From Micavibrio aeruginosavorus EPB (GTDB taxonomy: Bacteria > Pseudomonadota > Alphaproteobacteria > Micavibrionales > Micavibrionaceae), in the NCBI RefSeq assembly GCF_000348745.1, contig NC_020812.1, forward strand, positions 2,179,444 to 2,243,443: a stretch of DNA of 64,000 nt. The letters are read 5' to 3'. The notes below the pieces were generated by a model, which had not been told where the DNA came from, did no database searches, and saw only the letters and a program-made list of their open reading frames with translations. A program made the position numbers and the translations under genes. This document shows positions 1 to 64,000 of this stretch, one piece after another (position 1 is the stretch's first letter; each line of letters begins with the position of its first letter).

Positions 1-543
1 GGGCGGGCCAAAGACCGTCATATTGCCAACGCCCTGCACACGGCTGAGAGGATCGACCAGCCTTGAATTCACATAGTCGCCAATCTCCTCCTGCGTCATT
101 TCGCCGTTATCAGAATAGAAGGAAATCACCATCAAGAAGCCGGACTGGCCCTTCGACACCGTAATGCCTTGGCGCTGCACTTCTTCAGGAAATAGCGCCA
201 TCGCTGCCTGCAGCTTGTTTTGCACCTGTACCTGTGCGGTGTCTGGGTCGGCTTCAGGTTCGAAGGTCAGCGTCACGCCGACATTGCCGGAGGAGTCGCT
301 TGATGAGGAAAAGTAGCGAAGGTAATCGATGCCCGTCAGGCGCTGCTCAATAACCTGTGTCACGCTGTTTTCCAGCGTTTCAGCAGATGCACCGGGATAC
401 GATGCGCTGATTGAGACCGTAGGTGGAGCGATTTGTGGATATTGTTCAATGGGCAGGGTGAATATCGATAGTAACCCGCCCAGCATGATCAGGATCGAAA
501 TAACCCATGCAAAAACGGGACGATCAATAAAAAACTGGGCCAT
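1..543 (-). CDS. RND multidrug efflux permease, AcrB/HAE1 type (partial)
   Basis: This is the first 181 codons of an inner-membrane RND permease; the rest lies beyond the left edge. Reading the minus strand from the ATG at 541-543 gives [17 protein letters not shown], the typical start of AcrB-like proteins, with the first transmembrane helix at about residues 10-28. The conserved porter-domain stretch follows ([20 protein letters not shown], then [10 protein letters not shown]), with an open frame to position 1. The family exports drugs and detergents using the proton gradient, as a trimer with an adaptor and an outer-membrane channel. The gene starts 6 nt after the stop of the adaptor gene, so the two form one operon. 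The family is certain; the substrate is unknown. Confidence 0.95.
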
Positions 544-549
544 GATCTT

Positions 550-1716
550 TTAATCCTGCTTCTTGTTAAGGGTGGCTGTAGATTGCTCTACCGCTTTCAC
601 GGCGGTGTCGGGCTTGAGTTTTTGCCCACCCTCAACGACCACGCGATCTCCAGCGCTCAGGCCTTCCGCAACTAGCCAGCGATCCCCGACCACCCGCGAC
701 ACAGTAATGGGACGGATTTGTGCCTTATCGTCCTCGCCAATGCGCCAGACAGTCGTGGAGCCATCGGCATTGCGGGTTACGGCCTGCTGCGATACCAGAA
801 TGGCATCAGCCTTTTGAGCCTGCGTCACACGCGCTTTCACAAACAAGCCCGGCAACAGATCGATTTTCGGATTCTCAAACAGGATGCGCAGTTGCACCGT
901 CCCCGTTCCCTGATCGACGGTCACATCGGCAAATTGCAGAAGACCTTGTTCGCTGTAGGGTTCGCTTTCCCCCTCAATGGTCAGTGTGGCGGAGGCCTGC
1001 GCTGATGCCGAACCGCCATTTTCAAGAAAACGCTGCATCCGGCGCAGATCTGCGACCGATTGAGTAACGTCTACGTAAATTTTGTCCAGTTGCTGCACAA
1101 CAGCCAGCGGCGCGGCCTGTTCTGCCGTAACCAGCGCACCTTCTGTCACTGAGGATTTACCAATGCGGCCAGAGATGGGAGAAAACACTTTTGTGTAATC
1201 CAGATTGATCTTGGCCCTTGCAACGGCGGCTTTGGCAATCGCTACATCGGCCTTGCTCTGCTGCAGGGTGGCAACGATATCGTCGTATTCCTGCTTACTC
1301 ACACCGCCAATCTTTACCAGCTCGGCGTAACGCGCGGTCTTGGCCTCTGTGGATTTGATATTGGCCTCGGCCTTCTCCAAGTCAGCCATCGCGCTATCAT
1401 AGGTCGCCTTATAGGGAGCCGGGTCAATCTGGTAAAGCTGCTGGCCTTCCTTAACGTCACTGCCTTCCTCAAATAGGCGCTTGGTCACGATGCCGCTGAC
1501 CTGTGGGCGAATTTCCGCAATCTTGAACGCCTGCGTCCGGCCCGGCAGCTCCTGATACAGATCAATGTTTTCTGGCTTAAGTGTCACGACAGCAACGTCA
1601 ACGACCCGCGCCGCCGATTGCTGCGCTGTTTTCTGGCCTTTGTCATCTGAGGGCCACCAGATATAAGCCCCAACGCCCACCAGCAGCATCATGGCTACGA
1701 TTGCCAGTTTCTTCAT
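550..1716 (-). CDS. RND efflux periplasmic adaptor (MFP/HlyD family)
   Basis: This 388-residue membrane fusion protein bridges an RND permease and an outer-membrane channel. The N-terminus has a short hydrophobic signal or anchor (about residues 4-22). A beta-barrel/lipoyl half (PQVSGIVTKRLFEEGSDVKEG), a coiled-coil hairpin around 100-165, and the second lipoyl half (VFSPISGRIGKSSVTEGALV) follow, then the C-terminal barrel. Length and order are normal for AcrA/MexA-like proteins. It is followed 6 nt later by the permease gene. Its upstream region holds an ATTATTTCATG half-palindrome also present, in fuller form, upstream of the mipA-like gene at 35.4-36.2 kb, so the two may share a regulator. 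Confidence 0.95.
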   Translation of the reverse strand: MKKLAIVAMMLLVGVGAYIWWPSDDKGQKTAQQSAARVVDVAVVTLKPENIDLYQELPGRTQAFKIAEIRPQVSGIVTKRLFEEGSDVKEGQQLYQIDPAPYKATYDSAMADLEKAEANIKSTEAKTARYAELVKIGGVSKQEYDDIVATLQQSKADVAIAKAAVARAKINLDYTKVFSPISGRIGKSSVTEGALVTAEQAAPLAVVQQLDKIYVDVTQSVADLRRMQRFLENGGSASAQASATLTIEGESEPYSEQGLLQFADVTVDQGTGTVQLRILFENPKIDLLPGLFVKARVTQAQKADAILVSQQAVTRNADGSTTVWRIGEDDKAQIRPITVSRVVGDRWLVAEGLSAGDRVVVEGGQKLKPDTAVKAVEQSTATLNKKQD

Positions 1717-1784
1717 CGGGGACGCACTCCTCGTTAAGTGATTGAAATGCCAAAAATAGCGACATTATTTAATGTTGTAAATGT

Positions 1785-1811
1785 ATTATTTCATGTTTAT
1801 CATTAAAAAAC
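1785..1811. promoter_or_regulatory. Putative operator upstream of the efflux adaptor gene
   Basis: ATTATTTCATG, spacer TTTAT, then CATTAAAAAAC. The left arm and spacer are identical to a perfect 11-bp inverted repeat at 36277-36303; the right arm here matches 8 of 11 positions. It lies in AT-rich DNA about 70-95 nt upstream of the adaptor start. Reading it as a regulator binding site is inference. Confidence 0.45.
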
Positions 1812-1816
1812 ACATA

Positions 1817-1845
1817 AAAAAAGACCCCGCGTTGGTGGGGTCTCA
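1817..1845 (-). terminator. Rho-independent terminator at the left end of the phage transcript
   Basis: On the minus strand GAGACCCC, a short loop and GGGGTCTC-type pairing (AGACCCC/GGGGTCT) are followed by seven T. It sits just after the PAS-like small gene and would stop the leftward phage transcript before the efflux operon promoter. Confidence 0.8.
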
Positions 1846-1861
1846 ATTTACTGCGTTAAGC

Positions 1862-2080
1862 CTATTCCCTGCCAAATAACTCTGATGTGTTAATGGTTCT
1901 CGACAAACATCTGTGGTTTTTGTCTTTTATCTCATCCAGCGCGTAGCCCAGCGCAGTTAAAAAATTGTCATTTGCCCAGAGGATTTTGCCGTCCCTATCA
2001 AAATGAATCACGGCTCTTGAACGATTGAGAGCTGCAGCAAGCGCTTCATCATCGCTTTTTCTTGTTATATCGAGCATCAT
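1862..2080 (-). pseudogene. Truncated PAS-domain protein (chemoreceptor-like fragment)
   Basis: A 72-residue reading frame with a good ribosome binding site (AAGGAAG) and start. Residues about 17-55 (RAVIHFDRDGKILWANDNFL and ALGYALDEIKDKNH) match the PAS domain of Aer-like and methyl-accepting proteins, which bind a cofactor or ligand and signal. Only the first half of a PAS domain is present. The family normally continues HxMFV after the KNH; here the frame reads HRCLSR. Moving one frame after CACAG gives QMFVENH and then a stop, as expected from loss of one base. It is best read as a decayed fragment or a phage-carried remnant. A functional mini-protein cannot be excluded because the start signals are intact. 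Confidence 0.5.
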
Positions 2081-2179
2081 AAGACTTCCTTCTATTTAAT
2101 TCAGAGGCAGCCATCTGCTTATGAAGACGGATACCAAATTGGTATTATCCTGAAATATTTTTTGGAACAATCCTATAGA

Positions 2180-2389
2180 TCAGTGAAGTTTGCTTTTATA
2201 TGAGTCTTCAATAATATCCGCTGCAGCATTCCAGATATTTTTGATCCAAGGCGACATATAGGTGAAGCGTTGGTATCTATCATCACCTGCAGCCATAAGC
2301 CTTAATTCGGCAGCAATGATTGCGGGGCCATCTGCAACACTATCTAGGCCTGCTTGTAAGGGGGTTCTTTTATCGTCATCATCGGTCAT
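2180..2389 (-). CDS. Small hypothetical protein (69 aa)
   Basis: I do not recognise the family. The start is supported by TTAGGAG 6 nt before the ATG. The product is soluble, acidic at the N-terminus (MTDDDDKR) and has no membrane segment; Trp and aromatic residues cluster at 45-55. It is the first gene after the structured-RNA-like region and the last intact gene of the leftward phage transcript. It could be a late accessory gene. Function unknown. Confidence 0.55.
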   Translation of the reverse strand: MTDDDDKRTPLQAGLDSVADGPAIIAAELRLMAAGDDRYQRFTYMSPWIKNIWNAAADIIEDSYKSKLH

Positions 2390-2410
2390 TACGGTCTCCT
2401 AAAACTAAAC

Positions 2411-2437
2411 GATCACCAGAGACAATCTCTGGTGATC
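2411..2437 (-). terminator. Strong hairpin, terminator-like on the minus strand
   Basis: GATCACCAGAGA, a 3-nt loop, TCTCTGGTGATC: a perfect 12-bp stem. On the minus strand it is followed by GTTTAGTTTT, so it could stop transcripts arriving from the lysis genes. On the plus strand no T-run follows. It directly abuts the large folded element at 2438-2577 and the binding site of the 69-aa gene. Confidence 0.6.
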
Positions 2438-2600
2438 GGGGAGTAGTTACCGTCCGAGAACGGCCAGCGTATTTACGCTAGGCGCTATTGTATTCCGCTG
2501 CTCCCCGACCGTAGTCGAGAGGCAGCATCTGGGTGACGGCTGATGCCATTGCCGTCTCGGAAGGGGTAACTAGCCCCGGATCAGCCTTTTTCGCTGATCC
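2438..2600. ncRNA. Candidate structured RNA element between lysis genes and the phage end
   Basis: This stretch has no plausible coding frame but strong folding potential. GGGG (2438-2441) pairs with CCCC (2574-2577); TAGTTACC (2444-2451) with GGTAACTA (2565-2572); and CCGAGA-A-CGGC (2454-2464) with GCCGTCTCGG (2551-2560, one bulged base). Together they make an interrupted stem of about 22 bp closing an 86-nt interior. Inside are AGCGTA/TACGCT (2466-2479), CGAC/GTCG near 2506-2517 and a GGCA...TGCC hairpin at 2521-2546. A separate hairpin GGATCAGC/GCTGATCC follows at 2578-2600. I cannot assign it to a known RNA family, and the transcribed strand is not clear. Confidence 0.45.
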
Positions 2601-2693
2601 GCATGCATGTTAGCCAATCCAAATAAGTTTAGCAATTAACGAAACGCTGATTATGGCGAATCTCTCACCGATGGGTCGCCCAAGTATACATGC

Positions 2694-2930
2694 TTAAGGG
2701 CAGCTTTCACGGATTTGCGCCCGTAGCACGCCGTAGTCTTGAACAGCCACCGGGAATGCCGCATTGCCTGATGCAGCTTCAATTTCATCCGCTAACTTGT
2801 TTTGAAATTTGCGATCATATTCCTTGATCGGCGGACAGGTGGTTGCCGGGTTAGAATTTGCCCCGGCGCAAGCGGTCAACAAGCTCACTGCGAGTACGGG
2901 GAGCATCCAGCGTTGCACGAAGTTGCGCAT
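2694..2930 (-). CDS. Rz1-like outer-membrane spanin lipoprotein
   Basis: A 78-residue lipoprotein: a signal peptide (about residues 1-20) ends in the lipobox LTAC with the lipidated Cys at 21, followed by a short periplasmic part. It starts inside the preceding Rz-like gene in another frame (80-nt overlap), the nested arrangement typical of Rz/Rz1 pairs. With its partner it spans the periplasm and fuses the inner and outer membranes at the last step of lysis. The binding site GAGG precedes the ATG. The mature part is less proline-rich than lambda Rz1, so the call rests on the lipobox and gene overlap. Confidence 0.75.
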   Translation of the reverse strand: MRNFVQRWMLPVLAVSLLTACAGANSNPATTCPPIKEYDRKFQNKLADEIEAASGNAAFPVAVQDYGVLRAQIRESCP

Positions 2931-3090
2931 TTTTTACCTCGATGATTTTTTTGAGTTGGTCGTTACGTTCAGCACTCCGGCCTGCCTGACGTGCGCCAAG
3001 CAAGACAACCAGAACCGAAAGGCCAGCTGCGCCCCATCCAAGGAGGCGCAGCATATGACCCGACAGCCAATTTTTAAGAATGCTCCCCAT
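2851..3090 (-). CDS. Rz-like inner-membrane spanin
   Basis: A 79-residue protein with an N-terminal transmembrane segment (about residues 14-35, MLRLLGWGAAGLSVLVVLLG) and a charged, helical periplasmic part (ERNDQLKKIIEVKNAQ) expected to form a coiled coil. The ATG at 3088-3090 overlaps the endolysin stop codon as TGATG, so translation is coupled. The overlapping lipoprotein gene (2694-2930) is its partner. The family joins inner and outer membranes during phage lysis. It is shorter than lambda Rz. Confidence 0.75.
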   Translation of the reverse strand: MGSILKNWLSGHMLRLLGWGAAGLSVLVVLLGARQAGRSAERNDQLKKIIEVKNAQLRATLDAPRTRSELVDRLRRGKF

Positions 3091-3749
3091 CAACGAAGCC
3101 CTTTCCGGCGGTCATCGATCCGCGCCCACAGCATGACGCCAATACCAATCAACGTAACCACTAGCAGCAGCCATTTCGCCGCCTCCAAATAGGGAGCAAT
3201 AGCCATCAACGTGGTGGTGGCTGGCTCCAAGGAATCCTGAATGGCTTCGATTCCTCCAGCGCCCAGCGTGCCTGCCGTGGCAACTTGGCCGCCTTTGACC
3301 GTGCGCGAAGTCTGCAGGCTTTTTTGACCCGGCTCCACCCCAGCCAGCACCAGCGCCTTGGTAATTTCAACATCACTGTACGGTTGCTGGCCGTTCTCAT
3401 GCTGGATGATGGCTTCCAGCACAGGCTTCAAATGTTCGAAGCGATGCATGTCCAGCGTTTGTAATGCGGCGAAGCCTGTATGGCGTGCAACCGACTGGAT
3501 ATAAGCCTTTGTATTGTTCTCCACGGCTGGTGCCCAACGCGTGATGATCATCTCAATGGTGCAAAGACCGTATTTATCCTGATAGGTGATGAGCAGTCGA
3601 GCCAAAGCACGGATGCCATAAACGGCGGATTTGAACATGAAAAATTCCCGGTCGTTCTGCTCCTTGGCAAGTCCCTGCCATGGGTCGTTTGAACGGCGGA
3701 TGTTGCCGGGGTTGTTGTTACGGATGCCGCGCGGTTTTTGCGTCGTCAT
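3090..3749 (-). CDS. Phage endolysin, lysozyme-like, with C-terminal membrane anchor
   Basis: A 219-residue protein. The start RGIRNNNPGNIRRSNDPWQG is the signature of a phage/virion lysozyme-like family (related to PRD1 P5-type annotations) that cuts peptidoglycan. The catalytic-type domain covers about 1-125. A linker follows, then one transmembrane segment near 187-207 (AKWLLLVVTLIGIGVMLW) with a basic tail. A C-terminal anchor is unusual for a soluble endolysin and suggests the enzyme is held at the inner membrane until release. A binding site AGGAG precedes the start. It leads the lysis block, with Rz/Rz1 directly after. No separate holin was recognised; the small membrane protein at 3822-4112 is a candidate. 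Confidence 0.8.
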   Translation of the reverse strand: MTTQKPRGIRNNNPGNIRRSNDPWQGLAKEQNDREFFMFKSAVYGIRALARLLITYQDKYGLCTIEMIITRWAPAVENNTKAYIQSVARHTGFAALQTLDMHRFEHLKPVLEAIIQHENGQQPYSDVEITKALVLAGVEPGQKSLQTSRTVKGGQVATAGTLGAGGIEAIQDSLEPATTTLMAIAPYLEAAKWLLLVVTLIGIGVMLWARIDDRRKGLR

Positions 3750-3769
3750 GGTTTTTCTCCTTTGTTGAA

Positions 3770-3798
3770 AATGAAAAAGCCGCCTTGAACGGGCGGCT
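3770..3798 (-). terminator. Terminator between the tail tip and lysis genes
   Basis: On the minus strand AGCCGCC, a 7-nt loop and GGCGGCT are followed by TTTTTCATTTT. It lies between the DUF6127 gene and the endolysin, so lysis genes need either readthrough or their own promoter. Confidence 0.75.
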
Positions 3799-3821
3799 CG
3801 GAAAGCTCGTGTGTGTGATTT

Positions 3822-4112
3822 TTATCGGTGAAAAATACCTCCTTTCGCGGCAATGCCAGCCACCAGTAGGGCAAGAAGCCCGACCGTTACCCAGCGCACC
3901 AGTGTTTGCAAAAATGTCCGCTGCATGATTTTGATAGAGCCTGCAAGATCGCGCAGCGTGCGGATATCATGGGCGGCATTCTCATCGGCAAGGCCGACTT
4001 CCTTCAGGGCTTTTCTTGCGCCCCGACAGGCAGCCTGCTCCAGCAGGGTTTCAAATTCGCTGCGCGGTATGACAATCATGTCCTCCCGCTGCGGTGGTTT
4101 GGCAGCAGACAT
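3822..4112 (-). CDS. DUF6127-like small membrane protein
   Basis: 96 residues. The N-terminal part IVIPRSEFETLLEQAACRGA and the following helix match a family seen after tail genes in alphaproteobacterial phages. One transmembrane helix lies near the C-terminus (about 72-90, WVTVGLLALLVAGIAA). The start is taken at the ATG of MSAAKPPQ because GAAGGAG lies 6-7 nt before it; an earlier in-frame codon lacks a site. Its position between J and the endolysin, and its single helix, make a holin-like or lysis-regulating role possible, but this is inference. Confidence 0.65.
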   Translation of the reverse strand: MSAAKPPQREDMIVIPRSEFETLLEQAACRGARKALKEVGLADENAAHDIRTLRDLAGSIKIMQRTFLQTLVRWVTVGLLALLVAGIAAKGGIFHR

Positions 4113-4132
4113 CACTTTTCTCCTTCTCAAGG

Positions 4133-6388
4133 TTATTGGTCAGCGGTGTGAACGAGTGAATTCTCGACCACCGCCGATATTTCGATGATTTCCCCGCGCG
4201 GGCGGACAGCCAAAACCCGTGCCAATACGCCCCATTGCTCACCGACACCAAAGGAGAAGTGCGTGCGCTCTTCTTCCGTGCCTGTGTAGGGCGTAAAATC
4301 GATTTCCTCCATCAACTGGAGCTGGTAGTCGCTCCCGCCCGCAGAAACCGTCCACGGGCCGCTTAATGAGCCGTCCTTCCGGCGCAGAACGACATAGTGC
4401 GTACCAGTGTCAACAAACGTCACAGGCTCGGACAAGGTCAGGACAGGCTCGGCGTAATCGATTACATCACCGGCTTCTCCCCAGCGCGGCATGTCATGGG
4501 AAATGGCAATCAGGTCGCTATAGGTCGGGATCATACCTTCCAGCTCAGTGCGGAAGGATACAATGCGCCGCCGATAACGGTTGGCCGCCGCCATATACAT
4601 CCCCTCGCGTGTGGCCTGGTCTTTATCGGTGCAACCAAACAAGGAGACTGTGGCAGGCTGTTCGGCGGCGCTATCGGGAAGGCTGGCAATGACTTCGTCC
4701 TGTTTCCAAGTCTTCTGGTTGAAAAACTCGACCTTTACGCTGTCAGCAGTGTCTTCTCCCGGCATGACGAAGTCGATCTTGAAACTGCCTTTGACGATAT
4801 TGCGCGGCGAGAACATGGCCACAGGAAGCGCACGAGACTCATCACGGGCAAAACGAACCAGTCCGCCCTGCAGAAACGGCAGCGTGCGACCGCACCGGGC
4901 GACTTGCGTCAACGCATCCCACACGGTCAGCTTCCGGTCGAAAACGCCGTTGAAGGTATCGCCTCTGGATGTCCACACCGCATCCAGCGCCACCAGTGCC
5001 ATGAGATCAATCCGGCTGTCAGTCAGCTTTGCGCCATAAGTGGCTTTCAAAATATCCGCCAGCGCCCATGCAATCGAACGCGTTGGCTGCAGATCGCTCC
5101 AACCTGTATCGGGATGCCAGCTTTTCAGTTTGCGGGTGGCGATACAATTGACCATGCGTGCTGACCGCTGTGACAAGTTATCGGTCGCCCGCATCTTCAT
5201 GGCCAGCAAGGTCACATTCCCAAAATCCGCTTCACCCACCAGATGCGCTTTCAGCGCGTTCCAGTTGATATCGTTACCAGCGCGGGCCGAATTATCCTTG
5301 CCATTGGTGCGCAAGGCTTGAACTTCATAACGGCCAGCGGGAACCGGATATTTATAGGTGAGCCGGATCGGCGTATTGGTATTGGCTGTATGACTTTCCG
5401 CCGCCAGCGTTGTCCATGCACCCAACGCATTGCCTTCATCATCGATCAGGCGGGCCTGCACCTCCCAAGAGACTGTCCGACTGGCCAGCGATCCGTTGTC
5501 ATTGGCGTAATACAGCCCTTTGGGCATGACCACATCCAGCGCTAGCAGATCTGTTGTGGTTTCGGTGGGGTTGGCGACAAACGGGCCGACCCAATCCCCG
5601 CCATCACCCAGCGCCAACAATTCCTGCCCCGCGATTTCTGCTGCCGTCACCACATCCGTATCCAGCAGCGTAACCATGCCACCGGGCGGTACGATTTCGT
5701 AAGTGATTTCTTGAAACGAAGTGATCGGCGTGTCCTCGATGCGGATTTGCTCGATATCGTATTCACCCTGACCAATGACGTGCAGCTGGTAGAGATACTG
5801 CTCATTTCCGCCAAATTCGGAATATGGCGTGGCACCGAAATCGGGATAGATCACATGGCGGCCATAAACGACCGGGATTGGCTCACCCAGACGCGCCGAA
5901 TTGCCCTGTGCCTGAATGGAATAGGTCGGGCTGGGGCTGGTCGCATTGTAATTACTGATTGCCGAGCTGGGCATCGGCGGCGGGATTAGCGCGTTGACGA
6001 GCACCGACCCTGCCAATGCCACGCCAGCCGTTAATAACGAAACACCCACCGCGCTTGTTACGCCCATGGCTGCCCCTAGTGCTGCGCCTGCGTAAGGTGC
6101 GGCCACCATGATGGCAATGGTCAGCACTGCGCGGAAAATCTTGCCGCCACCACCGCCGCCTTGCGGCAGGGTGATAAAGGAAACAACTGTCTCCTTTTGA
6201 AAAATGACGACAGCCCAATCCTTACGCAAGACAGGTTCCCCATCAACAAGACACAACGTGGGCTTGGAGAACTCTGCAATCCCGCGCTCATTCAGCCACC
6301 CGCGAATTGTCTGACCAATGCGGGGCGTGAAAATGTCCACGTCCTTGTGCAAATAGAACGGATTATAATGGATGGCGATTTGTGCCAT
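4133..6388 (-). CDS. Tail tip / host specificity protein J-like
   Basis: A 751-residue tail tip protein at the position of lambda J (after L-like and K-like genes). An N-terminal hydrophobic, glycine/alanine-rich stretch (about residues 95-145, PQGGGGGGK then helices) precedes the fibronectin/tail-hub part (GNSARLGEPIPVVYGRHVI) shared with J-like proteins. The hub domain runs from about 160 to 650. The start MAQIAIHYNP is preferred over an upstream frame extension because CGGAG lies 9 nt ahead. J-like proteins form the tip of the siphophage tail and contact the cell. It is shorter than lambda J (1132), in line with receptor binding being partly moved to the fibre cassette at 7.3-10 kb. Confidence 0.85.
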   Translation of the reverse strand: MAQIAIHYNPFYLHKDVDIFTPRIGQTIRGWLNERGIAEFSKPTLCLVDGEPVLRKDWAVVIFQKETVVSFITLPQGGGGGGKIFRAVLTIAIMVAAPYAGAALGAAMGVTSAVGVSLLTAGVALAGSVLVNALIPPPMPSSAISNYNATSPSPTYSIQAQGNSARLGEPIPVVYGRHVIYPDFGATPYSEFGGNEQYLYQLHVIGQGEYDIEQIRIEDTPITSFQEITYEIVPPGGMVTLLDTDVVTAAEIAGQELLALGDGGDWVGPFVANPTETTTDLLALDVVMPKGLYYANDNGSLASRTVSWEVQARLIDDEGNALGAWTTLAAESHTANTNTPIRLTYKYPVPAGRYEVQALRTNGKDNSARAGNDINWNALKAHLVGEADFGNVTLLAMKMRATDNLSQRSARMVNCIATRKLKSWHPDTGWSDLQPTRSIAWALADILKATYGAKLTDSRIDLMALVALDAVWTSRGDTFNGVFDRKLTVWDALTQVARCGRTLPFLQGGLVRFARDESRALPVAMFSPRNIVKGSFKIDFVMPGEDTADSVKVEFFNQKTWKQDEVIASLPDSAAEQPATVSLFGCTDKDQATREGMYMAAANRYRRRIVSFRTELEGMIPTYSDLIAISHDMPRWGEAGDVIDYAEPVLTLSEPVTFVDTGTHYVVLRRKDGSLSGPWTVSAGGSDYQLQLMEEIDFTPYTGTEEERTHFSFGVGEQWGVLARVLAVRPRGEIIEISAVVENSLVHTADQ

Positions 6389-6797
6389 GCGCGTGATCTC
6401 CGATGTAACGATAAAAGTTTTCAATTTTCCAACCTGTCGAACTGAGACTGAGAATGTTTTGGAACACCACCCCAGCGCCTTGGATGCAGTGCAGAATTCC
6501 GCCACCATCCACATCTAGCCAAATGCCGACATGAATTGGGTGGCGGGATTGACGCATGAGGGCGATATCGCCTTCTTGAGGTTTGCGGACGGTGTCCCAG
6601 CGCTTGCGTTCCGGGTGCGCATCAATGGTGCGGATCAGTGCTTTAAGGTTGTTTTCCTCCACTGGGATAATTTCCAGCGTTCGCCCGTACAGGCGGCGGT
6701 GAACTTCAACCACCAACCCCCAGCAATCATAAGCATCCGGCCCATCCGAGGCGACGATCCACGGTTTGCCGATATAATCAGTGGCCCAATGTGTCAT
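6363..6797 (-). CDS. NlpC/P60 family tail peptidase (lambda K-like)
   Basis: 144 residues. It has the NlpC/P60 cysteine peptidase pattern: YDCWGLV with Cys near residue 25, then HVGIWLDVDGGGILHC with His near 91. The enzymes cut peptide links in peptidoglycan. In lambda-type phages the K protein works with J and I at the tail tip to open the wall during DNA entry. It overlaps the start of the L-like gene by 4 nt at its 5' end and the J gene by 26 nt at its 3' end, as expected for a coupled tail-tip operon. Confidence 0.85.
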   Translation of the reverse strand: MTHWATDYIGKPWIVASDGPDAYDCWGLVVEVHRRLYGRTLEIIPVEENNLKALIRTIDAHPERKRWDTVRKPQEGDIALMRQSRHPIHVGIWLDVDGGGILHCIQGAGVVFQNILSLSSTGWKIENFYRYIGDHAHGTNRHPL

Positions 6798-7336
6798 CGT
6801 GTCAGTCCTGCGAAGCGTAAGGCGTTGTAGGTTTCAGAGGGGAATGCCTTGTTGCCAACATCGAGCATCCGCGCACGGCCTGTTACCCGTGAGGTATCAG
6901 CGCTGACTTCCGTTAAAACCAGCGTGAACGGCGGCTCCATCTGTGGGCCTTCCAAATCGTCCGACAAATACGGACGGTAAGTGACCTCGATCTTGCTCTG
7001 GCTGTCCGATGCCGCATCCAAGTGCTTGACGATCTCGCGGCTGGCATTATCCAGCGTGATCGAGATTTCCGGCACGGGTGCGGTATCAATCGGCGGCAAT
7101 TCCAGATCAAATCCCATGGCGACAAACGTCACCATAGCCCCAGCATTCAACGGTGCGGCTGCTTCCAGCCGAGCCGTCAAATCCTGATTGTCGCGCACCA
7201 CACGGATGGCAATTGGCTCACCGTCATCATCGACAAATGACGGATGGCGCAATTCCAGCGTATGCAAGATCACAACATCGCTCGGCGCGGAGGCATACGC
7301 CTCGCGCAGAGCATCACTCAGGGATGTGTTGGGCAT
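6794..7336 (-). CDS. DUF1833 tail protein (lambda L-like)
   Basis: About 180 residues from the ATG at 7334-7336 (a TTG start 15 nt earlier is also possible). The sequence contains LSDALREAYASAPSDVVILH and ITLDNASREI, typical of DUF1833, the group that takes the place of minor tail protein L in many alphaproteobacterial siphophages. It precedes the NlpC/P60 gene with a 4-nt overlap. The role is assembly of the tail tip. The lambda L iron-sulfur cysteines are not visible, so equivalence is by position and family only. Confidence 0.8.
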   Translation of the reverse strand: MPNTSLSDALREAYASAPSDVVILHTLELRHPSFVDDDGEPIAIRVVRDNQDLTARLEAAAPLNAGAMVTFVAMGFDLELPPIDTAPVPEISITLDNASREIVKHLDAASDSQSKIEVTYRPYLSDDLEGPQMEPPFTLVLTEVSADTSRVTGRARMLDVGNKAFPSETYNALRFAGLTR

Positions 7337-7338
7337 GA

Positions 7339-7785
7339 CTAGATGTCCCAAGCCTGATCGGTCAGATACTCAACCGCGATCCCATTCAGGAACAAGGCCT
7401 CGATCTCATCCGAGCGCAGGCGAATATCTTGGATCGTTTGCAAAAGTCCATCCGCTTTTTGCAAAAGCTCTGTCTGTTTCTCATCCAGCGTTTTCAGTTT
7501 GCCCAAGAGGTAAATATCAGCCAATGCGTTTTGCTGTTTCCATTGCGGGGCAATGGCGAGAATGCGCCGGGCGGCCTCTTCCTTAATCTGCTTGATCAAC
7601 TGGCTATGCTTATAGATCAGCGCCAGCGCCTCCTCATCAGCTGCAGCCTTGCTCCCTGTCGGATACTCTTGCTTTTCGGCAAAGGCGTAATAATGCCGCC
7701 CATCGATTTCCGCCAGATGAATAGGCGCGACTTCACTTTCGGCAAAGCTCAAGGCCTTGCCGATCACATAGGATCTGATTGTCAT
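7339..7785 (-). CDS. Fibre-cassette protein of unknown function (148 aa)
   Basis: I do not recognise the family. The protein is largely helical after residue 50, with a long coiled-coil-like stretch (about 85-130, LLGKLKTLDEKQTELLQKAD). It follows the RCC1 fibre gene at 10 nt with AAGGAG before its ATG. Small helical proteins directly after a fibre gene are often fibre assembly chaperones; that role is suggested by position only. Confidence 0.7.
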   Translation of the reverse strand: MTIRSYVIGKALSFAESEVAPIHLAEIDGRHYYAFAEKQEYPTGSKAAADEEALALIYKHSQLIKQIKEEAARRILAIAPQWKQQNALADIYLLGKLKTLDEKQTELLQKADGLLQTIQDIRLRSDEIEALFLNGIAVEYLTDQAWDI

Positions 7786-7795
7786 GGTTTTCTCC

Positions 7796-9451
7796 TTAGA
7801 AGATGACGTTGGTTAGGGATAAAACGTTATGGAGGTTGGCGGGCTGCGTACCGCAAGCGCCCACGGAGTTTTCTCCGCACGCATCAACACGCCCATCGTC
7901 ATAAAGCACGCTGATCCCCCATGCGGTATAGCCGTTGCCGTACAGGTTCCAATCCTGAATGGTGCCGCTAATACCAAGGACTTTTTGGAAGGTGCTGACA
8001 TTGGAAGCATGGCCGATGCCCAGATTTCCGTTGCCATTGTAGCCCGTACTCCACAACTGGTTTCCAGCCTGAAGAACGCACCCATCTGTTGAAACGCCAC
8101 CCCCCATAACGGCTCGTGTAACATTACCTTGGAATGCGCCAGCAGGCTTGAATGGCGCAGCTACGTTTGCCGTGTTGCCATTTCCGATCTGGCCGTAACC
8201 ATTATATCCCCAGAGATAAATCTCTTTCTGTTGGCTAATCGCACCGAATGCAGGATAACGACCATCCCCAGCAAATATGTCGGTAAAGAAAGCTGGGTGG
8301 ATAATTTGCGTAAAGCTCGTACGATCAGTGGTATCGCCTAACCCCAACTGCCCATAGCCATTATAGCCAGTTGTCCAGATCGTCCCATCCGCACGCAGCA
8401 CAAGACCGCATCCTGCAGGGCCATTTCCTGCCGTTGTATATCCAGCACTGGCCACTGCTTTTACGATATTATTGAGAGACGGATGCAAAATGGGTGTTTG
8501 ACGTGTTGTGCCATCACCAAGGCCAAGCTGACCATTATTGTTACTGCCCCAAACCCAGAGATTACCGTTATCTTCGACAGCATAGGCGTGGTGCTGCATT
8601 CCAGAAAGAGTAACGCAAGTAATGTTTGTCAAGGAACCACAACGAACAGGGACATACTGGTTGGCGGTTGTGCCGTTACCCAACTGACCAGTGCCGTTAA
8701 AACCGCAGCCATAGACTTTACCATCGGTGGTTAAAAACAATGCGCAAGCGTAGTCGTAGTAATTTGGACGGCTAGGAATGACTTTGGCGATCTGAATATT
8801 ATTTGCGACAAAAAATTCAATTCGCGTAGCGATAGCACGGTTGGCCGTATCTCCATGTCCCAACTGGCCATAGTTATTGTATCCCCAAGACCATACTTCA
8901 CCATTAGCCGTAAGAGCATAGTTTTGAGCGCCACCTAAAAAGACCTCAACAAAGCGTGCATTGCAGTCTGTTGGCGTGAGTCTTGAAGGAATATACACAT
9001 GGGAACCTGTTGGATCGCCATTCGAGTTATTGCTTCCAATGCCACAAGCCTTAATGGTACCGTCCGCCATAAGATAGGCACGAACGCCCGATCCACCCAT
9101 GCCATTCACTTTAGCCAGCTTGGCAACGCGGCGGGACGGATCAACTGCCTGCGTGCGCCATGCGGGTTTGCCGTTAATGAGCTGAAGAATTTCCGTCTCC
9201 GCACCACGCGCTAAGCGTACAGGCGCATTGCCATCGTGAATGAGAATGTCGCCTTCCTCCAGTAATTGATCCGTGCCGGCGGCGAGTAAATCCCAATCCT
9301 CGCCCACCACCGGAATGACGTCCATTACATCGCGCAGCGCAATGTAGCTGGAGCCACGGTGGGAAACGGCATCATCCGGTACATACGTGGCTTCAGCTTG
9401 ATACGCCCCGCGCCAGTTGATGCGAATATTGCCAAGGTCGATAACGGCCAT
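7796..9451 (-). CDS. Tail fibre / receptor-binding protein with RCC1 beta-propeller repeats
   Basis: 551 residues. Residues about 1-100 resemble phage fibre attachment modules with a carbohydrate-binding-like motif (RGAYQAEATYVPDDAVSHRG, then GSSYIAL). From about 125 to the end there are seven to eight RCC1-type blades, each with the signature GYNxYGQLGxG (YNNYGQLGHG, FNGTGQLGNG, SNNNGQLGLG, YNGYGQLGLG, YNGYGQIGNG, YNGNGNLGIG), so the body should fold as a seven-bladed propeller. This replaces the usual collagen-like or beta-helical fibre. A good site AAAGGAG precedes the ATG. Upstream is a smaller fibre-associated gene and downstream a possible chaperone. A role in host-surface binding is inferred. 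The repeats show no sign of decay. Confidence 0.8.
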   Translation of the reverse strand: MAVIDLGNIRINWRGAYQAEATYVPDDAVSHRGSSYIALRDVMDVIPVVGEDWDLLAAGTDQLLEEGDILIHDGNAPVRLARGAETEILQLINGKPAWRTQAVDPSRRVAKLAKVNGMGGSGVRAYLMADGTIKACGIGSNNSNGDPTGSHVYIPSRLTPTDCNARFVEVFLGGAQNYALTANGEVWSWGYNNYGQLGHGDTANRAIATRIEFFVANNIQIAKVIPSRPNYYDYACALFLTTDGKVYGCGFNGTGQLGNGTTANQYVPVRCGSLTNITCVTLSGMQHHAYAVEDNGNLWVWGSNNNGQLGLGDGTTRQTPILHPSLNNIVKAVASAGYTTAGNGPAGCGLVLRADGTIWTTGYNGYGQLGLGDTTDRTSFTQIIHPAFFTDIFAGDGRYPAFGAISQQKEIYLWGYNGYGQIGNGNTANVAAPFKPAGAFQGNVTRAVMGGGVSTDGCVLQAGNQLWSTGYNGNGNLGIGHASNVSTFQKVLGISGTIQDWNLYGNGYTAWGISVLYDDGRVDACGENSVGACGTQPANLHNVLSLTNVIF

Positions 9452-9466
9452 GTTGTTCTCCTTTGA

Positions 9467-9997
9467 TTAAATGTTGATGAGTAAATGGCCGTCAGGGCCG
9501 ATAGAAAAATCCACGCCGGGCAGCGTGATGAACCACACGGGATAGTCTTTGGCAGCGAATGTCCCGTCGCCGCTTTCGGCCAGCAGCTTTGCGCCATCCT
9601 TGCGCAGACCATAAAAGACACCTTTGGATTCGATTGGCTCGTATCCACTTTCGTCTTCCTTGACGGCCAGCAGCATGCCTGCCTTTCCTATGAGATCGGT
9701 GGGGAGGTTGAGAGCGTCCGCCAGCGTTTGTGCGGTGTGCGCATGCTCCGCCGCCTGGTCACGGGATTCCTCTGCATCCGCGACAGCTTCGGCCAGCTGT
9801 TCACCAGCTGCCCCAAGGTCGTTCAATCCTTGCTGGATCGTGTCTTCGATATCCTTTATGGCCTTAGCGACGCTTTTAACGTTGCCACCTTCGGTCGGCA
9901 CCACCGTCTGGTCATCACCGTGGACAATGTTGTGCAGGACTTGGCTGTCGCTTTGAACACGCGCAACCGCATCCTGCAGATCTGTCTGCAGGGTCAT
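9467..9997 (-). CDS. Tail fibre-associated protein (176 aa)
   Basis: Residues about 1-105 are strongly helical (IKDIEDTIQQGLNDLGAAGE, then AEAVADAEESRDQAAEHAHT), typical of trimeric stalks in phage fibres. The last 65 residues are beta-rich and end in DFSIGPDGHLLINI, a motif common at the end of fibre-associated proteins. GGAG lies 8 nt before the ATG. It precedes the RCC1 fibre gene and may be a stalk or adaptor connecting it to the tail. Exact family not known. Confidence 0.7.
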   Translation of the reverse strand: MTLQTDLQDAVARVQSDSQVLHNIVHGDDQTVVPTEGGNVKSVAKAIKDIEDTIQQGLNDLGAAGEQLAEAVADAEESRDQAAEHAHTAQTLADALNLPTDLIGKAGMLLAVKEDESGYEPIESKGVFYGLRKDGAKLLAESGDGTFAAKDYPVWFITLPGVDFSIGPDGHLLINI

Positions 9998-10014
9998 ATC
10001 ATTTCTCCTGTTTT

Positions 10015-10500
10015 TTAATTCAGCGTGATAGGCAAGGTTTGATGCACGAGGATGTGCAGAGCATTGCCCGAAAAAATAAGGCCTGCAGGGTCTTCACTCA
10101 GCAGCAAATTCAAAAGCCCCTCATCGAGAACAGGGCGCTCACGGATCTCAAGCTCCGAAGTAATTTCCCACAACGTGCCGCCCGCCAGCAATCGTGCGGA
10201 AAACTGGCGGGTAAACCTCGCTTCCTGATCCAAAAGACCTAAGCCTCCCAGCAGCGTGATTGTGAACCAGTTTGCGCCTTCCTTAGCATGCCAGCGATAC
10301 CAGCCTTCAAAGACGGCATACTGGTCACGGCGCATGATCCAACGCACCGAAACTTTCGTCGGCACGTTGGTAAATCGCCGCCGTTGCCGGGCAAGGCCTG
10401 CCTCCATTTCTGTGCGTAGGATGGCATCTTCCGGCTGAACGGCATAACCCTGAACCGTGGGCAACGGCAGCGTATTCGGCCATGTGATGATGTCAGGCAT
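10015..10500 (-). CDS. Minor tail protein, lambda M-like
   Basis: 161 residues directly after the tape measure gene, overlapping its stop (TAATG). The middle part (VSVRWIMRRDQYAVFEGWYR, then HAKEGANWF and LWEITSELEIRERP) follows the layout of minor tail M proteins: a beta-strand with a substitution-tolerant helix, a Trp-rich loop and a final beta-strand. M connects the tape measure and tail tip during initiator assembly. It is longer than lambda M (109) and the match is by pattern and gene order. Confidence 0.7.
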   Translation of the reverse strand: MPDIITWPNTLPLPTVQGYAVQPEDAILRTEMEAGLARQRRRFTNVPTKVSVRWIMRRDQYAVFEGWYRWHAKEGANWFTITLLGGLGLLDQEARFTRQFSARLLAGGTLWEITSELEIRERPVLDEGLLNLLLSEDPAGLIFSGNALHILVHQTLPITLN

Positions 10501-13500
10501 TATCGGTAACTCCCCGCCGCAGGATTAAGGCCGTAGCGACGCTCCAGCGTTGATGCCAGACCTTCGCCACGCCCGATATTCCGCGCCATTTTGGTTTCGA
10601 CTTCCTCGATCACTATATTCAGATCAAGGTTTCCAGCGCTGTCACGCCGCACGGTCGCAGAGGCTTCCGCCCCGGCGACATTGTTTTCGACCTTCACCGA
10701 CACGTTGACGTTTGACTTTGACTGCAACGCGCCGCCCAACAGCTGCATTTGTCCGGGCGTAAACACCGCTTCGCCTTTCTTGGCGATAATCGGCACTTCA
10801 TTGCCAACGATACCGCCCGTGTGAAAACGGGGTGCGCCACTGAAAACGCTGGGGTGGACACGCTTGCTGGCAAGGCTGTCTTGGCCGATAACGCCACCCG
10901 TGTGCGCTGTGGGGGCCGCTGCAGCACCGCCGCCGCCAAACAAACCACCGACAAACGTATTCAAAGCGCCTGCCAGCGGCGTAGTGATCGAGGACTGGAT
11001 TTGCATACGGATCAGATCGGCGATGATGGAATCCGCAAAATCCCCAAAATCCAGCTTTCCGGTCTGCACGAAATCAACCAGCGTTACTTCCATGTTTTTA
11101 AACATGGAAGTAACGCCGCGCTCCGCCTTGCTGGCCATATCCTGTGCTTCATCCGTGACGGATTTCAGGCCACGTTTAATGCCGTCTTCCCAGCGCTTCG
11201 AGCTATTCAAATCCTCTTCACGGGCTTCACGCAGCATATCCTGATAGACAGCTTCGACCTGTTTTCTGAAGTCTTCATAGCCTGCCGCCGTTTGGCTCAA
11301 GCCCAGCATAGCTTCATTACGCCATGCCTCGGCTCGCGCTGTCACAGCATCCAGCGTCACGCTCAAATCTTCGTAACGCTTGCGCACATCCTCAACGATT
11401 TTTTCGCGCTCACGTTCGGTTTTTTGGTTTTCACGCTGCGCTTCTTGATAGCGCTTCTCGCTTTCCTGAAGGCCGTAGATTTCAGATACCAGCGATTTGA
11501 TTTGCGATGCGTATTCACCTTGTGCCGCACCTTGTTCGCCTGTCAGATCAATTCCGGCGCGGCGCAAGGTTTGTTCCTGCTCATTCGTGATCATGGCGCG
11601 GCGCACGGCTTCCTCGCCTTGTGCGCGGGCAGCAGTTAGGCGGCGCAACGCCTGTTCTTCGGCCTGTAGTTCTGTGATGCGTTCCTGCAGCCGTTTTTTA
11701 TCTTCATCAGACATACCGCGTGAGATGGGCTTTGGTGCTTCTGTTTCAGATGGTTTCTGCTGTGCCTGCTGAGGCTTGGGATTGCGCAATTCATCCAGCG
11801 CGGCAGCTGCTTTTTTGGCTGCACGTTCGGCGGCCAGCAAAGCCAATACTTGCTGCTGCACATCTTCGGCCTGTTCGCCGAAGTCAGGATATTTGGTAGC
11901 CAGCTTAAATAAGGCTTCCGAATATTCCTGTGCGGAGAGCTTTCCCTGATTGAAGGCTTGGCGTGTTCGATACAGCTCATCCTGCAGCGGTGTGCCAGTG
12001 CGGGAAAACTGATCCCAAAACCCTCCGATTCCTCCAAACTTCAGTTCTTTTTGAAGATCGGTAATGTTTTCTTTGGCCGTTTCCAGCTGCTTGGTGAAGC
12101 GATAGATGGATTCCGTTTGCGTCAATGCGGCAGTGCTTTCTTCTGCTGCCTTGGCCGTCAAACCCAGCTCCTCCTTAACCTCCTTTAATTCCTGCGCATG
12201 GTCACTGGCCGCCTTGGCCGCAGCGTCATGCCCGGATGCCAGTTTCACCAACGCAATGCCTGCCAGAATGGCCAAGCCCACAGGCCCACCCACCAGCGCC
12301 AAGGCGGCACGGAAACCGATCATGGCGACAGTAGCCAGTTTGGTCGCACCTTCCATGACCACCAGCTGCACGGCAAAAGCCGTGGACAAGCTGGCCGCCA
12401 ATCGCAGACCAACAACCATCCCGGCATTGCTCATGATGGCCGCATTCAGCATGGCAACAGCACCCGCGACCGTGCGGGCGATCACAAGACCACCAATGGC
12501 GGTGACAGCCAGATCGGCATTTTCGATCAGGAATGATAAGGCTTCGGCGGCGGTAACAATCACCGATCCCAGCGTTTCGCCCAGCCCACGCGCCGCATCC
12601 TGCACGGCAGGGTCGGACAGCGTATCCGCCAACGTGCGATAGCCAACGCTCAGGCCGTCAAGGAATCCTCCGGCAGCAATCGTGCGTTCGATTTCCAGAA
12701 TGGAATTGTTGAAACGGTTGAGTTCTGCGCGGGCATTTTGTGAAGCTTCCGGCACGCCATCCGAAAATGTACGACGAATTTCATTTGCGAAACGCGGCAG
12801 GAATTCATCGGCAATGACTTCGCCTTGCTCCAGCATTTTATCCAGCTCGGCGGTGGTGATGCCCATACCGCGTGCTGCAAGCTGGAATGCGCCATACAAC
12901 CGCTCACCCAATTGGCCGCGCAATTCCTCGGTTTGCACCTTACCTTTGGACATGATCTGGCCGATAGCGCGTAAGGCGCCATTGGTCTGATCAACCGAAA
13001 GCTGGAGGACGGTGGAGGCTTCAGCCACGGCGGTAAAGATGTCGCGCGTGCCTTGCCCGGCCAGCGTTGTGCCTTTTGCCGCCGCCGCGATCTGCAGATA
13101 CGACTGCGACGTTTCCAGCAAATTGAGGCCAAGGCGTTCGGATTCCGCCTGCAAGAACGCCATCTCCGCTGCCGCGCCCTGACTGCTGCCTGTAACTGCC
13201 GCGAGCGCCGTATCCAAGCCCTGAAATGCCATACCTGTTTCATTTACGGAACGAATGCCACCGATAATGCCAGATAATCCTGCATATGCGGCGACAAGGC
13301 CTGCTGCTTGCCGAAACACAGAGTTGAGCGCCCGCGCGGTCGTATCCACAGCCTTTAACCCAGCATTGGCAGGCGCAGTTGCCCTATCGATGCGGTTGAA
13401 AGCCTGCTCACCTGTGCGGCCAACGCGCTCAAAGGTTTCCTCAACCCTTTTGCCGTCAACCACCGCGAGGCGGATGCTCATGTTTTTCTGTGCTGATCGC

Positions 13501-13502
13501 AT
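10500..13502 (-). CDS. Tail tape measure protein
   Basis: 1000 residues. The N-terminal tape-measure domain (about 95-260, GLDTALAAVTGSSQGAAAEM, followed by QSYLQIAAAAKGT and QLRGQLGERLYGAFQLAARG) is the conserved lambda-H-like pattern. Two hydrophobic regions follow (about 300-420), then long coiled coils (570-750, ELRNPKPQQAQQKP then helical) and a glycine-rich C-terminus (GGLFGGGGAAAAPTAHTGG). Its length sets tail length, and it reaches the cell during DNA ejection. It follows the G/GT frameshift gene by 6 nt, as in lambda. The C-terminal part carries the TMP_2-like motif HTGGIVGNEVPIIAKKGEAV. Confidence 0.95.
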   Translation of the reverse strand: MRSAQKNMSIRLAVVDGKRVEETFERVGRTGEQAFNRIDRATAPANAGLKAVDTTARALNSVFRQAAGLVAAYAGLSGIIGGIRSVNETGMAFQGLDTALAAVTGSSQGAAAEMAFLQAESERLGLNLLETSQSYLQIAAAAKGTTLAGQGTRDIFTAVAEASTVLQLSVDQTNGALRAIGQIMSKGKVQTEELRGQLGERLYGAFQLAARGMGITTAELDKMLEQGEVIADEFLPRFANEIRRTFSDGVPEASQNARAELNRFNNSILEIERTIAAGGFLDGLSVGYRTLADTLSDPAVQDAARGLGETLGSVIVTAAEALSFLIENADLAVTAIGGLVIARTVAGAVAMLNAAIMSNAGMVVGLRLAASLSTAFAVQLVVMEGATKLATVAMIGFRAALALVGGPVGLAILAGIALVKLASGHDAAAKAASDHAQELKEVKEELGLTAKAAEESTAALTQTESIYRFTKQLETAKENITDLQKELKFGGIGGFWDQFSRTGTPLQDELYRTRQAFNQGKLSAQEYSEALFKLATKYPDFGEQAEDVQQQVLALLAAERAAKKAAAALDELRNPKPQQAQQKPSETEAPKPISRGMSDEDKKRLQERITELQAEEQALRRLTAARAQGEEAVRRAMITNEQEQTLRRAGIDLTGEQGAAQGEYASQIKSLVSEIYGLQESEKRYQEAQRENQKTEREREKIVEDVRKRYEDLSVTLDAVTARAEAWRNEAMLGLSQTAAGYEDFRKQVEAVYQDMLREAREEDLNSSKRWEDGIKRGLKSVTDEAQDMASKAERGVTSMFKNMEVTLVDFVQTGKLDFGDFADSIIADLIRMQIQSSITTPLAGALNTFVGGLFGGGGAAAAPTAHTGGVIGQDSLASKRVHPSVFSGAPRFHTGGIVGNEVPIIAKKGEAVFTPGQMQLLGGALQSKSNVNVSVKVENNVAGAEASATVRRDSAGNLDLNIVIEEVETKMARNIGRGEGLASTLERRYGLNPAAGSYR

Positions 13503-13508
13503 CAGAGA

Positions 13509-14218
13509 TTAGTCCTTGTTTTTGATTTGGGCTTTGGTCAAACCCACGCTTACGGCGGGCAAAAGCTCGGCCATGACCTCGCGGCCGTAACCAAGGGCAT
13601 CGGAAAGTAGGAAGGCTTCCTGCAGGGGGAAACGATCACGAATTTGAGAGCTGACTTGCATGGCGACATCCCATGCCTGCCATCCCTCTAGGCTTTCGCA
13701 GTCGTTTTTCTTGTACGGGCAGTCCGCGCATTCTTCGGGGCAGGATTTGCAGTATTCAGCGCCGTCCCCGAAGTGCCACTCTGCCCGGCGCTCAAGTCTT
13801 TTTTTTCCGCATCAATCAACTCCCGTACACCTGTGTATTGCTGGGAAAAGCTGGCAGCGATTGACCAGAAGCCCGTCATCAGCTCGTCAATCTTTTCGGG
13901 CGTTACGGGAGCCTTGGCATCGCCATCGGCTTCCAAAATACCGTCCCAATCAACGATGGCTGTACGGGCAAGGCCACGCGCTAGATATTCCTCGGCCAGC
14001 GCTTCGCGGATTTCCACGTTGTCGACCTGTGGCAAATCATCGACCGATGCGCCGATTTCCTTTCGCTTTCGGTATTCCTCACCAATCTCCGTCAGGCGCT
14101 TGTTCATGAAAGCCCGTGCGGCATAGAAAATCGGGCTGGTGCATGGGCGTACTTTCACGCGCACGCCAAGGCCAAGTTCCAGCCAATACGGTTCGGTCTT
14201 AATATTGAGTTTCAGCAT
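13509..14218 (-). CDS. GT tail assembly chaperone produced by -1 frameshift
   Basis: The G frame (from 14218) contains GGAAAAAAAAG at 13797-13808. A -1 slip on the A run continues in a second open frame with no start of its own until the TAA at 13509-13511. The fusion is about 236 residues: 140 from G plus 96 new ones. The T part holds a cysteine cluster [11 protein letters not shown]-x6-C and the motif [18 protein letters not shown], seen in T-domain proteins of other alphaproteobacterial phages. In lambda, G and GT together chaperone the tape measure. Both frame and motif argue the shift is real, although efficiency cannot be judged here. Confidence 0.8.
13688..14218 (-). CDS. Tail assembly chaperone G
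   Basis: 176 residues in the zero frame. The N-terminal part ([20 protein letters not shown], then [16 protein letters not shown]) is conserved among tail assembly chaperones. The last 36 residues after the A run are low-complexity (Ala, Thr, Lys, Arg) and look like readthrough of a frame not used in the fusion. A good AAGGAG site lies before the ATG. It sits between the tail tube gene and the tape measure gene, the lambda G position. Confidence 0.85.
13799..13806 (-). other. Slippery A8 run for -1 ribosomal frameshifting
   Basis: Eight consecutive A on the minus strand at G codons 138-140 (GAA AAA AAA GAC). After a one-base backward slip the reading resumes AGA CTT GAG and stays open for 96 codons. 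The heptamer A AAA AAA is a classical slippery sequence. No clear pseudoknot was found downstream, though GC-rich sequence follows. Confidence 0.75.
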
Positions 14219-14287
14219 GTTGTCTCCTTGCTATTCTCGTTGAATGAAGCGTGTATGCGGCTCTCACAAACAGTAAGGAAAGTCCGC

Positions 14288-14485
14288 ATGATTAAGTCTC
14301 AAAGCCGAACCACATACAGCTTCAGCACGCCCTCCGAAGAGATTGCAAAAGCCATAGAAATTCTTAACCGTGATCAGTTTTGTCGGGAGCTGGTCTTTTT
14401 ATTTGCCCGGATAAAGGGAAGAAAGCGCCGGAACACGCTGCTGCGCGTGGCCCGGCATTTTATCAATACGCCTCCACATCATTGA
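14288..14485 (+). CDS. Possible small protein on the opposite strand (65 aa)
   Basis: A plus-strand frame lies in the gap between the tail tube gene and the chaperone gene. It starts at an ATG with AAGGA 9 nt before it and reads MIKSQSRTTYSFSTPSEEIA, then a basic helix (FARIKGRKRRNTLLRVARHF). It overlaps the 3' end of the tail tube gene by 23 nt. A basic helix-rich mini-protein is plausible as a small regulator, but no family is recognised and no promoter is obvious. Confidence 0.35.
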   Translation: MIKSQSRTTYSFSTPSEEIAKAIEILNRDQFCRELVFLFARIKGRKRRNTLLRVARHFINTPPHH

Positions 14486-15404
14486 TCAGCGTTATCGTGA
14501 CCATGTGGCCAAGCACAGCATCCTTTGCGCCTTGGAAATCGTATGACGCTTCAATGCCATTCGGCCCGGAGATCGAACGCTTGGGCTTTGGCAAATAGAC
14601 CTCGTGGCATTCGATAATGAGCTGGCGATCAGCATCAATTTTGTAAGCCAGCTCCATATCAATCGGCACACCTGACCGCGCGGTATTCATCAGCGAATTA
14701 TCGGCATAGCGCACGGCGATATTACCGGAGAGCGCAGCAACACCGGGATCAACACCATCGATCTTGCCGTCATCGCGGATGGTTTCGATGCGCTCCAGAT
14801 TGTTGTTGTAGGTCACGCTGGCCGAGGTCACGTTGCCCAACGGGTTGCCACCTTGTTTGACCGAACCTTGGAATTGCGAGAAGCGGGTATATTCCGCTTC
14901 TGCCGGGCTGGCATCATGCGTGACGTTTTGCGGGATTTCACCTTGACCGATCAAGTTGATGGTCACCTGTGCTTCACCGCTGCGTTGGAAGTTAAACGCG
15001 ATGGAGTTTGCCCGGATGCCCGTGAACATCGGAAAGTCAGGTATTTCCGGCATACCGACTTCAACCGCAAGGCTCGGTAACGTCACGCCACCCGATTTAA
15101 ATTCATGTGTGTACGGCCCAGCGCCCGTTGTCGTCGGCGCACCGAATACGGCTTTCAGCCAATGCCCGATATTGCGCAGATCTACCGGGATGACGATATC
15201 GCCATCGACGTTGATCACATCCTGGTAGGGCTGGGTCGGATCACGACCAAGGCCAAGGACGTTGGATTCAATCAGCCCCTGTGCCGAGTCCAGATCACTG
15301 GACACAAATGGCACCAAATGAAACGCCCCCGAAGCGGGGGCGTTTCCATAGGCGTTTTCAAAACCGATAATCAGGCGGGCATTCCACCCATATGCACGGG
15401 ACAT
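14463..15404 (-). CDS. Major tail (tube) protein, V-like
   Basis: 313 residues with the pattern of the lambda-type tail tube family found in alphaproteobacterial phages: RAYGWNARLIIGFENAYGNA at the N-terminus, a central beta-barrel (GPYTHEFKSGGVTLPSLAVE, then FNFQRSGEAQVTINLIGQGE) and a C-terminal part ending in ATITLINDVEAY-like strands. It forms the hexameric rings of the tail. AAAGGAG lies before the ATG. A perfect 11-bp hairpin lies in codons about 20-28 (see the separate entry). Confidence 0.9.
   Translation of the reverse strand: MSRAYGWNARLIIGFENAYGNAPASGAFHLVPFVSSDLDSAQGLIESNVLGLGRDPTQPYQDVINVDGDIVIPVDLRNIGHWLKAVFGAPTTTGAGPYTHEFKSGGVTLPSLAVEVGMPEIPDFPMFTGIRANSIAFNFQRSGEAQVTINLIGQGEIPQNVTHDASPAEAEYTRFSQFQGSVKQGGNPLGNVTSASVTYNNNLERIETIRDDGKIDGVDPGVAALSGNIAVRYADNSLMNTARSGVPIDMELAYKIDADRQLIIECHEVYLPKPKRSISGPNGIEASYDFQGAKDAVLGHMVTITLINDVEAY
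15321..15345 (-). other. Intragenic hairpin at the start of the tail tube gene
   Basis: AAACGCCCCCG, loop CTT, CGGGGGCGTTT on the minus strand: 11-bp perfect stem in codons about 20-28 (NAPASGAF). It ends in TTTCATTTG, so the U-run is weak. It may be an mRNA structure or a partial terminator. Confidence 0.5.
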
Positions 15405-15416
15405 GGCGTTTCTCCT

Positions 15417-15851
15417 TTAATTGAGAGGGTTGGTAGTTGAATATTCGAGGATGATGGGAACGACCGCAGCCTTGATAGTCGGCGCACCCTCGATGGTTTC
15501 GGACAGAAATTCCGGCGTTTCGATATGCAGATAATCGACAAGGCCACCGAGGCTGGTCTGTCCGTCCAGCGCCTGCGCCAGCATCGTGAGCAAATCATCC
15601 AGCGCCTGATCGCGCTGTGCCTGCTCGGCGTGCTGTACCAGTGCCTCGATCTCAACGCGGTGCTGATAGTGATAGCGCGGCGGCGATAACGTCACCTCCG
15701 GTTCGCCCGGATCGCCGTCGCGCATAATAAAAAGCCCCTCGGAAGGGACTTTTGTTGGCAACTGCTCGTTTCGGAGGGTGGATACCCCGGTGATGGTGTC
15801 CTTCAGGCATAAAAAAAGACCCGCAAGGGCCTGTTCTCGTTTCGATGTCAT
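15417..15851 (-). CDS. Tail terminator-like protein (U-like)
   Basis: 144 residues between the Z-like gene and the tube gene, the position of lambda U. The sequence (LPTKVPSEGLFIMRDGDPGE, then HYQHRVEIEALVQHAEQAQR) matches a family in alphaproteobacterial phages often mislabelled acyl-CoA transferase. U caps the tail and joins it to the head. Two terminator-like hairpins with T-runs lie in its first 41 codons (entries at 15729-15753 and 15811-15830). No strong ribosome site precedes the ATG. Confidence 0.75.
   Translation of the reverse strand: MTSKREQALAGLFLCLKDTITGVSTLRNEQLPTKVPSEGLFIMRDGDPGEPEVTLSPPRYHYQHRVEIEALVQHAEQAQRDQALDDLLTMLAQALDGQTSLGGLVDYLHIETPEFLSETIEGAPTIKAAVVPIILEYSTTNPLN
15727..15753 (-). 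terminator. Terminator-like hairpin inside the U-like gene, site B
   Basis: On the minus strand AAAAGTCCC, loop TTCCGA, GGGGCTTTT then TATTATG: 9 bp including one G-U pair, ending in a T-run. It lies at codons about 33-42. Confidence 0.5.
15811..15832 (-). terminator. Terminator-like hairpin inside the U-like gene, site A
   Basis: On the minus strand AGGCCC, loop TTGC, GGGTCT then TTTTTTT: 6 bp (one G-U) and a seven-T run at codons about 7-14 (LAGLFLCL). The layout is a standard intrinsic terminator although it lies inside the gene. Confidence 0.5.
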
Positions 15852-15858
15852 GTTGCTC

Positions 15859-16512
15859 TCAATCCGGCCAGTTTTTCAGGATCAGCTGCGGCAGGCGGTC
15901 AAACCAGCGCTTGGCTTCTGTGTTAAAGGTTATCAATCTCGGCAGTTGCACTTGCGGTACCAGCCAGAACATCACCACCGTTGTCAGGCCACTGCCTTTG
16001 CTAACGGCGCGGTCACTGGCCTTGCGGAAACCACGCAGTTGTCCGCTTTTCCGGTTGTAGGAAGCGCGAGCGTTATCGACTACCAGCAAGGACGGCTTGC
16101 CACTCCGATACACGAAACGTAGCCTGCCATAAGTATGCTCTGGGAAGTTCGACGGATTGATCCGCTTTCCTCCCACGCCGCGCTTGGGCGCATTCGGTGT
16201 CGGGATTGCCAGCCACCATCCATCCTTCGAACGAATGACAGCGGCATCCTCAAACCCTTCCATGATCCGGCTGGCCTTGGTGTAAACAACCCCGGCAGCA
16301 CGAATGGAATTCTGGCCCTTGGGATAATTATCCCCGCGCCAAGTATTCGCCATGCGCTGGCCAAGGCCAGCGCTCGTCACTTGCCTGCGCATCGACATTT
16401 TCAGGCCGTCCGTGGTTTCGCGCACGCCCAGCGTGACAGCACGCTCCGCCGTAGCGAATTCAGCCTTCATGTATTCTTTCAGGTTTCCCTCAAAGGCAGC
16501 TTTAAGACGCAT
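15859..16512 (-). CDS. DUF6441 minor tail protein (Z-like)
   Basis: 217 residues at the lambda Z position. The sequence (MRLKAAFEGNLKEYMKAEFA, then MRRQVTSAGLGQRMANTWRG) is the DUF6441 pattern, with the central motif SRIMEGFEDAAVIRSKDGWW, found in tail genes of alphaproteobacterial phages. Z joins tail completion and head attachment. It overlaps the FII-like gene by 11 nt. The exact step in assembly is by analogy only. Confidence 0.8.
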   Translation of the reverse strand: MRLKAAFEGNLKEYMKAEFATAERAVTLGVRETTDGLKMSMRRQVTSAGLGQRMANTWRGDNYPKGQNSIRAAGVVYTKASRIMEGFEDAAVIRSKDGWWLAIPTPNAPKRGVGGKRINPSNFPEHTYGRLRFVYRSGKPSLLVVDNARASYNRKSGQLRGFRKASDRAVSKGSGLTTVVMFWLVPQVQLPRLITFNTEAKRWFDRLPQLILKNWPD

Positions 16513-16816
16513 AGGCTTCGACTTTCAGCACAAGGCCATGTTGATCGCGCACAGGCTCTCCCTGCGTCACATACGTTTTTCCATCGATGATGATCTGGTA
16601 GATCATCTTTGCCGGGTCGAGTTCCGCAAGACGCAGCTCGAATAGATCTGTCCCGGTATGCACGCGGGCATCCATCACATCGACAACGCGGTCGGGGAAG
16701 CGATGAATGACCACGGCATCGGCTTCGGTGTTATCCCGAAAGACCAGATGCGCTGCCTGCCCAAACTTGGCAAACAGCGCATCCACCGCCTTGGAAGCTG
16801 AAGCGCGGAAGCTCAT
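16502..16816 (-). CDS. Head-tail connector, FII-like
   Basis: 104 residues. The sequence (MSFRASASKAVDALFAKFGQ, then VIHRFPDRVVDVMDARVHTG) follows the head-tail attachment (FII/gp-like) beta-barrel layout, with YQIIIDGKTYVTQGEPVRDQ near the end. The protein joins the connector on the head to the tail. It overlaps its neighbours by 4 nt and 11 nt. Family call from pattern and gene order. Confidence 0.75.
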   Translation of the reverse strand: MSFRASASKAVDALFAKFGQAAHLVFRDNTEADAVVIHRFPDRVVDVMDARVHTGTDLFELRLAELDPAKMIYQIIIDGKTYVTQGEPVRDQHGLVLKVEAYAS

Positions 16817-17199
16817 TCTCCCTTACCGTCCTCTTCTTTCTCCTTTTGGATGATCTCCCATGCCTGATCACGCTGTGCGGCGGTGATATCTGCCCCCAGC
16901 GCGGCCTGAATGGCATCCACGTTCGGTTTTCCGTTCTTGCCATAGTCTTTGGCAGGATCAAGCCCGGCAATTGCCTCAACGATATCCTCTATCGTCGGGG
17001 CGGGCTTCGTGCCGGAGCCTGCAGGCGGGGTTTCGGTCTTCTGGGCGTTGGTGGCCGGGGCGGCTTTCTCCTGTCCGAGGGCAGAAGCGAATTCGCGTTC
17101 GATGAGCCTTTTGGCTTCATCTTCCACGATATCGACCACAGCGCCGGGCAGATAGTCTTTGCCGTTTACGTTCAGAGTGATGATAGCTTTGATTTTCAT
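16813..17199 (-). CDS. FI-like / DNA packaging accessory protein
   Basis: 128 residues from the ATG with an AGGAGGG site 6 nt upstream (an ATG 6 nt earlier is too close). The N-terminus has a beta-rich module (IKAIITLNVNGKDYLPGAVV) and a Lys/Glu-rich start of the linker. Ala/Pro-rich sequence follows, then a C-terminal helical module (GADITAAQRDQAWEIIQKEK). It lies after the capsid gene, where lambda FI is found. FI helps terminase reach the prohead; similarity is in position and size only. Confidence 0.6.
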   Translation of the reverse strand: MKIKAIITLNVNGKDYLPGAVVDIVEDEAKRLIEREFASALGQEKAAPATNAQKTETPPAGSGTKPAPTIEDIVEAIAGLDPAKDYGKNGKPNVDAIQAALGADITAAQRDQAWEIIQKEKEEDGKGE

Positions 17200-17211
17200 G
17201 GTCATCCCTCC

Positions 17212-18252
17212 TTAGCGTACCGTTGCACAGAACGAAGCGTTCGGGCGGTAAGGCACGATCAGCGGTGCAGATTGCAATAGCAACCAGCGCACCGCAGGGT
17301 CTTCCTCCAGCCACGACTTCGAGAAGAAGCGCTGCGCCCGGTATCCGGCTTTCTCGTCCTGAATGGCACCATAGCAGCGCGTGCCTTCCAGTTGCGTCGG
17401 GCTGCCGAGCAGAACCGTATAGTCCGGCAGCAATTTCTGGACGACATCGTTGTCATCGACATAACGGTCGTTATAGACCCAGAAATCAAGATCGCCGATA
17501 GTACCGACATAACGCGCCAGATCATTGCCCTGACCGAATGCAATCGGCCCCAGCGCCAGATCTGCCGTATCGCGCAGGCGTCGGATATCCAGCAACTTCT
17601 CCACCTTGGGATCAGCCTTGAAGACGCGCCAAGCCAGCGCATCCATCACGACCGTGCGGCCCACCGCACCGGATTTCTCCTGAATGCGGGCAACCCAATC
17701 TTCAAGGTTTTCCAGCGCACTCACTCCGGCTTCACCCCAGCGGCTGCCGCCCGCCAACGCAACCGTCAAGGACGGATCACGTTGGAAATCGACCACGACG
17801 GTGGGGTAATTATCCCCGCTGACCGTGATCTTCCCGGTGCGCAAGGCTTCGGAAGCCATCACTTCCTCACGGCGGGTCAGGTTTTCCAGCTGCTTGGACA
17901 GCGTGCGGTTGACGTTGGCTTCAAGGCGTTGCTGCGGGGACAGCGTACCGCCAATCTTTTCACCAATCGAACGCTTCAGCGGACGGCTGGGATCAAAGCG
18001 GCGTTTATCCTTGGCATAGGCAGGCTTGAAGCTCTTGGTGGTGAAACCTTCATCATCCACCACCTTGCCAGCAACCAGTGGCGACACGAAAGGCGTGAGG
18101 CGCGGTTTGGACTTATCGATATCGAAGTGAATTTCCTCCGAATCCTCAGTTTGCTCCTGACCGAAAAATGCATCAAGCAGGAAGGAGCTGGGACGCTCCA
18201 GTTTTTCCACGACCTTGGACAGGACGTGGGTGTTGAAAATGTCGATAGACAT
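17212..18252 (-). CDS. Major capsid protein, E-like
   Basis: 346 residues of the lambda E family (HK97 fold). Typical parts: MSIDIFNTHVLSKVVEKLER, DAFFGQEQTEDSEEIHFDID, the FVSPLVAGKVV segment, the spine helix around 100-140, and the C-terminal PLIVPYRPNAS motif. It forms the icosahedral head. AAAGGAG lies before the ATG. The start is clear, and length is close to lambda E (341). Confidence 0.95.
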   Translation of the reverse strand: MSIDIFNTHVLSKVVEKLERPSSFLLDAFFGQEQTEDSEEIHFDIDKSKPRLTPFVSPLVAGKVVDDEGFTTKSFKPAYAKDKRRFDPSRPLKRSIGEKIGGTLSPQQRLEANVNRTLSKQLENLTRREEVMASEALRTGKITVSGDNYPTVVVDFQRDPSLTVALAGGSRWGEAGVSALENLEDWVARIQEKSGAVGRTVVMDALAWRVFKADPKVEKLLDIRRLRDTADLALGPIAFGQGNDLARYVGTIGDLDFWVYNDRYVDDNDVVQKLLPDYTVLLGSPTQLEGTRCYGAIQDEKAGYRAQRFFSKSWLEEDPAVRWLLLQSAPLIVPYRPNASFCATVR

Positions 18253-18279
18253 GGGCTTTCTCCTTTTGTGAAAGTCGGT

Positions 18280-18654
18280 TTAGTTCTGGTTGCTGCGCAG
18301 GAAGACGCTCTTGGCACGCAACGCGATGCGCACGCTGTCCAGCGTGTGTCCCGCGCCCAAAACCAGAGCGTTTTCGTTGAATTCGCCGCTGAAGTAGATG
18401 ACGGCCTGCACATCACTTGCGGCGGCATTGGCTTTTTCGGCCAAGATGGCATCAGGGATTTGAGAGCCATCGGCGCTTGCCGATGCACTCAGTTTGAATT
18501 TGCCGTTTGCAGTGATGCGGCCAAGGACTGCGCCTTTAGCCAGATCAGCCCCGGCGGCAATCGTGACCACCCGTTCGACGCGGGGGTATTCTCCCGCCAG
18601 CAGATTATCAGGGCTGTATTCGCCCTGATCTTTGAAGCCTTCAGCTCGTGTCAT
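18280..18654 (-). CDS. Head decoration protein, D-like
   Basis: 124 residues: EYSPDNLLAGEYPRVERVVT, then an AGADLAKGAVLGRI motif and DAILAEKANAAASD, the pattern of the gpD (HDPD) family. D trimers stabilise the expanded head. AAGGAG lies before the ATG. It lies between the protease/scaffold gene and the capsid gene, the lambda order. Confidence 0.9.
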   Translation of the reverse strand: MTRAEGFKDQGEYSPDNLLAGEYPRVERVVTIAAGADLAKGAVLGRITANGKFKLSASASADGSQIPDAILAEKANAAASDVQAVIYFSGEFNENALVLGAGHTLDSVRIALRAKSVFLRSNQN

Positions 18655-18683
18655 GGTTTTCTCCTTACTTTCTTGGGTTGGGG

Positions 18684-19019
18684 TTAGATGGCGGCAGCGA
18701 TGCGGCTTGCAACAGCATCGATGTCGTTATCGGCATCGTCGCTGGCGGGCGTGATGGCCGGATTGGTGACCGTGGACATGACCTTCTCGAAGGAGGTCGT
18801 GGCTTTCGGCTCTTCCACCGGGGCGCAAGCCATCAACTGGCAGGCCTCGATGGCGTTGATGTCCGTGTTGAGCGCCATCTCCTTTGCGAGTTTTTCACGG
18901 CCTTTGGCTTCCTCGCTGCCGAGGATGGCACCGAGGCGTGTCTTTTCAGCGGATGCGCCTTCGCGCGTCAGCTGGGCGACCAGATCGGGGTGGTCTTTCT
19001 TCAAGGTTTCGATATCCAT
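18684..19019 (-). CDS. Nested scaffolding protein (Nu3-like) from an internal start
   Basis: In-frame with the protease gene, an ATG at 19017-19019 (MDIETLKKDHPDLVAQL) follows ACAGGAG by 9 nt. It gives 111 residues: a helical, charged N-terminal part and a C-terminal part rich in Ala/Asp. In lambda, Nu3 is made the same way within C and acts as the internal head scaffold before being removed. The internal site is well formed; use is inferred from lambda. Confidence 0.65.
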   Translation of the reverse strand: MDIETLKKDHPDLVAQLTREGASAEKTRLGAILGSEEAKGREKLAKEMALNTDINAIEACQLMACAPVEEPKATTSFEKVMSTVTNPAITPASDDADNDIDAVASRIAAAI

Positions 19020-19886
19020 CGGTTTTTTCTCCTGTGTTGATGGGGGTTGGTTTTGGGCATTAAAAAAGCCCTCTGTACGAGGGCTTGTTGGGGAGGATAG
19101 TTCGGCGATCAATCCTTCAAGGCTGCCGACCCTGTCGGCCATACCAGCGTTGACGGCTTTCGCACCGATCATCACATCGCCACCGCCGTAATGGTTCTGC
19201 ACATCTTCTACAGACACATCACGGTTGCGGGCGATTGTTCCGATAAACACATCGGCCATGCTGTCGATGCGTGCTTGAATGCGGCTTCGGCCATCATCAC
19301 TGGTAGGATCAAGACGCTTGTGCGGGCTTTGCGAAGAAACGATTTCAACAGTTTCTGCCGATTTACCCGACTTGCCCTGATACATGCCGACAACGCCGAT
19401 TGATCCCATCGCCGAGGTTTCCGACACAACGATCTCGTCAGCAGCGGAGGCAATCCAGTACGCTCCGGACGCGGCATCACCGGATGCGTACGCCACAACG
19501 GGCTTCTTGCCGCGCGCGGCATAAACCATGTTGGACAATTCCGACACGCCATTCACCTCGCCACCGGGGGAGTCGATATCAAGGATGATGCCTTTGATAT
19601 TCGGGTTCTCCAGTGCTGCCGTGAAATCACGGGCGATCAGCTCATAGCTGGATGCACCGCTGATCATCGTGAACAGGTTGGCGTAACGGAACAACGGCCC
19701 GGCCACTGGAATGATAGCCACACCCTCACGCTCGGTCACGCTGTAGGTATTTTGCAGATTGCGTCCGAGCTTGGCGGCTACCGCCTGCGGACTTTCGTTT
19801 TCCCGTGCGGCGATTTCCAATATCGTATGCAATGCCGTTTCCGTGATGGCCCACGGCTCACCGGCTATGCGATTCCAAATCCTCAT
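18684..19886 (-). CDS. S49 head maturation protease (C-like), with scaffold tail
   Basis: 400 residues. Residues about 50-275 are an S49 (SppA/ClpP-like) peptidase: GIILDIDSPGGEV, then the catalytic serine in SGDAASGAYWIAS and a candidate lysine in SSQSPHKRLDP. It processes the prohead. The C-terminal part (after about 290) is a helical scaffold. AGGAG precedes the ATG. An internal ATG at 19017-19019, with its own AGGAG, would give the scaffold alone (separate entry), matching lambda C/Nu3. A hairpin with a T-run lies just before that site at 19062-19085. Confidence 0.9.
   Translation of the reverse strand: MRIWNRIAGEPWAITETALHTILEIAARENESPQAVAAKLGRNLQNTYSVTEREGVAIIPVAGPLFRYANLFTMISGASSYELIARDFTAALENPNIKGIILDIDSPGGEVNGVSELSNMVYAARGKKPVVAYASGDAASGAYWIASAADEIVVSETSAMGSIGVVGMYQGKSGKSAETVEIVSSQSPHKRLDPTSDDGRSRIQARIDSMADVFIGTIARNRDVSVEDVQNHYGGGDVMIGAKAVNAGMADRVGSLEGLIAELSSPTSPRTEGFFNAQNQPPSTQEKKPMDIETLKKDHPDLVAQLTREGASAEKTRLGAILGSEEAKGREKLAKEMALNTDINAIEACQLMACAPVEEPKATTSFEKVMSTVTNPAITPASDDADNDIDAVASRIAAAI
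19062..19085 (-). terminator. Terminator-like hairpin inside the protease gene
   Basis: On the minus strand AGCCCTC, loop GTACA, GAGGGCT then TTTTTAATG: 7-bp stem, six T (counting the stem T). It lies in codons about 268-275, just before the internal scaffold start. Confidence 0.55.
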
Positions 19887-19910
19887 TATCTTCCTCCTGA
19901 TTGTTGCAAT

Positions 19911-19933
19911 AAAAAAGCCGCCCGAAGGCGGCT
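19911..19933 (-). terminator. Terminator after the HEPN-like gene at 19958-20722
   Basis: On the minus strand AGCCGCC, loop TTCG, GGCGGCT then TTTTT. It lies between the HEPN-like gene and the S49 protease gene, so the cargo gene ends inside the morphogenesis operon. Confidence 0.75.
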
Positions 19934-19957
19934 GGTATTTAAAGATGGTTGGCTCGT

Positions 19958-20722
19958 TTACTTGTTCAGCTCTTCTACAAAGTGTTCCGAAATTTGCACG
20001 ACCGTATTCCAGTCAGCGATGATCTGTGCATGGAACACGGCTTGTGGCGATTTCTCTCCAAAAGAGTGCGTCATCCACGGTACAAAATTGCCAAGGGTTT
20101 CGATTTCATCCGAAAGGCGCTCAAATTCTTCAAACTGGTGCTTTTTCAATGCATCTGTTCGAAGATCTTCCAGTTCTTTCTCTCTTTTGACTTCCTCTTC
20201 GTTGGAAACATAGGGCGGTACATACAAGGGTATTCTATGCGCCAGCGAATGACGAAAGTTTTCAACGTGAGAAAACCATTTATCAAGCGTCTTTAGGTAA
20301 GCCTGAAACTCCGAAGAAAACGTATCACGCACAGCGCTGTATTTTTCCGCAAAGCCAATCTCACCATTACTCAGCGGCTTTCCCTTCTTATTTAAGATGC
20401 CTTTTTCTTTGACCCAAACCCATGCAAGGTTATCCAAGGAGCCATAAACATTCAGGATAAACGCTTGCAGATTGATAGCTAGATCGCTTAATTCTTCCGA
20501 AGAGGGCTTGTGATCAATATCGGGCGGACAAATCCGGTAAACATTATCAATGCATCTTTTCATGGTTTTGACCCGCCGGGTAAAGCCATGCATGGCAAAC
20601 TCTGCAGCTTCCTTCTGCTCATATGTGCGCGTTGCAAACGTGAGGAGAAGGCTTTGGTATTTGCCTTCCACCTCAGCATAAGCATCCTGAAGCTGCTTAA
20701 TATTGTCTTCCGAGAAATACAT
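19958..20722 (-). CDS. HEPN-like protein, cargo gene between portal and protease
   Basis: 254 residues, mostly helical. A core motif is ENFRHSLAHRIPLYVPPYV, with R-x4-H at residues 157-162, the HEPN RNase-type motif; an upstream helix (QAFILNVYGSLDNLAWVWV) is typical for this group. HEPN proteins are often RNases in toxin or abortive-infection systems. It sits right after the portal gene in the late operon (3 nt after its stop) and is followed by a terminator. No antitoxin gene is next to it. The ribosome site is weak (AAGAGTAAGAA). Function is inferred; it may defend the lysogen against other phages. Confidence 0.6.
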   Translation of the reverse strand: MYFSEDNIKQLQDAYAEVEGKYQSLLLTFATRTYEQKEAAEFAMHGFTRRVKTMKRCIDNVYRICPPDIDHKPSSEELSDLAINLQAFILNVYGSLDNLAWVWVKEKGILNKKGKPLSNGEIGFAEKYSAVRDTFSSEFQAYLKTLDKWFSHVENFRHSLAHRIPLYVPPYVSNEEEVKREKELEDLRTDALKKHQFEEFERLSDEIETLGNFVPWMTHSFGEKSPQAVFHAQIIADWNTVVQISEHFVEELNK

Positions 20723-20725
20723 TTC

Positions 20726-22273
20726 TTACTCTTTGTCCTCTTTGTCAGATTCGTTTGGGTCAGTGGTGTTAAGTATACTATTAACATCGTTGATCGAAAG
20801 GCCCAGCTCCATAATTTTGGCTTTTTCACGCGCAAGCTGTTCTAAAACCTCCTCCCAGTCCAAGCCTTGCGATGCGCATTCATCTTCCAGCGTGGAAAGA
20901 CCGATTTGCATGCGAAGATGGGCGGCTTTCGCTTCCTTGACCGGGTCAACCCAGCCACGACCAGGCCCGATCCATTTGCAGCGCGTCCATGCCGCGCGGC
21001 GCTCATAGAAATTAGGCGAATCCACGATGCCTTTATTGATCGCTTCTTCAAGCCACAGCTCATAAACAGGCTTGGCCCAATAAGTCGCCATCCATTGCCG
21101 CCGCGCATTGAAGTAACGCCACGCTTCGAGCAGCGCCGCGCGTGCGCTTGAATAGTTGGTCTTGGAAAAATCCTTCATCAACAATTCAAAAGGCAGATTA
21201 AGACCAGCACCGATATGGCGCAGCACGTTCTCAACAAACTGGCCGTACCCGCTATTCGGACGGCTCGGCGTAAATGGCGCAACCTTGTCACCCGGAAATA
21301 CCGGAATGATCGAGCCACCCTGTAAGCGAATATCCCATTCATTGCGTGCGGCCAGATAATCATCGACCGATCCGCCGAACATCTCGCCGATGGCCTCGCC
21401 ATCCAGCGGCGTTTCGATAAAGGCGGCGATCATGGCGTTGACCACCGCTGCCTGTAGCTCGGAACGCTCGTAATGGTCGAGCATCTTGAACATCGGCATG
21501 ATCGAGGTCAGCAGCGGCTTGCCACGGTGCTGACCTGTGCGTTCCTTGTCATGGATATGCAGGACACGTTGACGGCCAAAGGCTGTACGGGCTGGAACGC
21601 GTTCCCAATCCTGCGCATCCATCCCATACCCGATATACGCATCGCCCGGATGGCTCTTGCGAACATGATAAGCCAGCGCTGCTCCATAACTGTCAATCTC
21701 AATGCCGGAGCGCAGAGTTTTTCCATCCTGCCGCCCAGCCGGGTTGGACAGACGGTCGCATTCCACCAACTGAATGGTCGTGGCATAGCGTGTGCCGCGC
21801 TGATCCAGCCAAAGTGGCAAGGCCAACGCTTCACCGTTCACAATGCTGGAGCGAAACACCAGCGCTGTCATGCCTGAAAAAGTCAGGGCATTGGCCGCAT
21901 CGCATTCCGTGCTTTCCGCCCATGAGCGCCATTCGGATTCAACCTGACGCGCCCAGTCATCCGCCCATTCCTTGGTTTTGCCAAGAACGCGGTAATCCGG
22001 TGTGGCCGACAACCGCAGACCAGTGCCGATAACGTTATCAACCAGCGTTTGAATTGCGCCTGCAGCCACACCGTGGTTGCGGGTTAAATCCCGTGACCGA
22101 GACACCAGCGTTGGCAATTCAGACAAAAGGTCACTGTCCGCCGACCCCAGCAAAGGCATCCAGCTGGCCAGCTCCCGCGCACGCACGGAGGCAGCCCGGT
22201 GGGCTGTATCGCTCACGCGCATGCGAGGCGTAGCCTTAAGCGGCTCGCCATTTACGTCCAGTAATTGCACCAT
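20726..22273 (-). CDS. Portal protein, lambda B-like
   Basis: 515 residues of the lambda portal family: SRDLTRNHGVAAGAIQTLVD, the core DRLSNPAGRQDGKTLRSGIE, HIHDKERTGQHRGKPLLTSI and the stem region ARNEWDIRLQGGSIIPVFPG. The dodecamer is the DNA channel in one head vertex. It follows gpW (10 nt), the lambda order. Length is normal. The start is the first Met, with a weak AAGG site. Confidence 0.95.
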   Translation of the reverse strand: MVQLLDVNGEPLKATPRMRVSDTAHRAASVRARELASWMPLLGSADSDLLSELPTLVSRSRDLTRNHGVAAGAIQTLVDNVIGTGLRLSATPDYRVLGKTKEWADDWARQVESEWRSWAESTECDAANALTFSGMTALVFRSSIVNGEALALPLWLDQRGTRYATTIQLVECDRLSNPAGRQDGKTLRSGIEIDSYGAALAYHVRKSHPGDAYIGYGMDAQDWERVPARTAFGRQRVLHIHDKERTGQHRGKPLLTSIMPMFKMLDHYERSELQAAVVNAMIAAFIETPLDGEAIGEMFGGSVDDYLAARNEWDIRLQGGSIIPVFPGDKVAPFTPSRPNSGYGQFVENVLRHIGAGLNLPFELLMKDFSKTNYSSARAALLEAWRYFNARRQWMATYWAKPVYELWLEEAINKGIVDSPNFYERRAAWTRCKWIGPGRGWVDPVKEAKAAHLRMQIGLSTLEDECASQGLDWEEVLEQLAREKAKIMELGLSINDVNSILNTTDPNESDKEDKE

Positions 22274-22282
22274 GGGTTTACC

Positions 22283-22513
22283 TTAGAAGCTTGTCCGAAT
22301 AATGCCGCGACGGGCCGTACCCGTGCGCTTTGCGATTTCCGTTTTGAGTTCGTGGATGTATTTTTCCAGCCCATCGACATTGGCAGCGGTATAGGTCGTG
22401 CTGCCGTAGCCGTGCAGGCTGACAGTAACCTCCTGTGTGCCAGTCAAAAGGCGATGACGTGCCTCTTTGGCCTGCACCAGTCGGGTTTCGAGTTCGAGCA
22501 AGGTTTCTGTCAT
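22283..22513 (-). CDS. gpW-type head-tail joining protein
   Basis: 76 residues, matching lambda W in size. The sequence (TLLELETRLVQAKEARHRLL, then TGTQEVTVSLHGYGSTTYTA) has the two-helix plus hairpin layout. The start MTETLL is preferred because AGGAT lies 6-7 nt before it; a longer frame extension lacks a site. W joins the completed head with FII and tail. It lies between terminase and portal as in lambda, though a plus-strand gene is inserted before it. Confidence 0.85.
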   Translation of the reverse strand: MTETLLELETRLVQAKEARHRLLTGTQEVTVSLHGYGSTTYTAANVDGLEKYIHELKTEIAKRTGTARRGIIRTSF

Positions 22514-22704
22514 GATCAATCCTATTCGGCGTTGACTCAAAGCCAATAAATTCATAGCCTGAGTTTGGTTTTAAGAAATATCCAGCCGCTCGCAGCCATT
22601 AAGGCCACGGTGAAAATTTCTCTAATGTCTTTAAAAGTCATCCCAACTTTTTAGGGCTTCTTAATGCGAGCAAAGAAACAAAGCCCACGAAAGGTTGAAT
22701 AAAG

Positions 22705-23133
22705 ATGTCTACCCCTACGCAAGAAAGCCTGAAACAACAGGCAAAAGTAATCCGTAAGTTCCTGAATGAGAAATACCAAGTGGACGTTTCGCACGGCCAC
22801 TGCATGGAACTCATTTCACAACTGTTTGGCTTTAAAGATTGGAATACGGCTACTGCCGCATTAAAACCAAAAGCCAAACAAGACCTATTGCCAATTCACA
22901 TCAAAACAGTTGGCGATATGAAGAAAGCATTAGCGTTATTTGATGACGATACGGCAATCTTTGATGGTGAGTATGAATTCAAAATTCAGGATTTTATCAA
23001 CGAAATAAATGCTGAAGATTGGGATGGGGATACCATCCTTACCCAAGAATTCAGCCTTGTTCTCGAAGAGTTTGTTCCTGACATTGCCAGCTTTAAATTA
23101 AAGATCGAGCATGAAAGTCTCACCATCTTTTAG
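22705..23133 (+). CDS. Glyoxalase_8-type domain protein, plus-strand cargo gene
   Basis: 142 residues on the opposite strand between terminase and gpW. Residues about 8-55 (LKQQAKVIRKFLNEKYQVDV, then SHGHCMELISQLFGFKDWNT) match the domain annotated glyoxalase-related (Glyoxalase_8), found at N-termini of many uncharacterised proteins. The rest is acidic with beta-strands. No catalytic role is known. AAAGG lies 10 nt before the ATG; the 150-nt upstream gap could hold a promoter. Opposite orientation and lower GC than its neighbours suggest a moron acquired by the phage. Confidence 0.65.
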   Translation: MSTPTQESLKQQAKVIRKFLNEKYQVDVSHGHCMELISQLFGFKDWNTATAALKPKAKQDLLPIHIKTVGDMKKALALFDDDTAIFDGEYEFKIQDFINEINAEDWDGDTILTQEFSLVLEEFVPDIASFKLKIEHESLTIF

Positions 23134-23158
23134 AAGCTATCTGCTACATAGTACCTCC

Positions 23159-25186
23159 TTATAAATATGGATCATCGGCCCGCACTGATTTGCGTTGTGG
23201 GACGGTGACCCGTTTTTTGGTTTGCGATTGCGGTTTGGGCGGATCTGCCTGCGTTTCCTGCGTGACAGGGATTTCCACCCCGCGCGTTGGAATCTCGGCT
23301 TCAACCCCCAGCGCCTGTTCGAGACTGCGCCATTTGAATTCGCTCATGCGGTCGATACCGTAAATGGTAGCGGCTGCACGGGCGTACACGCGGCAGTCCA
23401 AGGCCTCGTTGTTGCGGCTGGGGTCTTTCTCCCAAGTCGCATGCGGAAAGCCCTTCACAACGCGAATAACGCGGCGCTCTGCCGTCAGCTGCTTGAAGTA
23501 TTCATCCCCATATTGCGGGAAATGGCAGCTGCCGGGCGGGAAGACCGCACCTTCCGAGATTTCTCGGTCAGTCGGCCATTCCAGCTTCAGCCAGCGGTAA
23601 AGTTCCATCTTGGCCACCGGGCCAGAGACGTTCCAAACCCGCAGACCTCTGCGTTTGCCGCCCGTGTCGGCTTTGGATACGCTCAAGATGAGCGCCGTTT
23701 CGGCATCGCGTCCTTTCACCGCGACAGCCGTTCTTGGTTGACTTGCACGAGCGCCGTTACCACCCCAGACAGCCTGTGGGTGGTTGCGGACAAACCCGTA
23801 AACATCCTGCGTGGCATAGCCGCTATCCACCGCCATCACCCGGATGGGCATTGTGTGGCCTGTGGCATGCGGCCAATCCCGCTGCAGAACCTCTGTATCC
23901 AAGCGTTTCCAGATTTCTGGTCTGGCGGTATCGCCATCAAGGACGACGTAATCCACCGACCAGTTTTCCTTGTTCCGGCCCCATGCGACAATTTCGCATT
24001 CGATCCGGTCTTTCTGAACGTCAACACCCGCCGTCAGGAACAGACCGCCCATCGGCACAACGCCTTGAGCGAAAGTCTGCCGCCGTTCATAAAGGCGCTG
24101 CCATTCCGGCGCATCGGATGATTCCTCGTAAGGCTCACCTAGCACTGTGTTAACGAAACCCTTCATCAGATCGGGGTTACGCTTGGCATCTTCGAACATG
24201 GCGGCGGCATCACCCCACGAGAACCAGCCAATCGGGCTATAAAGCGACGACAGGTGGTAACCGATGGTGCCATCGGTGGACTCCGCCGTTGTCCGCCATT
24301 CACCACGCGCCAGCATTTCTGTCTTATGGTGTTCGTTAATCAGGCAACCGCAGCTCTCGCAAACGTACTCGGCTTTTTGCGGCTCATTTTCCGGCCAGCG
24401 CAGTTGGGTAAACCGCAAAGGCTGGAAATGATCGCATTCAGGGCATGGCACATGGAAAAACCGTTGATCGCTCTTCTCAAACTCTCGCTGAACCCGCGAC
24501 AGTCCTTTGACGGTTGGTGTGCTAACCATGAATATCTTTCTGCGGCGTTTAAACGTGGCTGACCGACGCTCTGCCAGCAGGATCGGATCGCCTTCGCCAT
24601 CAACGTCACCGGGATACGCATCAATCTCATCCATAAACAGGTAGCGGGCAGGCATCGAACGCAGGCCCACAGCGGAGTTCGCGCCTGTCATGATGAGCAG
24701 GCCGCCAAGGAAATCCTTGCTGAGAATGGTATTGCCGCTATCACGCTCACGTGCGGGGCGTACTTTCTCACGCAACTCTGGCACGTCATTCAACAATGGA
24801 TCGATACGCTGCTTGGAATGACGCTTTGCCAATTCCACCGTTGGCGCAACGGCCATCATCGGCCCCGGCGCTGCGTGGATGACATAGCCGATCCAGTTAT
24901 TGCCGCATTCCGTTCCGCCGACTTGCGACCCTTTCATAAACACAATGCGCTGCACGGGAGATACAGGCGCAAGGTGATCCATGATCTCCCGCAGATAGGG
25001 CGTGCGCGATGTGCGCCAGCGTCCCGGCTCTGCAGCCGATTTTGGAGAAAGAAGGCGGTACTTATCTGCCCATTCCGAAACAAGCAGATACGGATCAGGC
25101 GTTACCGCCTGCTGCCATAAAGTTTCAATTTCTAGACTGTCATACCCTCCTTCATTCGATATTGAGTTTAGCATCCCCAAGTTCAT
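23159..25186 (-). CDS. Terminase large subunit, GpA family
   Basis: 675 residues. The ATPase part shows a Walker A-like FMKGSQVGGTECGNN (about 82-96) and Walker B YLFMDEIDAYPGD; the zinc-ribbon-like CPECDHF...CESCGC lies near 245-285; the nuclease part runs from about 345 on, with VMAVDSGYATQDVYGF. It cuts concatemers and pumps DNA into proheads. It overlaps the small subunit gene by 35 nt; GGGAG lies 8 nt before the ATG at 25184-25186. The C-terminus is basic and Pro-rich, probably binding the portal. Confidence 0.95.
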   Translation of the reverse strand: MNLGMLNSISNEGGYDSLEIETLWQQAVTPDPYLLVSEWADKYRLLSPKSAAEPGRWRTSRTPYLREIMDHLAPVSPVQRIVFMKGSQVGGTECGNNWIGYVIHAAPGPMMAVAPTVELAKRHSKQRIDPLLNDVPELREKVRPARERDSGNTILSKDFLGGLLIMTGANSAVGLRSMPARYLFMDEIDAYPGDVDGEGDPILLAERRSATFKRRRKIFMVSTPTVKGLSRVQREFEKSDQRFFHVPCPECDHFQPLRFTQLRWPENEPQKAEYVCESCGCLINEHHKTEMLARGEWRTTAESTDGTIGYHLSSLYSPIGWFSWGDAAAMFEDAKRNPDLMKGFVNTVLGEPYEESSDAPEWQRLYERRQTFAQGVVPMGGLFLTAGVDVQKDRIECEIVAWGRNKENWSVDYVVLDGDTARPEIWKRLDTEVLQRDWPHATGHTMPIRVMAVDSGYATQDVYGFVRNHPQAVWGGNGARASQPRTAVAVKGRDAETALILSVSKADTGGKRRGLRVWNVSGPVAKMELYRWLKLEWPTDREISEGAVFPPGSCHFPQYGDEYFKQLTAERRVIRVVKGFPHATWEKDPSRNNEALDCRVYARAAATIYGIDRMSEFKWRSLEQALGVEAEIPTRGVEIPVTQETQADPPKPQSQTKKRVTVPQRKSVRADDPYL

Positions 25187-25697
25187 TCAGATGCTCCCGC
25201 ACATAGCGTTCTATGGTCGTGTGCAATACATGCTCATCCACCTCCAGCTCTGCGGCCATCTGCGCAGAAATACGCGACGGCCAATTAATCCATGCATCCC
25301 TAAACTGACGGCCCAGCCGGAATACTTGCGCTTTGACCATGTCCTTGTTGATCAGTTGGCCTTTCTTTTCCTGCAGGCGCTGCCGTGCGAGATGCGCCTT
25401 GGCTATCTCGTGGGCGGTGCGTGCCTGCGTGAAACTGTTCATGCCATGGGCGGCGCGGCCATTTTCGGCCAGCGTTTGTTTGACGGAATTCATGGCCTCT
25501 TCGGGATCGATGTCCTTAAAGCCAGCCGGATCATGACGCTTGGTGTGATCGGTGTTCGCCTCCCAAGATGCATCTGCCTTGGCAATATCAATCGAGCCGT
25601 CGCTTTCCGGCGTAATACGGCCTGCTTTTATTGCTTTGCGGACGGCATTATCAGCAATGCCCCGATGCCGGGCATAAGCGCGAACAGAAACCCCCAT
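25152..25697 (-). CDS. Terminase small subunit, Nu1-like
   Basis: 181 residues. The N-terminus VSVRAYARHRGIADNAVRKA is a winged-helix (elements of external origin/Nu1) DNA-binding motif, with the operator-reading helix at about 15-30. A helical part follows (QARTAHEIAKAHLARQRLQE) that joins the large subunit. It recognises the phage cos or pac site. The gene is divergent from DUF3489, and the intergenic region holds a TGAA-GCG-TTCA site. TGAGG precedes the ATG. Confidence 0.85.
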   Translation of the reverse strand: MGVSVRAYARHRGIADNAVRKAIKAGRITPESDGSIDIAKADASWEANTDHTKRHDPAGFKDIDPEEAMNSVKQTLAENGRAAHGMNSFTQARTAHEIAKAHLARQRLQEKKGQLINKDMVKAQVFRLGRQFRDAWINWPSRISAQMAAELEVDEHVLHTTIERYVREHLNELGDAKLNIE

Positions 25698-25743
25698 AAA
25701 GCCTCACTTTTATTGATCTATTCAACTTTACTTCATGCTGAAT

Positions 25744-25757
25744 TGAAGCGTTCATGA
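25744..25757. promoter_or_regulatory. TGAA-GCG-TTCA dyad in the divergent terminase/DUF3489 region
   Basis: TGAAGCGTTCATGA lies between two divergent starts. The inverted form ATGAACGCTTCAT occurs at 30513-30525 before another early gene. A shared phage operator is possible but the site is short. Confidence 0.3.
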
Positions 25758-25787
25758 CGATGCAAACCCAATGAAAGGAGCAACATC

Positions 25788-26126
25788 ATGGCCACCACAA
25801 AGAAAAAAACAGTACCCAAGAAACCCTCGCAAAAGCCGCGCAGCATGCCCGCCAAGGTCGTAAAACCCAAAGCCAAGGCAGAGGCGACGCAGGCCGTTAC
25901 CGAACCCACGACCAGCAAGAAAGCGCAAATCCTCGCGTTGATGGAACGCCCTGAAGGCGCAACCATCGACGAGATGATGAAGCTGACCAACTGGCAAACC
26001 CACACCGTGCGCGGTTTCCTTTCCCTGCTGAAAAAGTCGGGAAAAACACTGACCAGCGAACGTGCCAACGACGAGCGCCGCTACCGCATCGGAGAAGTCG
26101 CCGCCAAGGCCGAAACCTCAGCGTAA
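25788..26126 (+). CDS. DUF3489 domain protein
   Basis: 112 residues on the plus strand. The N-terminal third is Lys/Pro/Ala-rich and basic; residues about 43-90 (SKKAQILALMERPEGATIDE, then MMKLTNWQTHTVRGFLSLLK) form a winged-helix domain of the DUF3489 family, common in alphaproteobacterial prophages and next to serine recombinases. A DNA-binding regulator or nucleoid-type role is likely. AAAGGAG lies before the ATG. It is divergent from terminase and convergent with the methyltransferase gene (9-nt overlap). Confidence 0.85.
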   Translation: MATTKKKTVPKKPSQKPRSMPAKVVKPKAKAEATQAVTEPTTSKKAQILALMERPEGATIDEMMKLTNWQTHTVRGFLSLLKKSGKTLTSERANDERRYRIGEVAAKAETSA

Positions 26127-27371
26127 GCGCTCTTTTTCCAACTCCTCAAAACTCTGGCCCGTAGCGGCCAGAGTTGCTTTCTTCCCGGTAAACTCCTGCC
26201 AGCGCTTGACGATGACATCCGAGTATTTCGGCTCGATCTCGATCAGGCGGGCGCGGCGTCCGGTTTTCTCGCAAGCGATCATCGTGCTGCCGGAGCCGCC
26301 AAAGGCATCCAACACAATATCCTTGGTTTTGCTCGAATTATGCACGGCACGTTCGACCAGCTCGACAGGCTTCATGGTCGGGTGCAAATCATTCTTTACG
26401 GGTTTGTTCACAAACCAGACATCGCTCTGATCCCGCGCACCGCACCAGAAATGCTCATGGCCATTCTTCCAGCCATAAAGGATCGGTTCGTATTGGCGCT
26501 GATAATCAGCCCGGCCCAGCGTGAAGGTGTTTTTTGCCCAGATGATGAAGGTCGACCATTTACCGCCAGCCTCTGAAAACGCGCCGTGCAGGGTATGCAA
26601 TTCCGATGAGGACATGCAGACATACATCGCGCCTTTGCAGACCATCATCAGGTTTGTACAAACGTCATACAAAAACGCCGCAAAGTCCTCACCCAGATTA
26701 TCGTTCTGAATGGGGCGGGATTTGCCGCGCATCTTATCTTTGGCCGAGTTCGCATAATTTACGTTATAGGGCGGATCGGTGAACACCATGTCGGCCAGCT
26801 CTTCACCCAGCAGGGTTTGATAGCTGTCGATCAGCGTGGAATCCCCGCAGAGGATTTTGTGATCACCACAAAGCCAAAGATCGCCCAGCACGCTGACAGG
26901 GTTTTCAGGAACCTCTGGCGCGGCGTTTTCATCCGTCAGGCCTTCGCTGTCGGCTTCACCATCAAGAAAAGCATCAAGCTCTTCTTCGTTGAAACCCAAA
27001 AGGGCAAGGTCGAATTCTTCTCCGTCCAGCGCCTGCAGCTCTTGGCGGAGCAAATCATCATTCCAGCCTGCATTTTCTGCGATCTTGTTGTCAGCAATGA
27101 TCAGCGCCCGACGCTGCACCTCACTCAAATGCTTCAGGCTGATCGTCGGCACTTCCTTGATGCCCAGCATTCGTGCCGCCATAAGGCGACCATGCCCGGC
27201 AATAATGCCGCCGTCTTCGCCGACCAGGATCGGGTTCACGAATCCAAACTCCGTCATCGATCCGGCGATCTGGGCGACCTGTTCATCCGAGTGGGTGCGA
27301 GCGTTCTTGATGTAAGGAATCAAATGATCCACCGGGAGGTATTTAACCTTAAGCGCCAGATCTGTAGTCAT
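26118..27371 (-). CDS. ParB-domain/DNA N6-adenine-type methyltransferase fusion
   Basis: 417 residues. The N-terminal ParB-like nuclease domain (about 10-105) has YLPVDHLIPYIKNARTHS and IIAGHGRLMAARMLGIKEVP. The C-terminal methyltransferase has motif IV DPPYNV (about residue 200) before motif I-like DAFGGSGSTMIACEKTGR (about 365), the beta-class order. Such fusions are frequent in prophages and methylate phage DNA, often to resist host restriction. The start is the ATG with AAGGAG upstream; an upstream extension has no site. Target sequence unknown. Four GTGCGCA sites lie just upstream. Confidence 0.9.
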   Translation of the reverse strand: MTTDLALKVKYLPVDHLIPYIKNARTHSDEQVAQIAGSMTEFGFVNPILVGEDGGIIAGHGRLMAARMLGIKEVPTISLKHLSEVQRRALIIADNKIAENAGWNDDLLRQELQALDGEEFDLALLGFNEEELDAFLDGEADSEGLTDENAAPEVPENPVSVLGDLWLCGDHKILCGDSTLIDSYQTLLGEELADMVFTDPPYNVNYANSAKDKMRGKSRPIQNDNLGEDFAAFLYDVCTNLMMVCKGAMYVCMSSSELHTLHGAFSEAGGKWSTFIIWAKNTFTLGRADYQRQYEPILYGWKNGHEHFWCGARDQSDVWFVNKPVKNDLHPTMKPVELVERAVHNSSKTKDIVLDAFGGSGSTMIACEKTGRRARLIEIEPKYSDVIVKRWQEFTGKKATLAATGQSFEELEKERLR

Positions 27372-27387
27372 GTGTTTCTCCTTTTGG

Positions 27388-27486
27388 GTGCGCAGGCACG
27401 AAAAAGCGAGTGCGCACGTTTGGGTGCGCACCTTTGAAAGCCTTTCAATGCCTGCCGTTTTGGAATTACGGGTGCAGAGTGCGCAC
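27388..27486. promoter_or_regulatory. Four GTGCGCAC repeats upstream of the methyltransferase
   Basis: GTGCGCAG at 27388-27395 and GTGCGCAC at 27410-27417, 27424-27431 and 27479-27486. The 8-mer is a perfect palindrome. Four copies in 100 nt right before the start suggest an operator, perhaps bound by a regulator or the protein itself. Confidence 0.45.
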
Positions 27487-27591
27487 CCAGAAAAAAAGTC
27501 TGCGACTAAAAAAGTCCTGCGCCTTAGCCCGCCGCATAGGGGCGAAGTGTTCCGAGTACCTTTTTTGCCTTTGCCACCGTGCCTCATATGC

Positions 27592-27617
27592 AAAAAGCCA
27601 CGCTGTGAGGCGTGGCT
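27592..27617 (-). terminator. Terminator after the HEPN-like gene at 27699-28805
   Basis: On the minus strand AGCCACGC, loop CTCACA, GCGTGGCT then TTTTG: 8-bp stem. It separates the cargo gene from the methyltransferase gene. Confidence 0.7.
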
Positions 27618-27698
27618 TCGAATGCAATGATCGCGATGATAGGTATTAAGATGGCAAAAAATGTTCGCCTTGTCCGTAACGATTATGTCCGAACATAT

Positions 27699-28805
27699 TT
27701 AGGCAGCCTGTTCGATGGTCATGCTTCCATCTTTGATCTGTTTAATGAGCTTGATGATAAACTCCGCATACAACATCAGACGAATAAAGTTCTCTTCATT
27801 TCCGTATGCAAGGTACTCTTTGTCACCGTGCATGATCTTGTGTCTGAACAACGAATAACTATCGTCGGGCGTGATCTTGTTCGAGTCCCTGAACAGACCG
27901 CTAAAGATTACTTCCTGCAACATCTCAGCCGACCAGAAGTCAACGATCTCGGCCACGGTCTGAACGGCGACATCGTGCCGTACATCTGTCCGCTTGCCTT
28001 TAAGCTCTGCAGGGAGGTTGTCCTTGATCTCTTGCTCTACGCGCTTTCTAGTGAGCTTAGGCAGGATTCCATAAAGGTCACGCACCAGCCCATCGATCTG
28101 AGCAATCAGGGCTGGAACCGTAAGCAAATGCACATCCTCGTGATCAGCGTCCTTGCTCATTGCAATGGCAGCCTGAAATACCTTCAACCGTCCCGGCTCT
28201 ATGTCCGCCTGCCATTCTCCAACAATTGTATTGAGGCGATGCCAACCATTGGCTTTGTAATAGCCAATCACGAACGGAATTATCTCTTCATTGTCGTGAA
28301 GGTCTTCCTCGATTACTAGCGCCAAAAGCTCATCATCACCAATCAACCAATGCTCAGAATGAAGGCGAACCTTTATTAAATGTTCGGGCGGAATACTGCG
28401 AATGAAGTCAGTAACGCCACGGAAGGCTTTGCTGATCTCAGAAAAATTTAACTGATCCTGCAGCGCATGAAATTGCTTTAACGCTTCTTGAAATGGCCGC
28501 GTTTGTTCTTGGATTTGCTTCATCAACTCCTGATAGGGGCTGTGCATCTTAGTAATCTGATCAACGAAAGGGGTGATGCCTTTGGTAATTTCATCTATCG
28601 CCCGCATGTGCGAGGGCATGCTTATACTTAACGCCTGAGAAATCCCGCTAAACTGACCATGAAATAGTTTCCTTTGCTCTTCCATCTGACGCATATATTC
28701 GGTCACGGGTGACAAAGACAGCCCTTTGCTCAGAGCTGTCATCTTGTCATTCATCTCACGAATAGCTTTTAAGCCTTGTGGCTCCAGTATGTCTTTCAAA
28801 TCCAT
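27699..28805 (-). CDS. HEPN-like protein with coiled-coil N-terminus, cargo gene
   Basis: 368 residues. Residues about 1-130 are long helices (MKQIQEQTRPFQEALKQFHA). The C-terminal domain holds SLFRHKIMHGDKEYLAYGNE: R321-x4-H326 plus YGxEEN, the [N/F]RHxxxHG...YG motif of HEPN-type families found in many uncharacterised proteins. These are often RNases in defence. Its 82-nt upstream gap has AT-rich promoter-like sequence (TTTGAA and TATATA about 15 nt apart); AAGG precedes the ATG; a terminator follows. So it may be expressed independently of the phage lytic genes. Function inferred. Confidence 0.65.
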   Translation of the reverse strand: MDLKDILEPQGLKAIREMNDKMTALSKGLSLSPVTEYMRQMEEQRKLFHGQFSGISQALSISMPSHMRAIDEITKGITPFVDQITKMHSPYQELMKQIQEQTRPFQEALKQFHALQDQLNFSEISKAFRGVTDFIRSIPPEHLIKVRLHSEHWLIGDDELLALVIEEDLHDNEEIIPFVIGYYKANGWHRLNTIVGEWQADIEPGRLKVFQAAIAMSKDADHEDVHLLTVPALIAQIDGLVRDLYGILPKLTRKRVEQEIKDNLPAELKGKRTDVRHDVAVQTVAEIVDFWSAEMLQEVIFSGLFRDSNKITPDDSYSLFRHKIMHGDKEYLAYGNEENFIRLMLYAEFIIKLIKQIKDGSMTIEQAA

Positions 28806-28887
28806 GATTAGCCTTAATTCCAGTTGAAGGCTTAATCATATATAAAATGGGCTGAGATTTCAAACTAAGACCAAGCCATCGGTTGGG

Positions 28888-29403
28888 CTAATAGCAGTCA
28901 AACCAGCGCTGGCATGTCGCCAGTAGATGGCTGTAATCTCCCTCTGTTGCTTCATCAAGAAAGGCCGTGATCTCCTGATCTGACACCCCAGCGCGATAGG
29001 CTGCACGTTTACAAAGCCCAAGGATATTAAAGGCATTACCATCCTTGCCTGTCAGGCCGACGCGAACTTCGGGAAATTTCACCACCGATGGGTCGGCCAT
29101 CCGCCGTCCGACATAGCGGGCGTAGCGGTAGCCTGACGGATCGACATACAGTGTTTCGCGCCCCGGCGATGTAACAGCAATGGCAAGGCGCGTGTGGTTG
29201 TTTTTCCACCCGCCCTTGTCGCCCAGCCAGTCCCGGTACGCCAGTGGCTTGGCAATAAAGTCGTCGTATTCTGCAGCGGCCATTTCCCGCGTTTCGATGA
29301 TCTCGGTGTTGTAGGCCGTGCCGCTGCCGTAGCGGCTGCCGGATTCAATTTCATGCCAGTCGGCGGGCTTGCGGGCATAAATTACGCGGATGATATCGCT
29401 CAT
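28888..29403 (-). CDS. Hypothetical phage protein (171 aa)
   Basis: I do not recognise the family with certainty. From the ATG (AAGGGGG 6 nt before) the product reads MSDIIRVIYARKPADWHEIE, with a central beta/alpha part (GYRYARYVGRRMADPSVVKF) and an aromatic, acidic C-terminus. Several arginine-rich loops suggest nucleic-acid contact. It lies in the early small-gene block. An unsupported upstream extension was not used. Confidence 0.65.
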   Translation of the reverse strand: MSDIIRVIYARKPADWHEIESGSRYGSGTAYNTEIIETREMAAAEYDDFIAKPLAYRDWLGDKGGWKNNHTRLAIAVTSPGRETLYVDPSGYRYARYVGRRMADPSVVKFPEVRVGLTGKDGNAFNILGLCKRAAYRAGVSDQEITAFLDEATEGDYSHLLATCQRWFDCY

Positions 29404-29413
29404 GCTTGCCCCC

Positions 29414-29644
29414 TTATATTTCCAGCGCGGGCAAGTCCAACCCGTACATATCGGCGATTTCGCAGATTTTATAATGCGCCTGACGGATTTGGCTGATGTC
29501 GTGCGCCACAATTTTTTCGGGCATCTTACGTTGCGATGGCGGCGGCGCGTGAATATGATTGGCCAATGCTGTGATCGCTTTGACCAATTGTTCTTTGCCG
29601 CTGTAATAAGCCTCGGCGCGTATCTGTGTGTTGGTTTTTCTCAT
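29414..29644 (-). CDS. Small hypothetical phage protein (76 aa)
   Basis: Helical and charged: MRKTNTQIRAEAYYSGKEQL, then KIVAHDISQIRQAHYKICEI. Two ATG codons follow TAAGGAGGCA; the second has better spacing. It lies 10 nt before the next gene. Function unknown; probably an early accessory protein. Confidence 0.6.
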   Translation of the reverse strand: MRKTNTQIRAEAYYSGKEQLVKAITALANHIHAPPPSQRKMPEKIVAHDISQIRQAHYKICEIADMYGLDLPALEI

Positions 29645-29654
29645 CATTGCCTCC

Positions 29655-29957
29655 TTATTTCGTATCCTGCCCAAGCATGCCCTTGACCCATTCGATGGCA
29701 TCGGAATCTGTGCCGTGGACATTCCACTCACGCAGACGTTTGATGGTGGGGTTCTTGCTGTCGTAGGATCGGCTGGTTTTATAATTGTTGATTTTGACAA
29801 AAATGCCGGGGATCAGTTCGACCTCCCACGCGGCTTCGATTTTGTATCCATCGCCGGGCTTTGGCTCTCCAAAGGCCTCAACCAACGCCCTGTAGCTGGT
29901 GTTGACCGTTCCCAAAAATCCAAAGCACTCGCGGACATCTGCAGGGATTATTGTCAT
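29655..29957 (-). CDS. Hypothetical phage protein (100 aa)
   Basis: Small alpha/beta protein: FLGTVNTSYRALVEAFGEPK, then WEVELIPGIFVKINNYKTSR. The beta-hairpin and Lys/Arg-rich part may bind nucleic acid, but no family was recognised. GGGAGG precedes the ATG; it starts 2 nt after the stop of the preceding gene, so the block is an operon. Confidence 0.65.
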   Translation of the reverse strand: MTIIPADVRECFGFLGTVNTSYRALVEAFGEPKPGDGYKIEAAWEVELIPGIFVKINNYKTSRSYDSKNPTIKRLREWNVHGTDSDAIEWVKGMLGQDTK

Positions 29958-29959
29958 CG

Positions 29960-30487
29960 TTACCTCCCTTGTTTCCGTGCCTTGCGGCCAGCTTCGTATG
30001 CAGCTTCTAGCGCGTCCTTGACGCTCCAGACCGCGACATCGTGAAAATCCAGCCCATCCGATTTGCGTTCGACTAGCGTTTCAATGTTGAGGTGCTGCTG
30101 GGCGATTTGGGTAAAAAGCTCATTCTTGGTCGGAGGCGCCTTGCGTGGGTAGATTTTACCCGTTACCTCGCGGATGGCGTTTTCAAAGCTATCGCGCCAG
30201 CCCTTGTCGGCCACCCTTGCAGCGAGGTGTTTGGCAATCGCGGTGTTGTTAATCGGCCCTGCAGCTTCGTCCTTGCCGTTTTTGATGAAGCTTAAGTCAT
30301 CGGCAAGGTGTCGGCCAAAGCGGGCATCCAAAACGTCGCGGGCCTGTTCCGGGGTCAAGTCAAACTCTGCTGCCAAGAAGCGGCTGGTGGCGTCCCATGT
30401 CAGTGCGGCATCGTAGCCGTTCCTGACGCTGGTTCCCCAAAAGCCCCATTCGCTGTTTGCGGTCTTTAAAACTTCAATGTTTTTCAT
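29960..30487 (-). CDS. Hypothetical phage protein (175 aa)
   Basis: No family recognised. The sequence is soluble, with TWDATSRFLAAEFDLTPEQA early, and a C-terminal helix (VKDALEAAYEAGRKARKQGR) that is basic. AAGGAG lies before the ATG. The 118-nt gap upstream holds the TGAA-CGC-TTCA dyad and could be the promoter of this early operon. Confidence 0.65.
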   Translation of the reverse strand: MKNIEVLKTANSEWGFWGTSVRNGYDAALTWDATSRFLAAEFDLTPEQARDVLDARFGRHLADDLSFIKNGKDEAAGPINNTAIAKHLAARVADKGWRDSFENAIREVTGKIYPRKAPPTKNELFTQIAQQHLNIETLVERKSDGLDFHDVAVWSVKDALEAAYEAGRKARKQGR

Positions 30488-30512
30488 GGTTTTGCTCCTT
30501 TATTACAATCAC

Positions 30513-30525
30513 ATGAACGCTTCAT
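30513..30525. promoter_or_regulatory. ATGAA-CGC-TTCAT dyad upstream of the early operon
   Basis: A 5-bp inverted repeat around CGC, also seen in inverse orientation at 25744-25757. It lies 26 nt upstream of the 175-aa gene. Operator role is inferred. Confidence 0.3.
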
Positions 30526-30605
30526 TCCGCGCGCTTATCAAGCAAATAAGGCTCAGAAATGATTGCTAAATATGGATTTAAACGATCATTTGATTATCCA
30601 GAAAA

Positions 30606-30992
30606 TCAGTGTAGTTTTGCCCCGATCCGCGCCAGCGCTGTGCGGTACATTTCCCACGCCTTGGTGCGTCCCACGCCGAAGCGCCAGCAGATCAGCTTCC
30701 AGCGCACACGCTCGGCCCGCAGCCACACAAGGCGGCGTTCTTCCGGCTCCAAGAATTTCAGCCAGACAAACAGAACCTCCTCCATTTCGGTGATATCCTC
30801 CATTGATGGCCGAACGCGCATTGGCTCTGGCTCCATTTGCAGGATTTCAAGCGGCTCACGGATGATGGCGGGCCATGCGCTGAAATATCCCTGCACCTTG
30901 GTATCCGGCAGCCGTCGCAACGTCCGGGCTGCTGAACGCAGACGTTCCTCGACATAGCTCTCGACTGGTTGAAGTTTTTTTTCATTGCTCAT
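30606..30992 (-). CDS. DUF6362 protein
   Basis: 128 residues. The pattern VESYVEERLRSAARTLRRLP, MEDITEMEEVLFVWLKFLEP and ERRLVWLRAERVRWKLICWR matches DUF6362, a family found beside primase/helicase genes in alphaproteobacterial phages. The C-terminus (RFGVGRTKAWEMYRTALARI) looks like a sigma-region-4-type helix-turn-helix. The second ATG is taken because AAGGA lies 8 nt before it. It probably acts in early regulation or replication; its gene follows the iteron array. Confidence 0.75.
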   Translation of the reverse strand: MSNEKKLQPVESYVEERLRSAARTLRRLPDTKVQGYFSAWPAIIREPLEILQMEPEPMRVRPSMEDITEMEEVLFVWLKFLEPEERRLVWLRAERVRWKLICWRFGVGRTKAWEMYRTALARIGAKLH

Positions 30993-31090
30993 GGGCATTT
31001 TCCTTTCGATAGGTTGGAGATGTGCCGGAGCTGCGCTGCCGCCTGCTTGGGGGCAGCGACAGCGATACTCCGTAGGAGTAAGGGGATTTC

Positions 31091-31274
31091 TGCCAACTTG
31101 CCAACTGCTCCAAGCCCTTGTATGGCTTCACTTTTTGGCAGTTGGCAAGTTGGCAAACGCAGATGGCAATTGCCATCTGCTTTACGGACGAAAAACCATG
31201 AATGATGCGGCTTTAAACCCGATTCCAGTCGGCAGCCAGATGGCAGGCAGTTGGCAGTTGACGGGCAGATGGCA
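31091..31274. repeat. Iteron and palindrome array beside the primase gene
   Basis: Unit GCAG[AT]TGGCA in about nine copies on both strands. TGCCAACTTGCCAACTGC (31091-31108) is the exact reverse complement of 31138-31155, giving an 18-bp inverted repeat with a 29-nt spacer. GCAGATGGCAATTGCCATCT with GC (31159-31180) is a perfect 22-bp palindrome. Single units lie at 31236-31245, 31247-31256 and 31265-31274. The block lies between the primase/helicase and DUF6362 genes and has no reading frame. An origin bound by an initiator, or a multiple operator, is inferred. Confidence 0.7.
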
Positions 31275-31287
31275 AAGGAGATTCTCA

Positions 31288-33417
31288 TCAGATCGTCTCC
31301 TCATAGGCTGCCGCCGAAGTGACCCATACCTGTGGATCGTCGACTGGAATTACGTCACCCGATTGCGGGTGTTTGAAATGCGTGGGAAGGATGCGCTGGT
31401 TTTTCCCCAGCGTCATATCCTCGACACAGAGATAGCCATGTCGGCTGCGCTGCGCATGCGGCAGGCCGTACTCATCTGCATTTCTGAAAAACTTCACATA
31501 GCCTTTGGTGGCCAAAACATTGAGGCGCTCACGGATGGCGCGATTGCTGCCGAGGCCTGCTTTGTTCTCGTATGTCTCGGCAAACTGGTTGACGGTGAAA
31601 ACATTGCCCTGCTGGGCGGCCTGATAAATCAGGCGCACAATAACTTCCTTCTTGCGCAGGCGCTCGGCATCAAGGCGTGTGCCGTGCTGACGCATCACAA
31701 GGCGTTCACTCTGGTCGGTAAGCTCGTGCCACCCGCCACTGGTGCGCTGGATGGCCTTGGTAGGGATTTCCGCGCCATTGCGCAATTCAAAATACAGCGT
31801 GCGATCCGGTCGCGCGTCGTCAGCCCGGTGCAATACTATCCCTGACGTGTAATACGACCGCAGCGAACCAGCGCCGCTGAGAGCTTGAAACGGGTCTTCC
31901 TCAACGCCGCGCTTGGGCATCTTTCTCGTATGGTGGGCAAGAATGATGCCCGCATCAGGATTGATCTCTTGTCGCAGGGTTTCAAGCCGCTGCGTCAGGA
32001 AAAACATCATGGCATCGTTATCATTCTCACCGCCGATGCCGCCGCCATCAAAGACATTCCGCAAAGGATCAATGGCGATGATATCGGGTGGTGCATCACC
32101 GAACCGGCTTTTGATGGCCTGTATGATTGCGACCAGGCCATCGTCGTTGAGGATTAAGCTCGTCTGCGAGGTGACAATGAAATTCGACTGCAGCGACTGC
32201 CTATCGGGCGGAGGAATCTGTAGCCTTTGAATGCGCTCCCGAAGATAGTGATATTGAACCTCGGCTTGCAGATAAAACACGCGCTGGGGACGCGCAGGCG
32301 ACATACCCAGAAAGGGAATGCCCGCCGCCATGTGTGCCAACAGGGAAATCAGGAAATCGCTCTTGCCGACTTTAGGCGCACCCCCGAATACTAGCATGCC
32401 GCCCGGTGTCAGCACGCGCGGTGAGATTAAATCATCCGGCATGGGCCGCCTGTCGGCCTGCAATTCCTCAATGCTGTAAAGGGGAATGGTTTTGCGCTGC
32501 TGTGGTGGGGCTTTGGCGGCCACACGCTCCCAGCGTTGCAGGATGTCTTGAATATCCAGCCCCTCGGCTACCGCGTCGGCAGCGTCCCACGCCTTGGGCT
32601 TGTCAGGCGGTATTTTCAGGATATGCACATGCACCGCACCAGCGCGGGCGGCAGCACTGGCAACGTTGCGGGCATAATCCAGTCCCGGATCGTCATGATC
32701 CGGCCAGATGATAACCTTCTTCCCCTGCAGCGGAGACCAGTCCGTCTTATCGATGGGGGCTTTCGCGCCATTCATGGCCGTTGTTGCGCAGATGCCCGAC
32801 ATGACCAGCGCTTCGGCACATTTCTCGCCTTCGACTACAACGACCAGCTCGGCATCCTTCATGCTCGGCTGGTTATAAAGGGGACGGACTTCCGGCGCTT
32901 TCATGACCCCGCGCTGCGCATCCCACGGCCTGAATTCCTTGGAACCATCCGGCAAGTCGTAGCGATAAACAGATGCGACGATCTTGCCGTCGCCATTCGT
33001 GTAATCCCATTTAGCTGTTGGGTTGCCGAGCTTCTTTGATGATGGGGATGATCGTGGGGAGGCCTGCGCAGACATGACACCAGCGCCGAGATAGCTTTGA
33101 ACATCCTGCAGCAATGCAGGGAATTGGGTTTGTCGATCAAAGCCTTTGACAGCGGCCCAGAGGTCGAGAATATCGCCTCCAGCGCCCGTGGCGAAATCAT
33201 GCCACAGTCCGGCTTTCTCGCCCCGTAGCTCAACAATAAGGCTGTCGCCCTTGTCGCCACTAACATTGCCGACCATGAATTTCTGGCCCCGCACCGCGCC
33301 AGCGGGGAGCAGATGCCGTAAAACCGGTGGCAACGCATTCAGCAGGCGCGGACGCAGATCTGAAGCCGAAGGCGGCTTCAGCGGAATAATCTTTGGCAAC
33401 GGAGCTTTGTCCAACAT
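31288..33417 (-). CDS. Phage primase/helicase (Toprim plus RepA-like AAA ATPase)
   Basis: About 709 residues. An N-terminal part (1-120) recalls the RepA/primase zinc-lacking region with LWHDFATGAGGDILDLWAAV. A Toprim domain follows (about 190-300): VVVVEGEKCAEAL and KVIIWPDHDDPG. Then a RecA-like helicase (about 330-560): Walker A GGAPKVGKSDF, then Walker B-type IIAIDPLRN. The C-terminal 120 residues form a winged-helix-like part. It unwinds and primes phage DNA. GTG-ATG begins the frame; the ATG was taken. The iteron array follows immediately. Confidence 0.9.
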   Translation of the reverse strand: MLDKAPLPKIIPLKPPSASDLRPRLLNALPPVLRHLLPAGAVRGQKFMVGNVSGDKGDSLIVELRGEKAGLWHDFATGAGGDILDLWAAVKGFDRQTQFPALLQDVQSYLGAGVMSAQASPRSSPSSKKLGNPTAKWDYTNGDGKIVASVYRYDLPDGSKEFRPWDAQRGVMKAPEVRPLYNQPSMKDAELVVVVEGEKCAEALVMSGICATTAMNGAKAPIDKTDWSPLQGKKVIIWPDHDDPGLDYARNVASAAARAGAVHVHILKIPPDKPKAWDAADAVAEGLDIQDILQRWERVAAKAPPQQRKTIPLYSIEELQADRRPMPDDLISPRVLTPGGMLVFGGAPKVGKSDFLISLLAHMAAGIPFLGMSPARPQRVFYLQAEVQYHYLRERIQRLQIPPPDRQSLQSNFIVTSQTSLILNDDGLVAIIQAIKSRFGDAPPDIIAIDPLRNVFDGGGIGGENDNDAMMFFLTQRLETLRQEINPDAGIILAHHTRKMPKRGVEEDPFQALSGAGSLRSYYTSGIVLHRADDARPDRTLYFELRNGAEIPTKAIQRTSGGWHELTDQSERLVMRQHGTRLDAERLRKKEVIVRLIYQAAQQGNVFTVNQFAETYENKAGLGSNRAIRERLNVLATKGYVKFFRNADEYGLPHAQRSRHGYLCVEDMTLGKNQRILPTHFKHPQSGDVIPVDDPQVWVTSAAAYEETI

Positions 33418-33424
33418 CACCGCG

Positions 33425-33640
33425 CTACGCTTCCATCGCCGTCACCTTGTCGCGCTCGATGACTTTCAATTTTATGATGCCGTCCACCCATTGCAGGGCG
33501 CGGCCAACTTCGCGCACTTCCTTGATCAGCGTCTCGCGGACTTCCTGCAGGCGCTCATCCGTGAGGGTTTTAAGCTGCCCTACGGGGGTGTGTTGCACCC
33601 ATTTGAACATCGCCATATCGCTGTTTTGTGCCTGATCCAT
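33425..33640 (-). CDS. Small helical phage protein (71 aa)
   Basis: MDQAQNSDMAMFKWVQHTPV, then a long charged helix (RLQEVRETLIKEVREVGRAL). No family recognised. AAGGAAGGA precedes the ATG. It is placed between the sigma-like gene and the primase, so it is probably early. Its 5' leader holds a 35-nt repeat shared with the right-hand recombinase locus. Confidence 0.6.
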   Translation of the reverse strand: MDQAQNSDMAMFKWVQHTPVGQLKTLTDERLQEVRETLIKEVREVGRALQWVDGIIKLKVIERDKVTAMEA

Positions 33641-33675
33641 GTCTTGTTCCTTCCTTGTGTGGTGTGGTCACACAT

Positions 33676-33710
33676 CTCTGGTTTGCCGTTGGGATCAGAA
33701 ACGACGACGA
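33676..33710. repeat. 35-bp direct repeat, copy A
   Basis: CTCTGGTTTGCCGTTGGGAT followed by CAGAAACGACGACGA; 31 of 35 bases match copy B at 39611-39645. Both copies lie 30-36 nt upstream of a minus-strand start codon (33640 and 39581). It could be a conserved leader or a recombination site. Confidence 0.6.
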
Positions 33711-33720
33711 GGCAATGCAT

Positions 33721-34293
33721 TTATTTTTGGTTCATGAAGTCCTCTATGAATTTTCTAAGTCTTTTCAGTCGGCTGGACATTGTTGTGCGAGGGATACCCA
33801 ACAGGGCAGCAGCTTCGGAAACGCCATAATCTGACAATATCCGGTAGGTTTCCCGTAGATCGCCCGGCATAGCCGCCAGCATTCTGCGGATATCCATCTG
33901 CTGCTCGGCAACTCGCTGGCTTTGACCAAGGAAAACATCGCCCCACAGACCATCTTCCTGATCAAGGGTGTCTCCCAGCGTCAGTTGGCCATCCTCAGCG
34001 CCTGCTGGACTGGACAGAGAAACCATTTGTAACCCTGTCCAGCGTTTCTGCCGCTCCGTGTCCCTGATCAGCCGTAAGGCGTTCAGGTTCACAACAGTTT
34101 TAATGAAGCTGCGTCTATCGCCTTTAGCCGGGTCGAAATCCGGCCACGCATGGAGATACGCCAGCATGAGTTCCTGCTGGATATCTTCATAATCGTCCTT
34201 CGTAAAAATCGGCATGCGGGTGAGGGTTTTTGCCCTATAGGCAATAAAAAAAGCGGCGTAGGAATCTACGCCGCTGTAGCTGTTTTTGGCCAT
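33721..34293 (-). CDS. Sigma-70-like RNA polymerase factor (phage)
   Basis: 190 residues. Region 2-like part: FTKDDYEDIQQELMLAYLHA and WPDFDPAKGDRRSFIKTVVN; region 4-like helix-turn-helix near the end: TYRILSDYGVSEAAALLGIP and TTMSSRLKRLRKFIEDF. It probably redirects host RNA polymerase to phage promoters. AAGGA lies 7 nt before the ATG. A perfect 10-bp hairpin followed by T7 lies in codons 5-16 on the coding strand (next entry), so expression may be attenuated. Extra-cytoplasmic-function type cannot be excluded as the family. Confidence 0.8.
   Translation of the reverse strand: MAKNSYSGVDSYAAFFIAYRAKTLTRMPIFTKDDYEDIQQELMLAYLHAWPDFDPAKGDRRSFIKTVVNLNALRLIRDTERQKRWTGLQMVSLSSPAGAEDGQLTLGDTLDQEDGLWGDVFLGQSQRVAEQQMDIRRMLAAMPGDLRETYRILSDYGVSEAAALLGIPRTTMSSRLKRLRKFIEDFMNQK
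34246..34275 (-). terminator. Strong intrinsic terminator inside the start of the sigma-like gene
   Basis: AGCGGCGTAG, loop ATTC, CTACGCCGCT then TTTTTTATT on the minus strand: 10-bp perfect GC-rich stem and a run of seven T. It lies in codons 5-16 of the sigma-like gene, which must be translated through it. This is the usual layout of a transcription attenuator. Confidence 0.7.
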
Positions 34294-34824
34294 TCTCTTT
34301 TTCCTTGATTAGGCCCAAGAAAAAAGAAGGGTGGCTGACGGATAGTACGTGAACTGGACTCAAGTCATGCGCATGCGAAAACTCAACGAAAGCTGTGGCA
34401 AGCCTCCGCAGGCGGATAATAGATCTCAATGACAGGTTTAAAATTCAGCATAATCATCATTCATAGCAGCGCTAACATCTTCCCTTTTCCGGGACGTTTA
34501 CCGCTATGCAACTGACGACATATCAGAGCTATTACAGCGATGTGATGTGAGCCTATGAACGGATGATTTTCTCACAAGAAGGCACCTTTAAATCTGATAC
34601 TTACTTAAAGGTTACGGTCTTTGAATACACAAATATGTGATGACTTTCGCAAGCGCTTGTATTTCAAGGATGAGAGAATGCGAAAGATTGTGAGCGTATG
34701 AAAATAACGCCCCGCCTCACTAAAAATTATTTTCTGAATTAATACGAATGCATGTCAGAAAATATGTGTGATGAATGGCGAAGTTAGCATTTATTTGTAC
34801 GATGGCTTGCATCGTTAGTTGAAC
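34294..34824. other. Intergenic region without recognised genes (about 530 nt)
   Basis: AT-rich, with only short frames (the longest on the minus strand, 34235-34429, runs into the sigma-like gene and ends in the T-run of the terminator, so it looks like chance). Promoter-like AT stretches occur near 34700-34760. I see no RNA gene. It marks the change from the phage core to the accessory block and may contain early regulatory sites. Confidence 0.5.
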
Positions 34825-34854
34825 ATATCCGATTCTCGAAAGAGAATCGGATAT
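34825..34854. terminator. Hairpin after the HxlR-type gene
   Basis: ATATCCGATTCTC, loop GAAA, GAGAATCGGATAT: a perfect 13-bp stem that begins at the stop codon. No T-run follows on the minus strand, so it may be a weak terminator or mRNA-protecting hairpin. Confidence 0.5.
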
Positions 34855-35264
34855 CACTTCCCTGCGGCCTTAAAACGCTTCCGAGCGCGCCGAATTTTGT
34901 CGTGGTTCTCATTGGCCCAGCTCACCAGCTCCCACAGCGGGATCAGCAATGACGTTCCTAATTTGGTAAGGCTGTATTCAACGCTGGGCGGCTTGGTGGG
35001 GAACACCGTCCGGCTGATCAGACCGTCTTGTTCCAAGTCCCGCAATGTCTGGGTTAGTACACGCTGGGAAATCTCTGGAATTTCTCTTTTCAATTCACCA
35101 AAGCGCCGGGAGCGCTGGGCTAAAGTAATCAGGACGAGCGTACTCCATTTGGCACCGATGTAATCCATGACATCTCTGGCAGGGCAAGATGTGAGATCAG
35201 GAAATTGTTCTCGCCAAGTCCTGCAGCTTTCATTGAGTTTTCGGGCAGCTTCCCGCGCCGGCAT
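34854..35264 (-). CDS. HxlR-family transcriptional regulator
   Basis: About 136 residues from the ATG of [13 protein letters not shown] (a GTG start at 35330 with no ribosome site gives 158). A winged-helix HxlR domain covers [40 protein letters not shown] and [20 protein letters not shown]. HxlR regulators often control neighbouring detoxification genes. It is downstream of, and on the same strand as, the MipA/OmpV-like gene, from which it is separated by a terminator, so it may regulate mipA-like or the efflux operon through the TTTCATG...CATGAAA sites; that link is inference. Confidence 0.85.
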
Positions 35265-35336
35265 ACCGTTGTGTTCCCAAGTTTTATTGAATTTTAGCCG
35301 AAGGAAAACTCCGCGCTTCGATGTACACACAAAACA

Positions 35337-35360
35337 TCAGGGGGGATTTCTCCCCCCTGA
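35337..35360 (-). terminator. Terminator after the MipA-like gene
   Basis: TCAGGGGGGA, loop of four, TCCCCCCTGA: a 10-bp stem. On the minus strand TGTTTTGTG follows. It lies 18 nt after the stop codon. Confidence 0.75.
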
Positions 35361-35377
35361 CACTTTCTATTGGAGAT

Positions 35378-36208
35378 TTAGAATTTGTAGCTGGTGGTCA
35401 GGAACACCGCAGGGACAAAGTCATCCTTTACGACGGGACTGTCGGCAGCTTTACTCATGAGCTTGTCGCCACGGAAAGTGAGGTTTGCGTTCCATCGGTC
35501 GGTCAACAAGTACGTTGCGCCAACCGAGAAGCCAACCGACTTAACGCCGGATTCCGCTTCGTATTGGCTGTAGCCGGAAGCTGCCGACTGTACGCCACTT
35601 ACACCGAAACGGTTCTTCATATGCTCTTCGTCAGCCCATACTGTGCCAACCGAACCAGACATGATGATTTTTTCGCTGAGGGGGTAACGCGAACCGAGAT
35701 TCACTTCGGCAGTGGTACCATAGTCACCGGAGGCGGCGGTTGTTACTTTACCGTTCAACTGCGCGAAACCGAAATCGTATTCCGCCAGAAGGTTTGCGGT
35801 GGCCGAGGCTTCAACGTCGCCCATCCCACGCAGGTTCTTTTCATCTTCGTCTTCTTCACGACCAGGGGCATAACCGATGGACGCACCAACCTTATAGTTC
35901 TCACCGCGCAACGGGTAGCTACCGATACCGTTGCGGACGTTAGCGAAAAACAGGCCGTCTTTATATTCGACGTTCAAGACAGGTACCGGGAGGGCATCGT
36001 ACTCATCCGAGCCTTCATAGGTCGGGGCATAGCCGATACCGCCGCCAACGGTGTAATTCCAGTTATCAGGTTCCACCTGTTGCGTTGTGGAAACCGGGGT
36101 CGCTTGTTGGGTCGTATTAATCCATTGCTGAGCATTAGCACTGCCAGCAATAACAAAAGAAAATATGCCGACAGCAGCTGCCGCCGAGATATTGAGGGGT
36201 TTTAGCAT
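35378..36208 (-). CDS. MipA/OmpV family outer-membrane protein
   Basis: 276 residues with a signal peptide (cleavage after about 26, SANAQQ) and a beta-barrel. The family patterns are seen: WNYTVGGGIGYAPTYEGSDE, FFANVRNGIGSYPLRGENYK, and a C-terminal VFLTTSYKF ending in Phe, typical of outer-membrane insertion. Members are scaffold or porin-like proteins, some involved in resistance to antibiotics or metals. Its upstream region holds a perfect 11-bp operator-like palindrome. The DUF2975 gene is divergent. Confidence 0.9.
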   Translation of the reverse strand: MLKPLNISAAAAVGIFSFVIAGSANAQQWINTTQQATPVSTTQQVEPDNWNYTVGGGIGYAPTYEGSDEYDALPVPVLNVEYKDGLFFANVRNGIGSYPLRGENYKVGASIGYAPGREEDEDEKNLRGMGDVEASATANLLAEYDFGFAQLNGKVTTAASGDYGTTAEVNLGSRYPLSEKIIMSGSVGTVWADEEHMKNRFGVSGVQSAASGYSQYEAESGVKSVGFSVGATYLLTDRWNANLTFRGDKLMSKAADSPVVKDDFVPAVFLTTSYKF

Positions 36209-36276
36209 GACAATGCTCCTTGTTTAGGTTTGCTCCTGCTGCTATTAATAGCCTCATAATTTCACGGTGTAAATAA

Positions 36277-36303
36277 ATTATTTCATGTTTATCATGAAAT
36301 AAT
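36277..36303. promoter_or_regulatory. Operator-like palindrome between mipA-like and DUF2975 genes
   Basis: ATTATTTCATG, spacer TTTAT, CATGAAATAAT: perfect 11-bp arms. Only 69 nt from the mipA-like start and 36 nt from the divergent DUF2975 start. A degenerate copy lies at 1785-1811 before the efflux adaptor gene. Confidence 0.55.
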
Positions 36304-36338
36304 GCACGAAAAGGGATTTACCTAGAGGGAGTAACCTT

Positions 36339-36860
36339 ATGAAAACCGATACAAAAATCTTCAGTTACCTTGATAAAGGGTTCTGGATGGCTTGGGGAGC
36401 GCTTCCCTTCCTTGCGGGACTGCGGATTTACTTCCTGTTCACCTCCGCCTATTTCAACGCTGACGGCAGCGCCGGGGGCGAAATGCCCATCATGGAGTTC
36501 TCGCTGGCTGGCAAAGTCCTGTCGAGTTCTTTCCTTTGTGTGAACCTGATCTTTTATATAGCTTTGCTGGCCTACATGCACACGTTGACCCGCCAATTTC
36601 GACGCGGAAGCCTTTTTGTCGAAGGCACGCTTAAATATATGAAGCGGATTGGCCTGCTGATGATCGCGTGGCCCTTTGTAAAGGTGACCTCTTACAATCT
36701 GACATCCTACGCACTCGTCCAATTCGGCGATGTGAATGGCTGGAAGATGCAATTTGACCTTGATCTTCCATTGATCTCGGCAGGATTGGTTATCCTTGCC
36801 TTACGCCTTGTCATGTCACACGCCATCAAGCTTCATCATGATGCGCAATTCACGGTATAA
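36339..36860 (+). CDS. DUF2975 membrane protein
   Basis: 173 residues with four predicted membrane helices (about 14-34, 60-82, 104-124, 138-158), the DUF2975 layout. In many bacteria this family is coded directly before a small XRE-type regulator; here the second gene starts 9 nt later. The pair may sense a membrane signal and regulate genes, but its role is unknown. GAGGGAG lies before the ATG. Confidence 0.85.
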   Translation: MKTDTKIFSYLDKGFWMAWGALPFLAGLRIYFLFTSAYFNADGSAGGEMPIMEFSLAGKVLSSSFLCVNLIFYIALLAYMHTLTRQFRRGSLFVEGTLKYMKRIGLLMIAWPFVKVTSYNLTSYALVQFGDVNGWKMQFDLDLPLISAGLVILALRLVMSHAIKLHHDAQFTV

Positions 36861-36872
36861 CGGGAGACCATG

Positions 36873-37109
36873 ATGACAATAATTGTGAACCTTGATGTGA
36901 TGCTGGCCAAACGCAAGATGCGTTTGAACGATCTGTCAGATGCCATCGGGATTAGTATTCAAAACCTCTCCGTTCTGAAAACAGGGAAAGCGCGGGCGAT
37001 CCGCTTTTCTACCCTGAGCGCAATCTGTCGTGTTCTGGAATGCCAACCCGGCGATATTCTTGAGTATGCCGAAGGTGAAGACGCGCCAGAAAATGAGAAC
37101 GAGTCATAA
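36873..37109 (+). CDS. XRE-type helix-turn-helix regulator (YozG-like)
   Basis: 78 residues. The DNA-binding pattern: VMLAKRKMRLNDLSDAIGIS, IQNLSVLKTGKARAIRFSTL, SAICRVLECQPGDILEYAEG. This is the short Cro/C1-like type next to DUF2975. The second of two adjacent ATGs is taken since GGGAG spacing fits it better. It is the only C1-like regulator in the accessory block; prophage repressor function is possible but unproven. It abuts the ParB-like gene end to end. Confidence 0.8.
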   Translation: MTIIVNLDVMLAKRKMRLNDLSDAIGISIQNLSVLKTGKARAIRFSTLSAICRVLECQPGDILEYAEGEDAPENENES

Positions 37110-37526
37110 GGCAATTGGCTCGTCCTTAAACCCAAACTGCTTCTCCTGTTCGGCCCAGATGGGCGAGAAGGTCTTTTCAATATCCGTCAGCGCAAATCCC
37201 TCCGGTTGCTGACCGTCTAGGATCGCCTCAACGATTTTCGGAGAGAGCTGCATAATGCGCATCATGCGCTGCATGTAGGACTTATTGATCTTCTGCCTCT
37301 CCGACATTTCCTGCACGGTTGCGTATTTTCCGGTCAGCAGCCATTTGTTCCAGCAATAGGCCCGCCCCAGCGCCTTCAATAGCTTCTCATCCTTGCGGAT
37401 ATCTGCCTCCAGCGCCCGCAAATCCTGCCCCTGTGGGCCGATCAGCACCTTTTTGCCACCCCATTTCCGCAAAATCATCGGCACATGAACGATGATCTTG
37501 CTGTTCTCGATACGCACGTTATTCAT
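37104..37526 (-). CDS. ParB-like HTH protein of the recombinase locus
   Basis: 140 residues. The middle part (LLTGKYATVQEMSERQKINK, then SYMQRMMRIMQLSPKIVEAI) has a ParB/KorB-type helix-turn-helix, and the rest is helical. Proteins of this kind are coded directly after serine recombinases with DUF2924 upstream in alphaproteobacteria, sometimes labelled LacI-like. The start codon directly follows the recombinase stop (TAA-ATG), so the genes are translated together. A role as accessory or directionality factor of the recombinase is an attractive inference but untested. Confidence 0.7.
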   Translation of the reverse strand: MNNVRIENSKIIVHVPMILRKWGGKKVLIGPQGQDLRALEADIRKDEKLLKALGRAYCWNKWLLTGKYATVQEMSERQKINKSYMQRMMRIMQLSPKIVEAILDGQQPEGFALTDIEKTFSPIWAEQEKQFGFKDEPIAL

Positions 37527-38894
37527 TTATACAGTCCTCCTAAATTGGTGAGCGTTAAGGGTTTTTTGAAGGTGTGCGATGATCTTCTCAAATCCATCCG
37601 CACGATATTCAATGTCGATGCCATTTGTCCGCAGCACGATCCGATCAATGAGCAGGCAAGTGATGCGTTTGCGCTCTTCGGGGAAAAGGCTGTCCCAAAT
37701 ACTCTCCAAGCTCTTCATCGCATCGTGCAGATCGCTTTCCTGATAGACTGGGTTGCGCGTCCTCAAATTCCGCCATGTTTCCACGACAATCTGTGGTGAG
37801 GCCAATATGAGCTTCAGCTGGCTACTAACCACCGATTCAATTTCTCCGGCGGGGATGCGGTTGGAAGGGCAGACTTCGCAAAGTGTCCGCCTGTAGGAAT
37901 TCGCCCCGTAATAATGATAATGCTTGTGGCCCTTACGCGTGTGGGTGGGTGACATTATACCTTCACATCCACCGCAAACGATCAGCCCTTTTAACAAGGC
38001 CTTTGACTTGATCATCCATGTGCGTTTGCGTTTGACGTTATTATTATCACTGAGCGCTTCCTGCGCCTTGTCATACAATTCCTGTGTAATAATAGGCTTG
38101 TGTTGGCCGGGGTAATACTTACCCTTGTGATGAACCTCACCAAGGTAAAGCCGCTGCCGAAGTAAGGCTATCACGACATTCGGCGTGAATATTCTGCCGC
38201 CCACAGACTTCCCCGTGCCGCTGATATAAGACTTCGTGTGGTGACCATCGCGTTTTAGCTCGTCACACAACAGCGTGGTACTTTTCAGGTCGATATAACG
38301 CTCGAAGATATGGTTGACGAGTTTTACCTCTTCCGGGTTGGTGATCAGCTTGCGCTCTACTACATCGTAGCCCAGCGGCACAGGGCCACCCATCCACATG
38401 CCTTTGACTTTGGAAGCAGCAAACTTGTCGCGGATACGCTCGGCGGTCATCTCGCGCTCGAACTGCGCGAAGGACTGCAGAATATTCAGGATCAGCTTAC
38501 CCATCGCCGTTTCGGTGTTGAAATGCTGGGTAACCGATACGAACGTGACCTTATGCTTATCAAACAGCTTCATTAGGTCGACAAAGTCGCCCATGTTGCG
38601 TGAGAGGCGGTCGATTTTATAGACGACAACCACATCGATCTTGCCGTCCTCGATATCCCGCAGAAGACGCTTTGCTGCGGGGCGCTGTAAGTCTTTGGCA
38701 GAATATCCGCCATCGTCATAACGATCCGGCAGCACTGTCCATCCTTCGTGGGCTTGCGCCTTGATGTGGTATTCACCGGCTTCACGCTGTGCATCCAGCG
38801 AACTGAACTCCTGGTCTAATCCCTCGTCATCAGAGACGCGGGTGTAAATCGCACAGCGTAAAGTTCTCTTTTCTGTTGATGGCGAACCGATCAT
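37527..38894 (-). CDS. Large serine recombinase
   Basis: 455 residues. The resolvase-type catalytic domain (about 10-155): AIYTRVSDDEGLDQEFSSLD with the serine near 21, then VVYKIDRLSRNMGDFVDLMK and EREMTAERIRDK. A Recombinase domain (about 175-280, GYDVVERKLITNPEEVKLVN) and a zinc ribbon (about 305-360, CGGCEG...CEVCPSN) follow, then a helix. It cuts and joins DNA at att sites, or resolves elements. Its start overlaps the DUF2924 stop (ATGA). It may be the integrase of this prophage or of a separate element beside tRNA-Tyr; no att sites were found. Confidence 0.9.
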   Translation of the reverse strand: MIGSPSTEKRTLRCAIYTRVSDDEGLDQEFSSLDAQREAGEYHIKAQAHEGWTVLPDRYDDGGYSAKDLQRPAAKRLLRDIEDGKIDVVVVYKIDRLSRNMGDFVDLMKLFDKHKVTFVSVTQHFNTETAMGKLILNILQSFAQFEREMTAERIRDKFAASKVKGMWMGGPVPLGYDVVERKLITNPEEVKLVNHIFERYIDLKSTTLLCDELKRDGHHTKSYISGTGKSVGGRIFTPNVVIALLRQRLYLGEVHHKGKYYPGQHKPIITQELYDKAQEALSDNNNVKRKRTWMIKSKALLKGLIVCGGCEGIMSPTHTRKGHKHYHYYGANSYRRTLCEVCPSNRIPAGEIESVVSSQLKLILASPQIVVETWRNLRTRNPVYQESDLHDAMKSLESIWDSLFPEERKRITCLLIDRIVLRTNGIDIEYRADGFEKIIAHLQKTLNAHQFRRTV

Positions 38895-39370
38895 GACCGC
38901 ACCTTTGCCTTTCTGGAGCGGTGGTAAGGTCGCACCTCGCTGGGGTCTTTCTTGGCCAGCCCAAAGAACTCATTTCCGTTCCAGCGCGTTCCCGTGATGG
39001 CAAAGGCCACACCTGACAGGCTGCGGTATTTCGCACCGTCATATTCGTAGCCATCGGTCAGCACCTGCACATGGTGCTCAACGCCTTTGACCTCACGCAC
39101 CAATCGTGTCCCGACCGCCAAGCGGCTGGTATCGGTTCTGCGTTCACTCGTTATGCTGCTTTCGGCCAATGCCTCCAGCCGATCAATCGTCCGCTTGGTC
39201 AGACCGCCATAAGCCATCTCCTGAATTCGATAGATGATCTGATTGATTAGGTAGGTCTTGTTGCTTCTTGAGTGCGGCGGGCGGTCGAAGTATTTCTTCC
39301 ACTCCTTCAGGAGGTCTGTGATCTCCATCTCATTCAAGGCTGCGTATTCGGAAAGGATGTCTGTTGCCAT
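38891..39370 (-). CDS. DUF2924 protein
   Basis: 159 residues from the ATG of MATDILSEYAALNEM (GGAG 9 nt before; a longer extension has no site). The family pattern is clear: EITDLLKEWKKYFDRPPHSR, NKTYLINQIIYRIQEMAYGG, then GTRLVREVKGVEHHVQVLTD. It is nearly always coded upstream of a serine recombinase; the function is not known and may be DNA binding. It overlaps the recombinase start by 4 nt, giving tight coupling. Confidence 0.85.
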   Translation of the reverse strand: MATDILSEYAALNEMEITDLLKEWKKYFDRPPHSRSNKTYLINQIIYRIQEMAYGGLTKRTIDRLEALAESSITSERRTDTSRLAVGTRLVREVKGVEHHVQVLTDGYEYDGAKYRSLSGVAFAITGTRWNGNEFFGLAKKDPSEVRPYHRSRKAKVRS

Positions 39371-39371
39371 A

Positions 39372-39581
39372 TTATTTGTCTCCACTCTGGTTCTCAGCGT
39401 GGTCACACGAATGCTTCCTTCGGGAGGGAAGTCCAGTCAAACTTCTCTCAAAATGCGCATTATTAGATTGATTTAACTGGTTATTTTGATGCCTTTGGAT
39501 TCCGGCAGCCAGAATGGCTGCGATCTCCTGCATGCGTTCCTCTCCGGTCATATCGACAGGGTCGCGGGTACTAATCGTCAT
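39372..39581 (-). CDS. Small protein heading the recombinase locus (69 aa)
   Basis: MTISTRDPVDMTGEERMQEI, then AAILAAGIQRHQNNQLNQSN, and a basic tail. The N-terminal helix (EERMQEIAAILAAGIQR) recurs in small genes before DUF2924. AAGGAGG lies before the ATG, with the 35-bp repeat copy B 30 nt upstream. It ends 1-2 nt before the DUF2924 start. It probably belongs to the same operon; function unknown. Confidence 0.65.
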   Translation of the reverse strand: MTISTRDPVDMTGEERMQEIAAILAAGIQRHQNNQLNQSNNAHFERSLTGLPSRRKHSCDHAENQSGDK

Positions 39582-39885
39582 GGGAAGAACCTCCTTATGT
39601 TGTCCTTCCCCTCTGGTTTTCCGTTGGCTTCAAAAACGACGACGACCTAATAAAAAAAGTTTGAGTTTTACTCAAAAAGACCCAAATCGAAGGATTTTAG
39701 GTGGTCAAACATCTGCACGGGTTTTTGCCTTTTAAATCAATGTGCTTGAGCGACGACGAGCAACTCGAATTGTGTTTTAGGGTCGTGAGAGAATACGAGA
39801 GAACTGAGAGAAACACGCGGAGACCCGCGCTCTAACCGTATTCAAGCGAAATGCAAAATGGCGCAGGAACTGGGGCTTTTGGCAA
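39582..39885. other. Leader of the recombinase locus and tRNA downstream region
   Basis: No gene longer than 60 codons is supported. On the minus strand it holds the repeat copy B and an A/T-rich stretch (39650-39680) that may be a promoter. ACGACGACGAGC near 39754 partly repeats the end of the 35-bp element. The right part flanks the tRNA terminator. Confidence 0.5.
39611..39645. repeat. 35-bp direct repeat, copy B
   Basis: CTCTGGTTTTCCGTTGGCTT followed by CAAAAACGACGACGA; 31 of 35 bases match copy A at 33676-33710. It lies in the 5' leader of the recombinase locus. Confidence 0.6.
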
Positions 39886-39912
39886 TTAAAAACCCGCCAC
39901 TAAGGGCGGGTT
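39886..39912 (-). terminator. Terminator after tRNA-Tyr
   Basis: On the minus strand AACCCGCC, loop, GGCGGGTT followed by TTTAATT. It lies about 10 nt after the tRNA end. Confidence 0.7.
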
Positions 39913-39922
39913 GATAAAGAAA

Positions 39923-40008
39923 TGGTGGAGGGGACAGGATTTGAACCTGTGTACTCGTAAGAGGCCAGATTTACAGTCTGGTGCCATTAACCACTCGGCC
40001 ACCCCTCC
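39923..40008 (-). tRNA. tRNA-Tyr (GTA)
   Basis: The reverse complement starts GGAGGGGTGGCCGAGTGG and ends CCCCTCCACCA. The acceptor stem is GGAGGGG/CCCCTCC with the CCA encoded; the anticodon loop reads CTGTAAA (GTA), and the long variable arm (GGCCTCTTACGAG-type) is that of type II tRNA. The GTTCAAATCC T-arm is intact. Length 86 including CCA. It is directly beside the recombinase locus, so it is a candidate integration target, but its 3' end was not found duplicated at the left. Confidence 0.95.
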
Positions 40009-40110
40009 ATCCCTTTAACGGGCTGGGTGAAGAAAAAGGTTTTTGCATTTTCTGTCAAGACATGATTTATGAGGCCACCCGTAAAATACAGAGAAAAAGC
40101 GAAAAAACCC

Positions 40111-41628
40111 ATGGCACCCAGACAAAATCCCCCCGGTCGCGGCCCGCGCGCAGGAAAAGGACCCACAGATCGATCCACAGGACGATCCACAGGCGGGCGT
40201 TCCGGTGGACGCGATGGGGGCCGCGATGGCTTTAAGCCGCGCCGCGAAGGTGGGTTTGACAAGCCGCGTCGCGAGGGTGGATTTGACCGCCCCCGCCGTG
40301 AAGGCGGATTTGATCGCCCGCGTGATGATCGCCCGTATGGCGATCGTCCCCGTCGTGAAGGCGGCTTTGACAAGCCTCGGCGTGAAGGTGGCTTCGACAA
40401 GCCGCGCCGCGAAGGTGGCTTTGACCGTCCGCGCCGTGAGGGTGGGTTTGACCGCCCGCGCGATGATCGCCCACGGTCTGACCGTCCATATGGTGATCGT
40501 CCCCGCCGTGAAGGCGGCTTTGACAAACCGCGTCGCGAAGGTGGTTTCGACCGTCCCCGCCGCGAAGGTGGCTTTGACCGCCCGCGTGATGATCGCCCGC
40601 GTTCTGACCGCCCGTATGGGGATCGTCCCCGTCGTGAAGGCGGTTTTGACAAACCACGGCGCGAAGGCGGCTTTGATAAACCGCAGCGTGATGGCGGATT
40701 TGATCGTCCTCGCCGCGAAAGCGGCTTTGACAGACCGCGCCGTGATGGTGATTTCGAACGCAAACCGCGCCGTGATGACCGCCATGAAGGTCGCGCCCCG
40801 TTCAAGGGCCGTGGCGAAGAGGTCGAAACCACGGACACAGCCATTGAACAACCCAAGCGCGACCAGATGCGCCTGAAGGCTGGTGGTCGTCCGAGCCACC
40901 GCCCGAGCCTGTACGGCATGCACGCCGTGCGCGCCGCATGGTTGAACCCGAACCGGAACATCCATGCTTTGTATTTAAGCGAAGCCGCAATGGAAACATT
41001 CGCCCCGGTTCTGGAAGAAGCCGCGAAAGCCGGCCTGAACCGTCCGGAGCCGCTGGCCGTCAGCAAGGATGACATGGACCGTCTGTTCCCGCCGGGCGCC
41101 GTGCACCAAGGCATCGCATTGGCCTGCGGCCAGTTGGAAGATGTGTCGATCGAAGACATCATCATCAGCGGCCAGACCAAAGCGCGCAGTGTTGTCGTCC
41201 TGTTGGATCAGGTGACCGACCCGCATAACGTTGGCGCAATCCTGCGCTCCGCTTCGGCCTTCGGTGCCACGGGCGTGGTGATGCAGAAAATGCACGCGCC
41301 GGAACTGATCGGCGTTCTGGCCAAAACGGCCTGCGGTGCGGTGGATCATCTGGCTGTGGCCTATGAAACCAACCTGTCCCGGACGCTGGAAAAGCTGAAA
41401 GAAGACGGATACGTGACCATTGGCATGGACGAGCGTGGTGAAAAAACCATCGCCGAACTGGACCGCCCGGACAAATGCGTTATCGTTCTGGGGGCCGAAG
41501 GCCCGGGCATGCGCCGTCTGGTCCGTGAAAATTGTGACGTGCTGGTCCGCCTGCCGACGCATGAACCGATCGCCAGCCTGAACGTGTCCAACGCGGCGGC
41601 TGTCGCCCTGTATGCGATGCTGGCCTAA
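40111..41628 (+). CDS. rlmB: TrmH/RlmB-type rRNA 2'-O-methyltransferase with long repeat tail
   Basis: About 505 residues (an ATG at 40069 is an alternative). The C-terminal SPOUT methyltransferase (about 265-505) has SLYGMHAVRAAWLNPNRNIH, the RNA-binding substrate domain, VLLDQVTDPHNVGAILRSAS, VVMQKMHAPELIGVLAKTAC and the final knot motifs IVLGAEGPGMRRLVRENCDV and LPTHEPIASLNVSNAAAVAL. This matches the enzymes that methylate 23S rRNA G2251. The N-terminal 240 residues hold about 15 copies of RREGGFD[KR]P with DDRPYGDRP blocks between, an arginine/glycine-rich tail likely to bind RNA. Such long tails are unusual. Confidence 0.9.
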   Translation: MAPRQNPPGRGPRAGKGPTDRSTGRSTGGRSGGRDGGRDGFKPRREGGFDKPRREGGFDRPRREGGFDRPRDDRPYGDRPRREGGFDKPRREGGFDKPRREGGFDRPRREGGFDRPRDDRPRSDRPYGDRPRREGGFDKPRREGGFDRPRREGGFDRPRDDRPRSDRPYGDRPRREGGFDKPRREGGFDKPQRDGGFDRPRRESGFDRPRRDGDFERKPRRDDRHEGRAPFKGRGEEVETTDTAIEQPKRDQMRLKAGGRPSHRPSLYGMHAVRAAWLNPNRNIHALYLSEAAMETFAPVLEEAAKAGLNRPEPLAVSKDDMDRLFPPGAVHQGIALACGQLEDVSIEDIIISGQTKARSVVVLLDQVTDPHNVGAILRSASAFGATGVVMQKMHAPELIGVLAKTACGAVDHLAVAYETNLSRTLEKLKEDGYVTIGMDERGEKTIAELDRPDKCVIVLGAEGPGMRRLVRENCDVLVRLPTHEPIASLNVSNAAAVALYAMLA

Positions 41629-41650
41629 GAGCGGCAGAAAAGAGAACTTT

Positions 41651-41684
41651 AAAAACCCTCCCGTGATAAACGGGAGGGTTTTTT
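41651..41684 (+). terminator. Terminator after rlmB-like gene
   Basis: AAACCCTCCCG, loop TGATAAA, CGGGAGGGTTTTTT: a 9-bp GC-rich stem and six T. Confidence 0.9.
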
Positions 41685-41766
41685 GCATACACGCCGCATG
41701 CCCCCTTGAATGCCATCCACAATGGCCTAGTTTGGAAGCAGTCTATCCGCAACCAGAGGAAACATT

Positions 41767-42378
41767 ATGTCCTATACACTGTATTACAAACCGGGTGCCT
41801 GCTCGATGGCGATGCACGTCATCCTGAACGAATTGAACGTGCCGTTTGACGCCGTGAAGCAGGATGATTTGAAAGCTCCGGATTTCCTGAAACTCAACCC
41901 GCGCGGTCAGGTGCCGCTTCTGGTCGTGGACGGCGAACCGGTGAAGGAAGGTGCCGCCATCATCCTGTATCTGCTGGACACACACGCCAACACCCTGATG
42001 CCCGCATCCGGCATTGAACGGGCCAAGGCGCTGGAATGGCTGATGTGGTGCAATGCATCCCTGCACCCGGCGTGCAGCCGGATGTTCTGGCTGAACAAAC
42101 AAACATTGGATGACGCGACCAAGGCCCAATTGGCCCCGTTATTCCTGAACGGTATTCAGGCCCTGTGGGATGAAGCCGAGGCCCGTCTGGCCACCACGAA
42201 ATATCTGGCCGGCGATACAATCACCGCCGCCGATATTTTATTGTCGGTCATCGCCAATTGGGGCCTGCCGGTCACGCTGGGCGCCAATGTGAAGCGCGTA
42301 TTGAAAGACGTCACCGCCCGCCCGGCCTATCAAAAAACACTGGCCGCCGAACAGATCGAATACAAGGCCGCCGCATAA
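41767..42378 (+). CDS. Glutathione S-transferase family protein
   Basis: 203 residues. The N-terminal thioredoxin-like domain (1-80) starts SYTLYYKPGACSMAMHVILN and holds NPRGQVPLLVVDGEPVKEGA with the cis-Pro (QVP) and the glutathione-binding E-x-A-A pattern. A helical C-terminal domain follows (AKYLAGDTITAADILLSVIA). It resembles the beta/nu-type bacterial GSTs that detoxify electrophiles. Cysteine at residue 11 in PGACS is the likely catalytic or redox residue. The gene is alone, with its terminator downstream. Confidence 0.9.
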   Translation: MSYTLYYKPGACSMAMHVILNELNVPFDAVKQDDLKAPDFLKLNPRGQVPLLVVDGEPVKEGAAIILYLLDTHANTLMPASGIERAKALEWLMWCNASLHPACSRMFWLNKQTLDDATKAQLAPLFLNGIQALWDEAEARLATTKYLAGDTITAADILLSVIANWGLPVTLGANVKRVLKDVTARPAYQKTLAAEQIEYKAAA

Positions 42379-42395
42379 TATCGGCCCCACCATTT

Positions 42396-42427
42396 AAAAA
42401 GCCGCCCTTCACCGGGCGGCTTTTTTT
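42396..42427 (+). terminator. Terminator after the GST gene
   Basis: AAAAAGCCGCCC, loop TTCA, GGGCGGCTTTTTTT: an intrinsic terminator 18 nt after the stop codon. Confidence 0.9.
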
Positions 42428-42505
42428 CATGCGCATCTGCAACATGGGGAAGAATTGCCCTTTGCCCATGGCTCACGTACCCTTTTGCCCAACATTGTAA
42501 ACACC

Positions 42506-42572
42506 GTCATTCCCGCGAAATCGGGATCTTCGTCCCTTATGGCTGGAAGATCCCGGCTTTCGCCGGGATGAC
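42506..42572. repeat. REP-like hairpin element
   Basis: GTCATTCCCGCGAAATCGGG (continuing ATCTTC) at 42506-42531 is an imperfect inverted copy of GAAGATCCCGGCTTTCGCCG (continuing GGATGAC) at 42546-42572. It is intergenic, before the MFS gene, and shares the GGGATGAC end with elements at 43.9 and 62.0 kb. Confidence 0.65.
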
Positions 42573-42599
42573 GCACAGGAATGAACGAAGGAAAAAACC

Positions 42600-43859
42600 A
42601 TGGGCGAATTATGGACCACGCTGAAACACGACCGCATGCTGGCGCTGGCGATTTTTGTCGCGGCGCTTGGGTATTTTGTCGATGTGTATGATCTGGTTCT
42701 GTTCAGCGTGCTGCGCGTGGCCAGTTTGAAAGATCTCGGCCTGTCCGGTGATGCACTGACCGACAGCGGCGCGCTGTTGCTCAACATGCAATTGATCGGG
42801 TTTTTGATTGGCGGGTTGATCTGGGGCGTGATGGGCGACCGCGTGGGCCGGAAACAGGTGTTGTTCGGGTCCATCCTGCTTTATTCGCTGGCCAACATTG
42901 CCAATGCCTTTGTCACCGACATTCCGCAATATGCGCTGTGCCGCCTGCTGGCCGGGATTGGGTTGGCAGGGGAAATTGGCGCGGGCATTACATTGGTCAG
43001 TGAAATGATGCCGCGCCATTTGCGCGGGTACGGCACCACCATCGTCGCCACGGTGGGCGTGATGGGCGGTGTGGCCGCAGGGTTCACCGGGCATATGTTG
43101 CCGTGGGATACGGCCTATATCGTCGGTGGGGTGATGGGGCTGGCGCTTTTGCTGCTGCGCGTATCGTTGTCGGATTCCAAAATGCTCAAAACGGTGCGCG
43201 ATGATGCCACGATCAAGCGCGGTGATTTGAAAATGCTGCTGACCTCCGCCAGCCGGATGAAGCGCTATATCGCCTGTATTCTGGTCGGTACGCCGCCCTG
43301 GTTCGTGGTGGCGGTGTTGATTACGTTCGCGCCGGAAATTGGCGCGGCGATGAATGTGACCGGCCCGTTATCCGTCGCGACCGCCTTGCCGCTGTGCTAT
43401 CTGGGCCTGACCGTCGGGGACGGGGTCAGCGGGATTTTGAGCCAGCGCCTGCACAGCCGGAAAAAAGTCATCGGATTGTTTATGGGGCTGGGCACGGTCC
43501 TGACCGTGATCTTCCTGAACCTGAACGGTATCAGCCCGACCACCTATTACGCGTTCTGCTTCGCCATTGGGTTTTCGATGGGGTTTTGGGTGTTGATGCT
43601 GACATCGGCCGCCGAACAATTCGGCACCAACCTGCGCGCCACGGTGGCCACATCGGTGCCCAATTTCGTGCGCGGGACCGGGGCGCTGGTCATCTCCGCG
43701 TTCGTCATGCTGAAACCCGATTTGGGTGTGGTGAGTTCGGCCATGGTCGTGGGCCTGGCCACCTATACAATCGCCGCCGCCGCATTGTGGGGCATGCGCG
43801 AAACCTGCGACGTTGATCTGGATTTTGTGGAAGAGAACACAGCCGCCAAAACGGCATAG
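42600..43859 (+). CDS. MFS transporter
   Basis: 419 residues with twelve predicted membrane helices. The sugar/cation porter motif is GDRVGRKQVLFG after helix 2; PRHLRGYGTTIVATVGVMGG lies near helix 5. The pattern is that of the sugar-porter/metabolite-H+ symporter branch (sialic acid or aromatic acid transporters look similar). AAGGA lies before the ATG. It likely imports a small organic anion or sugar with protons; the substrate is unknown. The gene is preceded by a REP-like element and followed by another. Confidence 0.85.
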   Translation: MGELWTTLKHDRMLALAIFVAALGYFVDVYDLVLFSVLRVASLKDLGLSGDALTDSGALLLNMQLIGFLIGGLIWGVMGDRVGRKQVLFGSILLYSLANIANAFVTDIPQYALCRLLAGIGLAGEIGAGITLVSEMMPRHLRGYGTTIVATVGVMGGVAAGFTGHMLPWDTAYIVGGVMGLALLLLRVSLSDSKMLKTVRDDATIKRGDLKMLLTSASRMKRYIACILVGTPPWFVVAVLITFAPEIGAAMNVTGPLSVATALPLCYLGLTVGDGVSGILSQRLHSRKKVIGLFMGLGTVLTVIFLNLNGISPTTYYAFCFAIGFSMGFWVLMLTSAAEQFGTNLRATVATSVPNFVRGTGALVISAFVMLKPDLGVVSSAMVVGLATYTIAAAALWGMRETCDVDLDFVEENTAAKTA

Positions 43860-43949
43860 CCGCCTTGTGCGAGGATCCAGATCCAGAGCCACAACCCCAA
43901 TCTTATCCCGGTCTTTTCCGGATCCCCGCACAAGGCGGGGATGACGGGA
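43860..43949. repeat. REP-like hairpin element after the MFS gene
   Basis: CCGCCTTGTGCGAGGATCC (43860-43878) pairs with GGATCCCCGCACAAGGCGG (43920-43938), followed by GGATGACGGGAG. Similar to the elements at 42.5 and 62.0 kb. Confidence 0.6.
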
Positions 43950-44035
43950 GAGCGAGGACATTATGTAAATATTTGAGATTGCGGTTTAACTTCGCTTTAA
44001 CGCCTACGTTGTATAAAATGATCATGCGTACGATT

Positions 44036-44072
44036 TTAAAGGGCTGGGGCTGTCCACCCCGGCCCTCTTTTT
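44036..44072 (+). terminator. Terminator before the TraB/GumN gene
   Basis: AGGGCTGGGG, loop CTGTCCA, CCCCGGCCCT then CTTTTTTCC: a strong stem with a T-run. It may end the MFS transcript. Confidence 0.65.
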
Positions 44073-44122
44073 TCCTTTCTTCCTGACCGCAATCATTTCG
44101 ATCAAAACCGGGGACTGTCTTC

Positions 44123-45604
44123 ATGCGTGGTTTCAAAATTGCTTGCCTGAGTGTTGCCCTTTGCGCGCTGATGACCAGTGGTGCCGCCCATGCCAAAGAC
44201 CCGGCCGCCCATCTGTACAAACCCGATCCGGCCTATCCGCCACAACCCGCCATGTTCGTTTTGCGCGATCATGATTCATCCGTCTATCTTTTTGGATCCG
44301 TTCATCTTCTGCAAAAGGGGACAAAGTGGCGCACGCCGCTGTTCAATGAATCATTGGCCCACGCGGACACGCTCTGGCTGGAAGCGACGTTCCCCGACAT
44401 GACCAACCCGGCCCTGCTGCGCGAATATTATAAATCTGGCTACGATATGCAGGGCAATCTTTCCAAGCGCATGACACCGGATCAGCGCAAGGATTTAGAG
44501 GCGCTGATGTCCGATATTGGCATGCAAATGGCGGATATTGACCATTTGCAGCCCTGGGCCGCCGCCGATGTGATTACGTCGGAGTTTTATACCGCGCGGG
44601 CAAACAACAAACATATCGAAACAGACCCCAATAAAAAATATAAGCGCCGGAAGATTATTCAGGGCGTTGAGATGATTTTAGAGAAAAGCGGTCTGGGCAT
44701 CCCGACAAAATCCATTGAGCATACGCGGGAAAACATGCTGAAACATTCAACCTTGTCCGATGCCGATCAGATGGCCTATCTGATGAATACGGTGAACGAC
44801 CTGCGGGGCGAAATATCCGTCGAACAAGACAGCAAGATGGATCAGCTTTTCAACGCGTGGGTCACAGGGGATTTGAACGGCGTTCACGCCAGCGGCAATA
44901 AAGACATGCAGGAAAAAACACCTGGCTTGTATAACATGATGCTGACAACGCGAAACCGGCAAATGACCGATGCCATTATTCGTGAATTGAATGGCACAGG
45001 TACGGACTTTGTTGTTATTGGCGCGGGGCACTTGGCTGGCCCGGATAGTGTTTTGCGCATGCTGGTGGACAAGGGGTATAAACCCGAACGCATATACGAC
45101 AGACGCGAACCAGAACTGTCATCAACCAAACGCAAATTTTCCAACCCCGGTTACAAACAGGGGAAAATTTATCCTGAACAATTGGATGTTTCACTCCGCA
45201 GAGCAAAGGGTGATCGGGCCGATGAAATCATTCTTCGCCTCAGCACTCCATTAAGTTATCAGCTTTGCGGCGATATCTCCCCAATCTCTCACCTTGTGAA
45301 GGAAGAGGAAGGCGCACTGACAATCTATGTCGGCCCTTATTATATTACGCAATATCCCGCCGCCAAAAAGGATGATTGCGGAACACCCATCAAGGCCGCA
45401 TCCCTTGATATACCGTTTGCGCTGGATGATTTGGCCGGTGACAAACCCCGCATTCTGCAAATGATGGCCCCGGGCCGTATGGATTCATACAAGGTGACAT
45501 TAAGCGAAAACACCCTGCTTTTCGAACCCATGGGTCCGTTGTCCTTCTTTAAGCCCGTGAACGGCCGGGATTTGCGATTGGATTTAGAAGAATCCGCATA
45601 CTGA
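44123..45604 (+). CDS. TraB/GumN family protein
   Basis: 493 residues with a signal peptide (about 1-25, SGAAHA). The TraB/GumN domain (about 45-330): VYLFGSVHLLQKGTKWRTPL, LAHADTLWLEATFPDM, VTGDLNGVHASGNK and GTGTDFVVIGAGHLAGPDSV, typical GxH...E...GAGHL pattern. The last 150 residues are beta-rich and not typical for the family. Members are proposed metal-dependent proteases or pheromone-shutdown-like factors. The protein should be periplasmic. No operon partners; polA follows 55 nt later. Confidence 0.85.
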   Translation: MRGFKIACLSVALCALMTSGAAHAKDPAAHLYKPDPAYPPQPAMFVLRDHDSSVYLFGSVHLLQKGTKWRTPLFNESLAHADTLWLEATFPDMTNPALLREYYKSGYDMQGNLSKRMTPDQRKDLEALMSDIGMQMADIDHLQPWAAADVITSEFYTARANNKHIETDPNKKYKRRKIIQGVEMILEKSGLGIPTKSIEHTRENMLKHSTLSDADQMAYLMNTVNDLRGEISVEQDSKMDQLFNAWVTGDLNGVHASGNKDMQEKTPGLYNMMLTTRNRQMTDAIIRELNGTGTDFVVIGAGHLAGPDSVLRMLVDKGYKPERIYDRREPELSSTKRKFSNPGYKQGKIYPEQLDVSLRRAKGDRADEIILRLSTPLSYQLCGDISPISHLVKEEEGALTIYVGPYYITQYPAAKKDDCGTPIKAASLDIPFALDDLAGDKPRILQMMAPGRMDSYKVTLSENTLLFEPMGPLSFFKPVNGRDLRLDLEESAY

Positions 45605-45658
45605 TCAATCACGAATCTACTCTGGACTTGATCACCGTCCTGCGCCATTCTTCACCCC

Positions 45659-48472
45659 ATGGCACAGGCAAACGCACAAAATACAACGGATAATAACGAA
45701 ATCTTTCTGGTGGACGGGTCGGGATATATTTTCCGCGCCTATTACGCCCTGCCCCAGAATTTGACCAACCCGCACGGCGTGCCCGTGGGGGCCGTTCTGG
45801 GTTTCGTCAATATGATGACGAAATTGCTGGCCGACATGCATGCGCCGTTTATCGCCGTGATCTTCGACGCCGCGCGACAGAATTTCCGTTACGACATTTA
45901 CCCCGAATACAAAGCCAACCGCGATGAAACGCCGGAGGATCTGAAACCACAATTCGGCCTGATCCGCGAAGCGACCAAAGCCTTTGGCATTCCCGCGCTG
46001 GAGATGGAGGGGTTTGAGGCCGACGATCTGATCGCCACCTATACCCGCATGGCGCGGGAACAGGGCAAAACCGTCACCATCGTCAGCAGTGACAAGGATT
46101 TGATGCAGCTTCTCACCGATGGCGTGCGCATCTTTGACCCGATGAAGGCCAAATTTATGGGCCCCGACGACGCGTTTGAAAAATTCGGCGTCACGCCGGA
46201 TAAGGTTGTCGATGTGCAATCGCTGGCGGGCGATCCGTCCGACAACGTGCCCGGCGTGCCCGGTATTGGCATTAAAACCGCCGCGCAATTGATCAACGAA
46301 TATGGATCGCTGGATGAATTGCTGGCCCGCGCCAGTGACATCAAACAACCCAAACGCCGCGAAGCCTTGATTGAAAACGCGGAGAAAGCCCGCATTTCGC
46401 GCCGCCTGGTCCAGCTGGACGACCACGCCCCGGTTCCCGTCGCGTTCGAAGACATGCGCGCCCGCGACCTGCACAGTCCGTCCTTGGCCGCGTTTCTGGC
46501 GGAACACGGGTTTAAATCGGTCCTTTCCCGTCTGGGGTTGAAGGGTGACGTACCCTCCGCATCCACGGATACTGTGGCCAAGGTAGAAGCCAGGCCCACC
46601 CCATCGGCACATCAAGCAACAAGCAACGACACCCCCATCAGCGACAATGTCTACACGCTGATCAACGACATAAAAACATTGCAAGATTGGGCGGATCAGG
46701 CCCGCGCCGCCGGCATGCTGGCCATTGACACGGAAACCACCAACCTGACCCCGGCCATGGCCGATCTGGTCGGTATTTCCATGGCAATCACGCCGGGCCG
46801 CGCCGCCTATATCCCCGTGGGGCACAAGGGACAGGTCGACTTGCTGGGTGGGGGCGACACCACCATTCCGCAATTGCCGTTGAAGGATGTGGTCGCGATA
46901 TTAAAGCCGTTGCTGGAAGATGAATCCGTCCTGAAAATCGGTCACAACATTAAATACGATCTGCAAATGTTTGCGGGTATCGGTATCAATGTCGCGCCGA
47001 TTGATGACACGATGCTGCTGTCTTACGTTCTGGACGGCACCGAACATGGCCACGGCATGGACGAACTGTCCACCCTGATGCTGGGGCATGAAACGATTAA
47101 ATATAAGGACGTCGCCGGAACCGGAAAAAATCAGGTCACGTTCGACAAGGTGGATATTGCCAAGGCGCTGGATTACGCGGCGGAGGACGCCGATGTCACA
47201 TTGCGCCTGCACCGCATTTTGAAACCACGCCTGGCCCCGGAAAAAATGGTCGGCGTGTATGAAGATATCGAACGCGCCATCGTGCCGGTCATTGCCGACA
47301 TGGAACGTACGGGCATCAAGGTCGACACCACCGTGTTGAAACAGATGAGCCACGAATTCGGCATGAAACTGGCCACGCTGGAAAGTGAAATCCACAAGCT
47401 GGCGGGCCATGAATTTAATGTGGCCTCCCCCAAACAGCTGGGTGTTGTTTTGTTTGACGAAATGGGCCTGCAGGGCGGCAGCAAAACAAAAACCGGTGAT
47501 TGGTCCACCGCCGCCGATGTGCTGGAAGATCTGGCCGCGCAAGGAATCGAAATCGTTGAGAAGGTTTTGGAGTGGCGGCAGCTGGCCAAACTGAAATCCA
47601 CCTATACCGACGCGTTGCAAAATGACATCAATCCGAAAACGGGGCGCGTCCATACGTCGTTTTCACTGGCGGGCACCAATACGGGCCGCCTGTCATCATC
47701 CGATCCGAACCTGCAGAACATTCCGATCCGCACCGAAGAAGGCCGCCGCATCCGCGAAGCCTTCATCGCCGATGACGGCCACGTCCTGCTATCCGTCGAC
47801 TACAGCCAAGTGGAACTGCGCCTGGCCGCCGCGTTGGCCGATGTGAAAGCCCTGAAACAGGCTTTCATCGACAAGGTCGACATTCACGCGCTGACCGCGT
47901 CACAGGTGTTCGGCGTTCCGCTGGATCAGGTCACGTCCGACCTGCGCCGCGCGGCCAAGGCCGTCAATTTCGGCATTATTTACGGCATTAGCGGCTGGGG
48001 ACTGGCCAAGCAATTGGGCTGCGAACCCGGCGAAGCCAACGAATTCATTCGCAAATATTTGACCCGTTTCCGTGAAATTCAGGATTACATGGAAGCGAAG
48101 AAAGACGAAGCCCGCAAGAACGGCTTCATCAAAACCGTCTATGGTCGCAAATGCGTGATCAACAACATCAACGCGAAAAACGGGGCCTGGCGCGCCTTTG
48201 CCGAACGGCAGGCGATCAACGCCCCGCTGCAGGGCACCGCCGCCGACATCATGAAACTGGCCATGGCCCGCATGCCGCACGCGTTAAAACAGGCCGGATT
48301 ATCCGCGCGCATGTTGTTGCAGGTGCATGACGAATTGGTGTTCGAGGTTCCGGAAGCCGAAATCGAACAAACCGCCAATCTGGTCAAACATGTGATGGAA
48401 TCGGTTGCCCATATCGACGTGCCGCTTTCCGCCGAAGCCGGCTGGGGCAAAAACTGGGCGGCCGCGCATTAA
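45659..48472 (+). CDS. polA: DNA polymerase I
   Basis: 937 residues. The 5'-3' exonuclease domain (about 12-300): FLVDGSGYIFRAYYALPQ and VVDVQSLAGDPSDNVPGVPG. The 3'-5' exonuclease domain (about 335-520) keeps MLAIDTETTNLTPAMADLVG, with DxE present. The polymerase domain (about 560-937): SSDPNLQNIPIRTEEGRRIR, SVDYSQVELRLAA (motif A), RRAAKAVNFGIIYGISGWGL (motif B) and LLQVHDELVFEVPEAE (motif C). It fills gaps in repair and Okazaki processing. Its stop overlaps the ion-channel stop. Confidence 0.98.
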   Translation: MAQANAQNTTDNNEIFLVDGSGYIFRAYYALPQNLTNPHGVPVGAVLGFVNMMTKLLADMHAPFIAVIFDAARQNFRYDIYPEYKANRDETPEDLKPQFGLIREATKAFGIPALEMEGFEADDLIATYTRMAREQGKTVTIVSSDKDLMQLLTDGVRIFDPMKAKFMGPDDAFEKFGVTPDKVVDVQSLAGDPSDNVPGVPGIGIKTAAQLINEYGSLDELLARASDIKQPKRREALIENAEKARISRRLVQLDDHAPVPVAFEDMRARDLHSPSLAAFLAEHGFKSVLSRLGLKGDVPSASTDTVAKVEARPTPSAHQATSNDTPISDNVYTLINDIKTLQDWADQARAAGMLAIDTETTNLTPAMADLVGISMAITPGRAAYIPVGHKGQVDLLGGGDTTIPQLPLKDVVAILKPLLEDESVLKIGHNIKYDLQMFAGIGINVAPIDDTMLLSYVLDGTEHGHGMDELSTLMLGHETIKYKDVAGTGKNQVTFDKVDIAKALDYAAEDADVTLRLHRILKPRLAPEKMVGVYEDIERAIVPVIADMERTGIKVDTTVLKQMSHEFGMKLATLESEIHKLAGHEFNVASPKQLGVVLFDEMGLQGGSKTKTGDWSTAADVLEDLAAQGIEIVEKVLEWRQLAKLKSTYTDALQNDINPKTGRVHTSFSLAGTNTGRLSSSDPNLQNIPIRTEEGRRIREAFIADDGHVLLSVDYSQVELRLAAALADVKALKQAFIDKVDIHALTASQVFGVPLDQVTSDLRRAAKAVNFGIIYGISGWGLAKQLGCEPGEANEFIRKYLTRFREIQDYMEAKKDEARKNGFIKTVYGRKCVINNINAKNGAWRAFAERQAINAPLQGTAADIMKLAMARMPHALKQAGLSARMLLQVHDELVFEVPEAEIEQTANLVKHVMESVAHIDVPLSAEAGWGKNWAAAH

Positions 48473-49266
48473 GCGCGACGCCCATCACGGTTTTCTAACA
48501 GCGTTTTCAATTCCGCAATATCCGCACGCAGGGAATCAATGTCGTCCTGTCGCGCCACCTGATGATGGTTTTCGATATCTTCTTCGTCGTGAATCATGTT
48601 CATGGCATCCACAATGATCCCGATAAACAAATTCAGCACCGCAAACGTCGTCACAACAATGAAGGTGACGAAAAACGCCCATGACCACGGGTAATGCACC
48701 ATGGTGGGTTCGGCAATGTCGGCCGACCACCCCTCCAGCGTCATGAGCTGAAACAACGTGTACATGGAATCGCCGATCGACCCGAACAGATCCTCCATCA
48801 CGGGATCATCGGTATGGCCGAAAATCTGCGTCGCCATGACGGCGGCGACATAAAACACCACCAGCAAAACCGCCAGAATCGACGCCATCCCCGGAATGGC
48901 CCGGAACAAGGACGACACAACGCGGCGCATTTGCGGCACCACCGATATCAAACGGAACACCCGAAATACGCGGAACACGCGCAAGACGGACAGCATTGAA
49001 ATCATCGGCATCAACGAAATGGCCACAACGATGAAATCAAACACGTTCCAACCGTTGCGGAAAAACGATCCGCGCCACAAAACCAGTTTCATGGTCAGTT
49101 CAACAACAAAAATGCCGATGACAACCCGGTCCAGCGCGTGCAGCAACGGCCCATGGGCCGCCATAATGGAATCACTGGTTTCCATGCCCAGCATCACCGC
49201 ATTGGCCAAAATCACCGCTACGATGAACCGGTTAAACGCCCGGGACGACACAATTTTTTCAAGCAT
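48469..49266 (-). CDS. Voltage-gated-type ion channel (ion transport family)
   Basis: 265 residues, six membrane helices. The S4 sensor is SVLRVFRVFRVFRLISVV with arginines every third residue. The pore region reads FQLMTLEGWSADIAEP, close to bacterial voltage-gated sodium channels (TLESWxS), but with Gly for the second filter residue Ser. The C-terminus (residues 235-265) is a coiled coil as in NaChBac-type tetramers. It probably forms a cation channel in the inner membrane; selectivity is uncertain. Confidence 0.85.
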   Translation of the reverse strand: MLEKIVSSRAFNRFIVAVILANAVMLGMETSDSIMAAHGPLLHALDRVVIGIFVVELTMKLVLWRGSFFRNGWNVFDFIVVAISLMPMISMLSVLRVFRVFRVFRLISVVPQMRRVVSSLFRAIPGMASILAVLLVVFYVAAVMATQIFGHTDDPVMEDLFGSIGDSMYTLFQLMTLEGWSADIAEPTMVHYPWSWAFFVTFIVVTTFAVLNLFIGIIVDAMNMIHDEEDIENHHQVARQDDIDSLRADIAELKTLLENRDGRRA

Positions 49267-49275
49267 GGGAAACCT

Positions 49276-50055
49276 TTAACGAGACGAACGCGAGAGATCT
49301 TCAATCCCGGCGGCGACGATGCGCGCCGTTTCCGGGTCCTGGACAAAGACGATAAACGCATCCGCATCGGGATCCGCGGGCGGCGTCACCGTCCATGCCG
49401 TGGCCCCGCCGTTCCAGTCCCCGCCATTAATCAACTGGCGAATCTGGTTCGTATGTGGGGCCTTGGTATCGTCCATCTGTTTCTTCACCAAGGCCATGCG
49501 CAGCATGTAAGGCTTGGCATCGGTCCCGCGGGTCATCGCGGGCAGAATAATATCAAACTGGCCATCCACCGACCCGGCAACGATATTCAGCCGCGTCGCC
49601 GGATTTTGCTGCGCTCCCTTCAGGGCAACAGCCACATCCTGAATCTTGTGGCCGGACATGTGCGACACGCCGTTTAAAATCAGTTGTGGTGTATAACGCG
49701 GGCCGGTCTTGATCCGGTCCATGTAAAAATCCTGTCGCGCGGTGCAGAAGGGGCGCGCCAGCGGATCGGTCCCGGTCGAAAAATAATCGACGGAGCACGT
49801 GAACCCCATCACCCCGTCCTGCCCCAACAGGTCACGGAAATTGCGCTCCGCCTCCGGACAGAACGGGCATTGTTCCGATGTAAACAGTTCCAGAAAAACG
49901 ATGCCATGCCCCATGCGGTCGGGCACATCTTCGGCCACGACTTCGACCGCTGGAACGGCGGGTACCACCGGTTCCGCGTGTGCGGGCGTGTGCATAACCC
50001 CGTAAAAACACAGGCAAATCAAAGCCGTTAAAAGATGGTTAATGTGTCTGGGCAT
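49276..50055 (-). CDS. DUF1223 secreted thioredoxin-like protein
   Basis: 259 residues from the Met of MPRHINHLL, with a signal peptide (about 1-27, PAHAEP). DUF1223 pattern: IVFLELFTSEQCPFCPEAER (a CPFC motif), GFTCSVDYFSTGTDPLARPF and RQDFYMDRIKTGPRYTPQLI. The family is exported and has a thioredoxin-like fold; CPFC suggests redox chemistry. It is coded just upstream of the ion-channel gene (9 nt), same strand. Confidence 0.85.
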   Translation of the reverse strand: MPRHINHLLTALICLCFYGVMHTPAHAEPVVPAVPAVEVVAEDVPDRMGHGIVFLELFTSEQCPFCPEAERNFRDLLGQDGVMGFTCSVDYFSTGTDPLARPFCTARQDFYMDRIKTGPRYTPQLILNGVSHMSGHKIQDVAVALKGAQQNPATRLNIVAGSVDGQFDIILPAMTRGTDAKPYMLRMALVKKQMDDTKAPHTNQIRQLINGGDWNGGATAWTVTPPADPDADAFIVFVQDPETARIVAAGIEDLSRSSR

Positions 50056-50207
50056 AAAATGAAACTGTATCCCACCTGCAAGCCATTGATGTTGAGATCG
50101 CATTGATCTGATCACACTATGACCCGCACGGGACGGAAAGACAATCCGCTGGAAAGAGAATACGGCCGACCCTTATTGTTCCCGGCCTTTTCTGTGGAGC
50201 GTGTGCA

Positions 50208-50777
50208 ATGTGGCACCCCAAAACTCCGATTCACATATTCCGTTGTTTCCTGATCGCAAGCGCAACCGTGGTCAGCCTGTTTCTGGCTATGGATAGCGAT
50301 GCCGCCAGTCGCCCGCTGATCGGGCCGCCGCAAACACAATCGGCCATCCTGCATCGCGTGGCCGTGATTGCGCCGCCCCGCTACAGCCCGGACCGCACCC
50401 CGGACGAGGCCACCATTCAAAATACGATTGATGCGGCCTTCACCGCCATTCGCCAGCGGAATGTCGCGCAATGCGCCGCCACCATGACCCGCGATTTTCG
50501 TGATGCCCTGACCAAAGGGGACACAGGGCGCAAGGATCTCAGCCCGGCTCGTCTGCTGGGCTATATGCGCATGGAATATTGGCCTGTCTACAGCCACCGC
50601 GCCGTTGCCCTGATGGACCGCGCCACCTTGCCCGGCGGGATCGTCCTGCAACAGGTGCGCGTGCTGGGCAGCGACCACAAACCCATCACCGCCATCATCC
50701 GCCTGAAGGCGCAGGTGGACGGCGCATGGTTGATTGACTCCATCACCGTCCTAGACCACAAGGGCCCCGCCGCCTGA
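50208..50777 (+). CDS. Exported DUF4864-like protein
   Basis: 189 residues with an N-terminal hydrophobic signal (about 10-32). Residues about 65-185 (IQNTIDAAFTAIRQRNVAQC, LGYMRMEYWPVYSHRAVALM and DGAWLIDSITVLDH) match the DUF4864/NTF2-like layout. The function is unknown; the alpha-plus-beta cone often binds small ligands or is structural. The ATG lies at the start of a hydrophobic stretch. Neighbours: divergent from DUF1223; xanthine PRT follows. Confidence 0.7.
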   Translation: MWHPKTPIHIFRCFLIASATVVSLFLAMDSDAASRPLIGPPQTQSAILHRVAVIAPPRYSPDRTPDEATIQNTIDAAFTAIRQRNVAQCAATMTRDFRDALTKGDTGRKDLSPARLLGYMRMEYWPVYSHRAVALMDRATLPGGIVLQQVRVLGSDHKPITAIIRLKAQVDGAWLIDSITVLDHKGPAA

Positions 50778-50881
50778 AACCCGCCCGAACGGCCAAAAGC
50801 CTGTTTTTTTCGTGATAAATGGGGTAAAACGAACATCCGTTCACTCCACCCCGTCCAAACAACAGGATCAGAGCAAACATT

Positions 50882-51496
50882 ATGGCCACCGCATCCAAAG
50901 CGAAGAAAACCCCCGTTCAAAAAACAGCGAAAAAGGCAGCGCCCAAAAAGACCGTGAAAAAGGCCGCCGCCAAAAAAACAACCGCGAAGAAAAGCACAAA
51001 GAAATCTACCGCCCCAGCGCACCGCGATCTGTTTATTTCCTGGGACCGCTTCCACGAAGATTCCAAAGCACTGGCCTGGCGTTTGGATATGCCGAAAAAA
51101 TGGGTTGGCATTATCGCGATCACGCGCGGTGGTTTGGTTCCGGCCTGTATCGTTGCCCGCGAACTGGATGTCCGCCTGGTCGAAACGTTGGGCATTGCCA
51201 GCTATGATCACACCAACCAGCGCAAGGCCGACATTTTGAAATTGCCTCAGGGCGTGGGAACAGGCAAAGGCTGGCTGGTCATTGACGATCTGGTCGACAG
51301 CGGTAACACATTCAAAATCGCCCGCACCATGTTGCCGGATGCACATTTCGCTGCCGTCTATGCCAAGCCAAAGGGCAAGCCGACCTGTGACACCTACGTG
51401 ACGGAAATCAGCCAGGACACATGGCTGCACTTCCCATGGGATTTGACCATGCAATACAGCGCCCCGATCGCTGAACAAAAAGCCCGCCGCGCATAA
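50882..51496 (+). CDS. gpt: Xanthine-guanine phosphoribosyltransferase with lysine-rich tail
   Basis: 204 residues. Residues about 48-200 have the XGPRT pattern: FISWDRFHEDSKALAWRLDM, IIAITRGGLVPACIVARELD, WLVIDDLVDSGNTFKIARTM (PRPP site) and WLHFPWDLTMQYSAPI. It salvages xanthine and guanine with PRPP. The first 46 residues are a histone H1-like tail of Lys, Ala and Thr (KKAAPKKTVKKAAAKKTTAK), absent from usual Gpt. This should bind nucleic acid or anionic surfaces; it is unusual for a salvage enzyme. Confidence 0.9.
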   Translation: MATASKAKKTPVQKTAKKAAPKKTVKKAAAKKTTAKKSTKKSTAPAHRDLFISWDRFHEDSKALAWRLDMPKKWVGIIAITRGGLVPACIVARELDVRLVETLGIASYDHTNQRKADILKLPQGVGTGKGWLVIDDLVDSGNTFKIARTMLPDAHFAAVYAKPKGKPTCDTYVTEISQDTWLHFPWDLTMQYSAPIAEQKARRA

Positions 51497-51528
51497 GGCG
51501 AGTTTAAACCCCGAAATAAAAAGCCAGA

Positions 51529-52371
51529 ATGACCGAGCCCTTTCAAATACCGATTGGAAAACAGGACTGGGTCACCGCGATCCATGATCCGGCGAAGACA
51601 AAAACGCCGTCCGATATCTTGGTCATTCTGGTTCACGGGTTTCCCGGCGACCGCAAAAATTTTGGCGATGTCCTGGGGCAGCTCAGCACGCAGCTGAACG
51701 CCAATGGGTATGACAGCCTGCGTTTCGATTTTCGCGGCTGCGGCGACAGCAGCAAACGATCCCAATTTTACACACTGGAAACCGCGTTCGAGGATTTGCT
51801 CTCCATCCTGAAATGGGCGCGGGATAACATGAAATTCAACCGCATCGTGATTGTGGCCGAGGGGCTGGGCGCGCTCAACACCCTCACCGCCCTGACCGAT
51901 GCGTGGCGCGATCACATTGCGGGGTTGGTGTTCCTGTGGCCGATTTTTGATCCGGGAAAAAGCTGGCTGGCCCCATTGACCGAACAGATTGCCATGGCGG
52001 AAATTGCCGGCTTCGACCATGTCGCGGTGGAAAACGCCGAACTGGGCCTGCCCTTTATGCGACAGGTACGGGACTATAAATTGCAAAAATTGCTGAGCCG
52101 GATCACCGTCCCGACACAAATCCATTACGGGGAATCCGATCTGTGGTCCGACCCGGCCAAGGTTCCGGGGGTCCAGAATGCACAGGTCGATCTGGTCCAG
52201 GCCGCGTTCCGCACCGGAACCGCGGGCCCCAAGGCAGGCAGTAAAATCGCCGGACGGTTGGAGATCACCGGATATGCCGACGGCGATCAGGGGCTAAAAA
52301 CCACCCACGCCCGAAACATTATGACAAAAGAGATCCTGGGATTCCTCAAATCCCTGTCCCAACCCGCCTAA
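51529..52371 (+). CDS. Alpha/beta hydrolase-fold protein lacking the usual nucleophile
   Basis: 280 residues. The fold is recognisable: LVILVHGFPGDRKNFGDVLG (oxyanion region), YDSLRFDFRGCGDSS, and the nucleophile-elbow segment IVIVAEGLGALNTLTALTDA. At the usual G-x-S-x-G position the sequence is A-E-G-L-G, with Gly for Ser. The later strands hold TQIHYGESDLWSDPAKVPGV. It may be catalytically inactive or use another mechanism; it could be a binding protein. Between gpt-like and the ribosomal protein genes. Confidence 0.75.
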   Translation: MTEPFQIPIGKQDWVTAIHDPAKTKTPSDILVILVHGFPGDRKNFGDVLGQLSTQLNANGYDSLRFDFRGCGDSSKRSQFYTLETAFEDLLSILKWARDNMKFNRIVIVAEGLGALNTLTALTDAWRDHIAGLVFLWPIFDPGKSWLAPLTEQIAMAEIAGFDHVAVENAELGLPFMRQVRDYKLQKLLSRITVPTQIHYGESDLWSDPAKVPGVQNAQVDLVQAAFRTGTAGPKAGSKIAGRLEITGYADGDQGLKTTHARNIMTKEILGFLKSLSQPA

Positions 52372-52520
52372 AAGGCGGCCTCCGCACCAATTTCTTATGG
52401 ATTCTGCTTGATTTTCCGGCCGATGGGCGTCTATATAGCCGTTCGTAACGCGAGGGCTGGCCCTGGAATTCGGCATGCCTTGCCCCCGCACGTTGTAACC
52501 CCCTGAAAAAGGAGAGGAAA

Positions 52521-52784
52521 ATGCCGAAGATGAAGACCAAGAGCGGTGCGAAAAAACGCTTTCGCGTAACCGCCTCTGGCAAGGTTAAATTTAAACCTGC
52601 CAAAATGCGCCACATGCAAATGAACAAACCGAAACAGATGAAGCGTAAAGCACGCAAGATTCTGACGATGTTCAAAGCCGACGGTGTAAACACGCTGACC
52701 TTCCACATGCCGTACAGCCTGAAAAAGCTGACCCGTGCTGTGCGTCCGAAGCGCAACCCGAAAAAAGCTGAGGGAGGTCAATAA
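52521..52784 (+). CDS. rpmI: Ribosomal protein bL35
   Basis: 87 residues. [20 protein letters not shown] at the N-terminus is the L35 signature; the rest is basic. It belongs to the large subunit. It is longer than E. coli L35 (65) by a C-terminal extension ([20 protein letters not shown]). AAGGAG lies before the ATG. Its stop overlaps rplT by one base; infC is not upstream. Confidence 0.95.
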
Positions 52785-53161
52785 TGGCACGCGTTACCGC
52801 CGGACCGAACACAAAGTCCAAAAAGAAAAAGGTATTTGCCGCCACGAAAGGTCACTATGGCCGTCGTCGCAATTGCCTGAAAACCGCACGTCAATCGGCT
52901 GAAAAAGCTGGTCAGTACGCGTACCGCGACCGTCGCGCGAAGAAACGCAATTTCCGCAGCCTGTGGATCATGCGTATCAACGCCGGTGCCCGCGAACACG
53001 GCATGACGTACTCCGTTTTCATGAACGGTTTGAAACTGGCTGGTATCGAGCTGGACCGCAAGGTTCTGGCCGACATCGCCGCCATGGCCCCGGCCGATTT
53101 CGCAATCATCGCGAAACAGGTTGCCGATGCTCTGGCAAAAGCTGGCAAAAAAGCCGCTTAA
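52784..53161 (+). CDS. rplT: Ribosomal protein bL20
   Basis: 125 residues, family-typical length. [20 protein letters not shown] is a variant of the usual VKRGVTARARHKKVL start; [20 protein letters not shown] and [20 protein letters not shown] are conserved. L20 helps assemble the 50S subunit. Immediately follows rpmI. The terminator at 53184-53216 ends the operon. Confidence 0.95.
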
Positions 53162-53183
53162 TTTCAAAGCGCTTTGAACGAAT

Positions 53184-53216
53184 AAAAAGCCCCGGAGAAA
53201 TCCGGGGCTTTTTTCT
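53184..53216 (+). terminator. Terminator after rplT
   Basis: AAAAAGCCCCGGA, loop GAAA, TCCGGGGCTTTTTT: a classic intrinsic terminator. Confidence 0.95.
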
Positions 53217-53274
53217 TGCCCCGCCCCCACCCCCCTGATACGCCTAAAAGAAAAGACAGGGAAGGACGGGCCCC

Positions 53275-54333
53275 ATGTGGCCGATGGATTCATTTAAAAA
53301 AATGGGGCGTGTGCGCCGGGCCTTTGCCTATGCCGGATTGGGATGGGTGGGGTTCAACCTGTCCGGCCCGCTGGTCATCGCCCCCGTCGGGGATCAGACG
53401 GATCATCTGGTGCGCACCATTGATGCGCGCAAAGACACGCTGCGCGATCTGGCGGGCAGTCATCTGACCATTTTATTCCCCGAACAACGCGCGGCCAAAG
53501 CCTACGCCCTCACGCAAACAAATCCCGACCTTTATGAGCGTTTGGCCGAAGGAACGGTGGGAACCTATTACGAATTTTTCGGGTTTCAGCCCGCGCAATA
53601 TCTGGTCGGGCCTAACAGCATGCTCAGCGTTGCCACAATGGGGCTGCGCGGGCCGTGGCTCCAATGCACCGTGTTCACACCGTCGGATCGTTTGACCATG
53701 GAGACGATCCGGTCCACCCTGCTGCCGATTCACGCCCCAACGCAGGTCACACATCTTCCCGGCACGTTGGCGGAATATCGCCGCCTGTTCCTGTATCACG
53801 AAGCCGTGCATTGCCGCGATGGCCTCAAGCACGGCGCCGCCGCCGAATATAATGCCGACAAGAAAAGCATGCAGGCCTATCTGGATGATGGCGGTGATCC
53901 GGCCGTGGTGCGATCCTTGATTTTTATGCGCGTGTTGAACGCGATGGGCAACCATATCGCCTACCCTGATCCCGATGATCAAAACGAAGAGGCCATGGCC
54001 ATTAAGGAGTACATCATGGGCCCGACGCTGGCGCATGATTTTCTGGGCGGGCCCGCCCTGCCCCTGGAGCGGGCCAGTCAGGCCCACCATGATGCCGCCC
54101 ATGTTTTGCGCACCTATGCCCAGAACAACCGCCAGGACAGTTTCGACATGATCATGGCACCCCTGCGCCATGCGGCCATTATCGCGATTCTGTCCGACCC
54201 GGATGCAAACCTGTCCCCGGATGTGCGTATCTTGCTGGAAGCCAACCGGAATGCGTATGAATTCTTCACCACGCCGCCGGGCCCTGCGGCCAAAGCGGTT
54301 AAAACGCCCCCGGCCCCGCGCCCCAACATATAA
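53275..54333 (+). CDS. Putative HExxH metalloprotease-like protein 1
   Basis: 352 residues of unknown family. The zinc-binding motif is LFLYHEAVHCRD (H175, E176, H179), and 12 residues later AAAEYNADKKS supplies a candidate third ligand in an E-x-x-A-D pattern (E191). An N-terminal hydrophobic segment (about 16-38) may be a membrane anchor. Two more proteins with HExxH and ExxAD are coded at 57.0-59.5 kb, and the three look like a diverged group. Peptidase activity is likely but the substrate is unknown. It lies between rplT and pheS. Confidence 0.75.
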   Translation: MWPMDSFKKMGRVRRAFAYAGLGWVGFNLSGPLVIAPVGDQTDHLVRTIDARKDTLRDLAGSHLTILFPEQRAAKAYALTQTNPDLYERLAEGTVGTYYEFFGFQPAQYLVGPNSMLSVATMGLRGPWLQCTVFTPSDRLTMETIRSTLLPIHAPTQVTHLPGTLAEYRRLFLYHEAVHCRDGLKHGAAAEYNADKKSMQAYLDDGGDPAVVRSLIFMRVLNAMGNHIAYPDPDDQNEEAMAIKEYIMGPTLAHDFLGGPALPLERASQAHHDAAHVLRTYAQNNRQDSFDMIMAPLRHAAIIAILSDPDANLSPDVRILLEANRNAYEFFTTPPGPAAKAVKTPPAPRPNI

Positions 54334-54440
54334 AAACCGCCCGTTTTCGCACCCTTTTCGCACCGGGCCCTTTGTTTTTTGCCGCCGGAATGGTAAAAAC
54401 GGGGCGTATTTTGACGTGATCCGGACCCTTTGACAGCGAT

Positions 54441-55532
54441 ATGACCGATATGACCAGCAATATTGCCACCCTGAAAACCGAATTGACCCAGATGGTGGAA
54501 CAAGCCACCGATCTGGCGGCGCTGGACGCCGCGCGCGTGGCCGCGTTGGGCAAGAACGGGCGGATCACCGCGCTGATGAAAAATCTGGGCACCATGACCC
54601 CGGATGAGCGCAAGGAAACCGGAGCCGCCCTGAACGTTTTAAAGGACGAGATTGCCGATCTGATCGCGCGGCAGGATGCCGCCCTGAAGAAACAGGCGAT
54701 GGACCAGAAGCTGGCCGCCGAAACCATCGACATCACTTTGTCCCCACGCCCGGAGCGCAAGGGCCATATCCACCCGATCAGCCAGACGATGGACGAAATC
54801 GCCGCCATCTTCGCCGATATGGGATTCGTGATTAACGAAGGGCCGGATATCGAGGACGACTTCCACAATTTCACCGCCCTGAATTTCCCGCCCGGCCACC
54901 CGGCGCGCGAAATGCACGATACGTTCTATCTGCCCGATGATCCGGATGCGGCCGGCGAAGCCGCGAAAAAACTGCTGCGCACCCATACATCCACCGTGCA
55001 GGTGCGCACGATGATGAAACAAAAACCGCCGATCCGCATGATCGTGATGGGCCGCACATACCGGTCCGATTACGACATGACCCACACGCCGATGTTCCAT
55101 CAGTGCGAAGGTCTGGTGATCGACAAATCCATCAATATGGGCCATTTGAAGGGCTGCCTGCTGGATTTCGTGCGCGCGTATTTCAACATTGATGATCTGC
55201 CGCTGCGTTTCCGCCCCAGCTTCTTCCCGTTCACGGAACCGAGTGCGGAGGTAGACATTGGCTGCTCCCGCAAGGATGGCGGTTTGAAAATCGGCGCAGG
55301 CGACAGCTGGCTGGAAATTGGCGGCTGCGGCATGGTGCATCCGAACGTGCTGAAAAATTGCGGCATTGACCCGGACGAATATCAGGGCTTTGCCTTTGGC
55401 ATGGGGATCGAGCGTATGGCGATGCTGAAATACGGCATTCCCGATCTGCGCACCTTCTTTGAAAGCGATGTGCGCTGGCTGGAACATTACGGCTTCGACC
55501 CGCTGAACCGCCCGAACCGCGCGACGGATTAA
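54441..55532 (+). CDS. pheS: Phenylalanyl-tRNA synthetase alpha subunit
   Basis: 363 residues, normal length. The N-terminal coiled coil (1-95) binds tRNA; the catalytic core has [40 protein letters not shown], the motif 2 segment [20 protein letters not shown] and motif 3 [20 protein letters not shown]. With PheT it charges tRNA-Phe. It is usually followed directly by pheT, but here four other genes lie between. Confidence 0.98.
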
Positions 55533-55537
55533 CCCCC

Positions 55538-55987
55538 ATGACGACGCTCCCCATCATCGCCCCTTTAAACAAAGACGATTACGATGGGTGGTTGCCGTTG
55601 TGGCAGGCGAATATGGAGGGCACGGTCACGCCCGACGTGACCGCCAGCACATGGGCCCGCATCTGCGACCCCACATTCCCCGTTCATGGCCTCTGCGCCC
55701 GGCTTGAAAAAGGCGGCCCGATTGTCGGCATTTGCCATTTCATCCTGCACCCGACAACGGGCAGTTTGAAATATGCCTGTTACATGCAGGATTTGTTTGT
55801 TGATCCATCCGCCCGCCGCCGGGGCGTGGGGCGCGAATTGGTGATTCAACTGGCCGCGTTGGGGCAAGCCGCCGGGTGGGCGCGCCTGTACTGGCTGGCG
55901 GAAGAAAAAAATGCCGCGGCACAATCATTGTACCGCGACATTGGTATCAAGCTGGATTTTTCACTGCACGTTCTACCGCTCGGCTAG
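55538..55987 (+). CDS. GNAT N-acetyltransferase
   Basis: 149 residues. The GNAT fold includes acetyl-CoA motif A with LFVDPSARRRGVGRELVIQL (RRRGVG) and motif B RLYWLAEEKNAAAQSLYRDI. The ATG is 5 nt after the pheS stop, so the genes are linked. Substrate unknown; it could be a ribosomal, small-molecule or antibiotic acetyltransferase. Confidence 0.9.
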   Translation: MTTLPIIAPLNKDDYDGWLPLWQANMEGTVTPDVTASTWARICDPTFPVHGLCARLEKGGPIVGICHFILHPTTGSLKYACYMQDLFVDPSARRRGVGRELVIQLAALGQAAGWARLYWLAEEKNAAAQSLYRDIGIKLDFSLHVLPLG

Positions 55988-56856
55988 AACCGCATATTCA
56001 ACCGAACACCCCCGATATTCACACGGAAGCCGCTGTTGCTAATGCCGCCCTGTGGCGTATTGATGCGGAAGCCGCCATTGCTGTTCATATCATAGCCCGG
56101 ACCACGAACACGGACGCCATTATCATAGGCCCCGCCGTGCGACGCGCTGTGATTGAAGCTGGGGCTGGCGGAACCGCGCTCGTAATTACGCACGGAATCC
56201 TGGCTCATCGCCGGGGCGGCCGGGGCCGGATCGGCGGCGAACACGCCATCATTCATCGCCGGTTCAGCAGGCATCGCCGACACCGCCGGGGCCACATTGG
56301 TCACATCCACCATCGGCGGCGTGCTTTCGACCGGAATATCATAGGACCCACCGGCATCGACCACGGGCGGTGGCGGGGCAGCGGGCGGTAAATCGTAAGA
56401 GGATGCCGATGCCGCCGGAGCGGCAGAGGCCACCTGCTGTTGCGGTTCAATATCCGGCGACGGGGTCAACAGGCCGACCTGATCCAGCAACGCCCCTTCC
56501 GTCAACGGACCAACAATCCCATCCACCTTCAAATCCGCACCATGGGCATTCAAAACATGCTGGATCGCGCGGGCATCATTCACATCCATCTGTCCATTGG
56601 CTCCATCGCGCAGGGCCGAGGCCATATTGGCAATCACCTTCGGATCGGTTTGCGCCTGTTCACGCATATGGACCATGACATCATTCATGCTGGCCGTATC
56701 CGGGATATTGTTCTGGGCGCGATAGGCATCCAGCGCGGCGGTGGTTTTCGGACCCAGATCATTATCGACCGGACCCGTATCAAACCCCATCATGCGCATC
56801 AGCCCTTGGGCTTCGCCGACGTTAAAGTCTTGATCCTGTTGATTCGGCCCCGCCAT
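55984..56856 (-). CDS. Protein with two peptidoglycan-binding-like modules and Pro/Ala linker
   Basis: 290 residues on the minus strand, start MAGPNQQDQDFNV with AAGGGGG before it (the upstream extension has no site). Two PGB-type helical repeats: EAQGLMRMMGFDTGPVDNDL and DARAIQHVLNAHGADLKVDG, each with DG/GP..LG motifs. Then a proline- and alanine-rich linker (about 130-220) and a C-terminal part of Gly/Asn/Ser (GYDMNSNGGFRINTPQGGIS). No signal peptide is visible, so its place is uncertain. It may be wall-associated. It lies between GNAT and the metalloprotease-like genes. Confidence 0.75.
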   Translation of the reverse strand: MAGPNQQDQDFNVGEAQGLMRMMGFDTGPVDNDLGPKTTAALDAYRAQNNIPDTASMNDVMVHMREQAQTDPKVIANMASALRDGANGQMDVNDARAIQHVLNAHGADLKVDGIVGPLTEGALLDQVGLLTPSPDIEPQQQVASAAPAASASSYDLPPAAPPPPVVDAGGSYDIPVESTPPMVDVTNVAPAVSAMPAEPAMNDGVFAADPAPAAPAMSQDSVRNYERGSASPSFNHSASHGGAYDNGVRVRGPGYDMNSNGGFRINTPQGGISNSGFRVNIGGVRLNMRF

Positions 56857-57010
56857 GATCGGCCCCCTTTGCATCCAGATACGCACGTGTTCGTGGTCAC
56901 ACCTTACGCAAAAAACCCTAATTTTCCGTAAAATATGACACCGATAAAGCCTTGTTTAACGTTTTTTGCATAAGATCGGAGCAGATCAGAAAGGGCCAGA
57001 GTACCGTTTT

Positions 57011-58126
57011 ATGACGTCTGTGACCGCCGATAAGCCAGAACCAGCCACCGACCCCGTGCGCCTTTATGCCCCGGCGGCGGCGCGCGCGCACCTGCGCGAG
57101 GCGGGAATCAACCCCGAATCCCTGCCCCACCGGATCAATATGGATGTCCTGATTATGGATGGGCGCGTTTTACAGGATGAATATTCCGTTCGCGAAAACA
57201 TCCTTTTTGGCAGCCGCGTTTTGCCCCTGACCACAATTGATGAATATCACAACAGCGCCACCAGCTTCACCGGCGACACCGCCCCCGTGAACAACCAGGA
57301 TCAGACCTATACGCTGATGCTGTATCAGGCCCATACATCGGCATCGCCCGTCGCGCATGCCATGCCGCGTGACGATGATCCGTCGCGGCATGTCTGCGTC
57401 ATCATGCTGCCAACCGAGGAAATGACCGCCCGATACACCGTGAACTTGCTGTCCGGCGTACCGGAAGAACAATTGCCCGACAATTTGCCTGGAACGGATC
57501 AGGATTGGGCCCGCTTCATCCTGGCCCACGAAATGGACCACTGCGTCAATCGTGAAGGCACGACATTCCAGCGCGAAGTCAGCGCCGACCGTGCCGGGCT
57601 GGACGATTTGCGCCGTCATTTCAATGAAACACAGCGCCCCGAGATGTATGACGCCATGTCAAAAACAATCACACAGGCGCGATCCATCACCATTTTTTCA
57701 AAAATGGATTTCGACCACGCCACAGGTATTTATCTCGAAAACGATCACGACCACGATCATCCGCATGCGGGCCAGCACGACCATATACCGCCGAACATTT
57801 CCAGTGACGCACGATCAATCGCGGAAAAAGTGGTCCGCAATTACGCCGAACACAGCGGTCAATCCTATAAAGAATCCATCACCCATATGGATGAAACACC
57901 GGGACTGTTTTTCAACGTTCTGAAGCAAATGAATCATCAGGGCGCGTTTGAGGCTGAACCGATGCAGCAAAAATTGATCGATCAATATTTGGACGCCACC
58001 GAAGAATTTTCGCCCAACTATCACAACGACCTGCAGAAGGCCGCCGTTCACGTTCCGGCAACAATGCATGAAAATACCGAGATCGCATCACAAAAGCCCG
58101 TCATTACACCCGGTTTTGGAAGCTAA
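57011..58126 (+). CDS. Putative HExxH metalloprotease-like protein 2
   Basis: 371 residues from the first ATG (a TTG at 56966 is less likely). The motif is ILAHEMDHCVN (H173, E174, H177), with the third ligand candidate in FQREVSADRA (E189). A His/Asp-rich stretch DHDHDHPHAGQHDH at about 268-282 could bind more metal. No signal peptide. It shares spacing of 16 residues between HExxH and ExxAD with protein 1. Its stop is 12 nt before protein 3, so the two form an operon. Function unknown. Confidence 0.75.
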   Translation: MTSVTADKPEPATDPVRLYAPAAARAHLREAGINPESLPHRINMDVLIMDGRVLQDEYSVRENILFGSRVLPLTTIDEYHNSATSFTGDTAPVNNQDQTYTLMLYQAHTSASPVAHAMPRDDDPSRHVCVIMLPTEEMTARYTVNLLSGVPEEQLPDNLPGTDQDWARFILAHEMDHCVNREGTTFQREVSADRAGLDDLRRHFNETQRPEMYDAMSKTITQARSITIFSKMDFDHATGIYLENDHDHDHPHAGQHDHIPPNISSDARSIAEKVVRNYAEHSGQSYKESITHMDETPGLFFNVLKQMNHQGAFEAEPMQQKLIDQYLDATEEFSPNYHNDLQKAAVHVPATMHENTEIASQKPVITPGFGS

Positions 58127-58138
58127 AGGCCGCGCGCA

Positions 58139-59494
58139 ATGAGCACATTAACCCCCATCACATCACCGGACGGACACCGTTTGCTGGCCACGCCGGAAAC
58201 ACTGGCGGCCTTGGGGGATCTTGCGGCGCATTTACCCGACGTCGCTGGCGCAGACATTCTGATCCTGACCCAGAATGACGTGCGGATACCGGCGGAACAC
58301 CAGACCCTGTCCGATCATTTTTCCAATCACCTGATGTATACCCGGGGCATACACGCTTTTTTTCAAAGTGAAGGCATAACCGCCCCCAAAAATCCCGATG
58401 GACAGGAAAATGGCGATTACTATCTCGCCCTCGGCAATGGCCTGGCCCAAAACAGCAATTACAGCGCCGCCCTTTTTGCAGTCGAGCAAAACGGCAAGCC
58501 TTTATACGTTATCACAGCCCCGCAATTGCCCGTGCCCACCGACGTTTTTTATCAGATCGGTGAAAGTGATAATAATTTCGTCGGCCCCCGCACCATGGAC
58601 CAAAAAAGCGCAACCGCCTTTGTCATGGCGCATGAAGCCGGACATATTTACCACACCGTCAACACCCCCGGCGGGGACGAGCTGGAACGCGAAACCTATG
58701 CCGACCTGCATGGCATTTATGGCTATAATTTAATGATTGAACGCGGGATTGATTTAAATCCCGAGGGGCCCGATTTGGCCAAAGCATTACGCGATGTTGG
58801 CGGATTGAATACACACGCCCATTCAAAGGTTCTGAATATCACCCCCACGGCCGATTTGCACGGGCACGATACCGGCCTGATCGTCGCGCATCGCGGGCTG
58901 GCCACGGGCGGGTATGCGCATCACACGGAAACAATCGACCAGTTTTTCCGTGAAACCAACGCGTTGATCGGGGCCAGCTATAAAGACATTTACGCCACGA
59001 TACTGAACGATCCGACCATGACCACACAGGATCGCCAGGCCTATACCGCCGACCAGTCCCTGTTGGTATCCACCCACCATCCTTATGATCCAGACATTAA
59101 AAATGCGGTCAGCCTGTTGCATCAGGAACGGCACGCCCCGCAAAATCCTGACCGCGCCCTGCTGACCGAGAATACGAATGTGGGGTTGGGAAAGGACATC
59201 GGATTAAATTACCCGGAAATTCAATATGCCTTCGCCCGCGCGATGTATGATGCGGGCCTGTATGATGATAACAGCCTTAGCAAATCATACGCCGAGCGTT
59301 ATATGGCCGGATTTGAACGGCTTAACCCCGATCTGGTCGAACCCGGACGGGATCTGGCGGCCGGGCTCAGCCCGGCGATGGCCGAAACATGGGCCGCACA
59401 ACCACCCAGCCAGCCCCCGCATCCGCCGCACGACATGGAAAAGCCTTCGGCTGCTGTCCCAGCCTCCGCCCCCATCATCGGTGTGGGCTTCTAA
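58139..59494 (+). CDS. Putative HExxH metalloprotease-like protein 3
   Basis: 451 residues. The zinc site is FVMAHEAGHIYH (H165, E166, H169) with DELERETYADLHG (E185) as third ligand, spaced 20 residues. It is long, with a C-terminal Pro-rich tail (PSQPPHPPHDMEKPSAAVPA). It is coded directly downstream of protein 2, with a weak AAAGG site. No signal peptide. It ends 92 nt before pheT. A peptidase role is inferred from the metal motif; the family is not known to me. Confidence 0.75.
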   Translation: MSTLTPITSPDGHRLLATPETLAALGDLAAHLPDVAGADILILTQNDVRIPAEHQTLSDHFSNHLMYTRGIHAFFQSEGITAPKNPDGQENGDYYLALGNGLAQNSNYSAALFAVEQNGKPLYVITAPQLPVPTDVFYQIGESDNNFVGPRTMDQKSATAFVMAHEAGHIYHTVNTPGGDELERETYADLHGIYGYNLMIERGIDLNPEGPDLAKALRDVGGLNTHAHSKVLNITPTADLHGHDTGLIVAHRGLATGGYAHHTETIDQFFRETNALIGASYKDIYATILNDPTMTTQDRQAYTADQSLLVSTHHPYDPDIKNAVSLLHQERHAPQNPDRALLTENTNVGLGKDIGLNYPEIQYAFARAMYDAGLYDDNSLSKSYAERYMAGFERLNPDLVEPGRDLAAGLSPAMAETWAAQPPSQPPHPPHDMEKPSAAVPASAPIIGVGF

Positions 59495-59585
59495 ATCCCC
59501 TGTTTTGAAGCACTTTGCCCTTTCCCCCCGGCGTCATTTTTTCTATAAACAAGGGGTCAAAAATGACCGCGCGCTGGAGATTTTT

Positions 59586-62003
59586 ATGAAACTGACCCTC
59601 GACTGGCTGAAACAGCATCTGGACACGTCCGCTTCGCTGGATGAGATCACGACCGCCCTGACCGCCGTCGGTCTGGAAGTGGACGGGGTTGAGGACCGCG
59701 CCGCCGCCTTCGCACCCTTCTTCGTCGCCAAGGTTGAAAGCGCCACGCGCCACCCGGACGCCGACCGTTTGCAGGTGTTGATGGTCGATACGGGATCGGA
59801 AAAATTACAGGTCGTCTGTGGCGCCCCCAACGCGCGCGCCGGGATGAAGGGCGTGTTCGCCCCCGCCGGGTCGTATGTTCCCGGCACGGGCATCACCCTG
59901 AAAAAGGGCGTGATCCGTGGGCAGGAATCCAACGGCATGATGGTGTCGGAACGGGAAATGGGCCTGTCCGACGCGCATGAAGGCATTATTGAGGTGGCCG
60001 ACGATGTCGCCATCGGCACGAAATTCGCCGATCTGTATCGTTTGAACGATCCGGTCATTGAAATTGGCCTGACCCCAAACCGCGCCGATTGCGCGGGCAT
60101 TCGCGGCATCGCCCGCGATCTGGCCGCCGCCGGGTTGGGGACACTGAAACCCATCAATGAAACCCCGGTTGCGGGCACGTTTAAAAACCCGATTGGCGTG
60201 ACACTGGATTTCAGCGCCGATTCCAAACATCACTGCCCGCTGTTTCTGGGCCGCTATATCCGCGGCGTGAAAAACGGCCCGTCACCGCAATGGTTGCAGG
60301 ACCGGCTGAAGGCCGTGGGCCTGCGCCCGATTTCGGCGCTGGTCGACATCACCAACCTGATGACATTGGACATGAACCGTCCGCTGCACGTCTTCGATGC
60401 GGATAAATTAAAGGGCGGCATTGTTGTTCGGTCCGCCAAATCCGGTGAAACGCTGGACGCGCTGAACGACAAATCCTATACGCTGGATGAGGGCATGGTC
60501 GTTGTCTGTGACGAATCCGGCGTTCTGGGGTTAGGTGGCGTCATTGGTGGTACATCCACGGGCGTGGCCGATGACACGGTCAATGTCTATGTCGAAGCCG
60601 CCTATTTCGACCCGAACCGCACCGCCCGCACGGGCCGCGCATTGCAGATCAATTCCGATGCGCGTTACCGCTTTGAACGCGGCATCGACCCGGAATTCAC
60701 GCTTGCGGGCATGGAGATTGCCACGCGATTGATTCAAGACATCTGCGGCGGCGAAGCCAGCGATGTTATCACCGCCGGATCGGTGCCGGACTGGAAACGC
60801 ACCATTGCCTATGACCCGGCCTTGACCCAAAAACTGACCGGCGTGGATATTCCCGTTGACCAGCAGGTTAAAACGCTGACCGCTCTGGGCTTTGCCGTCT
60901 CCGGCACAGCACCGTCTTTGTCAATCATCCCGCCCGCATGGCGCGGCGATATTGAGGGGCGCGCGGATATTGTCGAGGAAGTCTTGCGCATTTACGGGCT
61001 GGATAACATGCCCGCCATATCGTTGACCAAAACCACGACCGTGACGCACAGCGCCGACACACCGAACGTGACCCGCATGCGCAAAAGCCGCACAGCATTG
61101 GCCGCCCGCGGCATGGACGAGGCCGTCACGTGGTCCTTCATGGACCGGGCCGTTGCCGACGCCTTTGGCGTGAATGACAACGGGCAAGCCGCCGCGCTGA
61201 CGCTGGCCAACCCGATTTCCAGCGAGCTGGACACAATGCGCCCCAGCATCCTGCCCAATTTGATCCAGGCCGCATCACGCAACCGCGCCCGCGGCTTTGC
61301 CGATTGCGCCCTGTTCGAAGTCGGCCCGATTTTCCGCAGCGCCAAGGTTGAGGGCCAAGCCATCGTCGCCACCGGCCTGCGCGCCGGCAACGCTGCACCC
61401 CGCCATTGGTCCGGCCCGCACGCCAGCCGCGCCATAGACGCATTCGATGCCAAGGCCGATGCCTGCGCCGTTCTGGATGCGTGCGGGTTTGTTTCATCCA
61501 ACGCGCAAATCACACGCGATGCACCGGGCTATTACCACCCGGGCCGCAGTGGCACGCTGCGTTTGGGCAAGGTTGTTCTGGCCCATTTCGGTGAAATTCA
61601 CCCGGCGGTTTTGGACCAGCTGGATGCGAAGGGCCCGATGGTCGGGTTTGAAGTGTTTTTGGATGCGATCCCGCAGCCGAAAAACAAAAGCGCAGCCAAG
61701 CCGTTGCTGACCCTGTCGCAATTCCAGCCGCTTAGCCGCGATTTCGCCTTCATCGTCACCGCGAATACGGATTCCGATGTGATTATCCGCGCGGCCAAAT
61801 CCGCCGATAAAAACCTGATCTCCGACATTCAGGTGTTTGACGTGTATCAGGGCAAGGGCGTTGAGGACGGCCACAAATCCGTCGCCATCGCCGTGACCCT
61901 GCAACCCACGGACAAAACCCTGACCGATGCGGATATTGAGGACATCAGCGCCAAGATTATCAAAGGCGTGACCGAGAAAACCGGCGGCAAATTGCGGGCG
62001 TAA
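59586..62003 (+). CDS. pheT: Phenylalanyl-tRNA synthetase beta subunit
   Basis: 805 residues, normal length. The start MKLTLDWLKQHLDTSASLDE with GGAG upstream was chosen over a long frame extension. The tRNA-binding EMAP-like domain (about 40-150), B3/B4 editing domain (about 215-390: DITNLMTLDMNRPLHVFDAD), B5 (400-470) and the catalytic-like core (NPISSELDTMRPSILPNLIQ) are in order, with the C-terminal anticodon-binding ferredoxin domain (PLSRDFAFIVTANTDSDVII). It pairs with PheS. Confidence 0.98.
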   Translation: MKLTLDWLKQHLDTSASLDEITTALTAVGLEVDGVEDRAAAFAPFFVAKVESATRHPDADRLQVLMVDTGSEKLQVVCGAPNARAGMKGVFAPAGSYVPGTGITLKKGVIRGQESNGMMVSEREMGLSDAHEGIIEVADDVAIGTKFADLYRLNDPVIEIGLTPNRADCAGIRGIARDLAAAGLGTLKPINETPVAGTFKNPIGVTLDFSADSKHHCPLFLGRYIRGVKNGPSPQWLQDRLKAVGLRPISALVDITNLMTLDMNRPLHVFDADKLKGGIVVRSAKSGETLDALNDKSYTLDEGMVVVCDESGVLGLGGVIGGTSTGVADDTVNVYVEAAYFDPNRTARTGRALQINSDARYRFERGIDPEFTLAGMEIATRLIQDICGGEASDVITAGSVPDWKRTIAYDPALTQKLTGVDIPVDQQVKTLTALGFAVSGTAPSLSIIPPAWRGDIEGRADIVEEVLRIYGLDNMPAISLTKTTTVTHSADTPNVTRMRKSRTALAARGMDEAVTWSFMDRAVADAFGVNDNGQAAALTLANPISSELDTMRPSILPNLIQAASRNRARGFADCALFEVGPIFRSAKVEGQAIVATGLRAGNAAPRHWSGPHASRAIDAFDAKADACAVLDACGFVSSNAQITRDAPGYYHPGRSGTLRLGKVVLAHFGEIHPAVLDQLDAKGPMVGFEVFLDAIPQPKNKSAAKPLLTLSQFQPLSRDFAFIVTANTDSDVIIRAAKSADKNLISDIQVFDVYQGKGVEDGHKSVAIAVTLQPTDKTLTDADIEDISAKIIKGVTEKTGGKLRA

Positions 62004-62016
62004 CCCCGCCACCTTA

Positions 62017-62090
62017 TTGTCATCCCGAACGAATGTGAGGGATCTCCTCTTGATGAAGGTGAAATCCCTCACATTCGTTCGGGATGACAA
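62017..62090. repeat. Perfect 27-bp hairpin repeat element
   Basis: Arms TTGTCATCCCGAACGAATGT (continuing GAGGGAT, 62017-62043) and its exact reverse complement at 62064-62090, with a 20-nt spacer. It shares the GGGATGAC end with two other elements in this window. It lies right after pheT and may also stop transcription. Confidence 0.7.
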
Positions 62091-62109
62091 GGTTGCACGC
62101 AGGAAATGA

Positions 62110-63267
62110 ATGCAGTGTACCTCAGAATGCTCTAAACTGATTCGAACACACGATAAAACCCGATCAGGCACACGCGTGGGCATTTATTTCTGTATCAACG
62201 ATCTGATTGACGCTTTGACCGATGCGCCGGATGGAACCGATCCAGCGCAAATATTGGTCACGGTCGCGACCAAAACGCCCGATTGCGACGGGCACAGTGA
62301 TGATGCAATGACATTGTCATCCCAGCCCAACATCCTGAACATGAATGAACCGGCGGGCGTATACAAACTGGCCACATTGCTGGATGAAGTGCCGCTGTAT
62401 CACATCAACATGGAATTGTTGCTGGACAAGGCCCTGACCGTGCGGCACCACAACCATCTGGTGGACACTGCCTTGCTGACCGCCTTTGGCGGACAGGCTT
62501 TGCCCAACACGCTCCAACGCACCGACGGACCGAATGACGCCACCATCGTGATTGAGGGCAGTTTGCGTCACCCCATGATCGGCCATGTTGATCGTGTGAC
62601 GCTGGCCAAAATTTACATGAATTTTTATCGTGCATTGACCCACGGGCATGAGGATTTCGATTTCGAAACCCATATTCTGGGCCGCCATCCCGAACCGTTC
62701 CGCACGCAATTCGACGGATATATCATCGGCACGCGAGGCGCCATGCGGGCCGATATCCTGCTGGGCTTTGGCATTCGCGCCGATTACGACCCCCGCCGCC
62801 CGCTGGAAAAATATGTCGAAGACGGCAAAAAACGCGCCAAGGCCATGCAGTTGAGCGACCCGCGCGAAATGTGCTGGGCGTGGATGGAGGCCGACGCGTT
62901 CCAGACCCGCCGCTGCCACGATCTGGACCGGCTCTTAAGCCGCCTGCCTGCGCTCGGGAAAGCGGGAGGAAAAATAGCCAAAGCCCCCGCCTGGGTCCGC
63001 ACCGACGTGTTTCATTGTCTGGAACGCGAAGCGATGAAGCAGGTCTTTGCCGCGCAAATGGTCGCCATCGACCCCGATTTACGCATTCTGGGCCCCAACG
63101 CCCCGCATACGCACGCCGCCATGAACCACAACGCCAAAGGTGGACTGGATGATGCGCTCCAGATTCTATTGGGCGATACCCTGATCCCCGACGCCAAAAA
63201 ATCCGAAACCGCCCGCCGCTTCCACGAAGGCGGCCATATCCGCCAACGGGAAACGGCGGCGCTGTAA
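62110..63267 (+). CDS. Uncharacterised protein (385 aa) near pheT
   Basis: No family recognised. The start at 62110 has AGGA 5 nt before; GTG at 62176 is an alternative. The sequence is soluble, rich in His, Asp and Arg (TLTHGHEDFDFETHILGRHP, then FDGYIIGTRGAMRADILLGF). A C-terminal HEGGH occurs only 12 residues from the end and lacks a downstream third ligand, so it is probably not a catalytic site. Similar composition to the three nearby HExxH proteins suggests a related local set. Ends at a bidirectional terminator. Confidence 0.65.
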   Translation: MQCTSECSKLIRTHDKTRSGTRVGIYFCINDLIDALTDAPDGTDPAQILVTVATKTPDCDGHSDDAMTLSSQPNILNMNEPAGVYKLATLLDEVPLYHINMELLLDKALTVRHHNHLVDTALLTAFGGQALPNTLQRTDGPNDATIVIEGSLRHPMIGHVDRVTLAKIYMNFYRALTHGHEDFDFETHILGRHPEPFRTQFDGYIIGTRGAMRADILLGFGIRADYDPRRPLEKYVEDGKKRAKAMQLSDPREMCWAWMEADAFQTRRCHDLDRLLSRLPALGKAGGKIAKAPAWVRTDVFHCLEREAMKQVFAAQMVAIDPDLRILGPNAPHTHAAMNHNAKGGLDDALQILLGDTLIPDAKKSETARRFHEGGHIRQRETAAL

Positions 63268-63270
63268 AAA

Positions 63271-63303
63271 CAAAAACCCCCGGATCATCTCCGGGGGTTT
63301 TTG
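63271..63303. terminator. Bidirectional terminator
   Basis: CAAAAACCCCCGGA, loop TCATC, TCCGGGGGTTTTTG: 14-bp stem with T-runs on both strands, between the 385-aa gene and the convergent acyl-CoA synthetase gene. Confidence 0.95.
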
Positions 63304-63316
63304 TTTTATTTTATCC

Positions 63317-64000
63317 TTACGCCGCTTCGCGTTTGGCCTTTTCCTCGGCCAGAATATCTTTCCGCGACAATTTGCCGATCATGGTTTTCGGCAGCGGGGT
63401 TTCGCGGATTTCCATGTGGCGGGGCATTTCGATTTTTGAAATCTTGTCCGCCAGGAAGGCCAGCATGTCTTTTTCGGTCAGCGTGACGCCGACCTTTGGC
63501 TTGATCCAGGCCTTGACCGCTTCGCCGCGTTCATCATCCGGGACACCGGCGACGATGCATTCTTCAACGCCCGTATGCAGGTAGATCGCTTCCTCAACAT
63601 TGCGGGGATAGACGTTGTAACCGTTGGTGATGATCAGATCCTTGATCCGGTCGACGATGTACACGTACCCTTCCTGATCCATCGTGGCGACGTCGCCCGT
63701 ATGCAGGCGGCCCCCCTTCAGGACCAGATCGGTTTCTTCCGGTTTGTTCCAGTAGCCTTTCATCACCTGCGGGCCGCGCACGCACAATTCGCCGCGTTCG
63801 CCCTGTTTCACCAGCGACACGCCGTCTTCGGTGCTGACGATTTCAACGATGGTGCCCGGCACCGGCATGCCGATCGACCCGGCCTTGTTCGCGCCGACGA
63901 TCGGGTTGACGCACACGACCGGGGCGGATTCCGTCAGGCCGTACCCTTCGACCACAACGCAGCCAGTGTTGCGCTCGAAGGATTTTTTGACCTCGACCGG
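63317..64000 (-). CDS. fadD: Long-chain acyl-CoA synthetase, 3' part
   Basis: The C-terminal 227 codons of an AMP-forming ligase; the 5' part is outside the window (open frame to 64000). Seen: VEGYGLTESAPVVCVNP (motif with the TES core), RLHTGDVATMDQEGYVYIVD, DRIKDLIITNGYNVYPRNVE and the catalytic lysine in PLPKTMIGKLSRKDI. The enzyme activates long-chain fatty acids as acyl-CoA for import and beta-oxidation. Confidence 0.93.
   Translation of the reverse strand, partial: PVEVKKSFERNTGCVVVEGYGLTESAPVVCVNPIVGANKAGSIGMPVPGTIVEIVSTEDGVSLVKQGERGELCVRGPQVMKGYWNKPEETDLVLKGGRLHTGDVATMDQEGYVYIVDRIKDLIITNGYNVYPRNVEEAIYLHTGVEECIVAGVPDDERGEAVKAWIKPKVGVTLTEKDMLAFLADKISKIEMPRHMEIRETPLPKTMIGKLSRKDILAEEKAKREAA

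What the first reader, a model, noticed from the sequence alone, without database searches (positions are those of the whole stretch)
2411..2600. Large foldable element between the lysis genes and the phage end
The 2438-2577 block has an interrupted stem of about 22 bp closing an 86-nt interior, plus flanking hairpins at 2411-2437 and 2578-2600. It has no credible reading frame. Stems at both strands fit, so direction is open. It lies where late transcripts end, a place where phages put processing or antitermination RNAs. I cannot match it to a known RNA family.
Basis: partly seen in the sequence, partly recalled or inferred. Interest (0 to 1): 0.6.

Follow-up and report, generated by a model that had tools for sequence, protein, structure and literature searches.

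The report
Mobile antisense-type leader RNA
A real, strongly folded RNA of about 190 letters sits at the end of a prophage and belongs to a family of mobile regulatory RNAs placed just in front of small accessory genes; relatives of it carry a complement to the start site of the next gene, so such RNAs probably act as private on/off controls.

Summary
The fold is real (z -8.5 and -9.7). It is an RNA gene on the minus strand (5' 2600 to 3' 2411): promoter-like sequence, 5' hairpin, core with two pseudoknots, intrinsic terminator, then Shine-Dalgarno and ATG of a 69-aa gene (2389-2180). Copies occur in 86 of 142 genomes of the order. A gene start follows the core in 57 of 61 copies examined, against 4-13 of 57-60 at control places. 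Covariation is overwhelming, pseudoknots included (36 of 47 pairs changed on both sides). The 3' half matches Rfam sRNA-Xcc1 below its cut-off (44.7 of 53 bits, E 4.8e-7): a long, divergent branch of that family. In sRNA-Xcc1 loci the RNA's 3' part is complementary both to its own 5' extension and to the ribosome-binding site of the next gene (two blocks of 6 nt or more in 23 of 54, 0.25 expected). Up to 14 of 54 of those genes have antirepressor-type domains. That is the layout of P4 CI and P1 C4 antisense RNAs. The window branch keeps the self-complementary guide but shows no such match at the next gene's start. So its exact mode is inferred, and formal Rfam membership is not met.

The parts
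2607..2635 (-). promoter-like sequence: TTGCTA (2630-2635), 17 nt, TAACAT (2607-2612)
   Evidence: 8 of 12 consensus bases; in 60 copies the best upstream match is >=9 of 12 in 19, against 2 of 60 in a control stretch
2578..2600 (-). 5' hairpin of the RNA (sequence varies between copies)
2438..2577 (-). RNA core: P1 (2566-2571 with 2445-2450; 2574-2577 with 2438-2441), pseudoknot helices S1 (2551-2554 with 2537-2540) and S2 (2542-2546 with 2525-2529), hairpin P4 (2514-2519 with 2504-2509), P5 (2496-2500 with 2465-2469) enclosing the conserved AATACAATA (2486-2494), P6 (2460-2462 with 2451-2453)
   Evidence: covariation on 63 distinct copies: 92.2% of cells paired, 338 double-sided cells, covariation 0.374 against 0.169 shuffled and at most 0.096 slid
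2555..2560 (-). 5' strand of the second pseudoknot (PK2), variable guide block; partner 2454-2459 in the P6 loop
   Evidence: PK2 90.4% of cells paired, all six pairs change on both sides
2426..2510 (-). match to Rfam RF02221 sRNA-Xcc1, full length of the model
   Evidence: 44.7 bits, cut-off 53, E 4.8e-7
2430..2510 (-). alternative helix H, 2501-2510 with 2434-2443, followed by ACCA (2430-2433); excludes the lower part of P1
   Evidence: best helix >=9 bp in 58 of 61 copies against 5% of shuffled cores; NCCA after H in 48 of 61 against 6% in shuffled tails; five of seven pairs change on both sides
2401..2437 (-). intrinsic-terminator-like hairpin (2411-2437) and T-rich tail
2396..2399 (-). 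Shine-Dalgarno GGAG of the downstream gene
   Evidence: sequence; in the copies' genes GGGAG occurs in 40% of 57 against 3.5% of 144 other genes of the same loci
2180..2389 (-). 69-aa gene led by the RNA; no Pfam, PHROGs or PADLOC match
   Evidence: homologues behind the same RNA in L022 and in viral contig L207

Best explanation
The element is a non-coding RNA gene of about 190 nt on the minus strand that forms a movable two-part module with the accessory gene behind it (here a 69-aa protein of unknown function). It is a long, double-pseudoknotted branch of the sRNA-Xcc1 superfamily and most likely works like the P4 CI / P1 C4 antisense RNAs. The 3' strand carries a variable two-block guide (P6 loop plus the strand after it), which is paired with, and so matched to, a 5' strand of the same transcript. 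An alternative tRNA-acceptor-like helix (H plus NCCA) would form in the 3' half, probably after removal of the 5' half by an RNase P-type cut, and free the guide. The freed RNA would then recognise only leaders of its own specificity and keep the downstream gene off, by termination at the built-in terminator and/or by covering the start site. Shown by comparison: RNA identity, strand, fold, guide pairing within the RNA, coupling to a downstream gene, and guide-to-RBS matching in the RF02221 branch. Inferred: processing, action in trans, the direction of the effect, and the mode in the window branch.
For: Fold far beyond chance. Covariation including both pseudoknots. 86 of 142 genomes of the order. 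Start codon with SD 38-66 nt after the core in 57 of 61 copies (57 of 60 with enough sequence, against 4-13 of 57-60 at five same-strand offsets and 7 of 60 on the other strand; strict ATG and SD 51 of 60 against 1-2). Significant RF02221 match. RF02221 hits in 58 of 398 genomes of the phylum, 39 over the cut-off, with a complementary 5' extension. On 74 such loci the guide fits its own 5' extension (13.51 versus 7.53 for others) and its own downstream leader (8.04 versus 6.26), 0 of 20000 permutations each; controls 150 nt further on (4062 of 20000) and same-sense (18215 of 20000) are flat. Both blocks >=6 nt in 23 of 54, 0.25 expected. Antirepressor-type domains (Rha 5, Bro-N 5, P22_AR_N, AntA, KilA-N and ORF6N 1 each; at most 14 proteins) and SymE 6 among 54 downstream proteins. 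An Escherichia phage has two RNA copies in tandem (L190); this region aligns over its whole length, 91.2% identical, to phage PhiR5_2, where two genes annotated as antirepressors lie. 57 distinct guides among 61 copies. A diverged second copy in the same genome keeps P1, PK2, H+ACCA, terminator and a lipoprotein-like gene. The same RNA plus a homologue of the 69-aa protein lies in another viral contig.
Against: In the window branch the two-block guide-to-RBS test is flat (7.40 versus 7.40, 10080 of 20000), an SD-anchored test is not significant, and only a looser alignment test is weakly positive (47 of 20000). None of 55 downstream proteins of this branch has an antirepressor family in Pfam at E 0.001. 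In the window RNA, forcing H costs 16.6 kcal/mol, and the 3' strand pairs to the 5' strand in 60 of 61 predicted folds, H in 0; in RF02221 loci H wins in 11 of 74. NCCA overlaps the terminator stem, so its conservation may have another cause; N-CC follows in only 27 of 75 RF02221 loci. The RF02221 score is under the curated cut-off. The C4 model does not match. No expression data.
Confidence: 0.55

Rival explanations
1. Cis-acting attenuator or riboswitch-like leader: two exclusive folds (P1+PK2 against H) decide whether the terminator at 2411-2437 stops transcription before the 69-aa gene, in response to a ligand or protein, with no antisense step.
For: P1-lower and H compete for the same 3' strand and both covary; H takes four bases of the terminator stem (2434-2437); fixed spacing to the gene start in 57 of 61 copies; no cis RBS match in this branch.
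Against: Downstream genes with a Pfam family are of different kinds (DUF2846, Sel1, HTH, hexapeptide transferase and others), unlike a ligand regulon; much of the variation lies in the base-paired guide blocks (P1, PK2); the sister branch has antisense matching to the RBS.
Confidence: 0.3
2. Autonomous trans-acting sRNA with distant chromosomal targets, merely carried next to an accessory gene.
For: sRNA-Xcc1 was detected as a discrete RNA of about 100 nt with mapped ends (PMC2996969, passages) and is called trans-acting in the title of a paper seen only as a reference.
Against: 57 distinct guides among 61 copies do not fit a shared chromosomal target; a gene follows at fixed distance in 57 of 61 copies; in the sister branch the target is the adjacent gene. 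I did not search for distant targets.
Confidence: 0.1
3. Plain strong terminator region closing the phage late operon.
For: Terminator-like hairpin at 2411-2437 behind an endolysin-like gene and small genes.
Against: Does not explain 140 nt of covarying pseudoknotted core, the promoter-like sequence, the following gene, or copies in other contexts.
Confidence: 0.03
4. DNA-level mobile palindrome (MITE-like, REP-like or integron attC).
For: Dispersed, multi-copy in some genomes; sRNA-Xcc1 occurs in integron cassettes (PMC12444791, passages).
Against: Strand bias of wobble pairs (238 G-U against 51 A-C), pseudoknots, promoter-like sequence and terminator all point to RNA; the own genome has one strong and one diverged copy.
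Confidence: 0.02

Closest known systems
sRNA-Xcc1 (Rfam RF02221)
   Same: 3' half has the same order of helices (H, P5, P6), the AATACAA motif and the 3' complement; a gene follows in most loci examined (64 of 75)
   Different: score under the cut-off (44.7 of 53); the window RNA carries a 5' half with an H-type pseudoknot and a separate terminator; the Rfam model covers 87 positions; downstream genes of this branch match no antirepressor or SymE family
P4 CI RNA (seqA - CI - seqC)
   Same: antisense segment with a complementary upstream copy on the same transcript; termination before the genes (P4 as described in PMC4825925, passages)
   Different: no seqC match found in the window branch; kinship not shown
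C4 antisense RNA of P1/P7 (Rfam RF01695)
   Same: leader RNA complementary around the ribosome-binding site of the next gene, often an antirepressor (met in the RF02221 branch); processing at a GG start is described for C4-like RNAs (PMC5320573, passages)
   Different: RF01695 is not among the matches up to E 10 in window 1700-3200 nor up to E 0.5 in 16 loci
IsrK of Gifsy-1 (Rfam RF01394)
   Same: terminated sRNA whose read-through transcript carries an antirepressor gene and whose short form acts on its own mRNA (PMC4825925, passages)
   Different: RF01394 not among the matches; IsrK activates, through an intermediate ORF

Membership tests
sRNA-Xcc1 (RF02221) | covariance model score at or above the gathering score (53 bits) | tested here: not met
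   44.7 bits, E 4.8e-7
sRNA-Xcc1 (RF02221) | full-length alignment with closing helix, P5 and P6 | tested here: met
   model 1-87 of 87 aligned; H, P5, P6 covary; an 81-nt 3' piece of the window RNA folds to H and P6 with a hairpin in place of P5
sRNA-Xcc1 (RF02221) | discrete RNA of about 88 nt | not testable with these tools
   known for Xanthomonas (passages); no expression data here
C4 antisense RNA (RF01695) | match to the Rfam model | tested here: not met
   no RF01695 among matches up to E 10 in 1700-3200
C4 antisense RNA (RF01695) | complementarity to the RBS of the adjacent gene | tested here: not met
   window branch 7.40 versus 7.40, weak signal only; met in the RF02221 branch
C4 antisense RNA (RF01695) | adjacent antirepressor gene | tested here: not met
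   69-aa gene has no Pfam or PHROGs match
P4 CI-type leader | antisense segment complementary to an upstream copy on the same transcript (seqA) | tested here: met
   13.31 versus 6.72, 0 of 20000, 53 loci; P1 and PK2 covariation
P4 CI-type leader | second complementary copy downstream (seqC) | tested here: not met
   weak signal only
P4 CI-type leader | processed 5' end | not testable with these tools
   only indirect: NCCA after H in 48 of 61
intrinsic terminator | G+C-rich hairpin followed by a T run | tested here: met
   minus 2438-2410 with TTTAGTTTTA; the scan finds 5 sites where shuffles give 3.2

The most novel reading that the evidence does not exclude
RNA-plus-gene cassettes form a general, mobile, guide-carrying control system across Pseudomonadota: each RNA holds a private two-block guide masked by its own 5' strand and freed by processing, so that prophages, integron cassettes and defence islands each silence or release their own cargo gene without cross-talk. 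Rfam's sRNA-Xcc1, studied as a virulence sRNA, would be the processed half of it, and the Micavibrio branch would be a version that acts on the nascent leader rather than on the start site.
Probability: 0.35. Interest if true: 0.8.

Novelty: new variant of a known kind. Interest (0 to 1): 0.62.

Why it matters
It offers a testable function for an RNA family that the papers seen here (passages only) treat as a regulator of virulence or a vesicle sRNA: the first thing to look at is the gene immediately downstream, often a phage antirepressor. If the window branch works likewise, a lineage that includes Micavibrio and its phages use dozens of mutually distinct RNA guides to control small accessory proteins. 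The self-masked guide would also be a natural riboregulator with many ready-made different versions.

Tried and rejected
A cis RBS target for the window branch was tested in four ways. One search gave 47 of 20000. The SD-anchored test (42 of 57 loci usable) was not significant. In one search the duplex energy was better than for unrelated genes (p 0.006), but not after matching for GGAG (p 0.32) nor against other copies (p 0.14). The two-block test was flat. I therefore do not claim it.

isrK or C4 Rfam models in the 5' extension: none up to E 0.5 in 16 loci. Anti-phage defence genes as cargo: 20 PADLOC models, each in 1 of 55 proteins, no pattern. Avoidance of equal guides among copies in one genome: 5.30 versus 5.70 differences of 12, one pair identical, no support. 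Whole-element blastn in phage records found nothing; plasmid hits covered at most 21% of the query at E 0.9. IS110 bridge RNA, TnpB guide RNA and type III toxin-antitoxin RNA were considered and dropped on architecture; no dedicated test was made, and one search shows only 25 of 83 neighbour families. Controls for the gene start, helix H and NCCA were run late and held; shuffled cores reach a helix of 7 bp in a third of cases, so I use the 9 bp count.

Rows dropped or not given: 10 of 64 RF02221 downstream ORFs left out as doubtful calls; 2 of 57 short ORFs left out; 22 of 109 neighbour proteins left out; only RF02221 genes starting within 60 nt were used (54 of 64); one of 75 RF02221 loci dropped for lack of downstream sequence. 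RF02221 loci used: 71 of the 103 places listed (best-scoring ones), plus 4 from named records. Micavibrio-branch regions: the 60 best-scoring places plus the window; that list was itself cut by the tool. In one search and 38 the tool used stricter filters, so the genome counts are lower bounds.

Full report
OBSERVATION. The region 2411-2600 folds far better than shuffled sequence on either strand (z -8.49 and -9.74, 0 of 200 shuffles). blastn finds no match in the phage records and only short matches at E 0.9 in the plasmid records. At gathering thresholds Rfam gives only a tRNA in the whole window, but a permissive search gives one clear match here, RF02221 sRNA-Xcc1, on the minus strand at 2510-2426, model 1-87 complete, 44.7 bits against a cut-off of 53, E 4.8e-7.

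A FAMILY OF RNA-PLUS-GENE MODULES. blastn with the element finds copies in 29 of 95 genomes of the relatives search. A covariance model of the core (R1) finds matches in 86 of 142 genomes of the order, several per genome in some, but in only 6 of 398 genomes spread over the phylum, the own genome included. Of 8 named hits of an exact core pattern, two are Micavibrio sp. assemblies. The window genome (one contig of 2,458,610 bases) is probably Micavibrio aeruginosavorus; that name is recalled, not returned by a tool. Sixty-one copies (the 60 best-scoring places and the window) were examined in detail. In 57 of 61 a start codon (ATG or GTG) with a Shine-Dalgarno-like sequence and at least 30 codons follows 38-66 nt after the core, in a search of 36-100 nt. 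The same search finds 4-13 of 57-60 at five other same-strand offsets and 7 of 60 on the opposite strand; with ATG and a stricter SD it is 51 of 60 against 1-2. Upstream, promoter-like pairs of hexamers are enriched (19 of 60 copies with at least 9 of 12 matches, against 2 of 60 control stretches). The gene upstream of the module lies on the same strand in 31 of 56 cases, so the module is not tied to a host operon. Among 87 of the 109 neighbouring proteins the commonest Pfam family is phage integrase (6); reverse transcriptases (2), a transposase, methyltransferases and HamA also occur (lists cut at 25 families): mobile and defence-rich surroundings.

STRUCTURE. An alignment of 64 copies (63 distinct) supports a nine-helix structure with two pseudoknots. 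92.2% of cells pair, 36 of 47 pairs show changes on both sides, and the covariation score is 0.374 against 0.169 in shuffles and at most 0.096 when the partners are slid. The alignment was fitted to a model holding P1, P4, P5, P6 and part of S2; S1 and PK2 were not in that model and still reach 98.7% and 90.4%. P4 is the weakest helix (77.5%). An alternative helix H, which equals the closing helix of the Rfam model, also covaries, although it shares its 3' strand with P1. The best helix at that place is at least 7 bp in 61 of 61 copies and at least 9 bp in 58 of 61, against 5% of shuffled cores. It is followed by NCCA in 48 of 61, against 6% in shuffled tails; this is reminiscent of a tRNA acceptor end, but the copies are related and the bases also serve the terminator stem. 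In the window RNA the P1 fold is favoured by 16.6 kcal/mol over H, while an 81-nt 3' piece folds with H closed. Wobble counts (238 G-U, 51 A-C) agree with the minus strand being the RNA.

WHAT THE SISTER BRANCH SHOWS. RF02221 itself matches 58 of 398 genomes of the phylum (39 over the cut-off) and none of 14 control genomes. Reading upstream of 30 of these hits shows, in many, a 5' extension with strands complementary to the 3' part of the RNA, and reading downstream shows the same two segments again around the Shine-Dalgarno sequence of the next gene. On 74 loci the complementarity of the RNA's 3' part is specific to its own 5' extension (13.51 against 7.53) and to its own downstream leader (8.04 against 6.26), 0 of 20000 permutations each, while a control region 150 nt further (4062 of 20000) and a same-sense control (18215 of 20000) show nothing. 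It is not universal: the own leader ranks first in 13 of 74 and in the top three in 21. In a dedicated test 23 of 54 loci have both blocks of 6 nt or more, with 0.25 expected from mismatched pairs. Of 54 downstream proteins given (of 64 called in 75 loci), 6 match SymE, 5 Rha, 5 Bro-N, and one each P22_AR_N, AntA, KilA-N and ORF6N. An Escherichia phage has two RNA copies in tandem (L190); that region aligns over its whole length, 91.2% identical, to phage PhiR5_2, where two genes annotated as antirepressors lie. DNA similar to the L190 region occurs in 579 of 5426 E. coli genomes, covering at least 80% of it in 63; part of these matches may rest on the antirepressor gene rather than the RNA. 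Vibrio phage VPBES carries an annotated sRNA-Xcc1 among tail genes with a small gene 30 nt behind it.

THE WINDOW BRANCH DIFFERS. The same two-block test is flat here (7.40 against 7.40, 10080 of 20000); an SD-anchored test is not significant; a looser alignment test is weak (47 of 20000). Its downstream genes are different: of 55 proteins, 3 match DUF2846, 2 Sel1, and single ones HTH and other families; most match none. What is kept is the pairing of the guide with the 5' strand of the same RNA (13.31 against 6.72, 0 of 20000), with 57 distinct guides in 61 copies. The downstream genes do have unusually strong GGGAG sites (40% of 57 against 3.5% of 144 other genes), complementary to the CUCCC of the RNA, but with a GGAG-matched control the pairing is not better.

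THE WINDOW LOCUS. The RNA follows an endolysin-like gene and two small genes of PHROGs families without known function, which overlap as spanin genes often do (recalled), and precedes a 69-aa gene without Pfam, PHROGs or PADLOC match. An IMG/VR viral contig piece (L023) is identical to window 2180-3520 and so includes the RNA and its gene. The same RNA with a homologue of the 69-aa protein occurs in genome locus L022 and in viral contig L207, in the latter between a repressor-like gene and a serine recombinase gene (these two names are my reading of the translations, not a family search). A second, diverged copy lies elsewhere in the same genome (31.6 bits); it keeps P1, the second pseudoknot, H with ACCA, the terminator and a lipoprotein-like gene starting 52 nt on (read by eye).

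MECHANISM. The layout upstream copy - antisense RNA - downstream copy is that of P4 CI RNA, described in the IsrK paper (PMC4825925, passages), and the RBS-blocking antirepressor control is that of C4 (PMC12197685, passages). C4-like RNAs with read coverage that begins at a GG start known as the RNase P site of C4 are described for Acinetobacter (PMC5320573, passages). I therefore read sRNA-Xcc1 as an analogue, perhaps a distant relative, of C4, although the C4 model itself does not match. For the window I infer the same self-recognition principle with action on its own leader. An attenuator without antisense action is the main rival.

LITERATURE. sRNA-Xcc1 was found by cloning in Xanthomonas with an 88-nt mapped length (PMC2996969, passages). 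A 2025 study notes that it lies upstream of symE in integron cassettes (PMC12444791, passages), and another lists seven copies in one Xylella genome (PMC12189769, passages). The 2011 functional paper is not held; I know only its title. Searches for sRNA-Xcc1 (18 papers listed, three of them looked into for function), for RF02221, and for it together with antirepressor or C4 terms showed me no paper that links it to antirepressors or to pairing with the next gene's start; that is a statement about these searches only, of which one search listed 20 of 418 papers.

Noticed in passing
L197 (own genome C1:897822-897964, minus strand): A diverged second copy of the RNA with perfect H helix plus ACCA, terminator and a 150-aa lipoprotein-like gene; found only at 31.6 bits, so weak hits may include real diverged copies.
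   Followed up: partly
window 1862-2080, minus strand: Short ORF of 72 aa that reads to me like the first part of a PAS domain, between the RNA's gene and efflux-type genes; no PHROGs match, Pfam not searched.
   Followed up: no
L190 2460-2549 and 2999-3084: Two tandem sRNA-Xcc1 copies in an Escherichia phage, the second directly before a gene that reads like AntA/AntB.
   Followed up: partly
window 1821-1844 and 3777-3799, minus strand: Two further terminator-like hairpins on either side of the small genes at the phage edge.
   Followed up: no
RF02221 loci, e.g. L116, L142, in the 110 nt before the core: The 5' extension of many RF02221 loci contains its own terminator-like hairpin with a T run, as if the upstream decoy were a separate short RNA (by eye).
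   Followed up: no
L115 379-742: A tmRNA gene lies about 760 bases from an sRNA-Xcc1 copy with a gene that reads like Bro-N; tmRNA genes are common integration sites (recalled).
   Followed up: no
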